IMG/VR virus record: IMGVR_UViG_3300045243_000092
Span: 1 to 36,663 of that record
Direction: 5' to 3' (one strand)
DNA length: 36,663 nucleotides
DNA from: a virus
Program-made: the position numbers and the translations under genes
Part shown: positions 1 through 36,663 of the stretch, piece after piece
How the letters are laid out: the number at the start of each line of letters is the position of its first letter
Position numbering within the stretch: position 1 is the first letter of the stretch
The notes under the pieces: model-generated
Databases searched by the model: none
What the model was told of the DNA's origin: nothing
The model's input: the letters and a program-made list of their open reading frames with translations, nothing else

Positions 1-127
1 AAAATCACAGTAGGTTTATTAGCGCTTTCTTGTTAAATTATTAGGGCAATTAAGAATGGAACTGCCTATAAAATGGATAAAGAATTACTAAAGGAACTCG
101 AGTCGCTTAGAGCGTACAAAAGAGTCA
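1..127. repeat. Terminal direct repeat, left copy
   Basis: Bases 1-127 are identical to the last 127 bases of the window. An exact 127-base overlap is the usual trace of a circular contig from an assembler with k=127, and fits a circularly permuted, headful-packaged genome. The unit genome is then about 36,536 bp. The repeat carries the start of the first gene (ATG at 73), so it is not a separate element. Confidence 0.93.
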
Positions 128-267
128 CTGAAGCAAAAGGGATAAATAGGGCGTTTACGCGATTAGAACAACTACTAGAATTGGCACACTTTGATCCAAC
201 AATGTCTATACGAGCATTCAGGGTTATTGCTGATTGCCTGCTAAGTCTTAAAGATGAAATTAAATAA
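73..267 (+). CDS. Small hypothetical protein, first gene of the rightward small-gene operon
   Basis: This 64-residue protein is not recognised. It is helical and charged, with Leu/Glu/Lys-rich stretches (KELLKELESL near the start), no membrane segment and no Cys cluster. It is the first of five tightly spaced plus-strand genes (73-968) and lies divergent from the HTH/coiled-coil gene that ends its transcription side at 36439, across the circular junction. The ribosome site before the ATG is weak. It is probably an early or establishment gene controlled by the operators between 36440 and the junction. Confidence 0.6.
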   Translation: MDKELLKELESLRAYKRVTEAKGINRAFTRLEQLLELAHFDPTMSIRAFRVIADCLLSLKDEIK

Positions 268-276
268 GGATATTGC

Positions 277-474
277 ATGAGCACTATGAAAATAGCGGAG
301 CTAAAGAAGAGGGTGGTTAACCTGATTGAGATTGAACGTGTAGTTGCAGCCAAGACATTACGAGCTGCAGAGAAGAAGAAGGACGATGATGTGCTGATTA
401 TTGCTCAAAGCTACCTAATGGGCCTTAAAAGAATACAGACTATATTGAACAATTTATTCCGGGAACTGAAATGA
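277..474 (+). CDS. Small hypothetical helical protein
   Basis: This 65-residue basic helical protein begins at an ATG preceded by AAGGA with good spacing, 9 bases after the previous stop. It contains the run AAEKKKDDD in its middle. The stop overlaps the next start (ATGA), so translation is coupled. No family is recognised. The operon position and size match the small accessory genes common in phage early regions. Confidence 0.65.
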   Translation: MSTMKIAELKKRVVNLIEIERVVAAKTLRAAEKKKDDDVLIIAQSYLMGLKRIQTILNNLFRELK

Positions 475-629
475 CCAGACTAAAAACTTGGATAAAAAAA
501 TGGAAATGCATATTTTTGCATGAAAAAGAGATTCGCGAATTGGATTTAGATAAAGAATCAGGGTGCTTTATGTGGGGTTTTGAGCGCTTTGAAGGATGTA
601 CTAAATGCGATATATGGAGACGGATGTGA
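471..629 (+). CDS. Small Cys-containing protein, possible zinc-binding
   Basis: This 52-residue ORF starts at the ATG that overlaps the previous gene's TGA. Cysteines occur as KWKC near the N-terminus, one in the middle (SGCF) and CTKC near the C-terminus, with a His between. That spacing resembles the short zinc-ribbon proteins found in many phages. Its end overlaps the start of the next gene by 25 bases. The coupled start and the overlap support a real gene; metal binding is inferred only from the Cys pattern. Confidence 0.6.
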   Translation: MTRLKTWIKKWKCIFLHEKEIRELDLDKESGCFMWGFERFEGCTKCDIWRRM

Positions 630-799
630 CTGGAAAATATGTAATCTACACCCAAATTGAATACATAACTGAAATCGAGTCGCTGGATATAAACAACTTT
701 CAGACAATTGCGACCCCATATTATTATGAAACCAAAGAACAAGCTATAGATGAAATGATTTTAAAACTAATGGAATTAAAAAATAACAAAAGGGCTTAA
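605..799 (+). CDS. Small hypothetical protein
   Basis: This 64-residue protein is not recognised. The ATG at 605 is chosen because GAAGGA at 591-596 lies 8 bases upstream; a second in-frame ATG at 614 has no such site. The protein is rich in Thr, Ile, Tyr and Glu. It looks like a small beta/alpha domain: a beta-prone first half, then a C-terminal helix (EQAIDEMILKLMELKNN). It overlaps the end of the preceding gene. Confidence 0.6.
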   Translation: MRYMETDVTGKYVIYTQIEYITEIESLDINNFQTIATPYYYETKEQAIDEMILKLMELKNNKRA

Positions 800-800
800 T

Positions 801-968
801 ATGTATTTTAATATTCATGAAAAAAGTGCCGAGCTATTAGAAAGGCTGGCAAACTCTGTATATGATAGAGACACGCAAAACCCAAATCCTCTATTTTTTT
901 CTCATAAAGAAATTGAAATTGTTGAATCATGGATGAAAGATTTTATACGTGAAGAAGATTTTGTTTAG
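801..968 (+). CDS. Small acidic hypothetical protein, last gene of the operon
   Basis: This 55-residue acidic protein begins at an ATG directly after the previous stop, with AAGGG upstream. No domain is recognised. It is predicted mostly helical (SAELLERLANS near the start, EIEIVESWMKDF near the end). It is the last gene before the convergent minus-strand regulator, and a hairpin (971-998) follows its stop. Confidence 0.6.
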   Translation: MYFNIHEKSAELLERLANSVYDRDTQNPNPLFFSHKEIEIVESWMKDFIREEDFV

Positions 969-970
969 AA

Positions 971-998
971 CCCTTGTGAGTGTGGAGTCCCGCAAGGG
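971..998 (+). terminator. Hairpin between convergent genes, possible terminator
   Basis: CCCTTGTG at 971-978 pairs with CGCAAGGG at 991-998 with one G-T wobble, giving an 8-bp stem just after the stop at 968. There is no T-run on the plus strand, so intrinsic termination is uncertain. A 9-codon ORF at 1031-1060 with a good ribosome site (AAGGAAG) lies in the same gap and may be only a remnant or leader peptide. Confidence 0.35.
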
Positions 999-1078
999 CG
1001 TGTAGCTTATCATCAACTAAGGAAGTAAATATGAAGCATTGCAAAGTGATTTTAACATGACTGTCGAAAAATAAAAAA

Positions 1079-1543
1079 TCAGCTTTTTTCAGATTCATCT
1101 TTCTTGAAAGGCCACCATTTTATTCTTTTTTTAAGAGGGTTTTCTTTATTTTTTTTGAGCTCTTGGAACTCTAAAACACGGCCATAACTATTAATTGTAT
1201 CAAGCATTTGTGATTGCCTTTCATCCTTGATACTTATTTGTGCTACCAAAAAATCATTATGCTGCTTTCTTTCATCAAGAAGCTCTTCAAGATGTTTAAC
1301 CCTCTCTTCTAAAAGTCTTTTTGATTCATTTCCATCCAAATTATCTTTGCTTCTCTTCATTTCCCAGGTAGTCGCATCAGGGAAAGCACGATAGAACTCT
1401 GTCTTCTCAATGAAGTGAGCCCCAAGCTCATCCTGCTCTGAGACTACCTTTCCTCTTTTTATAAAGTTTATTATGGTTCTAGGGGTGCAGCCTAAAAGGG
1501 CGGCTGCTTCTCTACATGTGAACCAACTCTTTTCTTTACGCAT
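1079..1543 (-). CDS. Excisionase-type HTH protein with coiled coil, putative repressor or plasmid-type DNA-binding protein
   Basis: This 154-residue protein has an N-terminal MerR/excisionase-like helix-turn-helix (about residues 9-33, TCREAAALLGCTPRT) followed by a wing-like segment with the motif EKTEFYRAFP. A long charged coiled coil (about 70-125) and a Lys/Trp-rich tail follow. It is a paralogue of the product of 36029-36439, which shares the HTH, the EK(T/S)EF motif and the coiled coil. From memory, similar proteins sit beside rep genes on small gammaproteobacterial plasmids. It is divergent from the Cro-like gene at 1809, so it probably regulates that promoter. It could also act in partition or replication. 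Confidence 0.7.
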   Translation of the reverse strand: MRKEKSWFTCREAAALLGCTPRTIINFIKRGKVVSEQDELGAHFIEKTEFYRAFPDATTWEMKRSKDNLDGNESKRLLEERVKHLEELLDERKQHNDFLVAQISIKDERQSQMLDTINSYGRVLEFQELKKNKENPLKKRIKWWPFKKDESEKS

Positions 1544-1764
1544 TTACTAATCCTTCGCTTTAATTCGCATATTTTCGACATTTTTCCTGAGTTAAAAGCA
1601 TACAGAATGTTTCCGTGCTTGAAAATTAATGTCAGTGTTTATTAAAAAACCTTACAGAGAAACCAATTAGAAAATAATTCACCGGGATATCTCCCGCCTA
1701 TTCAGTTTCTCTTTGTTATAGAGTTATAATGACTAAGGCCATCATTACAACTGATGCATAGCTG
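1544..1764. promoter_or_regulatory. Divergent control region with nested inverted repeat
   Basis: This region separates the HTH/coiled-coil gene from the Cro-like gene. AGAGAAAC (1656-1663) pairs with GTTTCTCT (1705-1712). Inside it lies a second perfect hairpin, CGGGA TATC TCCCG (1683-1696). A TATAAT sits at 1725-1730. The minus-strand leader contains TAACTCAGGAA, also present upstream of the paralogue at 36439. The nested repeat could be a dimeric operator, an antisense-RNA stem or a cruciform. Confidence 0.5.
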
Positions 1765-1793
1765 TTGTTAACATATTATATTAATACTATAAA
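1765..1793 (+). promoter_or_regulatory. Candidate sigma-70 promoter for the first Cro-like gene
   Basis: TTGTTA (1765-1770) and TATAAA (1788-1793) are 17 bases apart, close to the sigma-70 consensus. They lie just upstream of AAAGGA and the ATG at 1809. The surrounding bases are almost pure A/T. Confidence 0.55.
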
Positions 1794-1808
1794 ATAAAGG
1801 ATTTAGTT

Positions 1809-1997
1809 ATGTTGTTAGGTGAACTTTACGAACATTATGGCACTTGGACAAAAATGGTAAGAGAATTAGACCTTGGGAACAGCACGTATCAGATTTGGCG
1901 CAAGAAAGGATACATCCCATTCAGGTCTCAATTGCTCATTGAAAGAAAGACCAAACGGCTATTTAAAGCCGTGGAAGAGCATGGTAGGCCTGGTTAA
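1809..1997 (+). CDS. Cro-like small DNA-binding protein, module 1
   Basis: This 62-residue basic protein has the layout of small Cro-type repressors. A helix-turn-helix spans about residues 12-34, followed by the signature W..KGYIP....LLIE..T...... The second Cro-like protein (34616-34822) shares W(K/R)K(K/Q)G(Y/W)(I/M)P and a Q-x-x-I-E pattern. AAAGGA lies 8 bases before the ATG. It is divergent from the HTH/coiled-coil gene and upstream of the replication genes, as cro is in lambdoid phages. An alternative ORF in another frame (1873-2091) overlaps it and is judged a shadow. Confidence 0.65.
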   Translation: MLLGELYEHYGTWTKMVRELDLGNSTYQIWRKKGYIPFRSQLLIERKTKRLFKAVEEHGRPG

Positions 1998-2569
1998 TAA
2001 ACCTGAGCCTCGCCTATTTTCCACACATAATAAGAAATGTATTATAGCAATTAAGCGCAAATTCCCTCCATTGTTTTCCAAGAAATTCTAATCTTATACA
2101 ATCATAATATTGCTTGAATGCGATGCCAGATGGTATATTGCAGGGGTAGGGCAGGTTAACCCTACGGAACATAGGTTTTTAACCAGTTAGATTGATTTTT
2201 GTTAGAAAAAGAAGAGTGTAGTTTGAAAAGAGGTTGAGGCATCCTGCCCCTCTGTATAACAAAACTCAAACCCGCGTGAATGGTCCCCGACCAAAGTTAT
2301 CATTCATCGCTTTTTAAAACCATTAAAGACAGAGTCCTTTGGTTTCTAGCTTTGTCTTAGGATGTGCCATGTGTCCAACACATAACAGGCTTCATCCGCA
2401 CCACTTACAAGGTAGCATTAAGTTATGAAATTAATACCAAGTAGCGAGGACAATTATACTATAAAACCTTCCTACAGTACAAATATAGCCTGTCTTTTTT
2501 CACAATTCAATTTGTTATTTCCCTCTGTTACCAAAAATTCCAAAACTCTTAGCAAGAAGGGGCTGTAAA
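1998..2569 (+). other. 572-bp gene-free, hairpin-rich leader upstream of replication genes
   Basis: No ORF here looks real. Several stems are visible. GTAGGG 2146-2151 pairs with CCCTAC 2160-2165. GCG/TGAATG 2274-2282 pairs with CATTCA/CGC 2301-2310. AAGACAGAG near 2326 pairs with CTTTGTCTT near 2350 with one wobble. ATGTGT-CCA-ACACAT (2369-2383) lies inside GGATG 2360-2364 / CATCC 2393-2397. The region ends at AAGGGG, 8 bases before the O-like start. It could be a transcribed leader with antitermination or attenuation sites, or hold one or more small RNAs. No known RNA family was recognised. Confidence 0.5.
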
Positions 2570-3643
2570 ATGATTTTCGAATCCGCTTCCGACGAACAAG
2601 TAGTAACTGACAATAGAAACCATTCTTTTCCTGTTGCAGTGGCCATCAAATATTCCCCTCAGATTGCCTTATGGTTGCAACATCTCGCTTATTGGACTGA
2701 GCACAATTTGGCTCTGAATCAAAACATTCATGACGGCTTGTGTTGGAGCTATGCAACACTAGAATCTCTAGGAGATCAGTTTCCTTACCTCAGCAAAAGC
2801 CAAAGAGAGACCATGGTGAACAATTCCATTAAAGAGGGATTGGTAATCAAAGGCAATTACAATCAGACAAAATATGATAGGACTGTTTGGTATGCATTAA
2901 CCCCTAAGGCTTATGCCTTTTTTGGTCATCTTTTAAACGAGAAATACCTGAAGCGCCTGTATTTGTCCATTTCCGAAAAATCGGAAATCGATATCGGAGA
3001 TTTCGGAAATCGATTTCCGGGAATTCGGACACCTATACCAGATACTAATCCAAATACTAATACAGATAATAAACATAAAAGAAAAATATATACAAAAAGA
3101 AATGATGATTCAGATGAAATTCAAAATCCAAACTATACTCAAGACACAAACCATGAAGTTGAAACAGAGGCAAAACAAAAGTCTGATAAATTTAATAATC
3201 ACGAAGAAAGCATCATAAAGGCCTCTGAAGGCCCCATTGGAGAAATAAATCAAACTAAGTCTGATTATTCTTACTCTCAGCTGAATAATCAGACAGCAAG
3301 AAAAAATAAGAAGCAATCAGAGATAAATTACATCCTCGAAAACAATATTTTTAACCTTCCAGAGCAAATGATTGACGACTGGATTACATTCAGGAATAAA
3401 AAAACAAAGCCAGTTACTAAAACCGTATGGAATTCTGTAAACAAAGATCTCGCCCAATGTGAAAAAAACGGGAATGACCCGATTAAGTGCTTCGAAGAAA
3501 GCATTGCAAAAGGATGGGTTGTCCCAGATCCAACATATTTCAACCAACAAACCACAAAACGACAAACAATAGCCCCTAAGCCTATATACGATGACAATGA
3601 CACCAGCTGGATTAATCAAAAATTATTTGAGGACATGTACTGA
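2570..3643 (+). CDS. Lambda O-like replication initiator
   Basis: This 357-residue protein has an N-terminal winged-helix domain (about 1-125) with patterns typical of phage O/DnaD-type initiators: WLQHLAYW, then LS.SQRE, then GLV..GNYNQ and DRT.WYALT. A hydrophilic linker rich in Asn, Lys and Thr (about 155-250) follows, then a C-terminal helical region (about 262-320) that would contact the helicase loader. The coding sequence itself contains iterons (2970-3019) and a following A/T-rich stretch, as lambda O does. Its TGA overlaps the ATG of the P-like gene. AAGGGG precedes the ATG. It should bind the internal origin and recruit the P-like protein with host DnaB. Confidence 0.82.
   Translation: MIFESASDEQVVTDNRNHSFPVAVAIKYSPQIALWLQHLAYWTEHNLALNQNIHDGLCWSYATLESLGDQFPYLSKSQRETMVNNSIKEGLVIKGNYNQTKYDRTVWYALTPKAYAFFGHLLNEKYLKRLYLSISEKSEIDIGDFGNRFPGIRTPIPDTNPNTNTDNKHKRKIYTKRNDDSDEIQNPNYTQDTNHEVETEAKQKSDKFNNHEESIIKASEGPIGEINQTKSDYSYSQLNNQTARKNKKQSEINYILENNIFNLPEQMIDDWITFRNKKTKPVTKTVWNSVNKDLAQCEKNGNDPIKCFEESIAKGWVVPDPTYFNQQTTKRQTIAPKPIYDDNDTSWINQKLFEDMY
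2970..3019. other. Lambda-type replication origin: iterons inside the O-like gene, followed by an A/T-rich stretch
   Basis: Repeats of TCGGAAAT and its complement are packed here. TTTCCGA (2970-2976) faces TCGGAAA (2981-2987). TCGGAGAT lies at 2994-3001 and TCGGAAAT at 3003-3010. CGGAAATCGATTTCCG (3004-3019) is a perfect 16-bp palindrome. A strongly A/T-rich stretch follows (about 3040-3150) and would be the unwinding element. This mirrors lambda ori, which lies between the DNA-binding and helicase-loader-binding parts of O. Confidence 0.75.
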
Positions 3644-4347
3644 TGAAAAAAATATCAAATTTTATTGATGTAAATAAATTACTTTCGGGCGAAGAAAAGA
3701 AAATGCATGACCAAAAACACTATGAACAAGAAACAGCAAAGATTGTGAACAATCTTTTTGGTGAATTGAAATTAATATTCCCAGCATTCAGACAGGCTTG
3801 GGCTACTGACGAAGAATTCAGCAAAGCCAAAAGCGTATGGACTAAAGCGCTCAAGGAAAATGGCATTAGTAATATCGGGATGATAAAGCGTGCTCTTCAA
3901 AAATGCAGGCTTTCTACCAATCCATTCGCTCCAAGCGTGGGGCAATTCATCGAGTGGTGCAAAGCATCAGCTGAAGACATTAAATTCCCTGAAATCCTAG
4001 AAGCCCACAGACAATCTCTGAAGATGAATGAGTTGTACTCAGAATACAAAAACCCTGACGAGCGAGTTGATAAGCTCGTACGCCATGTAATTGCGCAGAT
4101 AGGGCCAACTCAATACCGTAAACTTACAGAAAAAGAATCGTATAAAATTTTTGGGTATTACTACACTGTGGCTGTGAGACAATACGCCAATGGAGAACTG
4201 CCTGATATCGACAAGGCTCTTGAGTCTGATGCGGCGAAGGATAGAGAAGAAGATGACATAAAGGGCGTAATACGCGATGAATACAAAAAATTACGGGGTC
4301 ATGGTGAGAATATGATTAAGATAAAAGAATTGTTATTAAGGCGCTAA
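3643..4347 (+). CDS. Lambda P-like helicase loader
   Basis: This 234-residue protein matches lambda P in its central block: NNLFGELKLIFPAF, then W..ALKENGI, then a run ending FAPSVGQFIEWC, which compares with FLPSPGQFVAWC in P. Such proteins bind host DnaB and deliver it to the initiator-origin complex. Its start overlaps the O-like stop (TGATG), so the two are translationally coupled. It is the usual length for the family. Confidence 0.85.
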   Translation: MKKISNFIDVNKLLSGEEKKMHDQKHYEQETAKIVNNLFGELKLIFPAFRQAWATDEEFSKAKSVWTKALKENGISNIGMIKRALQKCRLSTNPFAPSVGQFIEWCKASAEDIKFPEILEAHRQSLKMNELYSEYKNPDERVDKLVRHVIAQIGPTQYRKLTEKESYKIFGYYYTVAVRQYANGELPDIDKALESDAAKDREEDDIKGVIRDEYKKLRGHGENMIKIKELLLRR

Positions 4348-4464
4348 ATTCTTCTTTTAATAAACGATAATTTATTTGCATTACATCGCATCATATTTTT
4401 GACGAAGTCTTTAAAAAAGTGGTAATTTGGAGATTATAGAGGTATTTACAAAGAGAATCTTGGC

Positions 4465-4662
4465 ATGAAATTTGAATGGAAAGAAATTAGCACTCATAAG
4501 CACGGGCATTATCAAACTCATAGAGCTAAGGTTTTCGGAGGATGGCTTGTGAGATACACGGAGTTTGCAGTGGATGTTTTTGACAATCTTGCCATGGTAT
4601 TTATTCCTGACCACGATCACCGCTGGGATGTAGATGAAGTTCAGCGACCTAGCGAAAACTAG
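4465..4662 (+). CDS. Small His/Trp-rich hypothetical protein
   Basis: This 65-residue protein is not recognised. It is rich in His, Trp, Asp and Phe, with HKHGHYQTH in the N-terminal third and PDHDHRWD near the end. Such clusters could bind metal, but no known motif is evident. It lies after a 117-bp gap from the P-like gene, where a TTGACG (4399-4404) is the best -35 candidate. Its end overlaps the next gene by 29 bases. Confidence 0.55.
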   Translation: MKFEWKEISTHKHGHYQTHRAKVFGGWLVRYTEFAVDVFDNLAMVFIPDHDHRWDVDEVQRPSEN

Positions 4663-4858
4663 AGGGATTCATTTGCTCAAAGACGACTTTAATTATCTTC
4701 GTGAGCGTCTTAGTCGTTTGCCAGCGCATGAAAAGAACAAGGTGCTTGTTGAGTACATTGACGTATGGTGCAAAGAAATGGCAGACTGCGACAGTTTTAT
4801 TTTAAAACAAAATCACGGCAGATGTGCTGCAAACCAATGGATTAGAGAGAAATTTTAG
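4634..4858 (+). CDS. Small hypothetical helical protein
   Basis: This 74-residue protein is mostly helical and charged, with two Cys (VWCKEMADCDSF) and a third near the end (GRCAANQW). It starts inside the end of the previous gene and its stop is directly followed by the cold-shock gene. No family is recognised. Its place between replication and cold-shock genes matches the small accessory genes found between P and Q in lambdoid genomes. Confidence 0.55.
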   Translation: MKFSDLAKTRGIHLLKDDFNYLRERLSRLPAHEKNKVLVEYIDVWCKEMADCDSFILKQNHGRCAANQWIREKF

Positions 4859-5056
4859 ATGAAAAACGGAATTGTAAAGTGGTTTAACAGCAACAAAGGG
4901 TTTGGTTTTATACAATGCGAAAACAAAGACTATTTTGTGCATTTCAAAGACATAAAAAAAGAAGGCTATAAAGAGCTAAAACAGGATGAGCGCGTGAGTT
5001 TTATACCGGGAAAATCGCCGAAAGGTGATGTTGCTACGGAAGTAACTTCGATATAA
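4859..5056 (+). CDS. Cold-shock domain protein (CspA family)
   Basis: This 65-residue protein is a complete cold-shock domain. The RNP1 motif KGFGFI lies at residues 13-18 and the RNP2 motif YFVHF at 25-29, with the usual GIVKWFN start. CspA-type proteins bind single-stranded RNA, melt hairpins and can act as antiterminators. It is the last gene before the late operon, where lambda-type phages keep the late antiterminator Q; no Q-like gene is present. A late-gene antitermination role is therefore possible but unproven. The ATG follows the previous TAG directly. Confidence 0.9.
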   Translation: MKNGIVKWFNSNKGFGFIQCENKDYFVHFKDIKKEGYKELKQDERVSFIPGKSPKGDVATEVTSI

Positions 5057-5273
5057 AATACAATCTCTTCAGGAGGGTTCACTTCAATTAGCCCCGAGGA
5101 TTATGCACTTCATTTGCCACCAGCATCTGATTGCTTTGCCGGTTTCCAGGTTCTGGTGGTTAAGTTGCAACCCCCTTCCGCCAAGACCTTCTTAACAGAC
5201 TTATCCACAGATTTTGTGAGTAACTTTTTTTATGCTATGTTAGTGGATATCAAAAAAACACGGAGTGTTTGAA
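5057..5273 (+). promoter_or_regulatory. Leader of the late operon with hairpins and a DnaA box
   Basis: This 217-bp gap precedes the late genes. AGGAGG (about 5071-5076) has no start codon at the right distance. CCACCAG (5117-5123) pairs with CTGGTGG (5153-5159). TTAAG (5160-5164) can pair with CTTAA (5191-5195). A perfect DnaA box, TTATCCACA, lies at 5201-5209. A seven-T run (about 5225-5231) is followed by TATGCT, a possible -10. CGGAG at 5261-5265 is the ribosome site for the ATG at 5274. The late promoter is probably here. Confidence 0.5.
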
Positions 5274-5450
5274 ATGAGCGAAGTCAAGGATTACACGGAA
5301 GAGAAAGAATATAATCACTACAATGGTGTGCCATCAATGTATGGTAAATTGGTTGATGAGCAATGCAGACAACAGCCTAAATACTGCATGCCAGGTGAAG
5401 TTGGCGCAGATATGAAAGGCGAGCATCGAAATGAGCAAGCAGGTCCTTAA
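5274..5450 (+). CDS. Small hypothetical protein upstream of small terminase
   Basis: This 58-residue hydrophilic protein is rich in Glu, Tyr, Gly and Met. The ATG at 5274 is preferred over a GTG at 5265 because CGGAG sits 8 bases before it. Its stop overlaps the small terminase start (TAATGG). No family is recognised. Two Cys (EQCRQQPKYC) lie in the middle. It is the first gene of the late packaging operon. Confidence 0.6.
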   Translation: MSEVKDYTEEKEYNHYNGVPSMYGKLVDEQCRQQPKYCMPGEVGADMKGEHRNEQAGP

Positions 5451-5896
5451 TGGCTGGCGGAAGACCCACTACATATACAAAAAAAATGGCGGATAGAATA
5501 TGCGAGATTGTCGCTACTAATCGCCATGGACTTAAAAAGCTTTGTATTATGTTCGAAGAATTGCCAGATGATAGCACAATTAGACGTTGGGCAATCATGA
5601 ATCCAGGGTTTTCAGCCCAATATTTGAACGCAAAGCGTCAACAAATTGACATTGTTATGGAAGAAATAGATGAAATCATTGATGAAAACCTTAGGTTCTA
5701 TCATGATGACCATGGTAATGAGCGGATAGATTCTCCCTCGGCGTCCATTGCTATTGCTAAAGCGAATAATAAGAAATGGTTTGCTTCAAAATTAGCTCCT
5801 TCCTTATATGGTGATAAAAAAGAAGAACAGAAACAAGAATCAACTTCTTTGCTAGAAAAATTAATCACAGGCGAAATAAAAGTTTCACATGAGTAA
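5450..5896 (+). CDS. terS: Terminase small subunit, Sf6 gp1-like
   Basis: This 148-residue protein matches the Sf6-type small terminase. It starts with GGRPTTYTKKMADRICEIVA, then a helix-turn-helix with DDSTIRRWA, then a helical oligomerisation region, and WFASKLAPSLYGDKKE near the end (compare WALARMNPRKYGDK in Sf6). It recognises the packaging start site on concatemers and delivers DNA to the large subunit. It is coupled to the genes on both sides (TAATG start, 8-base overlap at the end). The packaging site may lie in or near this gene, as in P22, but none was identified. Confidence 0.88.
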   Translation: MAGGRPTTYTKKMADRICEIVATNRHGLKKLCIMFEELPDDSTIRRWAIMNPGFSAQYLNAKRQQIDIVMEEIDEIIDENLRFYHDDHGNERIDSPSASIAIAKANNKKWFASKLAPSLYGDKKEEQKQESTSLLEKLITGEIKVSHE

Positions 5897-6128
5897 ATTT
5901 GAAGACATACTCCCTTTGATGCGTTGCGGTAAAAAGGCTCAAATGACCAGCGATAGAGAATCTGGTGTTTATTGGATATGTGGAAAAGCAGGCAATGAAT
6001 CTTTGGGAATTCCGATGACTCCTACCATAATTAAAATACAGAAAGATGATACTTGCATCCCTGATAGATGGTCGTGGGGAATCCCTTGCTGGGCTGTCAT
6101 GGCTGATGATTGGGAGATTATGGATTGA
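5889..6128 (+). CDS. DUF2829/Tad2-like protein, possible anti-Thoeris sponge
   Basis: This 79-residue protein has the end blocks of the DUF2829 (Thoeris anti-defence 2-like) family: FEDILPLMRCGKKA at the N-terminus and WAVMADDWEIMD at the C-terminus. The middle, with paired Trp and Pro, is shorter than in many members. Tad2 proteins bind the nucleotide signal made by Thoeris TIR proteins and so block that defence. The match is by eye, and many DUF2829 proteins are untested. It overlaps the small terminase by 8 bases, so it would be made late, which is unusual for an anti-defence gene. Confidence 0.55.
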   Translation: MSKFEDILPLMRCGKKAQMTSDRESGVYWICGKAGNESLGIPMTPTIIKIQKDDTCIPDRWSWGIPCWAVMADDWEIMD

Positions 6129-6166
6129 TATATCATTCCTCTTTACTTTATAAAAATATATTTCAT

Positions 6167-6277
6167 ATGTGCAACAAGCATAAATGGATTAAATTAATAT
6201 TATCTTACCCGAACATGAATGAATTTATATTTTACCGCTGTAGTCTCTGCCTAGAAGAAAAACATTTAACATGCTAG
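6167..6277 (+). CDS. Possible 36-residue zinc-ribbon mini-protein
   Basis: A short ORF with CNKHKW at the start and YRCSLC near residue 28 ends within the terL start codon region, giving a 7-base overlap. The C..H...C..C pattern is like small phage zinc-ribbon proteins. No convincing ribosome site precedes the ATG, so expression is doubtful. The arrangement could also help couple translation to terL. Confidence 0.35.
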   Translation: MCNKHKWIKLILSYPNMNEFIFYRCSLCLEEKHLTC

Positions 6278-7773
6278 ACCTTTATGATTTAACAAAATTC
6301 GCTCCAGAGTTCTTTAGGATAGCGGACAAAAGCGGCAATCTCATCCCCTTCACATTTAACAAAGCCCAACAACATGTCCATCAAAAACTAGAAGAACAGC
6401 TCAAAGAACTGGGTTATATTAGAGCAAATATCCTCAAGGGCAGACAGCAGGGTATATCAACGTATATATCATCGCGATTCTTTCATAAAGTTCTAACCAC
6501 CCCAGGAACCCAGGCATTCATTCTTACACATATGGGAGATGCAACACGCTCTCTTTTTGCAATGACAAAACGTTATAATAATAATCTTCCCCTGGGCCTT
6601 GCTCCCAAAGCAGATAAAGACAATGAGAACCAACTTCTTTTTAACAAGCTTAATTCAGGCTATAGAGTGGGTACAGCTGGCTCAAAAGAAATAGGTCGCT
6701 CTATGACAAACCAGCTTTTACATATGTCTGAATATGCGTTCTATGACAGTCATGGAGAGATTAAGCGTGGTATCGAGCAGACCGTGGCGGACATTGCTGG
6801 AACTGAGAAAATAAAGGAATCTACAGCCAACGGGATTAATAACGCTTTCTACATTGATTGGCAGAACGCTAAAGAGGGAAATTCGGACGCAATTAATATA
6901 TTCGTTCCTTGGTACTGGCAAGACGAATACACGCGAGACGATAAGAATCAAGAGCTTAGCGACGACGAAAAAGACTGGGTGGGACTTTATCAGCACAATG
7001 GCCTAACTCGCAGGCACCTTGCATGGCGCCGCAATAAACTCAATGACTTTGATGGAGATTACGACCAGAAGCAGAGGGGGTTTAGGCAGGAATACCCCTT
7101 CACCGATGAAGAAGCATTTATCAACTCGATTACAGATACATTCATCACAGTAGAGCCCGTAATTAAAGCAAGAAAAATGCGTGTAGACAGCGAGTCTCCT
7201 TTGATTATCGGCGTTGACCCAGCACGGGGAGGGATTGATAAGTCGGCAATATGCTGGAGAAAAGGACGATTAGTTTACAAAATAGAAACATATCAAGGGC
7301 TCAACACGATGGAGCTCGCCGGAAAACTTAAGACCTTTATTGACAAAGATAAGCCCGTAAAAGTGTTCATAGATTGTATAGGTATAGGTGCTGGAACTAC
7401 TGATAGAATGAACGAAATGGGCTATGACAACGTAGTCGGTATTAATGTTGCGCGCTCTGCTAATAATGCAGATAGATTCTTAAATCTAAGGGCCGAACTA
7501 TGGCATGAAATGCGTGAATGGTTTTTGCAGGACATGCCGGTGCAGATACCCGATGATCCGGAGCTTCAGAAAGAGCTATGCGGTCTAGGATATGGACATA
7601 ACAGCTCGGGACGGTTGTTTATAGAGAGCAAGATTGATGCTAGAAAGCGCGGGATGCATTCCCCGGATAAAGCGGATGCACTGATGATTACATTTGCTTA
7701 TGGGCAACATGCTGGTAATTCAGCGTATAAACCAAATTATATTTCTAAAGATACTGCGGGGATGTTTATATGA
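6271..7773 (+). CDS. terL: Terminase large subunit (headful-packaging ATPase and nuclease)
   Basis: This 500-residue protein is a full-length P22/Sf6-type large terminase. The ATPase has a Walker A-like motif GRQQGIST (57-64) and a Walker B-like LLHMSE (149-154) with the catalytic Glu at 154. The RNase H-fold nuclease has conserved acidic residues in IIGVDPARGG (Asp316), VFIDCIG (Asp368) and SPDKADA (Asp466/Asp469). It pumps DNA into proheads through the portal and cuts it when the head is full. That agrees with a circularly permuted genome and the circular assembly. Its TGA overlaps the start of a small gene (ATGA). Confidence 0.95.
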   Translation: MLDLYDLTKFAPEFFRIADKSGNLIPFTFNKAQQHVHQKLEEQLKELGYIRANILKGRQQGISTYISSRFFHKVLTTPGTQAFILTHMGDATRSLFAMTKRYNNNLPLGLAPKADKDNENQLLFNKLNSGYRVGTAGSKEIGRSMTNQLLHMSEYAFYDSHGEIKRGIEQTVADIAGTEKIKESTANGINNAFYIDWQNAKEGNSDAINIFVPWYWQDEYTRDDKNQELSDDEKDWVGLYQHNGLTRRHLAWRRNKLNDFDGDYDQKQRGFRQEYPFTDEEAFINSITDTFITVEPVIKARKMRVDSESPLIIGVDPARGGIDKSAICWRKGRLVYKIETYQGLNTMELAGKLKTFIDKDKPVKVFIDCIGIGAGTTDRMNEMGYDNVVGINVARSANNADRFLNLRAELWHEMREWFLQDMPVQIPDDPELQKELCGLGYGHNSSGRLFIESKIDARKRGMHSPDKADALMITFAYGQHAGNSAYKPNYISKDTAGMFI

Positions 7774-7946
7774 ATCAATTTACTGAAGAAGAATTACAAC
7801 AAATATTGATGGATATGAATTCGTTAGTTATTAAATATGGCGAAGAAAATGTCGATAGTTTTTATTTAGAATTGATTAATAAAACAAAGCGAATGATTGA
7901 GGATTACGACAATAGCAGCACGGACAGTGACGTGCAGGTTGGGTGA
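7770..7946 (+). CDS. Small acidic hypothetical protein coupled to terL
   Basis: This 58-residue acidic helical protein begins with MNQFTEEELQQ and ends with a Ser/Asp-rich tail. Its ATG overlaps the terL stop (ATGA), which supports a real, coupled gene. No domain is recognised. Its last codons begin the structured non-coding stretch before the portal gene: GGTGA at 7942-7946, which includes the stop, can pair with TCACC at 7972-7976. Confidence 0.55.
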   Translation: MNQFTEEELQQILMDMNSLVIKYGEENVDSFYLELINKTKRMIEDYDNSSTDSDVQVG

Positions 7947-8193
7947 GTAATGGCTGTCTGCTAGACCTAAGTCACCAATCTCCAGAATCAAGCAGATTAC
8001 GAAAGGAAGCAGGTGTAATTCCTGCCTATTGTCACCAAAATTATGGGGTAAGCACATAACCGTGAGGCGTGCGCCACCTGAGTAAATTACCTTCGCACAT
8101 CATAAGGGCGAGAGTTTGTGGGTAATTGAAGCGAGATGAACGCAGGGTACATACTCTTACCCCACCATATCGTTACTAACGACAAGGATTGTC
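7947..8193 (+). ncRNA. Candidate structured RNA / cis-regulatory leader of the portal gene
   Basis: This gap has no ORF but several mutually consistent helices. GCAGG 8009-8013 pairs with CCTGC 8021-8025. A perfect 9-bp helix joins TGGGGTAAG 8044-8052 and CTTACCCCA 8156-8164. It encloses AATTACC 8085-8091 / GGTAATT 8121-8127 and TCGC 8093-8096 / GCGA 8108-8111. Next to the start codon, GACAA 8181-8185 pairs with TTGTC 8189-8193 and holds the ribosome site AAGGA. The competing hairpin TCGTT-ACT-AACGA (8170-8182) overlaps it. This is the shape of a translational switch. GGAAGCAGGTGTAATTCCTG at 8005-8024 resembles the core hairpin of cobalamin riboswitches, but the rest of that structure is not clear. 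Confidence 0.5.
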
Positions 8194-10536
8194 ATGGTAA
8201 GAAAAGCAGAGAAAATAGCACATCGTGCGCGCTTAGCTTGTGAGAAATGGCGTGAACATTTCAAATACAATATTGATATGTATCATCAGGAGCATACTTT
8301 TGTTCTAGGCCAGCAATGGACCGATGACGAAGAAGAGATGCTTAAAACATTTCGTAAAGTTCCTTTGCAAGCTAACAAATTAGCCGCCATGGCCAATTCC
8401 TTGCTTGGTGAGCAGCAACAGAATACTCCTCAGCTTGAAGTTATTCCCCTATCCAATTGTGATGCCGAAACAGCGAAGTTACGCGAGCTTATCACTAAAG
8501 ACATTATGTTCTCTTCAGATGCTAAGACCGCTTATCAAGTTGCCGCAGGTCAAGCATTCATTGGAGGATTCTCTGCCTTTTGTGTTGACACAGATTACAT
8601 CCATAACCGTTCTTTTGATTTAGATATTGTTTACAGATATTTCAAAGATGCATCACGAACTTATTTTGATATGGGTTCTGAGAAAATAAACAAAACAGAT
8701 GGTCAGCATTGCGGCTACATTACTCGTATGACTCGTCCTAAATTCAAACAGGTGTATGGTAAAGATTTAGAAGAAAAGATTTCAAAGACGATGAGCCCTT
8801 CAGCGACTGAAGAAGAAATTGCTTTAGCAGTCGAGCCATCCTCTGGAGGAGGAGACGACCCATTTACTTGGGCTGACAATGACGGTATAACAATAATTGA
8901 CCATTTCGTAAGAAAATATGAAAAAGATATGCTCTACAAATTGTCTAATGGTCGAGTATGTAACCAAGAAGAAATGGACGAGCTGATAGACCAATCAGCC
9001 AAGATTAATGAGCAAGAACAGTTAATGCAACAAGCGCAAATGATGCAACAATTACAAGCGCAGCAACAAGGGCAAGGAATGCCCCAACAAGGAAGTGACG
9101 AAGGGCAGGGAATGCCAATGCAGGGAATGGGTATGGATGAAGGCATGCAGTACGGAATGCAGCCAGAACCACAACTACAAATGCAACAACAGCCACAGCC
9201 AATGCCAGAAATGGAAGGGCGAGAGAACGAAGACGGAATTATGACACTCTGGGATGATGGCGAGGTAGTACGTATCGAAGAGAAGCGTGATTTCAAGCGC
9301 CACAAAATCATGCATTATAAGATTGCAGGTGACTATATTCTTGATGAGTCTGAGTTTCCATCGGAACAACTTCCCGTAGTATTTGTAGACCATAACTCCT
9401 ATTACGACAAGAACGGGAAGCAAGTGTGCCGCTCCTTCTTTGGTGATGCTCGAGACACCCAGCGCTATATTAACTACCTTAGAACTCAATCCGCTTACAT
9501 TCTAAAAGTTTCACGATACGACCAATTCATGGGCAGCAAGAAGAACGTACAGTCCCAGGACACACAAAGAGACTGGAAAGACCCAGGCAATACCCAAGGT
9601 TTATTGAGGTACGATGAATCACCCAACGGTCATAAGCCTGAGCAGATACGCCCTCCAGAATTATCGCAATCATTAATGAGTCAATATCAGCTCGCAATTG
9701 AAGATTTATACACAATCACAGGGCTCTACCCAACGCGAATGGGCGAGCAAGGGAACGAAGTTTCAGGAGTGGCAATCGATGCGCGAACACGACAGGGCTC
9801 TTATAGTACTTATGTTGCTTTTAACAGTATTAATCGTGCTATTGCTACAGGCGGTGAAATCGTAAATGAGATGATACCAAGGGTTTACGACACAGAAAGA
9901 GTACTAGCGCTAATGACTCCTGATGAAGGAATGAAGAACATCACCGTTAACAAGCAGGCAGATGAATATGGTGAACGCATTGAGAATGACATACGTAAAG
10001 GTTCATACCAAGTTCGCTTAAAGCCAGGACCAAGTTATGAAGGACAGAAGCAAGAGGCACTTATTTCATTGCAACAGGTACTTCAAGCTGACCCAGATGC
10101 ATTCAAGTTAATCGCTGATTTGTTTGCTGAGAACCTACCATTATCTAATAACCTAGAAATAAAGAACCGCTTAAAAACTATGGTTCCTCCTGCAATTATT
10201 GAGGCTGGAAAGTCCGGAAAGATGCCGCAACAACAGGGTCCAAGTCCAGAGCAACAACAAATGCAGCAACAAATGCAAATGCACCAACAGGAAATGCAAT
10301 TTAAAGCTAAAGAACTGGAGTTGAAAGAAAAAGACCTTGAGCTGAAGCAACAGAAAATTATGATGGACGCTCAGATTGAGATGCAGAAGCTTGAGGCAGA
10401 GAAAATAGAAGTTGCAGGCCAGATACAGGAACAGGAGTTGAGGTATATGGCTGAAACTGAACGGACACAGAGCGACGCAGCAATAGCGCATGCAGATAAT
10501 CTGGTTAAGATTTTAACTAGTAAAGTGCCTGATTAA
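8194..10536 (+). CDS. Portal protein, P22 gp1-like
   Basis: This 780-residue protein forms the dodecameric ring at the head vertex, through which DNA enters and leaves. It follows the P22 portal plan: N-terminal helical part, central stem and clip domains with DARDTQRYINYLRTQSAYI and GEIVNEMIPRVYDTERV, and a long C-terminal helical barrel rich in Gln, Glu and Met (about 680-760). A Gln/Met/Gly-rich low-complexity insert (about 272-340) is unusual and makes it longer than the 725-residue P22 protein. Its ribosome site lies in a hairpin loop of the structured leader. Confidence 0.92.
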   Translation: MVRKAEKIAHRARLACEKWREHFKYNIDMYHQEHTFVLGQQWTDDEEEMLKTFRKVPLQANKLAAMANSLLGEQQQNTPQLEVIPLSNCDAETAKLRELITKDIMFSSDAKTAYQVAAGQAFIGGFSAFCVDTDYIHNRSFDLDIVYRYFKDASRTYFDMGSEKINKTDGQHCGYITRMTRPKFKQVYGKDLEEKISKTMSPSATEEEIALAVEPSSGGGDDPFTWADNDGITIIDHFVRKYEKDMLYKLSNGRVCNQEEMDELIDQSAKINEQEQLMQQAQMMQQLQAQQQGQGMPQQGSDEGQGMPMQGMGMDEGMQYGMQPEPQLQMQQQPQPMPEMEGRENEDGIMTLWDDGEVVRIEEKRDFKRHKIMHYKIAGDYILDESEFPSEQLPVVFVDHNSYYDKNGKQVCRSFFGDARDTQRYINYLRTQSAYILKVSRYDQFMGSKKNVQSQDTQRDWKDPGNTQGLLRYDESPNGHKPEQIRPPELSQSLMSQYQLAIEDLYTITGLYPTRMGEQGNEVSGVAIDARTRQGSYSTYVAFNSINRAIATGGEIVNEMIPRVYDTERVLALMTPDEGMKNITVNKQADEYGERIENDIRKGSYQVRLKPGPSYEGQKQEALISLQQVLQADPDAFKLIADLFAENLPLSNNLEIKNRLKTMVPPAIIEAGKSGKMPQQQGPSPEQQQMQQQMQMHQQEMQFKAKELELKEKDLELKQQKIMMDAQIEMQKLEAEKIEVAGQIQEQELRYMAETERTQSDAAIAHADNLVKILTSKVPD

Positions 10537-10639
10537 ATATATACGGGGCTAAATCAACTGTTTTTAAGGTGTATTGCGCATAAATCTTTTAATATTATAC
10601 ATTTTGTACAAAAGTTTTTAATTTATAAGGATATAAGTT
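10537..10639 (+). promoter_or_regulatory. Short A/T-rich leader of the scaffold gene
   Basis: The gap holds a perfect 12-bp palindrome TTTTGTACAAAA (10602-10613) and AAGGA 11 bases before the ATG. The palindrome could be an operator, but A/T-rich palindromes of this size arise easily. No clear terminator or promoter pair was found. Confidence 0.3.
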
Positions 10640-11536
10640 ATGGCTACAGAAACAACGAGCATTGATGACCTGTTGATGGGTAATACGGTTCAGAATTCGC
10701 AACATCCTGCTCCTGAAGTTTATGATGATACCCCTGAGGAAAATGACCATAATGATCCAGAGACGAATGATTACAGTGAGCCAAATACAGAGACCGAGCC
10801 CCAAGAAGAGGCAGAAGATGAAAGTGATAATCAAGAACAAAAACAAGAGCTTGATGACTACGGCAATGAAAAACCTGCTCCTCGAGTTTACACAGAAGAC
10901 GAAGTTAACGAACTATTTAGAAAAAGATTTAAACGGGGAAATCATCAACAGCAACAGCCGGCACCGCAGCCACAATACCAGCAGACCCAACAGCAAGCAG
11001 CATCTCAGTTCGAATATAATCCAGACTCTGGAGACAATTGGCAGCAACAGCTAGAGCAGTTCGTTGAGCAAACAATCGACAAACGCACCCAAAGACAAGT
11101 ATCGCAGCAGCATCAGCAGCAAGAAATGGAAGCGGTGGCACAGTTTCGCGATAAATTCGAGCAAGGAATGGATAAGTTCTCCGATTTTTATGAGGTAGTT
11201 GGTGGGCAGCCCGTGGATGATGCCATGACTTTAGCTCTGCGTGCCGTAGCCGACCCAGCTTCTTTTATCTATGCAGCCAGCAAGCGACACCCACAAGAAC
11301 TACAGCGCATATCCCAACTAAGAGACCCCTATGCAAAAATTGCAGAAATGGGCAAGCTCGAAGAGCGAATGAAAAAGGCAGCTCAAGCAACAAAAGCCCC
11401 TCGGCCTGTTGGCAGAAGCGCGGATGATGCTCCTGTTAAATACAAAGAGAACAGCAAGGAACCGTCTATAGAACAGATGATAGCTAAATCCGAGGCTAAG
11501 AAGTTAGCAATGATGAAACAAAGAAGGGCTAAATAA
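10640..11536 (+). CDS. Scaffolding protein, P22 gp8-like
   Basis: This 298-residue protein is very acidic at the N-terminus (about 20-85, many Glu/Asp), Gln-rich in the middle (about 100-160), helical after that, and ends in a basic Lys/Arg-rich tail (EAKKLAMMKQRRAK). Length, position between portal and coat, and a basic C-terminus that binds coat all match P22 scaffolding protein (303 residues). It would guide coat assembly into proheads and then leave. Its stop overlaps the next ATG (TAATG). Confidence 0.75.
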   Translation: MATETTSIDDLLMGNTVQNSQHPAPEVYDDTPEENDHNDPETNDYSEPNTETEPQEEAEDESDNQEQKQELDDYGNEKPAPRVYTEDEVNELFRKRFKRGNHQQQQPAPQPQYQQTQQQAASQFEYNPDSGDNWQQQLEQFVEQTIDKRTQRQVSQQHQQQEMEAVAQFRDKFEQGMDKFSDFYEVVGGQPVDDAMTLALRAVADPASFIYAASKRHPQELQRISQLRDPYAKIAEMGKLEERMKKAAQATKAPRPVGRSADDAPVKYKENSKEPSIEQMIAKSEAKKLAMMKQRRAK

Positions 11537-11742
11537 TGGAAGATTTTATTTTGCATTGTCAGATGAATATCAATAAAGAATAATTGCTTTCCGAAGGGGC
11601 GACATATACGTTTACCCCTGCAACAACGACACTAATGCGAAAAGCACTAAAAAAATTATCTGAAATGGATTTCTCTGAGTTGCGTGAAGATGATGATAAA
11701 AATACGTATAAATTTTTATTATCCTTTGAAAAGGTTAGGTAA
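11536..11742 (+). pseudogene. Small ORF interrupted by an in-frame TAA, or readthrough gene
   Basis: An ATG coupled to the scaffold stop, with AAGGG at a good distance, opens a frame of only 15 codons ending in TAA at 11581-11583. The same frame then stays open for 52 codons to 11742 (LLSEGATYTFTPATTTLMRK and onward), whose stop overlaps the next gene's ATG. The part after the stop could start at TTG 11584 or ATG 11635, but neither has a ribosome site. It is either a recent nonsense mutation, a readthrough or recoding site, or a sequencing error. Confidence 0.45.
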
Positions 11743-11903
11743 TGGAAGGGTTTAAAAAATACGTTCTAGATAAAATAGAGTTTGCATTAGAAAATCAGTA
11801 CGGACTCAGAAGAGAGCATGATGTAACGTTTCCTTGGAATGAAGGCTACACGGAAGCTCTTGAGGACATTTTGCATCATATAGAGCAATACAACGAAGAA
11901 TAA
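11742..11903 (+). CDS. Small acidic hypothetical protein before the coat gene
   Basis: This 53-residue acidic protein starts at an ATG overlapping the upstream stop (TAATGGAAG). The same nine bases begin the interrupted ORF at 11536, hinting that the two are related duplicates. It has KKYVLDKIEFALEN near the start and EALEDILHHIEQY near the end. No family is recognised. It closes the portal-scaffold operon before the structured coat leader. Confidence 0.55.
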   Translation: MEGFKKYVLDKIEFALENQYGLRREHDVTFPWNEGYTEALEDILHHIEQYNEE

Positions 11904-11904
11904 A

Positions 11905-11957
11905 AGTCCCGCTAACTTTCGCATGGGTTAATCGGGACCTCCCCAAAGCGGGGGCTT
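11905..11957 (+). terminator. Two hairpins after the scaffold operon, possible attenuator or terminator
   Basis: GTCCCG followed by TAAC (from about 11907) pairs with GTTA followed by CGGGAC (about 11928-11939), a long stem with a small bulge. A second hairpin, CCCC/GGGG around AAAGC (about 11941-11954), follows at once. There is no long T-run, so this may be an attenuator or RNA-processing site rather than a full terminator. A DnaA box TTATCCACA lies just downstream at 11995-12003. Confidence 0.45.
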
Positions 11958-12025
11958 AATAATACCACAAAGATTAGTGTTTTCTCCATAAAACTTATCC
12001 ACAAAAAGCTTTGATAATAGTCGGT

Positions 12026-12057
12026 TTGACAAAAAATATAACCAGGAATATCCTGGT
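12026..12057 (+). promoter_or_regulatory. Candidate promoter overlapping a palindrome upstream of the coat gene
   Basis: TTGACA (12026-12031, perfect -35) and TATCCT (12049-12054) are 17 bases apart. The -10 lies inside a perfect inverted repeat, ACCAGGA-ATA-TCCTGGT (12041-12057), a likely operator that would block the promoter when bound. This would give the coat gene its own controlled transcription. Confidence 0.5.
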
Positions 12058-12118
12058 GGTTGACGTGTAGCCATAGCAAGAATCCGTCACTTGCGACAAA
12101 AAAATGGCGTGTATTTCT

Positions 12119-12188
12119 AGTCTCCCGCCGGACAAATGTTTAGGTGCTCAAACATTGAGCGTTTATTAATTTGTTCGTCAGGGAGACT
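12119..12188 (+). promoter_or_regulatory. Branched 5' leader hairpin that sequesters the coat ribosome site
   Basis: AGTCTCCC (12119-12126) pairs perfectly with GGGAGACT (12181-12188). Inside, GGACAAA (12130-12136) pairs with TTTGTTC (12170-12176, one wobble), and GCTCA-AACAT-TGAGC (12146-12160) forms a terminal hairpin. The ribosome site GGGAG (12181-12185) of the coat ATG at 12194 is fully inside the outer stem. This looks like translational control of coat synthesis. Confidence 0.6.
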
Positions 12189-12193
12189 GAGCA

Positions 12194-13432
12194 ATGGCTA
12201 ACGTATTTAGGGAAACTCAATACGTTCTAGATGACGTATTTGTACGCTTCTGGAACTCACTTGCATTCGCAAGAACCGCAAACAGAAATCTTGAAGGCGA
12301 CTTCAAAAACTTAAGATTCGCAACCGGACAAACTTTAGACTATCGCCTAGAAGAGCGTTATTTAGCAGGTGAGGGTGCTACTGCAACTTCCGAAGCGCGT
12401 GTCCAAGTAATCAGACCTTTATCAATTACTAAGCAATTCCGCACCATGATCGAATACACAGGATTCAACCTGACGTTTGATCGTGCGCGTGATGAACCCT
12501 ACTTAGAAATGGCAAATGCCCCAAGAGCAAAGCGTCTTGCTAACTTGGTAGAAAAGTTCATTGCTGATGAGTTCGTTCAGCAAACCTATCAAGCAGTAGG
12601 AACTCCAGGTGTCCCTGTTGATTTTAATACCATATTAACAGCAGATGCATATATGACAGAACTTGCGATTCCAGAAGATGGAAAACGTTATGGTGCTGTT
12701 GCTCCACGAACCGTTGCTAGCCTATCCAATGATTTGTACAACGTATTCAATATGACTGTGAATACAGGTGCATTAATCGATGGATTTATTGGACATTTAT
12801 CTGGATTTGATTTCTTTAAAACTAACTTTTTGATGAGACAAATTTCAGGCGCAGGCGGAACAAGTGGCGCTCCTCCAGCTGGATTTAAATCGGGTGGAAC
12901 TGTAACTGGTGGTCCTGTTAGTGGAGGCACTGCATTAGCGCTCATTAATCTTGTTGCTAGCGACTTGGTATTCCGAAAAGGAGACATTATCGAGGTTTCT
13001 GATGCCGATGGTGTATTCATGATTAACCCATTGACTTACGAATCTCTCGAACAAAGAGCACAATTTGTAGTTACAGCTGATGTTATATCTACTGTTGGTG
13101 GAACAGCTACTGTGCCTATCAGTCCTGCGATTATAGTTTCTGGAGCGCGTCAAAATATCTCTGCTCCAATTCCAAATGGTGCTCAAATTTGGCTTAGAGA
13201 TGACCATAACGTATCTCTTGCTTACCATACTCAAGCACTGGTATTCGCAGCTCCTCCAATCAAAGAGTTGCGCGGCGGTGTTGAAGCAGTCACTCGCTAC
13301 TCAGACCTTTACAAACTTGCCATGACTTACTCATTAGGTGCGGACATTCGTAACTACGAGCAGTTAGACCGTATTGACGTTATATGCGGTGTGGCAATTA
13401 ACCCTGAGTTTGCAGTTCGTATCTGCTCTTAA
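12194..13432 (+). CDS. Major capsid (coat) protein, P22 gp5-like
   Basis: This 412-residue protein has the P22-coat layout. An N-terminal arm and HK97-like core lead into a Gly/Thr/Ser-rich stretch (about 215-250), then a region resembling the inserted telokin-like domain (LVFRKGDIIEVSDADGV). The core resumes, ending with KLAMTYSLGADIRNY and CGVAINPEFAVRIC. It builds the T=7 shell around the scaffold. It follows the structured leader and is trailed by a perfect 15-bp hairpin, both likely to set its level. Assignment rests on position and overall pattern. Confidence 0.85.
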   Translation: MANVFRETQYVLDDVFVRFWNSLAFARTANRNLEGDFKNLRFATGQTLDYRLEERYLAGEGATATSEARVQVIRPLSITKQFRTMIEYTGFNLTFDRARDEPYLEMANAPRAKRLANLVEKFIADEFVQQTYQAVGTPGVPVDFNTILTADAYMTELAIPEDGKRYGAVAPRTVASLSNDLYNVFNMTVNTGALIDGFIGHLSGFDFFKTNFLMRQISGAGGTSGAPPAGFKSGGTVTGGPVSGGTALALINLVASDLVFRKGDIIEVSDADGVFMINPLTYESLEQRAQFVVTADVISTVGGTATVPISPAIIVSGARQNISAPIPNGAQIWLRDDHNVSLAYHTQALVFAAPPIKELRGGVEAVTRYSDLYKLAMTYSLGADIRNYEQLDRIDVICGVAINPEFAVRICS

Positions 13433-13439
13433 TATATCC

Positions 13440-13484
13440 CATAAGGCTGACACCATGCTAAATTTCATAGGTGTCAGCCTTATG
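13440..13484 (+). terminator. Perfect 15-bp hairpin after the coat gene
   Basis: CATAAGGCTGACACC (13440-13454) is the exact complement of GGTGTCAGCCTTATG (13470-13484), with a 15-base loop. No T-run follows, so full termination is unlikely. A partial terminator, an mRNA 3'-end stabiliser or an RNase III site would all make coat mRNA more abundant than the downstream neck mRNA. The next gene's ribosome site GAGGTGA lies just beyond. Confidence 0.6.
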
Positions 13485-13498
13485 ACATGAGGTGATTA

Positions 13499-13732
13499 AT
13501 GAACGAAGTAACTTATTTAGGAAGAACTATCTGTTGTGATGACTTTAGAGCATGGATATACGGCAAAAATGATACAACAAAATTAGTGAATTCATGGGAT
13601 GAGTTCCAAGAGCATATTAATAGCGGCAAATGGTACGCATCCAAAGAAGATTTAGAAAGGGAATCTGCGCCTAAACCAACTGAGCCTGTTGAGGTAATAG
13701 TGGTCAAGCCAAGGACGAAAAAAAGGCGGTAA
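13499..13732 (+). CDS. Small hypothetical head/neck-region protein
   Basis: This 77-residue protein is not recognised. It begins with a beta-prone part (TYLGRTICCDDFRAWIYG), then a Trp-containing helical segment, and ends in a Pro/Val-rich and then strongly basic tail (PRTKKRR). It lies between coat and the gp4-like gene, where P22 relatives carry small neck or hypothetical genes. The ATG is preceded by GAGGTGA and the stop is 3 bases from the next start. Confidence 0.6.
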   Translation: MNEVTYLGRTICCDDFRAWIYGKNDTTKLVNSWDEFQEHINSGKWYASKEDLERESAPKPTEPVEVIVVKPRTKKRR

Positions 13733-13735
13733 ATC

Positions 13736-14455
13736 ATGGCCTACACAGTTAGAGATTTCTTGTTTCAGGCATATCGATTGATTAATGCATCTAATCCTAC
13801 TACGCCTCTTCATGGCGATGACCAAAAATTAGGATTACAAGTTCTTAATCAGCTTATGCAATATTATGCCAGTACTGGATTAATGCTCACTATTGCCAAA
13901 GATGCTATGGTGAATTTAACTTCAGGTCAATCTGAGGTAGTTGTAGGTCCTGCTACTTATACGCCTACACCCGATATAACTTTGGGACGATTGGCAAATC
14001 TAGACAGCGCATGGCTTCTTTTGAGTGGGGTTACTTATCCCCTTATTATGAAATCCCGCGATGAATTTCTTGCGGCTTGGAAATATGAGCCACTCCAAGG
14101 ATTGCCGAGATTTCTTATTTCTTATCCTGATACAGAAATCGTTCGCCTTCAACTCTATCCTGCGCCTAGCCAATTCTTTGAGTTTCATATGCGTGGCAAG
14201 TTTCAGTTTGATGAAATGGATAAAGATTCGGATATGTCTACTTTGCCGCAATATTACATTCGGTATCTTCTTTATGCAGCAGCTCGAGATATTAGCATGT
14301 TCAAAGGCAGGGCTGATGCCTGGACTGAGCGATTAGAGCAAATATATACTGAAGCAAAAGATATCATGGAAGCTGCAAGTGAAGTTAATCTTTCCATTGC
14401 TGGTGACCAACAGAGTCTTTTGAATGGGGCATGGCGAGTTAGGAGCGGAATCTAA
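13736..14455 (+). CDS. Tail accessory factor, P22 gp4-like
   Basis: This 239-residue protein matches the family of P22 gp4 adaptors, which bind below the portal and close the neck after packaging. Visible features are VRDFLFQAYRLINA at the N-terminus, the helix LGLQVLNQLMQYYAS, and a C-terminal part with RYLLYAAARDISMF. It is longer than P22 gp4 (166 residues), as in many relatives. Its TAA overlaps the ATG of the gp10-like gene. Confidence 0.8.
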   Translation: MAYTVRDFLFQAYRLINASNPTTPLHGDDQKLGLQVLNQLMQYYASTGLMLTIAKDAMVNLTSGQSEVVVGPATYTPTPDITLGRLANLDSAWLLLSGVTYPLIMKSRDEFLAAWKYEPLQGLPRFLISYPDTEIVRLQLYPAPSQFFEFHMRGKFQFDEMDKDSDMSTLPQYYIRYLLYAAARDISMFKGRADAWTERLEQIYTEAKDIMEAASEVNLSIAGDQQSLLNGAWRVRSGI

Positions 14456-16203
14456 TGGCCATTGAACAATTGCCAGTCTTTTGCTTTTATGACCAACAAA
14501 GGTTCAAGCAGTTTGGAAGTCAAGATGCCGCTAACTGGTATCCCATACAAGCACCAACAGGAAAGCAAAAGCAAGCTTTATATCCTGCAATGGGAAGAAA
14601 GCATATTAATTTTTTGGGACTTAACCAATTAATATTTCCGTCAGAACCTAGAGATATATTTAAAACGATAGATTTTATGTATGTGGTGGTAGGAACTCTA
14701 GTAATTCAATTTGATAAAAACTTTAATCAGAAAACCATCGGCGATAATATATCGCTAACCGGAGAATTATGGTTCGATTTCCTGGCAGTAGGTACTTTGG
14801 TTTATGCCATGCTTACTGATGGAACGAATATACATCTAATCACAGAAGACAATGGCACTGTTAGCATGGCTAATGTAACTGATGGAAACAGGCCTCCTAA
14901 ACCCGTCTATGTAGCAGCATTTGGAAATCGTTTTGTAGTAAGCAGTGAAAACAGTAATGTATTCTATTTAAGTACAATTAATGTTGATGGTGGTATTTCA
15001 GCCTGTTTTACCATTAATAATTCGCCACTTTTTGCTAGTGCTACAGGCGTAATTCGTCAATTTGGCGTACTCCATGGGCAATTATATATATTTAATGATT
15101 ACACCACAGATGTATGGGCTAATATCCAAACGCAAATTACTGTTGGTGGTGTTACTCGAGAATTTCCTTGGAAACTGAATACGTCTTATAATTATGATTA
15201 TGGTATGGCGGATCCATTATCTCTATCCATAGATTTTGGACGTATGGTTTGGCTTGCCAGAAGCAAGGGTGGTCTCGTTTCCTATATGGTAACATCAGGG
15301 CAAGCTCCTGAAGATATGGACACGCAAGCAATTAATGTATTGCTAGAGAAAACTTCTTCAGTTGATGAGCTTAATCCATTTTTGTCGGGAAATTCAGATG
15401 GATTTTTATATCAATGGGAAAATACTATATTTTATCGTTCACTTGCAGGTAAATATTTAGATTATAGTGTTTTAGATATCGATAATTCAGCGCATGCGAT
15501 TGAATATAATTTCGATACAAAAACATGGGCTCGAGTTATAGAGCTTAATGGAGAAAGAAACAGAATTCAAAAGCATGTTTATTTTTCAAACAGACATATT
15601 GTTGCAGTAGAGGAAGATTTTGCATTGTATGAGATGGCGGGAGATGTCTATTACAATGAACTATTGAATCCTAATCGTGAAAGCGACCAATCATCTGATG
15701 CATTCAATGCTTTTCCTATGCGTTATGAACTTGTAACGCAACAAATATATCAGTCTGATTATTCGGAGTTTATCGATGATTACGTGGAGATTGACTTTGT
15801 TTTTGGCTATCAGACGCCTTATCGTAGTGATGCGCCCTTTGATAACACGACTTTTATTATGGACGAGTCGAGTACTGATGAAAACCCAGTTTATCTTATA
15901 ACTGAAGATGGTTCTTATATTATTGATGAAATAGGTAATACGCCGACATTCTTTGATAACCACTATAATGCTTTATTTAAACCTCACATTGAACTCTATT
16001 ATAGTGATGATGGTGGAATAACGTTTATAACCGCAGACAATCGCGAATTTAGTCCATTAGGTCAATATCAATGGCGTATGCGCTGGTATGAACTTGGCAT
16101 ATCCAGAAACCGTTGTTATAGACTTATATGCGTTTCTCCATCTCCAATCGTGATATTAGGTGGCGTCAGAAATACAAGGCGCGCGAGCGGAGGTGCCAAT
16201 TAA
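14455..16203 (+). CDS. Tail hub / packaged-DNA stabilisation protein, P22 gp10-like
   Basis: This 582-residue protein has the start typical of P22 gp10 relatives (FGSQDAANWYPIQAPTGK) and a long series of beta-propeller-like strands with repeated GRMVWLARSKGG-type segments. gp10 proteins form the hexameric hub to which tail spikes and the needle attach. It is longer than P22 gp10 (472 residues), with extra sequence near the C-terminus (about 440-520, Tyr/Asp/Glu-rich) that may carry a different attachment surface. It is coupled to both neighbours. Confidence 0.8.
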   Translation: MAIEQLPVFCFYDQQRFKQFGSQDAANWYPIQAPTGKQKQALYPAMGRKHINFLGLNQLIFPSEPRDIFKTIDFMYVVVGTLVIQFDKNFNQKTIGDNISLTGELWFDFLAVGTLVYAMLTDGTNIHLITEDNGTVSMANVTDGNRPPKPVYVAAFGNRFVVSSENSNVFYLSTINVDGGISACFTINNSPLFASATGVIRQFGVLHGQLYIFNDYTTDVWANIQTQITVGGVTREFPWKLNTSYNYDYGMADPLSLSIDFGRMVWLARSKGGLVSYMVTSGQAPEDMDTQAINVLLEKTSSVDELNPFLSGNSDGFLYQWENTIFYRSLAGKYLDYSVLDIDNSAHAIEYNFDTKTWARVIELNGERNRIQKHVYFSNRHIVAVEEDFALYEMAGDVYYNELLNPNRESDQSSDAFNAFPMRYELVTQQIYQSDYSEFIDDYVEIDFVFGYQTPYRSDAPFDNTTFIMDESSTDENPVYLITEDGSYIIDEIGNTPTFFDNHYNALFKPHIELYYSDDGGITFITADNREFSPLGQYQWRMRWYELGISRNRCYRLICVSPSPIVILGGVRNTRRASGGAN

Positions 16204-16661
16204 TGAGCGTATTTCTAAATAGAATTAACTCAGCCCCTATTATGAGCAATGATTTCCCATACGAATTTAATCAGTGGATATTTAACTTAATTGATTCTCT
16301 TAATAACAATTTTGATAATATTGATAACGTAATTGTGTCGCAAAGTTTATTACCAACAATCACCTCCGCAGTGGATGTGACTACAAATTCTCTATATATC
16401 CCTACTAATGCGGCCTTAGTCACATTTCAATTACCTGTAGTTACTGCTGAAGACATAGGTTCAATCGTTGAAATTACAGGTTTCGGTGCTGGGGGATGGT
16501 CTTTGGTTCCAGGGTCTGGAGCAACAATAAAAGTATCGGCAAGTTCTGCAGCTACATCACTTTCATCATCAAGTCGCTATGACAGCATAAGAATCATATT
16601 GGTAGATGCTACAACGTGGGTAACCATGAGTTCCCAAACATCAGGATTCGTCATTGTATAA
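16203..16661 (+). CDS. Small tail protein with fibre-type beta domain
   Basis: This 152-residue protein starts at the ATG overlapping the previous stop (TAATG). After a short helical N-terminus, residues about 55-150 match a domain also found at the ends of the proteins of 22966-24423 and 24434-25039: an alternating LVTxxLP, IGSIVEITGFGAGGW, YDSI and TTW pattern. In those proteins it is the likely C-terminal fibre domain. Its place after the gp10-like gene suggests a tail or needle-associated component. Confidence 0.65.
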   Translation: MSVFLNRINSAPIMSNDFPYEFNQWIFNLIDSLNNNFDNIDNVIVSQSLLPTITSAVDVTTNSLYIPTNAALVTFQLPVVTAEDIGSIVEITGFGAGGWSLVPGSGATIKVSASSAATSLSSSSRYDSIRIILVDATTWVTMSSQTSGFVIV

Positions 16662-16672
16662 GGACATACATT

Positions 16673-17332
16673 ATGAGCTGGTTATCAAGTTTTTTACACC
16701 CAGATAGAGGTTATAAAGCAGGACAAGAGCAACTCGATAAATATTATAACGAGGCTCAAGGAGCTTATAATCCATACATGCAAAATGGACAGAATGCTGG
16801 AAATAATCTTAATGATTACATGCAGCAGCTTATGGACCCTCAAGCACTGCAGGATAAATGGTCGCAAGGATATCAAACAAGCGGCGCTGCAAAAGATGCA
16901 ATGGGAATGGCGCAACAAAATGGACTCGATGCTGCAAGCTCTATGGGCTTGATGGGCTCTTCTGCGGGAATGCAAGCACTTCAAGCCGGAACATCACAAA
17001 TTCAGAACGCAGACAAACAACAATATCTTGATGATTTAATGAAAAAATACATGTCTGGAGCAGGGATTGCGGGTGATATGTACAACACCGGAGCCAATGC
17101 TGCGGGCCAATTTGGCCAAAATGCCATGAATCAAGGGCAGAATTCGGCGCAAATGCAATATAACCAGACTAATGCTCAGGGGAATTTATTTGGCCAGGGT
17201 CTTGGGACTGCCGCAGCTTTAGGTGCTGGAGCTGCATTTGGCCCTATGGGTTATATGGGTGTAAAGGGAATGCAAAATAATAGTGACCCATATAGTGGAA
17301 TTAAATTTGGTCCATATGGTCAAGGAAAATAA
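16673..17332 (+). CDS. Ejection protein, P22 gp7-like
   Basis: This 219-residue protein is rich in Gln, Asn, Gly, Ala and Met. Its C-terminus is hydrophobic and Gly/Ala-rich (LGTAAALGAGAAFGPMGY). The ATG at 16673 is chosen because AAGGA lies at 16659-16663; an upstream in-frame GTG at 16616 would overlap the previous gene. It is the first of three ejection-type genes. Such proteins leave the head with the DNA and form a conduit across the envelope. Assignment rests on composition and position. Confidence 0.65.
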   Translation: MSWLSSFLHPDRGYKAGQEQLDKYYNEAQGAYNPYMQNGQNAGNNLNDYMQQLMDPQALQDKWSQGYQTSGAAKDAMGMAQQNGLDAASSMGLMGSSAGMQALQAGTSQIQNADKQQYLDDLMKKYMSGAGIAGDMYNTGANAAGQFGQNAMNQGQNSAQMQYNQTNAQGNLFGQGLGTAAALGAGAAFGPMGYMGVKGMQNNSDPYSGIKFGPYGQGK

Positions 17333-17334
17333 TT

Positions 17335-18477
17335 ATGGCTCTTAATATCCCTAATATTGGAAATAATGGTGAAGCGCTTCTAAAGGGTCTGCAAACAGGT
17401 GGGGATTTATTCTCTAAGTACATGCAGCCAATTTTACAGAGAGAGCAACTCGCAGAGCAAGGTCAGTACCATCAAGGTGCTCTTAAGCAACAAGAAGCTC
17501 AATTGCAACAGCAATGGCAAAAACATTTGCAGGACTTGGCGTTAAGGCAACAAGCCGAATCAAGAATGCAATCCATGGCTCCGTTACAACAACAAATGGC
17601 TCAATTACAAATGCAGAACTTGCGAAATAAGATGGATCCGAATCGTCAAATGAACCAGTTTATGGATTTTTACAATAAAGCATCTGGTGGAAGCGGCGAT
17701 AAAATTGATATGGAGTTAATTAAGAAAAGCCCAATATTGCGCGGAGCTTTTAAGCATAGTTTTGGCGTTGACCCAGGGAAAGAGCCTACGGATAAGGATG
17801 TGGCTCAAACTGATTACATGAAAAAAAGAGCGGATTCGTTCGCTTACTCTACAGCTCCTGTTGATACAAAGAATTATATGCTAGCTCAAGCAGCTGGAAT
17901 GGGGATCGCTCCAGATAAAGCAGTAAATGCCTTTACAAAAGGAAAAACATTGGAAGATTTGGCAAAAGATAACGGATTTGATCCTGAAAATATGCCTGAA
18001 CCCGATTTTGCTCCAACTAAGGGTAATATAACAAAATTAAACGAAAGAAAAGCGGCTCTTGGAGAAATGAAACATCTTTCGGACTTTGTAATCAAGGGAT
18101 TAGGGCCTTATTCAGAAACAGTTATGGGATGGAGTCCTCAGCAAACTTGGTCGCAATTAAATGGTATGGATAAAGATAAACAAATTAAGTTTTTAGCAGC
18201 AAGAGCTATTGTCCCTGAGTTAACAAATATGAGATTAATGACTGCTGGTGCAAAAAATACAGTCCATGGAATAAAAGCAATGCAAGATAAATCTCTTATG
18301 AATATAAAAGGTTTGCAATCGGGAGTTTCCCCGGATGTTTGGATTTCTGCTCAAAAATTAGTTGATAAAGAATTAGAGCAGGCGATGAAATCTTCTATGT
18401 CTAAATTTAGACTAAAGACTAAAAATGAACGTATAGCTGAGTCTACAGAAGATAACGATCCTCTCGGAATAAGGTAA
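17335..18477 (+). CDS. Ejection protein, P22 gp20-like by position
   Basis: This 380-residue protein has a Gln-rich helical region (about 35-105), then a mixed helical part with SKFRLKTKNERIAE near the end. It lies 2 bases after the gp7-like gene and 4 before the next. Gene order, size and composition match the second P22-type ejection protein. No catalytic motif is visible. It is predicted to travel with the DNA into the host. Confidence 0.6.
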   Translation: MALNIPNIGNNGEALLKGLQTGGDLFSKYMQPILQREQLAEQGQYHQGALKQQEAQLQQQWQKHLQDLALRQQAESRMQSMAPLQQQMAQLQMQNLRNKMDPNRQMNQFMDFYNKASGGSGDKIDMELIKKSPILRGAFKHSFGVDPGKEPTDKDVAQTDYMKKRADSFAYSTAPVDTKNYMLAQAAGMGIAPDKAVNAFTKGKTLEDLAKDNGFDPENMPEPDFAPTKGNITKLNERKAALGEMKHLSDFVIKGLGPYSETVMGWSPQQTWSQLNGMDKDKQIKFLAARAIVPELTNMRLMTAGAKNTVHGIKAMQDKSLMNIKGLQSGVSPDVWISAQKLVDKELEQAMKSSMSKFRLKTKNERIAESTEDNDPLGIR

Positions 18478-18481
18478 TGAC

Positions 18482-20236
18482 ATGAATATTCAGGAAATAA
18501 GACAAAAATACCCCCAGTACGATGATATGTCAGATCAACAATTGGCCGATTCATACCATGGTAAATATTATTCCGACATTCCGAAAGAAGATTTCTATTC
18601 AAGAATAGGATTAAACAGCCAATCATCTGATCAAGAAAAAGCAGGGGAAGGATTTTTATCTACACTCCCAAGAAATATAATTGCTGGATTAGCTGGTTTA
18701 GGGCATACAACTTTGAATTTACCTTATGAGACGGCTAAAGGGATTGAATCTAATTCGGAACCAATTAAAAATATTTTTAATAAAAAATTACCTATAAATA
18801 AATACTTAGGGGATAAAACCGGCCATCTTGAAAATTTAGCTAATAAATTAAATAAAGAGAATAATGTTCCTGAAGAAATGATAAATAAAAATTGGGAAAA
18901 ACCGTTTACTTCTGAAGATATTCCTCACCAACAAGAATATGATTTTGCAAAAATGTTAGGACAAAAAGACTCTGGAAGTTTGTTTGATAATTTGATACAA
19001 AAAGGAATAACTTATGCTCCTGAAATTGCGGCAGGATATGGATTGGTTAAGAATATAGGGAAACAAATATTACCTAAAGTTACAGGAAAAGTTACAGGAT
19101 TTAGTGAATATGGAGGTCTTAAAAGAAAGATAGATGAATTAAAAAATAAATCTAATTTATCTAAAGAGTCAGCTGAAGAATCACAGTTAGCATCTGAAAA
19201 CGCAATGAAAGAAGCTAATGAACTTCAATCTGCTCCAGAAATAAGTTCTTATTTAAACTCAGGAGCAGCTCATAATGTTCGCGGAGCAAAATCTCTAGAA
19301 CATCGATTAAATAATATTGAAAGTTATTGGAAAGATAGTTATAAAAATTTGAAAAGTAACTTAAAAACTTCTAATTTTCAAATGGAAGACTTACCAAAAT
19401 ATAAACAAGATTTAAATCATGCTATTGCTAATATAAAAGATCTTGAAATAATAAATGGTAAATTAGTAATTAGATCTAAGCCAGAAGTTTCTCATGAATT
19501 ACAATCTATCATCGATAAAGCCCCTACATCTAAAGACATTAAGGCCGATGACTTTTTAACCAAATATCAAGACTTTAGAGACGCTAGATATGATTTGCTA
19601 CAAAGAGCTAAAGATGCGTCGACATCTATTGAAAGAAAGGCGTTATTCCAAGCATATGAAGATTCTAAGCCCATTGAACAAACTGTCAAGAATGCTTTAA
19701 ATGATGGTCTTGGAAAACATAGAGGCGAATTTGAGCGAATTAATAATGGATATTCAACGCAAATATACCCGCTAAGAAATAACAAAGTGGCAAAACAGGC
19801 TTTAAAAGGGAAATTAGGACCTAATGCAATTGAGGATTTAGCCGGGAATGGAGAAGGTCAAGAATTAATGCGTGAGATTGTAAAGCAAGACCCTGAATTG
19901 TTGAGAAACATAATTGGTCAGCGTTATTCTGCAAACGCTTCAAAAATACATCACTTGGATGAAAATACCGCAGAATATCTTTCCGAAATGCCGGAGCTCC
20001 AAAGAATTATGAAAGAAAATTTGCAAGCAGTTAAATCAAAGCTGGAAGAAGTTAATAAACATAAAGAATTAAGGAAAATATCATTGAAAGAAAAGATGAA
20101 TGCAGAAAATGAAGCTAAAGAATTAAATAAAAAATTAGATTTAATTAAAAAAGACTTTAGGGCTCTTGGGAAATTAGGTATGTGGGGTGTAGCAGGCTCA
20201 ACTGGTTTAGGGGGTATGTATAAAGCAATTAGATAA
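18482..20236 (+). CDS. Ejection / DNA-transfer protein, P22 gp16-like
   Basis: This 584-residue protein begins with IRQKYPQYDDMSDQQLADSY and YYSDIPKEDFYSRIGL, an N-terminal motif common in ejected virion proteins. A hydrophobic stretch follows (about 60-80), then long charged helices and a Gly-rich hydrophobic C-terminus (GMWGVAGSTGLGGMY). It is rich in Lys, Asn and Glu. It is the last ejection gene and is followed by a 240-bp gap before the tail fibre genes. Confidence 0.72.
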   Translation: MNIQEIRQKYPQYDDMSDQQLADSYHGKYYSDIPKEDFYSRIGLNSQSSDQEKAGEGFLSTLPRNIIAGLAGLGHTTLNLPYETAKGIESNSEPIKNIFNKKLPINKYLGDKTGHLENLANKLNKENNVPEEMINKNWEKPFTSEDIPHQQEYDFAKMLGQKDSGSLFDNLIQKGITYAPEIAAGYGLVKNIGKQILPKVTGKVTGFSEYGGLKRKIDELKNKSNLSKESAEESQLASENAMKEANELQSAPEISSYLNSGAAHNVRGAKSLEHRLNNIESYWKDSYKNLKSNLKTSNFQMEDLPKYKQDLNHAIANIKDLEIINGKLVIRSKPEVSHELQSIIDKAPTSKDIKADDFLTKYQDFRDARYDLLQRAKDASTSIERKALFQAYEDSKPIEQTVKNALNDGLGKHRGEFERINNGYSTQIYPLRNNKVAKQALKGKLGPNAIEDLAGNGEGQELMREIVKQDPELLRNIIGQRYSANASKIHHLDENTAEYLSEMPELQRIMKENLQAVKSKLEEVNKHKELRKISLKEKMNAENEAKELNKKLDLIKKDFRALGKLGMWGVAGSTGLGGMYKAIR

Positions 20237-20476
20237 TTTCTAAAATAATTAAAATTACTGCTGAGATAAGAAAAATTGATAATGTAATCATTGCCAATCC
20301 AAATTTAAAAAAAATAATACATTTATTCTGATTAAAAAACAAGCACGTAAAGATACTTTATGTTAACACTATTTGTTAATTTTATACCCTACCTAATTAA
20401 TTAATAAACGAATTCTTAGGTGAACACATCCCCAACATGTTAAAATTACACCATAAAAAGACATGGAGTTGTCGGT
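20237..20476 (+). promoter_or_regulatory. A/T-rich gap before the tail-fibre genes
   Basis: No ORF is convincing. The region is very A/T-rich and holds an inverted repeat TTAACA-CTATT-TGTTAA (20363-20379), followed by TTTTATACC (about 20380-20388), a possible -10. GGAG lies just before the ATG at 20477. It is a plausible site for a separate promoter of the fibre genes, but no strong -35 could be assigned. Confidence 0.4.
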
Positions 20477-22594
20477 ATGTTTATTCGTGGTGCGAACCCT
20501 GTTTGGTCATTTGTTGATTTAACCGGGCATCAATTAGATGATTCGTATTGGATGTTCGTATTAGAAAATGAAATCCCTTATTCAGCGGCCAGTGTATATC
20601 ATGAGCCCGATGGTACACCATGGACAAATCCAATAAATTTTCTTGCTAATGGTACATTGCCTGTAGATATTTATTGGGATGCAGGTACATCAGATATTCC
20701 TAATGCTTATAGAATTGAAATTCGTCAAGGTGATACCCAGGCAGACCCATTAATTTATCTCATTGAAAACTACATTCCTGGAGATAATGGTGGGGATATC
20801 ATACCTACTGATATTATCTTTTCCACAGACAATCAAATGAGCAATGCTCAGTTTCCCGTTGTAAATTTTTCTTCTCCATACAGTTTAACTTCTTCGGTTG
20901 ATATTGATGTAGATATAGGTCCTGAATGGTTATTATCTTTAACAACTATAAGTACAGGAACAATTACATTAACTCGTGTTGGTTTGAATTCTTTAACTCC
21001 TAATGATACAAATGCGCCATTTGCTTTAAGAATAAATGGGAGTGGATGGTCCTCTGTAACTTTGAAACAAAGATTTGACCAAAATGGTATGTTATGGGCA
21101 AATCAAACTGTATCATCCTCTATTACAGCCATGACCAATTTGCCAGGTGCATTAATTAGAGCGGTTATGGTTGATTCTCAAGGACATCAGCTTGGAGAAG
21201 TTCTTGATCAAAAGACATTGACAGGCACATTCGTTGAATATCGCGGACATGATTTATTTCCTGATTCTTTAAATACAGCTGTTCCTCCTGCAACATGGAT
21301 TGAATATAGACTGCAATTGCCAACTACTTTGGATTTATTTGTAACCAGCTTTCAATTAGTAGCCAGTAATAAGCCAAATCTAGAATTTTCTTATGAGCAA
21401 GACAGTATTGAACGTCAGATTGACCATACATTCCATTATTTTGAACCTCAATTAGCTTATAAACAAATTCCAAGCATTTTAACAGGATGGGATTTTACGG
21501 TTAATCCTGCGCAATTTGGGGTAGTACAAACGATTACTAATGGAAATCCTGCCTACATTTGGGATCAAACTATAGCTAAAAGTAGAGTGGGGAATGTTGC
21601 TGTATCTCGAAGCAATTCTGCTGGAGGGATTACATTTACTAATTCTCAGCCTAGCGAATCAATGTATTTAATGCAGTATTTAACCGATGGGGAGGCAATT
21701 AAAACAAAATCCTCTGTCTTATCTGTTAATATTGATGGATATAGCCCAGGAAAAACCAATGTACAAGCACGTGTTTATTTGTTTGTTGCTAATACAGCTG
21801 GATCTATTCCATTTTTGAGTATGGGATCCGGAGCCATAGGAAATCTAAACGCAGATGGAACATTTACCCAGACTGATACTGATTGGACCGAAATTCCTTT
21901 GCTTCCAGGGTTTAGCAGAACCAAAAATTTAAATTCAAGCAGAGTAGATATTGATTTTGTTGGATTTGATGGGACCTCTGTAGGCGGAGTTTCAACATCA
22001 ACACAATTATTTTGTGCCATAGTGACTTTTTTTATTCCTACTGTCAGTACTTTTATGACCATGAATAGTATTTCCTTGGTGCAGGGTTATATACCCTCTC
22101 GAACAGCGCCAATGACCTGGGCTCAAACTCTTGCAAATTGTCAATATTATTATGAAACAAGTTATGCGAATTTGGCTGAATTTTTGAGTACTCCGGCGAA
22201 TAATGCAGTGGTATTGGCGCAAAGTTCTCAGGTTTTTATAACTTTTTCTGGAGTCACTCCTTTAAGACAAGTTTTTGGATGTACAGAATCTGGAGGTGTT
22301 GTTTTTAATACGCCAAAAATAACCGCTCCAGATATGACATTTTATGCTGCGGATGGAACTGTAAATTATATAACTGGTGATTTATATTGGTTTTTACTCA
22401 CAGTAAAAAACAAAATTGCACTCAAAATATTAGCCACACAGTGGGATCTTACAGCAGAACAAAGAGGTTTTTATCTTATACCAAGAACTGGATTTACTAT
22501 AGGTATTACGGGAGTCGATCCAGATATTCAGCTTTATAACAGTGCAGACATCCAATTTCATTATGAAGCAGACGCAAGATTAGGAGTTGTTTAA
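20477..22594 (+). CDS. Tail fibre or tailspike protein with phage-attachment N-terminus
   Basis: This 705-residue protein starts with a compact domain (about 1-105) typical of spike or fibre anchors: NPVWSFVDLTGHQLDD, YWMFVLENEIPYS, FLANGTLP and YRIEIRQG. Beta-rich repeats follow, including two carbohydrate-binding-like jelly-roll segments (about 115-305 and 335-540). The C-terminal part ends SADIQFHYEADARLGVV. No polysaccharide-lyase or hydrolase motif was recognised. It probably binds the host surface and attaches to the gp10-like hub. Its stop overlaps the next ATG. Confidence 0.72.
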   Translation: MFIRGANPVWSFVDLTGHQLDDSYWMFVLENEIPYSAASVYHEPDGTPWTNPINFLANGTLPVDIYWDAGTSDIPNAYRIEIRQGDTQADPLIYLIENYIPGDNGGDIIPTDIIFSTDNQMSNAQFPVVNFSSPYSLTSSVDIDVDIGPEWLLSLTTISTGTITLTRVGLNSLTPNDTNAPFALRINGSGWSSVTLKQRFDQNGMLWANQTVSSSITAMTNLPGALIRAVMVDSQGHQLGEVLDQKTLTGTFVEYRGHDLFPDSLNTAVPPATWIEYRLQLPTTLDLFVTSFQLVASNKPNLEFSYEQDSIERQIDHTFHYFEPQLAYKQIPSILTGWDFTVNPAQFGVVQTITNGNPAYIWDQTIAKSRVGNVAVSRSNSAGGITFTNSQPSESMYLMQYLTDGEAIKTKSSVLSVNIDGYSPGKTNVQARVYLFVANTAGSIPFLSMGSGAIGNLNADGTFTQTDTDWTEIPLLPGFSRTKNLNSSRVDIDFVGFDGTSVGGVSTSTQLFCAIVTFFIPTVSTFMTMNSISLVQGYIPSRTAPMTWAQTLANCQYYYETSYANLAEFLSTPANNAVVLAQSSQVFITFSGVTPLRQVFGCTESGGVVFNTPKITAPDMTFYAADGTVNYITGDLYWFLLTVKNKIALKILATQWDLTAEQRGFYLIPRTGFTIGITGVDPDIQLYNSADIQFHYEADARLGVV

Positions 22595-22941
22595 TGGCTA
22601 TTCAATATAATAGTAATTTCGATTTAACGATCCCATTTAGTGACGTATGCGTGCAGTTTTCATTAGCAACAGATACGGAACAGACATATACAGTTCCTGG
22701 AGTTGCAACAATACGATATGCTGCTCGATTTTCATATATATCAACATCTAATGTATTTGTTCGCCTTAATGATACCCCTGCCATTCCAGCAGCTGGAACT
22801 TCAGGAACAGAACAATATAATGAGTTCCGTCCCGGAGCTGATGGTTCACAGCGTTATCTTAAAGGAGGAGATGTTGTTTATTTAATTACTCCAGATGCAA
22901 GTGCTTATGTTGGAATCTCTTTAAGACAATTACCAGGCTAA
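22594..22941 (+). CDS. Small beta-rich tail or decoration protein
   Basis: This 115-residue protein is beta-rich, with alternating hydrophobic and Thr/Ser residues, VPGVATIRYAARFSYIS in the middle and GISLRQLPG at the end. It is coupled to the preceding fibre gene (TAATG). No family is recognised. Position among fibre genes suggests a tail-tip, fibre-associated or decoration protein. Confidence 0.6.
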   Translation: MAIQYNSNFDLTIPFSDVCVQFSLATDTEQTYTVPGVATIRYAARFSYISTSNVFVRLNDTPAIPAAGTSGTEQYNEFRPGADGSQRYLKGGDVVYLITPDASAYVGISLRQLPG

Positions 22942-22965
22942 ACCAATTTTTCACAAGGATATGTG

Positions 22966-24423
22966 ATGGTTGATACAAAAAAGTTTAGTGAATTTGATGA
23001 TGGCGGAGATATTCCGAATGATACCATCACAGTTGGTTTAGGCTCTGGAGGCAATACCAAATATAATAATCCATGGACATTTTTAACAGATGGAACTACT
23101 GCAGGCAGACCTACTCCTAGTCCAACTATTAATTACAGGCTTAGATTTAATACTACTACTAGAAGATATGAGTATTATGATGGGGTTGATTTAGCCTGGG
23201 TTCAATTAGCTGAAGATACTGGAAATGTGACTTCGATCACTGGAACTATACATCAAATTATAGCAAGTTCTCCAACTGGTAATGTTACTTTATCTACACC
23301 ACAAGATATCGATACAACGAGTACTCCTAATTTCAATGCTCTTATATTAACTACCGCTCTAAACCCTGCTTATGGTGGAACTGGGGTGCAAAATCCAGGA
23401 ACCAGCACATTGACTCTTGCTGGCCCTCTTCGTGGAATTGGTAATTTTGCAGCTAATTTTACTTTTACAAATACCACAAATGTGACTTTTCCTACCAGTG
23501 GTACTCTTGCGACTACCGCAGGAACTGTTTCTTCTATTCAGGGTACTGCTAATCAAGTTTTAGTGAACGGGCTTGCCGCAACTCCTACTACAGGTGCGAT
23601 TACCTTAACAACACCACAAGATATTGCAACCACTAGTGATGTAACCTTTAATTCTGCAACACTCACAGCACCATTGGCTTTAACATCAGGTGGAACAAAT
23701 GCAAGTTTAACCGCTAGTAATGGTGGCATTGTTTATAGTACAGCAAGTGCTATGGCAATCCTTGCAGGAACGTCAACAGCACAACGTTTATTAATGTCAG
23801 GCGCAAGCACAACCCCACAATGGTCTACAACTACCTATCCATTAACAAATGCAATTAACACGATTATGTATACTTCTAGCGCCAATGTTATGGGAGTAAT
23901 TGCTGCAGCAAATAGTTCTGTACTGGTAACAAGTGCTACTGGGGTTCCATCCATGTCTGGAGCCATGACTAATGGTCAATTGATTATTGGTTCTACAGGC
24001 GCTACTCCAACTGTATCTACATTGACTGCAGGAACTGGAATTACCATAACTAATGCAGCGGCTTCTATAACTATTAGTGGATCTGGAAGTGGTTATTCTT
24101 GGACGGAAGTTACTGGGACATCACAATCTATGGCTGTAAATAATGGATATATTGCAAATAATGTCGCATTAGTTACTTTAACACTTCCTATTACAGCAAG
24201 TATTGGAGACACAGTAATTCTTCAAGGGAAAGGAGCTGGTTTATTTAAGATTGCACAAAACTCCGGGCAAACAATACGATTCGGTAATGTTAGTACTACA
24301 ACAGGAGTTGGTGGAAGTTTAACAGCCATATCCCAATATAACTCCATTGAATTATTGTGCATTACGGCTAATACAGATTGGGCAGTCCTCACAGGAACCC
24401 AAGGTTCATTTACTGTTGTTTAA
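22966..24423 (+). CDS. Tail fibre protein with Thr/Gly-rich repeats
   Basis: This 485-residue protein is Thr-, Gly-, Ala- and Ser-rich with repeated strands of the type GTLATTAGTVSSIQGT, as in trimeric fibre shafts. The ATG at 22966 is preferred over a GTG at 22963 because AAGGA lies upstream at good spacing. Residues about 375-480 form a C-terminal domain shared with the products of 24434-25039 and 16203-16661 (LVTLTLP, GDTVILQGKGAGLF, YNSIELLC, TDWAV). It is likely a receptor-binding or shaft component. Confidence 0.7.
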   Translation: MVDTKKFSEFDDGGDIPNDTITVGLGSGGNTKYNNPWTFLTDGTTAGRPTPSPTINYRLRFNTTTRRYEYYDGVDLAWVQLAEDTGNVTSITGTIHQIIASSPTGNVTLSTPQDIDTTSTPNFNALILTTALNPAYGGTGVQNPGTSTLTLAGPLRGIGNFAANFTFTNTTNVTFPTSGTLATTAGTVSSIQGTANQVLVNGLAATPTTGAITLTTPQDIATTSDVTFNSATLTAPLALTSGGTNASLTASNGGIVYSTASAMAILAGTSTAQRLLMSGASTTPQWSTTTYPLTNAINTIMYTSSANVMGVIAAANSSVLVTSATGVPSMSGAMTNGQLIIGSTGATPTVSTLTAGTGITITNAAASITISGSGSGYSWTEVTGTSQSMAVNNGYIANNVALVTLTLPITASIGDTVILQGKGAGLFKIAQNSGQTIRFGNVSTTTGVGGSLTAISQYNSIELLCITANTDWAVLTGTQGSFTVV

Positions 24424-24433
24424 GGATTAAACG

Positions 24434-25039
24434 ATGGCTACTAATAATGCAACAAATACAACGTTAAGCGGACAATCTGGCACGGGAAGTTATGCAGGTT
24501 CAACTTCGCCTACTTTTACAACACCTGATATCGGTGTAGCTACTGCTACAAGCGTCAATAAAATGGCAATTACAGCTCCTGGAACATCATCTACTTTAAC
24601 AGTAGCTAATGGTAAAACATTTACTGTTAGCAATACCATGACCCAAACTTCTACTGATAGTGCAAATATTGCATTCGGTACAGGAGGTACAGTAGCATAT
24701 GTAGGAGGAACTGGAGTATTAACTACATCAACGATTACAACGTCGCAAACTGCTGCAGTGAATAATGCCTATATTACAAATAGTGGTTCTTTAATAACAG
24801 TTACATTGCCTACAACTTTTGCAATAGGTGATATTGTGAAATTAAAAGGTCTTGGAGCAGGTAAATGGACATTAACCGCTGGTTCTGCAACTACAGTTCA
24901 ATTTGGAAATTCCGCAACAAGTTCAGCTGGTAGTTTAGCTGCTGATAATCAATACGATACAATTCAAATATCTGGACTTGTAGCAAATGCTACATGGTCG
25001 GTTGATTACGTACAAACAAAAGGATTGACAGTAACTTAA
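24434..25039 (+). CDS. Short tail fibre protein, paralogue
   Basis: This 201-residue protein has an N-terminal motif LSGQSGTGSYAGSTSPTF shared with the next gene and a C-terminal domain (about 108-200) shared with the preceding one (LITVTLP, GDIVKLKGLGAGKW, YDTIQISG). It looks like a shortened duplicate of the larger fibre gene. The ATG follows the previous stop by 10 bases with AAGGA upstream. Such serial short fibres may assemble along one fibre or offer alternative tips. Confidence 0.65.
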   Translation: MATNNATNTTLSGQSGTGSYAGSTSPTFTTPDIGVATATSVNKMAITAPGTSSTLTVANGKTFTVSNTMTQTSTDSANIAFGTGGTVAYVGGTGVLTTSTITTSQTAAVNNAYITNSGSLITVTLPTTFAIGDIVKLKGLGAGKWTLTAGSATTVQFGNSATSSAGSLAADNQYDTIQISGLVANATWSVDYVQTKGLTVT

Positions 25040-25049
25040 GGATTGAGTA

Positions 25050-25694
25050 ATGACTACAAATAATAGTGTAAATGTAGGATTATCAGGCTCCTCAGGTACG
25101 GGGAGTTTTGCTGGTACTACATCTCCAACTTTTGTGACTCCAGTATTAGGAACCCCTACGTCTGGAACTTTAACTACTTGCACTGGCTTGCCTATATCTA
25201 CAGGAATTAGTGGCCTTGGAACAGGAGTAGCAACTGCTTTAGGATTGGCAACGATTGGAGTATCAAATCCAGCTTTGACAATTGCTCAAACAAACTTTAC
25301 TCCTACATTAACCGCAGCAACTCCAGGTGATTTGTCTGTGGCATATTCTACTCAAACAGGAAGATATATAACTATTGGAGAATTGGTTTATTTCTATTAT
25401 TTATTAGTATGTACCCCTACATTTTCTACAGCAAGTGGCGCATTAAGATTTGACGGACTTCCTTATGCTCCTCAACAAAGCACTTCATTTGCAGGTATAT
25501 CAAATATATCAGCTGGTTTTACGTGGCCTTCAACAACTACTTCGGTATCTTTTATAACTACAAGTGGGCAAACGTATTTAAATATATATGGTCACAAATC
25601 CGCTACTGCTTCAGTTATTTTTAACGTAACAACTATAGTGTCAGGTGTAGCAATAACAGTTGCAGGCTCAGGAATCTATATTGGTTCTGTCTAA
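25050..25694 (+). CDS. Short tail fibre protein
   Basis: This 214-residue protein shares its N-terminus (LSGSSGTGSFAGTTSPTF) with the product of 24434-25039, then diverges. After a Thr/Gly-rich shaft-like part (about 30-85), residues about 90-214 form a different beta-rich domain with GELVYFYYLLVCTPTF and a repetitive Thr/Ser tail ending GSGIYIGSV. Shared N-termini with exchanged C-terminal domains are typical of receptor-binding fibres under selection. Confidence 0.65.
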   Translation: MTTNNSVNVGLSGSSGTGSFAGTTSPTFVTPVLGTPTSGTLTTCTGLPISTGISGLGTGVATALGLATIGVSNPALTIAQTNFTPTLTAATPGDLSVAYSTQTGRYITIGELVYFYYLLVCTPTFSTASGALRFDGLPYAPQQSTSFAGISNISAGFTWPSTTTSVSFITTSGQTYLNIYGHKSATASVIFNVTTIVSGVAITVAGSGIYIGSV

Positions 25695-25716
25695 TAAATA
25701 ATATAAAGGACAAAAA

Positions 25717-25833
25717 ATGAAAAAAGAACCAAAGAAAGAGTCACGTAAAGAAGAAAAAAAAGAAAGCAGTCGGGATATAAAACAAGATAAAAAGTTAATC
25801 AAAAAAATGGTTAAAAAAGAGAGTCGGTATTAG
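25717..25833 (+). CDS. Small highly charged Lys/Glu-rich protein
   Basis: This 38-residue ORF is almost all charged (MKKEPKKESRKEEKKESS, then DIKQDKKLIKKMVKKESRY). AAAGGA lies 6 bases upstream and the stop is 9 bases from the next start, so it is probably expressed. No family is recognised. A nucleic-acid-binding or virion-internal role is possible from charge alone. Confidence 0.5.
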   Translation: MKKEPKKESRKEEKKESSRDIKQDKKLIKKMVKKESRY

Positions 25834-25842
25834 GAGAATAAG

Positions 25843-26055
25843 ATGGCATATGATGATAAACCAATTAGCAGAAATGATAAATCAGGAAAACCAAGAGCTA
25901 AGCACTTTGAAACAAAAGATATAGAAATTAATGTAGCTAAAAATGCCAATTCTTATGAGTTCTCTAGCGATCCTGGTGGTGAAAAGGTCGATTTCCTGGG
26001 CATGGATGATGTTGACCGTATAAGACGAGAAAAGCTTGGTCACGAGACAAGATAA
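25843..26055 (+). CDS. Small hydrophilic hypothetical protein
   Basis: This 70-residue hydrophilic protein is rich in Asp, Lys, Asn and Arg (PISRNDKSGKPRAKHFETKD in the first half; GMDDVDRIRREKLGHETR at the end). The ribosome site AGGAGAATAAG precedes the ATG. No domain is recognised. It lies among tail genes and may be a virion or assembly protein. Confidence 0.55.
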   Translation: MAYDDKPISRNDKSGKPRAKHFETKDIEINVAKNANSYEFSSDPGGEKVDFLGMDDVDRIRREKLGHETR

Positions 26056-26100
26056 ATCGTGAATTAATCACGAAATTAAATAAAATAAGGAGATTTTATT

Positions 26101-27255
26101 ATGGCTATTACAGCGATTTCAAGGGACTGGGGGACAGACCCTTCGATTGTAAGAATTATAACTACAAATAATTTAGCAGCAATTACTGCAAACGGCTATT
26201 TATCCACTCAAGAAGATAATATTGCAGCATTAAATAATGGTTCTTTTGAATGGTTAGCAACAGATATGGTTTTAATTTATTACAGTGGTGGCGAAGGATT
26301 TTTTGTTCGCGATGCAATAAATGATACTTTTGATGCTGCTGAAGATTCCGCAGGATTTTTATCTGATACTTTGCAAGATGGTGATATTTTTGTAGGTAAT
26401 GCTTTAAATGTGGCTACGGGAGTTACTCCATCTGGTGATATTACTCTTACCAATGCTGGTGTTTTTGGTATTGCGTCTGGGGTTATTGTCAATGCCGATG
26501 TCAGCGCTAGTGCCGCAATTGCTTATTCAAAATTAGCAGCTCTTCCAAGCGCAGATATTTTAGTAGGCTCTGCAGGAAATGTTGCTACAGTTAGAGCTGT
26601 AACTGGAGATATTGCTTTAAGCAACACAGGAGTTACATCTATATCAGCTGGAGTTATTGTCAATGCTGATGTTAATGCTGCTGCCGCTATTGATTATTCA
26701 AAACTTGCTACTCTAACAAGCGGAAATCTCCTTGTAGGATCGGCTGGTAATGTTGCTACAAGCGTGACTATGTCCGGAGATGCTACTATTATTGCATCCG
26801 GTGCATTAACAATCGCAAACAATGCTGTAAATACTACTAAATTGGCTATTAATACTGTTCAGCATGCCCAAATAGCTCTTACAGCTGCAGAATGGAATGG
26901 AATGTATACTACGCCTAAACTTTTAATTGCTGCTCCAGGAGGAAGTCATCAATTCATGGTTTATGCTGCAACATTCACTATGACATTTGTTGCTGCACAA
27001 TATGCTTCTGGTGGCGCTGTAGCATTGCAATTTGATAGCACAGCTCATGGAGCAGGAACTCTAGCCTCTGCTACCATTGCTGCTGCAACTGTAAATGGAT
27101 TAGCAGCAAGCTCTACTTTCCAATTAGCAGGTTCATTAACTGCCGCAGCTATAACTACAACTCAAAATAAAGGCCTTTACTTGAGCAACCAAACTGGCGC
27201 ATTTACTACTGGCGATGGTACTTGGCTCGTAGATATTTGGTATGCAATAATTTAA
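26101..27255 (+). CDS. Repeat-containing tail or surface protein
   Basis: This 384-residue protein has an N-terminal globular part (about 1-92) and then about three repeats of 57 residues (about 95-150, 151-207, 208-255). Each has an (I/L)(F/L)VG.A.NVAT...SGDI core followed by VIVNADV.A.AAI.YSKLA. A beta-rich C-terminal domain (about 265-384) ends TGDGTWLVDIWYAII. Such repeats occur in fibres and baseplate or decoration proteins. AAGGAG precedes the ATG. It ends the tail operon at a strong terminator. Confidence 0.65.
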   Translation: MAITAISRDWGTDPSIVRIITTNNLAAITANGYLSTQEDNIAALNNGSFEWLATDMVLIYYSGGEGFFVRDAINDTFDAAEDSAGFLSDTLQDGDIFVGNALNVATGVTPSGDITLTNAGVFGIASGVIVNADVSASAAIAYSKLAALPSADILVGSAGNVATVRAVTGDIALSNTGVTSISAGVIVNADVNAAAAIDYSKLATLTSGNLLVGSAGNVATSVTMSGDATIIASGALTIANNAVNTTKLAINTVQHAQIALTAAEWNGMYTTPKLLIAAPGGSHQFMVYAATFTMTFVAAQYASGGAVALQFDSTAHGAGTLASATIAAATVNGLAASSTFQLAGSLTAAAITTTQNKGLYLSNQTGAFTTGDGTWLVDIWYAII

Positions 27256-27260
27256 TTAAT

Positions 27261-27284
27261 TCGGGGTTAATAGCCCCGTTTTTA
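27261..27284 (+). terminator. Rho-independent terminator after the tail genes
   Basis: CGGGG (27262-27266) and CCCCG (27274-27278) form a short G/C stem with a 7-base loop, followed directly by TTTTT. It lies 6 bases after the stop of the last tail gene and just before lysozyme, so lysis genes are partly insulated from the virion operon. Confidence 0.8.
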
Positions 27285-27295
27285 TAAGGATGTAG

Positions 27296-27697
27296 ATGAA
27301 AGAAGCTAAAGATTGGATAAAAAAATGCGAAGGTTTAAAGCTTGATACTTATATAGATACTACAGGAAATCTAACTATTGGATGGGGTCGTAATCTAAAA
27401 AACGGAATTAATCTTGATGAAGCAGAGTTGATGTTTGAAAATGATTTCAATAGAACGATAGAAGAGCTACAGCATTATGATTGGTATGTTAATCAACCAG
27501 AAGGTGTTCAGCAAGCACTTATCAATATGAATTTTAATTTAGGCATTAATCGTCTTCTAGGATTTAATAAAATGATTGCAGCCTTGTTAGAAAAAGATTA
27601 TACAAAAGCGGCTTCAGAAGCATTAAATTCTACTTGGTCTCGTCAAGTACAGCAAAGAGCCAAAGACATTGCTCTGATGATAAGCGAAGGCAAGTGA
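27296..27697 (+). CDS. Endolysin, GH24 lysozyme (T4-type fold)
   Basis: This 133-residue protein is a GH24 lysozyme that cleaves the glycan backbone of peptidoglycan. The catalytic triad is Glu12 (KKCEG), Asp21 (TYIDTTG) and Thr27 (LTIGWG), with the spacing of T4-like enzymes. The fold continues with ALINMNFNLGINRLLGF. It has no signal peptide or SAR segment, so it needs a holin to reach the wall; none is recognised beside it. AAGGA precedes the ATG. Its TGA overlaps the start of the nuclease gene. Confidence 0.9.
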   Translation: MKEAKDWIKKCEGLKLDTYIDTTGNLTIGWGRNLKNGINLDEAELMFENDFNRTIEELQHYDWYVNQPEGVQQALINMNFNLGINRLLGFNKMIAALLEKDYTKAASEALNSTWSRQVQQRAKDIALMISEGK

Positions 27698-28044
27698 GGC
27701 TTCATCTAGAAGAAATTCATCACATCAATATAGTGAATTGGTTTCATAAAGATTACCCTGAAATGCATGATGATTTTCATCATTTTGCTAATCAGAGAAA
27801 GTGTTCAATACAAGAAGGCTCTAAATTAAAATTAATGGGAGTTAAAAGAGGGGTTTCTGATTTCTTTTTAGCAATTCCTAAAAATGGTTACGCAGGATTA
27901 TGGATTGAATTGAAAGTTGAAAAAGGAAGGCTTTCTAAAGAACAAATCGCCTTTATTGAAAGAAAAAATCAACGCGGTTATTTGGCTACGGCTGTATGGG
28001 GAAAAGAAGCCGCTAAAGAAGCGATTATAGAATATTTAAAATAG
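27694..28044 (+). CDS. VRR-NUC domain nuclease
   Basis: This roughly 116-residue protein is a stand-alone VRR-NUC (PD-(D/E)XK) nuclease. The conserved blocks are GVKRGVSDFFLAIP (Asp56), GLWIELKVEKGRLSKEQ (Glu72, Lys74, Gln84) and ATAVWGKEAAKEAI, counted from the GTG at 27694, which overlaps the lysozyme stop. The usual start context is weak, so the exact start is uncertain. Phage VRR-NUC proteins are thought to act as structure-specific nucleases in replication or packaging; other activities are possible. Confidence 0.8.
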   Translation: MRLHLEEIHHINIVNWFHKDYPEMHDDFHHFANQRKCSIQEGSKLKLMGVKRGVSDFFLAIPKNGYAGLWIELKVEKGRLSKEQIAFIERKNQRGYLATAVWGKEAAKEAIIEYLK

Positions 28045-28052
28045 GGATGTTT

Positions 28053-28544
28053 ATGGTTGACGCGAATTATGTCAGTTTAGATGATTGGAAGCCAAGTGAA
28101 AAGCCAAAGAAAAAATTAATTCAATCAGAATGGCGAAAAAATAAAATTCAAGAGGATTGCAACCAAGATCCCGGTCTTGATGACTTTAGAAAAATTAAAT
28201 CTGCAATTAAAAAAGGGTGTAACGATCACGAAATAATGATTAATTATGGCATCAATGCGGAGACTATTGTGGCTATAAAACAAGATATTTATAATCCAGC
28301 GCGAGGGGCTCGTCATTTCCATTCTTATGATTTGGATTTAGTTAAAGACGGAACAAAAATGTTTTTAGAATTCCAAAAGATTCAAGATGAGTGTTATGGA
28401 ATAATGCAGGCCATGCATTTTTTAAATGACATTTTATTTAATACAGCAAAAGACAAAAAGAATTTCAAAGACATCTTTACCGGCAAAAAGCCTTATCTTA
28501 AAAAGGTTAAGAAGATTGAAGAAGATTTTGATGATGAAGAATAA
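28053..28544 (+). CDS. Hypothetical protein with HTH-like segment
   Basis: This 163-residue hydrophilic protein is not recognised. The ATG at 28053 is preferred to that at 28047 because AGGG lies 6 bases upstream. Residues about 55-85 (KGCNDHEIMINYGINAETIV) look like a small helix-turn-helix. A helical middle with QKIQDECYGIMQAMHFLN and an acidic tail (KKIEEDFDDEE) follow. It closes the lysozyme-nuclease operon and could be a DNA-binding partner of the nuclease. Confidence 0.6.
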   Translation: MVDANYVSLDDWKPSEKPKKKLIQSEWRKNKIQEDCNQDPGLDDFRKIKSAIKKGCNDHEIMINYGINAETIVAIKQDIYNPARGARHFHSYDLDLVKDGTKMFLEFQKIQDECYGIMQAMHFLNDILFNTAKDKKNFKDIFTGKKPYLKKVKKIEEDFDDEE

Positions 28545-28560
28545 ATAAATAAAGAATAAG

Positions 28561-28608
28561 CCCGCCAAGCCTATGATCATTTTATGAGTCATGCTCAAAT
28601 CGTGCGGG
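28561..28608. terminator. Hairpin between convergent operons, candidate bidirectional terminator
   Basis: CCCGC (28561-28565) pairs with GCGGG (28604-28608) across a loop that can itself fold. It lies between the end of the rightward lysis operon (28544) and the end of the leftward recombinase gene, and overlaps the last codons of the latter. A short T stretch follows on the plus strand (GGGTTTCC), so termination may be modest. Confidence 0.4.
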
Positions 28609-29188
28609 TTTCCTGCCATTTCCTTTCAAAATTAGCGCCTTCTAAAATATTATAAATACTGGGTCTTGATAGTTTTAACATCATTGCGGTTTTTCTAATG
28701 CTCGTTCCCTGTTTAACGAGCTCAATTGCCTCATCCTTCATTTTTTGGGTAATACTTGGTTTTCTGCCTAAATGTTTTCCTGCCTTTCTTGCCGCTTCAA
28801 TACCTTCCTTTTGCCGGGAACGAATCATATTGCGCTCAAACTCAGCAAAGGCACCCATCATTTGAATCATAAGATTTGCCATTGCATCATGCTGCGCTGT
28901 GAAGGTAAGATTCTCTTGAACAAATTTAATCGAGACGCCTTTCGTTATAAGTGCGTGTAGTATTTCCTGTAAATGCCTGAGATTTCTTGCTAAACGGTCA
29001 ATGCTGTCGACGATTAGAGCGTCTCCTTCGCGAACATAGGACATGCATTCTTCAAGGGCAGGGCGCACTTTGACGCTTCCACTAATGATATCAACGAATT
29101 GTTTATCTAGAGGGATATCTACTAATTGTCTTGAAATATTTTGACTTGATGATGAAACGCGGATGTAGCCTACAACTTGGTGTGTCAT
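28595..29188 (-). CDS. Serine recombinase (resolvase/invertase family)
   Basis: This 197-residue protein is a complete small serine recombinase. The catalytic Ser12 is in VGYIRVSSSS, the Arg pair in DSIDRLARNL (about 61-70), the long dimerisation helix follows FAEFERNMIRSRQKEGI, and a C-terminal helix-turn-helix (GTSIRKTAMMLKLSRPSIY) binds DNA. Such enzymes resolve multimers or invert segments. No invertible segment or res site was recognised nearby. In a genome without a tyrosine integrase it may resolve multimers of an extrachromosomal prophage, or act on tail genes. It is the last gene of the leftward operon. Confidence 0.9.
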   Translation of the reverse strand: MTHQVVGYIRVSSSSQNISRQLVDIPLDKQFVDIISGSVKVRPALEECMSYVREGDALIVDSIDRLARNLRHLQEILHALITKGVSIKFVQENLTFTAQHDAMANLMIQMMGAFAEFERNMIRSRQKEGIEAARKAGKHLGRKPSITQKMKDEAIELVKQGTSIRKTAMMLKLSRPSIYNILEGANFERKWQETRTI

Positions 29189-29196
29189 ATAAATCT

Positions 29197-29412
29197 CTAT
29201 TTATGAAAATATGATAACAAAGTAAAAAGTATTCCTGATGAAGTCACTATAATTGCACCAAGCCTCAGGGTAATAGAATTTATTTTATTTTCCAGTTCTG
29301 TTTTCATGTGTAAAATTTCGCTTTCTATTTCTATGCCAAGAATTTTTAAATCTTTTTTAGTGGCAACGTTGTCATCATAAATATTATTTTTTTTTATACT
29401 TTCGTTTGTCAT
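29197..29412 (-). CDS. Small coiled-coil membrane protein
   Basis: This 71-residue protein has an N-terminal hydrophilic part starting ATKKDLKILGIEIESEI, a heptad-like coiled coil (about 18-48), and one C-terminal membrane helix (about 50-68, GAIIVTSSGILFTLLSYF). The layout is shared by many small proteins of unknown role in bacteria and phages. It lies 8 bases upstream of the recombinase gene in the leftward operon. A role as holin or membrane anchor cannot be excluded. Confidence 0.6.
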   Translation of the reverse strand: MTNESIKKNNIYDDNVATKKDLKILGIEIESEILHMKTELENKINSITLRLGAIIVTSSGILFTLLSYFHK

Positions 29413-29575
29413 TAAAATTTCTTAATATCACATCATGTAAATAAGTATAAATGATTAATTTACATAGTAAATAAATATTTGTTTTTTTATTAATTTCAGT
29501 GCTCAAATTATATAACTCGAGGGCATGGAATTATCGTGTACCTTAATTACATATCATTTGTAAATCCGTAATACC

Positions 29576-30256
29576 TCAGGATATATGACTTAAGATAAGG
29601 TTCTTAATTACTTCATAACCCTTATCATTTAAATGTACTCCATCGCTGGTATAATCCTCAATAAGTTCATTATTTTCTGATAAAAGTTCATTAACATCGA
29701 TAAATTCTGTATTTATTTTCTTCAATAGAGAATTTAGCTTAGAGATTTTTATATTCGCGTTAGCGCATAAAACAGGGAACTTATTTATTTTACTGCTGCT
29801 GTTGCAATGAGGAGTCGCAATAAGATTAACCTTTATATTTTTCTCTTTAAGACGATTAACAATCATATTTATATTTATAAACACTTTATCAACAGACGCA
29901 TCCCTATAGAAATCATTAATACCAACCATTAGGAATGCTACTTTGGGTTTTAAATGCAAGAGAACATCAATTCTTTCTAAGATTAAAGATGATGTTTCGC
30001 CGCCAATCCCTGCATTTGCAATGCCTTCCATATTTAAAAACTTTTCCCAATCAACTTTAAAGGTTAATGAATCGCCAATCATAATAATAGGTTTGTTCTT
30101 ATTAATTTCATTGAAATTGCCAACAACAAAAAACCAACTTACTCTTCTTGTAAGCAAAGGGTCCTTATACGATATAATTGTTAAATTATCTGTATTTGAA
30201 TAGGTATTGCTTATAAATAAATACGCAACAAGTATAAATTTAATCATATTTTTCAT
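29576..30256 (-). CDS. Secreted SGNH/GDSL-type hydrolase
   Basis: This 226-residue protein has an N-terminal signal-like hydrophobic segment (about 5-20) and the SGNH blocks: GDS with the nucleophile Ser63 (MIGDSLTF), a Gly block (NAGIGGETSS), GIND (112-115) and SDGVHL with Asp205/His208. Such enzymes hydrolyse ester or acetyl groups on lipids, glycans or peptidoglycan. Export suggests it acts in the periplasm or on the envelope, where it could alter the host surface. AAGGAG lies before the ATG. It looks like an accessory cargo gene in the early operon. Confidence 0.8.
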   Translation of the reverse strand: MKNMIKFILVAYLFISNTYSNTDNLTIISYKDPLLTRRVSWFFVVGNFNEINKNKPIIMIGDSLTFKVDWEKFLNMEGIANAGIGGETSSLILERIDVLLHLKPKVAFLMVGINDFYRDASVDKVFININMIVNRLKEKNIKVNLIATPHCNSSSKINKFPVLCANANIKISKLNSLLKKINTEFIDVNELLSENNELIEDYTSDGVHLNDKGYEVIKNLILSHIS

Positions 30257-30421
30257 ATAAATCTCCTTTTTATATATACATCACTATTAACCGACACTAT
30301 AAAAAACATAATGCTCGCATTCATAGTCCTTTTTTATGGTGAAGGGAGTCATTTATTAATCAATAGTATCAAATATCTATCGGTAGTGTTTTATCGGGAT
30401 TGAATTAGTTATTTTGGAATT

Positions 30422-30640
30422 TCATTCTTCAGTCATCTTGGTAATGCAGTAATAACAGGCAAGGATAATATCTTTGCCAATACAGGAGTAAAACATTAAA
30501 TCTCCTTTCTTCTTTTGAGATAACCACATTTTATTTTTGCACTTAGGACAATCGCGCAATTCACTTTGAGATTGGTTCTCAGGCGCTTTATCATATTCTG
30601 GATAAGGTGGGCACATTACCATTACTAAATCATTACTCAT
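30422..30640 (-). CDS. Small zinc-ribbon-like protein
   Basis: This 72-residue protein starts at the ATG at 30640, preceded by GAGGGAG; upstream in-frame codons overlap another gene. It contains CPKCKNKMWL, YSCIGKD and ACYYCITK, giving four or more Cys in C..C pairs as in zinc ribbons. That fold is common in small nucleic-acid-binding phage proteins. It overlaps the next upstream gene by 8 bases. Confidence 0.6.
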   Translation of the reverse strand: MSNDLVMVMCPPYPEYDKAPENQSQSELRDCPKCKNKMWLSQKKKGDLMFYSCIGKDIILACYYCITKMTEE

Positions 30641-30809
30641 TTTTGGCTCCCTCACCGATAATGACGCCAGGATCACCGCAAAAATAGGCGCAAGAAACCA
30701 TTGGTCTACGCAGTTCTAGTAGCTCTTCTTTTTCTTCAGTAGTCATTGCTCGACCGCATTCATTCTTACAACTAGGTGATACGCAGTAAGTTTTATCAAA
30801 ACATGTCAT
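30633..30809 (-). CDS. Small Cys-rich protein
   Basis: This 58-residue ORF has six Cys (residues 3, 9, 14, 18, 40 and 44), with YCVSPSCKNECGRAM and SCAYFCGDP. Its ATG overlaps the upstream stop (ATGA) and its end overlaps the next gene by 8 bases, as expected for a coupled operon gene. The pattern suggests one or two metal sites. No known family was recognised. Confidence 0.55.
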   Translation of the reverse strand: MTCFDKTYCVSPSCKNECGRAMTTEEKEELLELRRPMVSCAYFCGDPGVIIGEGAKNE

Positions 30810-31069
30810 TTACTCGATCCAAAATAATACCCAATAACCAAGGTGGCTATTGAAGGTAATGTAATTTTACAAGCCTCATAAGTGGCATTATTATGTATAA
30901 ATAATTCGCTAATTCCAGCCATAAAATATATTACTGCGATACCGATTAGAATAGACTTAGCAAAATCCAGGAGGTTTTTTTCTGTAACCAATCCTTCATA
31001 ATAACCTCCCTGTTTTGCAAATAATTCCTCATCTGTTTTATGGCTTTCATCGAATTGACTATTACCCAT
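30806..31069 (-). CDS. Small membrane protein with two membrane helices
   Basis: This 87-residue protein has a hydrophilic N-terminus (about 1-35) and two membrane helices (about 38-57, SILIGIAVIYFMAGISELFI, and about 70-86, LPSIATLVIGYYFG). No family is recognised. It overlaps the ribbon-helix-helix gene upstream by 8 bases and the Cys-rich gene downstream by 4. It could be a superinfection-exclusion or holin-like protein; the second would be unusual in an early operon. Confidence 0.6.
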   Translation of the reverse strand: MGNSQFDESHKTDEELFAKQGGYYEGLVTEKNLLDFAKSILIGIAVIYFMAGISELFIHNNATYEACKITLPSIATLVIGYYFGSSK

Positions 31070-31280
31070 TCATGAGCCCAGGTAAAAATATTTCTCTGCG
31101 TCCTCCTTTGCCAACAATCATTATTTTTTCCCCTCTGGATATTGCTTTAGATAATATATCGCTTAGTTCTATGGCTCTTCGTATGACGTCAGAGCGTGAT
31201 GGGGCATTAAATAAATTCATTAATCTGTCTGCTTCTTTTAGAGTTTTATCTTGCATTCGAATGTTTAGTGCGTGAGACAT
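31062..31280 (-). CDS. Ribbon-helix-helix DNA-binding protein
   Basis: This 72-residue protein has the ribbon-helix-helix layout. A short N-terminal strand (HALNIRMQDK) is followed by two helices (TLKEADRLMNLFN and SRSDVIRRAIELSDILSKAI), then a short basic tail with VGKGGRREIFL. Such dimers repress promoters or act as antitoxins; no toxin is adjacent. AAAGGA precedes the ATG. It may autoregulate the leftward operon or act on another promoter. Confidence 0.72.
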   Translation of the reverse strand: MSHALNIRMQDKTLKEADRLMNLFNAPSRSDVIRRAIELSDILSKAISRGEKIMIVGKGGRREIFLPGLMNG

Positions 31281-31298
31281 TTTCTATTCCTTTATTGA

Positions 31299-31433
31299 TC
31301 AAGATTTAAAGCATTTAATTAGACCATAAATTCCAAAATATAAAAAAGGAGAAAATATGGAATCCCTTTTTAAATAAGTGTTAATGTAAATGGCAAGCCC
31401 TAATGCAGATAATGCAGGCCATAATTCATGCAT
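31299..31433 (-). CDS. 44-residue membrane protein
   Basis: This short ORF starts 4 bases after the alpha-CTD gene, with AAGGAA upstream. It has two hydrophobic stretches (LWPALSALGLAIYI and SPFLYFGIYGLIK) joined by a basic turn, so it could be a hairpin membrane protein. No family is recognised. Tight spacing in the operon supports expression. Confidence 0.5.
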   Translation of the reverse strand: MHELWPALSALGLAIYINTYLKRDSIFSPFLYFGIYGLIKCFKS

Positions 31434-31436
31434 ATT

Positions 31437-32267
31437 TTATTCCTTAAGTTTTAATCCGTGTCGTGCTAGTTGATCTTGAATTTCTAATAATGACCATCTT
31501 CCCAAATTAGGAATTATTTGAATTTTTCTTTTTGTGTTATTAATTAATTCACCAATTGTTTTAATTCCTGCCCCTTTCAAACAATTTAATATTCGAATTT
31601 TAAATTCTAAAAATTCAATTGGCTTATCTAAAATAGGATTTGTTCTTCTACCTTTTATTTGATTATCTATAAATATATTTTCAATGCGGCATAACATTGC
31701 TTCCAAGTCTTTCATATGACCTACAATTGAATCTTGTTTGTCATAAATTTCTTCTATAAAAGATTTTGAAGTATTCATCTGTTCTATTAATTTATTATAA
31801 GCTTTAGCTAAATTTCCTTTATATTTTTCTAATATATATAATTCTTCATTTATTTGTTTCTCTAATTTTTCGGAACTATAAGCATTATTTTTCCAAAATA
31901 AATTGGTGAGAAATTCTTTTTCTTTTTCTGTAAAATCTTCTTCTGAGTGTAAATTCATTTCATCCCTTAAATTTTCGTTATCATTTTTTTGCTGAGCATA
32001 CCAGTCAAAGAGCATTTTATGAGGCCATTTTATTCTGTAATAATGGGCATCAATTAACTTCATTTGGTTTTCGGTTAATATTTCGCACAATTTGAAAAGC
32101 CTTTCATCAACATCACCAACAGGATATATTTTTAAATCTCTTTTTTTGTATTCTTCATACTGTTCATCAGTTAATAAATCATGAGAATAAAAGTACATTC
32201 TCTCTTTACATCGAATTTCAATTTCAGCTTGAATGCTGTCTTGTGTTGGCTCGTCGTCATACATCAT
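31437..32267 (-). CDS. Novel protein with C-terminal RNA polymerase alpha-CTD-like domain
   Basis: This 276-residue protein starts at ATG 32267, because GAGGT lies 8 bases upstream; an upstream ATG at 32303 has no such site. Residues 1-100 are helical and unknown, and about 100-200 are coiled-coil-like. Residues 216-276 align without gaps to the alpha-CTD of E. coli RNA polymerase: IRILNCLKGAGIKTIGEL against VRSANCLKAEAIHYIGDL, and IPNLGRWSLLEIQDQL against TPNLGKKSLTEIKDVL. The DNA-contact residues equivalent to Arg265, Asn268, Cys269, Asn294, Gly296, Ser299 and Glu302 are kept; Lys298 is Trp. It could bind UP-element DNA or transcription factors and so redirect host transcription. It is in the Red operon, downstream of beta. 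Confidence 0.8.
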   Translation of the reverse strand: MMYDDEPTQDSIQAEIEIRCKERMYFYSHDLLTDEQYEEYKKRDLKIYPVGDVDERLFKLCEILTENQMKLIDAHYYRIKWPHKMLFDWYAQQKNDNENLRDEMNLHSEEDFTEKEKEFLTNLFWKNNAYSSEKLEKQINEELYILEKYKGNLAKAYNKLIEQMNTSKSFIEEIYDKQDSIVGHMKDLEAMLCRIENIFIDNQIKGRRTNPILDKPIEFLEFKIRILNCLKGAGIKTIGELINNTKRKIQIIPNLGRWSLLEIQDQLARHGLKLKE

Positions 32268-32331
32268 GGATGTTACCTCTATTATTATTTTGCTTAGTAA
32301 CATCCGTATTTATGAGTGTCCTATACTTTAA

Positions 32332-33201
32332 CTATTCTCTATCGGGAAGCTTATTTAAATTTACTATAAAGTCATGCGCCTGCATTTTTGTCATCTGCGC
32401 TAAGATATCAACTTTGTAGTGTTCCAAGGCATTTTTGAATCTCTCAGCATCAAATACCTTAACGGCGCGTAATGTGTGGATTTCTTCCAATTGTTCTTTA
32501 GTGGCGAGTTCACCGGTTTCTTTATCCTCTATCACTTCAGCTTCTATAACCTGTCCTTTTGCGGACTTAAGCTTGTCCATTAATTCTTGAGATTTATTTT
32601 GTTTCGGGCTGGATGATACTTCGTGTAATTGCGACATTTCTTCTTCGCCATAGGTTCCACCCAATAAATCTTGAAAGCATGCTCTTAGGCATTGTGATTC
32701 AGCTACTTTCTTAATCATCGTTGCAGGCTTACCAGTTTGTGAGTTCCAAAGACTTTTCCCGGTGGAATATTCTTTAAGCTCTGCAAAAACATATATTGGG
32801 CGTGAAGACTTATGTCTTTTAGCAATGCAGTAGGCTCCTACTAACTCACCTCTATTGGTTAGCTTGTATTTATGCCTTACTTCGCCATTAAACACTTCGA
32901 ATTCGTCGTTCGCGTACACCGCATCGCATTGATGAAAGTCATATTCGCTATGGGCTTGAGCGGCTTTTCTGTACCCATCTCGTCCTATGAATACTTGAGC
33001 AGGGGAATTATCTTGATATTTAATGCTCCATATCTCGCGCATAAAAGGATTTAGGTTTGCCGCTCTACCAAGCCCTACAAAAAATTGAAACTCCATCTCA
33101 GTAAGCTTTGGAGCAAACAGCTTACGTATTTCTTCAATCTTTTTAGAATCATCCCACATCACCATTGATGAATTTTGATTTATTGCTAATACATTACTCA
33201 T
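32332..33201 (-). CDS. bet: Red beta-type single-strand annealing protein
   Basis: This 289-residue protein is a Red beta/RecT-type annealase. The N-terminal half carries the beta pattern: FFVGLGRAANLNPFMREIW, VFIGRDGYRKAAQAHSEYD and MIKKVAESQCLRACF. It anneals complementary strands during recombination with the adjacent nuclease. The ATG at 33201 is preferred, with AGGAG 5 bases upstream; a GTG at 33207 is less likely. The C-terminal third is variable, as usual in the family. It may also help replication by making concatemers for headful packaging. Confidence 0.9.
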   Translation of the reverse strand: MSNVLAINQNSSMVMWDDSKKIEEIRKLFAPKLTEMEFQFFVGLGRAANLNPFMREIWSIKYQDNSPAQVFIGRDGYRKAAQAHSEYDFHQCDAVYANDEFEVFNGEVRHKYKLTNRGELVGAYCIAKRHKSSRPIYVFAELKEYSTGKSLWNSQTGKPATMIKKVAESQCLRACFQDLLGGTYGEEEMSQLHEVSSSPKQNKSQELMDKLKSAKGQVIEAEVIEDKETGELATKEQLEEIHTLRAVKVFDAERFKNALEHYKVDILAQMTKMQAHDFIVNLNKLPDRE

Positions 33202-33218
33202 AACCACTCCTAATTATT

Positions 33219-34064
33219 TTATTCTTTGTACAGGGCATATTTTGGTACGCTTAATTCTCTTATGGGATAAGAGGGCCATTTGTCTTTATCGAGGCATTCT
33301 TTAAGCTGCCTTTTAAGCCTGCTGAATTTATCGATGCCATACTGAAGAGAGACTTCATCCATCATATAGACCGCAGGAACATAGGGTTCTTCTTTCTCGC
33401 AGACTAGATTAACGAACATCTCAAAAGGCCTGCCAATGGCCTTACATCCTTCGTAAATCATGCCTGATTGTAAGTAGTAGTCATAAGACACTGCAGAGCG
33501 TTGAAAAGCGCATTCAGAGGCGTCATTAGTGGTCTTCACATCAACAACCATTTTAGATGCCCAAATGTCAGGGCGTGCTTTAAATTGAATGCCTGTTTCT
33601 TTATCTGTCCAGAATATTGATTGCTCAAATAGTGCCTCATCAAGTAACGTATCAACTATTTCATGACGCTTTACTTGATCCACCATTTGGTTTACTTGCA
33701 TCCATTGCTCAACGGTTAAAAGTATCTTGCCTTGGTTCTCTTGAGTGAATATGGCATATTCTTCTTTTCCTTTCGCGGTTCTTCGGTCAATCGTCTGGGA
33801 GATCGCAAATTCATTTTTGAATTTATGTGGCTCAAGAAGTAGTGTGTGGAACGCAGAACCCACGTTCATTGCTGGAGTTGCTTCTCTTTTTTTTGCCTTT
33901 CCTGAAATAACCTCGTACCAAAAGTGATAGGGGCTTTTGTCCATGAGCGCTAGATTACTTCGTGAAATTGCGCTGGACTGATGGTACTGTTCGTTACTAA
34001 TATCATGAATTCCATCACGAAAACTGACTGCTTCATCCATGTGATAATGTATGTTTGCTCTCAT
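33219..34064 (-). CDS. RecE-like PD-(D/E)XK exonuclease
   Basis: This 281-residue protein matches the C-terminal nuclease of RecE. It has a SAISRSNLALMDKSPYHFW start, GSAFHTLLLEP with His73, ARPD (Asp166), VVDVKTT (Asp175, Lys177) and YDYYLQSGMIYEG. It would resect double-strand ends 5' to 3', giving the single strands that Red beta anneals. The two genes are adjacent, with 17 bases between. GGAG precedes the ATG. Pairing a RecE-type nuclease with a lambda-type beta is a known modular combination. Confidence 0.88.
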   Translation of the reverse strand: MRANIHYHMDEAVSFRDGIHDISNEQYHQSSAISRSNLALMDKSPYHFWYEVISGKAKKREATPAMNVGSAFHTLLLEPHKFKNEFAISQTIDRRTAKGKEEYAIFTQENQGKILLTVEQWMQVNQMVDQVKRHEIVDTLLDEALFEQSIFWTDKETGIQFKARPDIWASKMVVDVKTTNDASECAFQRSAVSYDYYLQSGMIYEGCKAIGRPFEMFVNLVCEKEEPYVPAVYMMDEVSLQYGIDKFSRLKRQLKECLDKDKWPSYPIRELSVPKYALYKE

Positions 34065-34085
34065 GTTTTACTCCTGCAACTCGAA

Positions 34086-34163
34086 TTAACGTTTTTTGAA
34101 AATCCCGAATAATTTCTTACGGGTAAAATCCAATCTTTCTTTAGGGGTAACGTGGTCACGCAT
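34086..34163 (-). CDS. Possible 25-residue basic peptide
   Basis: A short ORF (MRDHVTPKERLDFTRKKLF, then GIFKKR) overlaps the end of the upstream gene by 8 bases and lies just before the RecE-like gene. It is strongly basic. The ribosome site is weak. It may be a real micro-gene or chance coding. Confidence 0.35.
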   Translation of the reverse strand: MRDHVTPKERLDFTRKKLFGIFKKR

Positions 34164-34461
34164 AAACATTATTATTCTCCATTACGTTTTCGTAGCAGTG
34201 TAAAAATCGTCGACAAAAAGAAGCCATACTTTCAAGAGCGTAAGGATGCAGTTCGTTTTCTGTGTAGATTAGTTGGTCTTCTTCGTTAGTTACTTCTAGA
34301 GTGAAGCCGAATTTTTTGTTGCGGGATAAAGACACGCAGTGGTCTATGCTTCCTAAATCATAGACACTGAGCGTACAAAGGGGTTCTACCATAGTCATAT
34401 CATCCTGATAAATCTCATATTGGTAAGTTTCCAGTATATCGTATTTGAGTGCTGCGTTCAT
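34156..34461 (-). CDS. Hypothetical protein, first gene of the leftward operon
   Basis: This 101-residue acidic protein starts at ATG 34461 (MNAALKYDILETYQYE), not at the upstream in-frame codon at 34551, which would run through the operator array. The second half has YALESMASFCRRFLHCYENV. It lacks a helix-turn-helix and does not look like CI or N. It lies where lambdoid phages place early leftward genes such as N, directly after the candidate leftward promoter, and may be a regulator or host-takeover protein. Confidence 0.6.
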   Translation of the reverse strand: MNAALKYDILETYQYEIYQDDMTMVEPLCTLSVYDLGSIDHCVSLSRNKKFGFTLEVTNEEDQLIYTENELHPYALESMASFCRRFLHCYENVMENNNVYA

Positions 34462-34490
34462 TTTTTTGCCTTGTTTGTTTCGGTAGGGTG

Positions 34491-34586
34491 ATAGTAATAC
34501 CAAACATATGATTGTGTCAAACGTTTGTTTTGCAAAACACGTATTTGGCAAACATTTATTGGAGCAAACATATGTATTGTGTTAAA
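34491..34586. promoter_or_regulatory. Operator array and divergent early promoters
   Basis: Four CAAAC-headed sites lie here: CAAACATATG (34501), CAAACGTTTG (34518, palindromic), CAAACATTTA (34549) and CAAACATATG (34565). The outer two extend to near-identical 21-22-base direct repeats. A leftward promoter reads TTGACA (complement of 34515-34520) and TACTAT (complement of 34491-34496), 18 bases apart, and overlaps two sites. A rightward promoter probably begins at TTGGCA (34545-34550), but its -10 is unclear. The array should bind the Cro-like protein and control both early operons. Confidence 0.65.
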
Positions 34587-34615
34587 TTACAGAAAAACCT
34601 AAATAATTGGTTAAT

Positions 34616-34822
34616 ATGACTCTAGAAGAAGCATTAAATGAATTTGGTGGTACCGGATATAAGCTATGTGCAGTCCTTGGCGTTTCCGACCGCAATTACA
34701 CAAGATGGAAAAAACAGGGGTGGATGCCTAGGTCGCAGCAGCTAAGGATTGAAATATTAACTAACGGCAAACTAAAAGCCGATGAATTCGGGCCTGATAG
34801 AAGGCCTTTGAAAAAGACATAA
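34616..34822 (+). CDS. Cro-like small DNA-binding protein, module 2
   Basis: This 68-residue protein starts at ATG 34616; a TTG at 34607 is an in-frame alternative, and neither has a strong ribosome site. The helix-turn-helix spans about residues 14-34 (YKLCAVLGVSDRNYTRWKK), followed by QGWMPRSQQLRIEILTNGK, the pattern of Cro-type proteins that act with a divergent repressor. It is related to the Cro-like protein at 1809. It faces the operator array and heads a rightward operon. Confidence 0.68.
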   Translation: MTLEEALNEFGGTGYKLCAVLGVSDRNYTRWKKQGWMPRSQQLRIEILTNGKLKADEFGPDRRPLKKT

Positions 34823-34831
34823 GGTTGTAAA

Positions 34832-35299
34832 ATGAAAACAGAAGAAAAGCTAGTTGTGTATGGAGCGTCTTCTCTATTGATTTTATTGAACTCTAGTTAT
34901 TTTCCTTCTTTTCGAGAATTTGTAGAAAATGACCTTATGTCTTATTTGTATTTTGGTTTCGCTTTTTTGTGGAATCATTTAGGTTCTATTGGTCTGTGTT
35001 TTTTCGTTTTTAGTTTAATCTTATTGTCTTATCTCGAATACCAACAATACAAAGAATTAAAAAGTTCTTTTAGTAAATTAGGCGATAAAGTATACAAAAC
35101 AGAATGTAAGCTTCATGAGCTAGAATTATTTTTTGAAGATAATGTTCATAAAATATTAAAGGAATGGGAAACTCCTTATGATTTAGAGGAAAGAATGGAA
35201 AAAATAGAAATAAAAATAAACGAAATAACAGGCGCAAATATGCCTGTAGATTTAGATAAAAAAGCCATGGAGCGGCGTATTGGTAAAACGGATGTATAA
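34832..35299 (+). CDS. Membrane protein with coiled coil
   Basis: This 155-residue protein has hydrophobic helices at about 9-25 (VVYGASSLLILLNSSYF), 35-50 (weaker, SYLYFGFAFLWN) and 52-70 (IGLCFFVFSLILLSYL). A cytoplasmic charged coiled-coil tail follows (about 72-150). It lies 9 bases after the Cro-like gene with AAGG upstream. No family is recognised. Together with the next two genes it may form a superinfection-exclusion or defence cassette expressed from the early rightward promoter. Confidence 0.6.
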   Translation: MKTEEKLVVYGASSLLILLNSSYFPSFREFVENDLMSYLYFGFAFLWNHLGSIGLCFFVFSLILLSYLEYQQYKELKSSFSKLGDKVYKTECKLHELELFFEDNVHKILKEWETPYDLEERMEKIEIKINEITGANMPVDLDKKAMERRIGKTDV

Positions 35300-35326
35300 T
35301 TAATAAAAACCACATTGAGAACTATC

Positions 35327-35557
35327 ATGGCCGTTAAAAGCAAAGAAGAAAAAGATAGGTTAATACTAGAGTTAGATAATGGGGATATGTCAAAGTTTAA
35401 CGAAGTTATGGAAAAGTGGGCGTTCAAGGACCATCAAAGTTTCCTGAGGTTTGCTATGAGCATTTTTTTATTGAGTGAAGATAATGTTATTTCAATCAAA
35501 AGCGATGGAATAAAACAAGATTTCGCTCCTGTTCATGACTTACTTAAAGGAAAATAG
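35327..35557 (+). CDS. Small hypothetical protein, antitoxin-like pattern
   Basis: This 76-residue protein starts at ATG 35327; a TTG at 35315 is the upstream alternative. It contains KFNEVMEKWAFKDHQSFLRF and then an FLLSEDNVISIKSDG stretch, a pattern I associate with small proteins that accompany toxins or accessory cassettes; this is from memory only. It ends directly at the start of the following membrane-protein gene (AAAGGAAAATAG then ATG), so the two are coupled. It is soluble and acidic. Confidence 0.5.
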   Translation: MAVKSKEEKDRLILELDNGDMSKFNEVMEKWAFKDHQSFLRFAMSIFLLSEDNVISIKSDGIKQDFAPVHDLLKGK

Positions 35558-35878
35558 ATGTCTTCTAGTGATGATTTTAATATACAGGATACTCTTTTAA
35601 ATCTTTCCGCTAACTTTGAGCAGCCAGATAAATTTGCCGAAATATTTTGCAATGCAGCAAAGAAGCAAAAATCTATTGATAGCACATTAAAAGATATAGT
35701 TAGAGAATTATTGAAGCATGACAAAGATACCGTAGACCACCTTAAGTCCGTTCAAAGACAGGTAAACAAAGAAGACTTAAAAAACTTGGCAAGACAAATT
35801 GGCGCCACTGGATGGTCGGTAATCATGCTTGTTCTGGGTGGTATAATATCGCTTCTTTTAAAGAAATACTTCGGATAA
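35558..35878 (+). CDS. Tail-anchored membrane protein
   Basis: This 106-residue protein has a helical charged body (about 1-80; DIVRELLKHDKDTVDHLKSV) and one C-terminal membrane helix (about 83-102, GWSVIMLVLGGIISLLLKKY). It has no signal peptide. Such tail-anchored proteins can act at the inner membrane as immunity, exclusion or holin-like factors. It is directly coupled to the previous gene and followed by a hexanucleotide repeat and a strong palindrome. Confidence 0.6.
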   Translation: MSSSDDFNIQDTLLNLSANFEQPDKFAEIFCNAAKKQKSIDSTLKDIVRELLKHDKDTVDHLKSVQRQVNKEDLKNLARQIGATGWSVIMLVLGGIISLLLKKYFG

Positions 35879-35880
35879 AA

Positions 35881-35910
35881 ATACAAATACAAATACAAAT
35901 ACAAATACAA
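35881..35910 (+). repeat. Five tandem copies of ATACAA
   Basis: Five perfect copies of the hexamer ATACAA follow the last gene of the operon. Such runs can change length by slippage. Since no gene crosses it, a role as spacer, binding array or unwinding site is possible. A T-rich stretch (CTTTTTTATAG near 35930) follows and may be a weak terminator. Confidence 0.85.
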
Positions 35911-35945
35911 AAGCTTCACCTAGGGCGTTCTTTTTTATAGTGCTT

Positions 35946-35968
35946 ATTTACCGTAATTTACGGTAAAT
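35946..35968. repeat. 23-bp palindrome ATTTACCGTAA-T-TTACGGTAAAT
   Basis: Two perfect 11-base arms flank one central base, downstream of the rightward cassette and downstream of the convergent HTH/coiled-coil gene. A palindrome of this length is a good dimer-binding site or centromere-like element. It is not beside a promoter of either gene, which argues for a structural, partition or termination role. No protelomerase gene is present, so a linear-plasmid telomere is unlikely. Confidence 0.6.
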
Positions 35969-36028
35969 TACACTTTGTTAGAACAAAATAACGAATGGTG
36001 ATTTCCTATTACTAGGGGTCTAGTCCAG

Positions 36029-36439
36029 TTAAAAAACCCCAAAAATCTTCTTCCTTTCTTTAATGCTACTGTACTCAAGAAGCTTCTGATTACTGCTCAG
36101 CGTATCTAAAATCTGAGCTTTTTCTGCAATACACAATTCGAGCTGTTTATGAAGAAATTCATTTTGTTTGTTTTTCTCTGAAAGCATTTGCTTTAGATGC
36201 TCCACTTCGATTTCAAGCATTGTTCGCGCAGTACTATCATCGTCTTTCTCTTCCGTTCTCACGTTGTGCGCAGCAGGGAACACCCGAAAAAACTCAGATT
36301 TCTCTATAAGATAATTACCGCCATCGTCACGAGTCGCAGAGAGCCTACCTTTGTGAATCATATTCTGGATATGTCTTGGGCTATATCCTGCCAGTTGCGC
36401 GGCATCTCGCGTAGTGAGTAACGAATTATTTAGATTCAT
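36029..36439 (-). CDS. Excisionase-type HTH protein with coiled coil, paralogue
   Basis: This 136-residue protein has an N-terminal helix-turn-helix (about 9-33, TRDAAQLAGYSPRHIQNMI), a wing-like part with EKSEFFRVFP, and a coiled coil (about 70-115, EVEHLKQMLSEKNKQNEFL). It is a paralogue of the protein of 1079-1543. Its leader shares TAACTCAGGAA with that gene. A three-codon upstream ORF (ATG CGA AAA TGA) overlaps its start, which could couple translation. It is divergent from the small-gene operon starting at 73. Confidence 0.7.
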   Translation of the reverse strand: MNLNNSLLTTRDAAQLAGYSPRHIQNMIHKGRLSATRDDGGNYLIEKSEFFRVFPAAHNVRTEEKDDDSTARTMLEIEVEHLKQMLSEKNKQNEFLHKQLELCIAEKAQILDTLSSNQKLLEYSSIKERKKIFGVF

Positions 36440-36536
36440 TTTCGCATTAATTCCTGAGTTATCGTTATAAAAACATTACCAATATACATTGCCAATAATA
36501 GTAACTCATTTGTAGTAACAGAATCCATTACTCTTG
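36440..36536. promoter_or_regulatory. Divergent control region with tandem operator-like repeats
   Basis: Adjacent near-copies CATTACCAATATA (36474-36486) and CATTGCCAATAATA (36487-36500) are followed by two AGTAAC elements (about 36500 and 36514). They lie between the HTH/coiled-coil gene and the first gene of the rightward small operon (73, across the circular junction). They are the likely binding sites of a regulator, perhaps the adjacent HTH protein itself. Confidence 0.5.
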
Positions 36537-36663
36537 AAAATCACAGTAGGTTTATTAGCGCTTTCTTGTTAAATTATTAGGGCAATTAAGAATGGAACTG
36601 CCTATAAAATGGATAAAGAATTACTAAAGGAACTCGAGTCGCTTAGAGCGTACAAAAGAGTCA
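36537..36663. repeat. Terminal direct repeat, right copy
   Basis: This is the exact copy of bases 1-127. It shows that the window is one full circle plus an overlap, not two different sites. The first gene (from 73) therefore appears twice in part. Confidence 0.93.

Follow-up and report, generated by a model that had tools for sequence, protein, structure and literature searches.

The stretch of DNA analysed here, referred to as the window, is a 36.7-kb virus contig (36,663 nucleotides) whose packaging and head module is P22-like. The module encodes an Sf6-type small terminase, the large terminase (TerL), a P22-type portal protein, a scaffold protein and the major head protein. Between terL and portal the window has a gap of 420 nt, compared to the 13-100 nt that are usual in its relatives. 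The gap contains a small open reading frame (ORF) of 58 amino acids, which possibly codes for a protein; it has no match in Pfam or PHROGs and no relative among the loci searched. A promoter and terminator scan of positions 7600-8300 on the gene strand gave no signal exceeding those of shuffled sequences.

The closest relative of the window, locus L002, has terL and portal genes that are 93% identical, and only two short pieces of its terL-portal gap can be aligned with that of the window. One of them, AGCAGGTGTAATTCCTGCCTATTGTCACCA, reads as the T-arm and the 3' acceptor strand of a tRNA-like structure. Its 5' partner, GACAATAG, lies at position 7908, within the 58-aa ORF. The element delimited in this way, termed TLS1 (Table 1), consists of an acceptor stem, a D-arm and a T-arm, and the structured RNA at this gap is a tRNA core whose code-reading arm has been replaced by other RNA. 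We call this replacing segment the cargo. In TLS1 it forms predicted hairpins only and shows no similarity to the other cargos described below in an all-against-all comparison.

Table 1. Position of genes and RNA elements in and around the terL-portal gap of the window.
Feature	Position	Strand	Remarks
Small terminase gene	5450-5896		Sf6-type
terL	6271-7773	+	large terminase; gene 5' of TLS1
Small ORF	7770-7946	+	58 aa; ends within the 5' part of TLS1
TLS1	7908-8037	+	130 nt; acceptor, D-arm, 73-nt cargo, T-arm, ACCA
TLS1 acceptor, 5' strand	7908-7915	+	GACAATAG; 8 of 8 pairs with 8026-8033
TLS1 linker	7916-7917	+	CA, 2 nt
TLS1 D-arm	7918-7935	+	GCACG GACAGTGA CGTGC; 5 of 5 pairs; loop conserved, stem covaries
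TLS1 cargo	7936-8008	+	73 nt; in place of the anticodon arm; predicted hairpins
TLS1 T-arm	8009-8025	+	GCAGG TGTAATT CCTGC; 5 of 5 pairs
TLS1 acceptor, 3' strand	8026-8037	+	CTATTGTC, then ACCA
TLS2	8045-8167	+	acceptor GGGGTAAG (8045-8052) / CTTACCCC (8156-8163); ACCA at 8164-8167
Ribosome-site hairpin	8181-8193	+	GACAA GGA TTGTC; portal Shine-Dalgarno in the loop; covaries in relatives
portal	8194-10536	+	P22-type; gene 3' of TLS1; ATG at 8194

An initial annotation had placed a structured RNA at positions 7947-8193. These borders have to be revised, as the main structure starts 39 bases further upstream, inside the small ORF, and with this start lying beyond the reported border the 5' strands of both the acceptor and the D-arm had been missed. 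Nor does the block fold unusually well: positions 7947-8230 are no more stable than dinucleotide shuffles (z = -0.18), so that stability alone shows nothing. The unconstrained minimum-energy fold of positions 7908-8037, in turn, is exactly the tRNA-like frame. Since its stability reaches only z = -1.9, the proof of the structure is comparative, and on that evidence the structure of TLS1 is near-certain.

A first search pattern, composed of T-arm and acceptor, recovered 13 viral loci, in all of which the T-arm is fully paired and a matching GACAAT is found upstream. The same pattern gave 21 matches in bacterial genomes or chromosomes, none of them with pairing. Later patterns were keyed on the two loops only and thus admit acceptors of any sequence. 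A scanner for the complete frame returned 135 matches, compared to 9 in reversed sequences. The family analysed below comprises the 122 frames that pass the loop filters; they derive from 115 loci of uncultured viruses on metagenomic contigs, and their middles range from 16 to 160 nt with a median of 80 nt.

The helices of the frame are maintained irrespective of their sequence. Among pattern matches selected by loop sequence alone, 85 have both the D-arm and the T-arm paired, and in 83 of these at least 7 of the 8 acceptor pairs are present; for matches with an unpaired or poor D-arm the number of acceptor pairs is mostly 2-5, scattering around 3-4. Among type I members 70 different acceptor sequences occur, with pairing kept, and full acceptor pairing is observed in 86% of cases vs 7% when the strands are shuffled between members. 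Moreover, in an alignment of 40 members double changes occur at 16 of the 18 pairs, and the covariation score is 0.848, compared to 0.209 for shuffled and at most 0.117 for slid alignments. The 40 members were chosen as fully paired, and it is therefore the acceptor pairing after selection by loops only that carries the weight. Covariation also extends to the elbow. The pair 19-56 is GC in 116 of the 122 members, UA in four, AC in one and GU in one, the latter being the window, where U56 of the T-loop is opposite G19. The pair 18-55 is AG in 121 members and GU in L294, the sole member with a canonical T-loop. Thus, the test among homologues that had been proposed beforehand is strongly positive: covariation shows the structure of the frame, and the frame is selected as RNA. 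A protein-coding reading of the D-arm (DNSGVDSDT) is ruled out, because the acceptors vary freely but remain paired.

The most conserved parts of the frame are its two elbow loops, GACAGTGA and TGCAATT, which are found in nearly all members, although this conservation is overstated, as the loops were partly specified in the search patterns; acceptor and cargo are free to vary. The 8-bp acceptor followed by a 5-bp T-arm with a 7-nt loop corresponds to tRNA-type stacking and is present in the window as well as in the family. The D-stem has one more pair than that of an ordinary tRNA. The last base of the middle, which corresponds to tRNA position 48, is A in 112 of 122 members. An ACC(A) directly 3' of the acceptor is found in about one fifth of the members only. 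Instead of U, position 55 of the T-loop is G, and the D-loop does not have GG; the combination of a tRNA-type T-loop (UUCRANY) and a D-loop GG is absent from the family, except that the T-loop of L294 is canonical. Finally, an anticodon arm of 5 bp with a 7-nt loop is absent, as the middles share no common structure.

Acceptor, D-arm and T-arm, together with the location of some members in tRNA arrays and the alignment of one member, L151, with the whole tRNA-Sec model (16.9 bits), could be taken to mean that these RNAs are unusual working tRNAs, which decode and whose middle is an altered anticodon domain or a removable intron. We regard this as very improbable: there is no common anticodon arm, the 71-nt element of L070 has a middle of 16 nt that cannot accommodate one, the acceptor sequences show no limit to their variation, and ARAGORN with introns allowed finds no such tRNA in the window.

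To search more widely we used a covariance model, R1, of 40 members from which the window and L002 were left out. On the window, R1 recovers positions 7908-8033 with 74.4 bits (E=1.1e-17). Among the terminase/portal relatives it matches L002, L044 (two matches), L045 (two matches), L051, L053, L073, L087 and L115. Of 48 viral records, the majority of them picked because they carry a copy, 46 were positive. Whole viral records have one to three copies of the frame, in several cases in tandem, only a few hundred bases apart. There was no match in 21 bacterial loci, in the T4 tRNA region or in Caulobacter phage loci, and none in 369 gammaproteobacterial genomes in a search with strict filters and no positive control. 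No Rfam family reaches its gathering threshold in the window, and between positions 7700 and 8400 nothing credible is detected at E<=5, neither a tRNA nor GOLLD, ROOL or tmRNA; YrlA is also absent from these matches, insofar as Rfam has a model for it. ARAGORN, run for tRNAs and tmRNAs with introns allowed, reports nothing in the window. BLAST searches of the gap and of the 5' and 3' family consensus against phage isolates gave chance matches only, which does not prove absence from isolates, as the 5' consensus recovers only 63 of the 115 known loci at that E-value. Salmonella phage 7t3 and the Caulobacter phages CcrBL9 and CcrSC were checked as carriers and rejected; at the Caulobacter loci R1 is negative. 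We found no description of the family in the literature searched, in which subscription journals are little covered. Thus, about 120 tRNA-like RNAs form a family that has no entry in any database searched. The suggestion that the gap holds a real structured phage RNA that is not in Rfam is in this respect supported by both covariation and Rfam searches.

Downstream of TLS1 lies a second element, TLS2. It is closed by the 9-bp helix 8044-8052/8156-8164 (TGGGGTAAG/CTTACCCCA), which the initial annotation had correctly seen in the sequence and which is the acceptor of TLS2. At the same place L002 has a second element with a different acceptor (GAAAACAC/GTGTTTTC), a T-arm and ACCA. In TLS2 no T-arm is recognisable, and its body resembles the cargo found in L196, with 92% identity over 36 nt and 86% over 29 nt. 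The acceptor helix of TLS2 is very probably real, and its kinship to the tRNA-like family is likely. The body motif was considered as a separate family and rejected, as its core is found in IMG/VR only in L196.

Immediately upstream of the portal gene, the hairpin GACAA GGA TTGTC that had been described as enclosing the ribosome site and abutting the start codon is present. In relatives of the window, a portal-start hairpin with a stem of at least 5 bp and the Shine-Dalgarno sequence in its loop is found in 29 of 84 cases, compared to a mean of 6.9 and a maximum of 13 when the arms are exchanged, and thus does not arise by chance. A competing hairpin at 8170-8182 (TCGTT ACT AACGA) likewise exists in the window but is broken in L002, where TCGTT is replaced by CATTT. 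The hairpin design is not restricted to portal. For 10 of 21 genes of the window, a hairpin near the start codon, with a stem of at least 5 bp, displays the Shine-Dalgarno sequence in its loop, where 2.5 are expected and the maximum of the null distribution is 5; the starts concerned include those at 8194, 10640, 22966, 24434, 25050, 26101 and 27296. In the relatives the same holds for 87 of 507 cases (31.8 expected), and the design is absent from bacterial control loci. Its genome-wide occurrence argues that the ribosome-site hairpin is a start-site style of this phage group and not a switch of portal. That the elements together form a translational riboswitch or a protein-sensing leader of portal, as originally put forward, is thus scarcely credible, even though the hairpin covaries and lies directly downstream of the elements: the frame adjoins many other genes and occurs in tRNA arrays, cargos recur next to unrelated genes, most relatives keep portal without the frame, and the competing hairpin is not kept in L002.

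A further leader in the window, that of the major capsid gene (12118-12189), forms a long hairpin, GTCTCCCGCCGGACAAAT...ATTTGTTCGTCAGGGAGAC, that covers the Shine-Dalgarno sequence. Its sequence and fold are kept in many relatives, with some paired changes, and it has no Rfam match; it is a candidate translational control element. By eye, a promoter-like TTGACA...TATCCT is seen upstream of this leader at about 12027-12055, and a terminator-like double hairpin at 11905-11965, 3' of two small ORFs.

The frames have a marked preference for intergenic sites, 16% being half-covered by an ORF of at least 90 aa vs 69% expected. The commonest arrangement, seen in 59 of 122 frames, is on the same strand as both flanking genes. 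Eleven frames have a true tRNA gene no more than 30 nt away (spacing 2-21 nt) on their own strand and none on the opposite strand, with 0.27 expected by random placement; the frame of the window is not among these eleven. In the phage group of the window the frame is found between terL and portal in the window itself and in L002, L044, L051, L053, L073 and L332, and upstream of terL in L087 and L045; elsewhere, frames adjoin many other, unrelated genes. In the majority of relatives that share this terminase and portal, the gap measures 13-100 nt and lacks the element. This bears on the speculation that the packaging motor uses a free RNA encoded in the gap, comparable to the pRNA of phi29; the position between terminase and portal genes in the window speaks in its favour. 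With the element missing from most phages that have the same two proteins, frames of other phages sitting by unrelated genes, and no resemblance to an Rfam family, we hold the chance of such a role to be next to nil.

Several frames have neighbours of note. In L327, L340, L402 and L405, ORFs resembling HNH endonucleases or zinc-finger proteins adjoin the frames (by eye), hinting that some frames may sit at hot spots of mobile elements. Other tRNA-like elements adjoin frames in L153 (463-606), L154 (just past the frame) and L193 (2681-2837). They have the acceptors TGGGATTG/CAATCCCA and TAGTAAGT/ACTTATTA and T-loops of TGAAAAT or TGAGAGC, and judged by these features they possibly represent sister families.

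When all cargos were compared with each other, 99 of 123 had no detectable relative, and the remainder fell into small clusters. Within clusters some cargos are 77-90% conserved between phages with different neighbours, and the cargo can be kept when the acceptor is changed (L398, GATAGAAG, vs L403, GGCAATCG). One class of cargo is found between terL and portal in L002 and among small unknown genes in L442 and L444; another is found in L390 between two genes that are unlike the secreted-protein genes adjoining L394 and L403 (neighbours by eye in both cases). Cargos shared between different neighbours and acceptors are more in keeping with a portable RNA gene than with the leader of a single gene. 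That most cargos have no relative could reflect either free exchange or an absence of function. A role of the cargo as antisense RNA was considered and rejected, as there are no long matches to the own phage except for a duplicated element in L327. The frame of L160 lies inside a tRNA array, and Rfam detects a degenerate tRNA within its cargo. Pieces that resemble tRNAs and have a canonical T-loop, TTCGA or TTCAA, are seen in the cargos of L154 (5282-5412, minus strand; coordinates refer to the reverse complement), L156 (1042-1167), L160 (3056-3252) and L161 (3164-3314).

The frame, then, has a conserved structure, is spread over more than 100 viral loci, prefers intergenic regions and in some phages is located in tRNA operons. 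The reading that we favour, and consider on balance probable, is that the family consists of tRNA-like noncoding RNAs that carry arbitrary cargo and are excised as stable RNAs by tRNA-processing enzymes; RNA C and RNA D of phage T4 are RNAs of the same type. In the window, TLS1 is on the strand of terL and portal and no promoter or terminator signal was detected around it, which suggests that all three are transcribed together. The tRNA-like fold would be recognised by RNase P and 3'-processing enzymes of the host, and TLS1 would be cut from the terL-portal transcript, leaving the messages of the two genes apart. The product would be a stable RNA with the cargo as its working part, matured and protected by the tRNA core, in other words a natural 'tRNA scaffold'. 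Cutting and stability are suggested by the tRNA-like fold and by the spacing inside tRNA arrays; with G at T-loop position 55 and a D-loop without GG, cutting by RNase P is plausible only.

In the main rival, the element is a cis-acting cut signal: RNase P and RNase Z would cut the terL-portal message ('tRNA punctuation'), allowing separate expression of the two genes, and the cargo would be filler. Such a role fits the intergenic siting, most commonly on the strand of both neighbours, the cargos of 16-160 nt that are mostly unrelated, and the absence of the element from most relatives with the same gene pair. It leaves unaccounted for, however, the cargos that are conserved across phages with different neighbours, as well as the elements that occur in tandem and within tRNA arrays, where extra cuts are unneeded, and we judge it rather unlikely. 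A role as decoy or inhibitor, in which the RNA mimics the top half of tRNA and occupies a host enzyme or a defence nuclease specific for the tRNA elbow or acceptor, the cargo being secondary, appears improbable. It would explain why the elbow loops are the most conserved part and why acceptor and cargo vary freely, and anti-defence functions are known to reside in phage tRNA arrays. However, part of the loop conservation results from the search patterns, and cargos of up to 160 nt as well as conserved cargo clusters would be superfluous for a decoy.

Taking the favoured reading of an excised, cargo-carrying RNA one step further, the family may, as we tentatively suggest, be a natural tRNA-scaffold platform, in which interchangeable functional RNA domains are mounted on a stripped tRNA core, matured and protected by it through the tRNA enzymes of the host, and swapped like cassettes from phage to phage, with T4 RNA C and RNA D as distant examples. 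In any case, a covariance model is now available for an RNA family that is absent from Rfam and is missed by tRNA finders in the window, and a tRNA core can stay under selection with its anticodon arm exchanged for unrelated RNA.

Individual features of the family are known from other systems. In the engineered 'tRNA scaffold', an RNA insert takes the position of the anticodon arm and is protected by the tRNA fold (PMC3753655); that arrangement is man-made, whereas in the family it is natural and protection is inferred. With tmRNA the family shares tRNA-like ends that enclose a long non-tRNA middle, but its D-stem is a genuine 5-bp helix and its middles span 16-160 nt. tRNA-Sec, which has an 8/5 body, likewise combines an 8-bp acceptor on a 5-bp T-arm with a lengthened D-stem, and L151 aligns end to end with its model, but at 16.9 bits compared to a cut-off of 47; moreover, the family has no anticodon arm, other loops and a free acceptor sequence. 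GOLLD and ROOL are often found near tRNA islands, and GOLLD linkers sometimes contain tRNAs (PMC12286853). Like the family, they are phage or prophage RNAs without known function, and some family cargos likewise contain tRNA pieces, but GOLLD and ROOL are much larger and their structures are unrelated. The closest parallel is provided by T4 RNA C (species 1, 139 nt) and RNA D (species 2, 119 nt), which are located in the T4 tRNA array and are produced, their function being not known (PMC9697503, PMC3014915). Neither is matched by R1, and no homology of sequence or frame was found. Inspected by eye, RNA C lacks a GACAGUGA D-arm, its acceptor is imperfect, and its T-loop, UUCGAAU, is of the canonical type. 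Yet a T-arm lies close to the 3' terminus of RNA C, which also gives a faint match to tRNA-Sec (17.5 bits, compared to 16.9 bits for L151), and RNA C and RNA D, like members of the family, are phage noncoding RNAs of about 120-140 nt, TLS1 measuring 130 nt, that lie in or beside tRNA genes. The family adds more than 100 examples of such RNAs, and the old puzzle of T4 RNA C and RNA D thereby becomes a testable comparative question.
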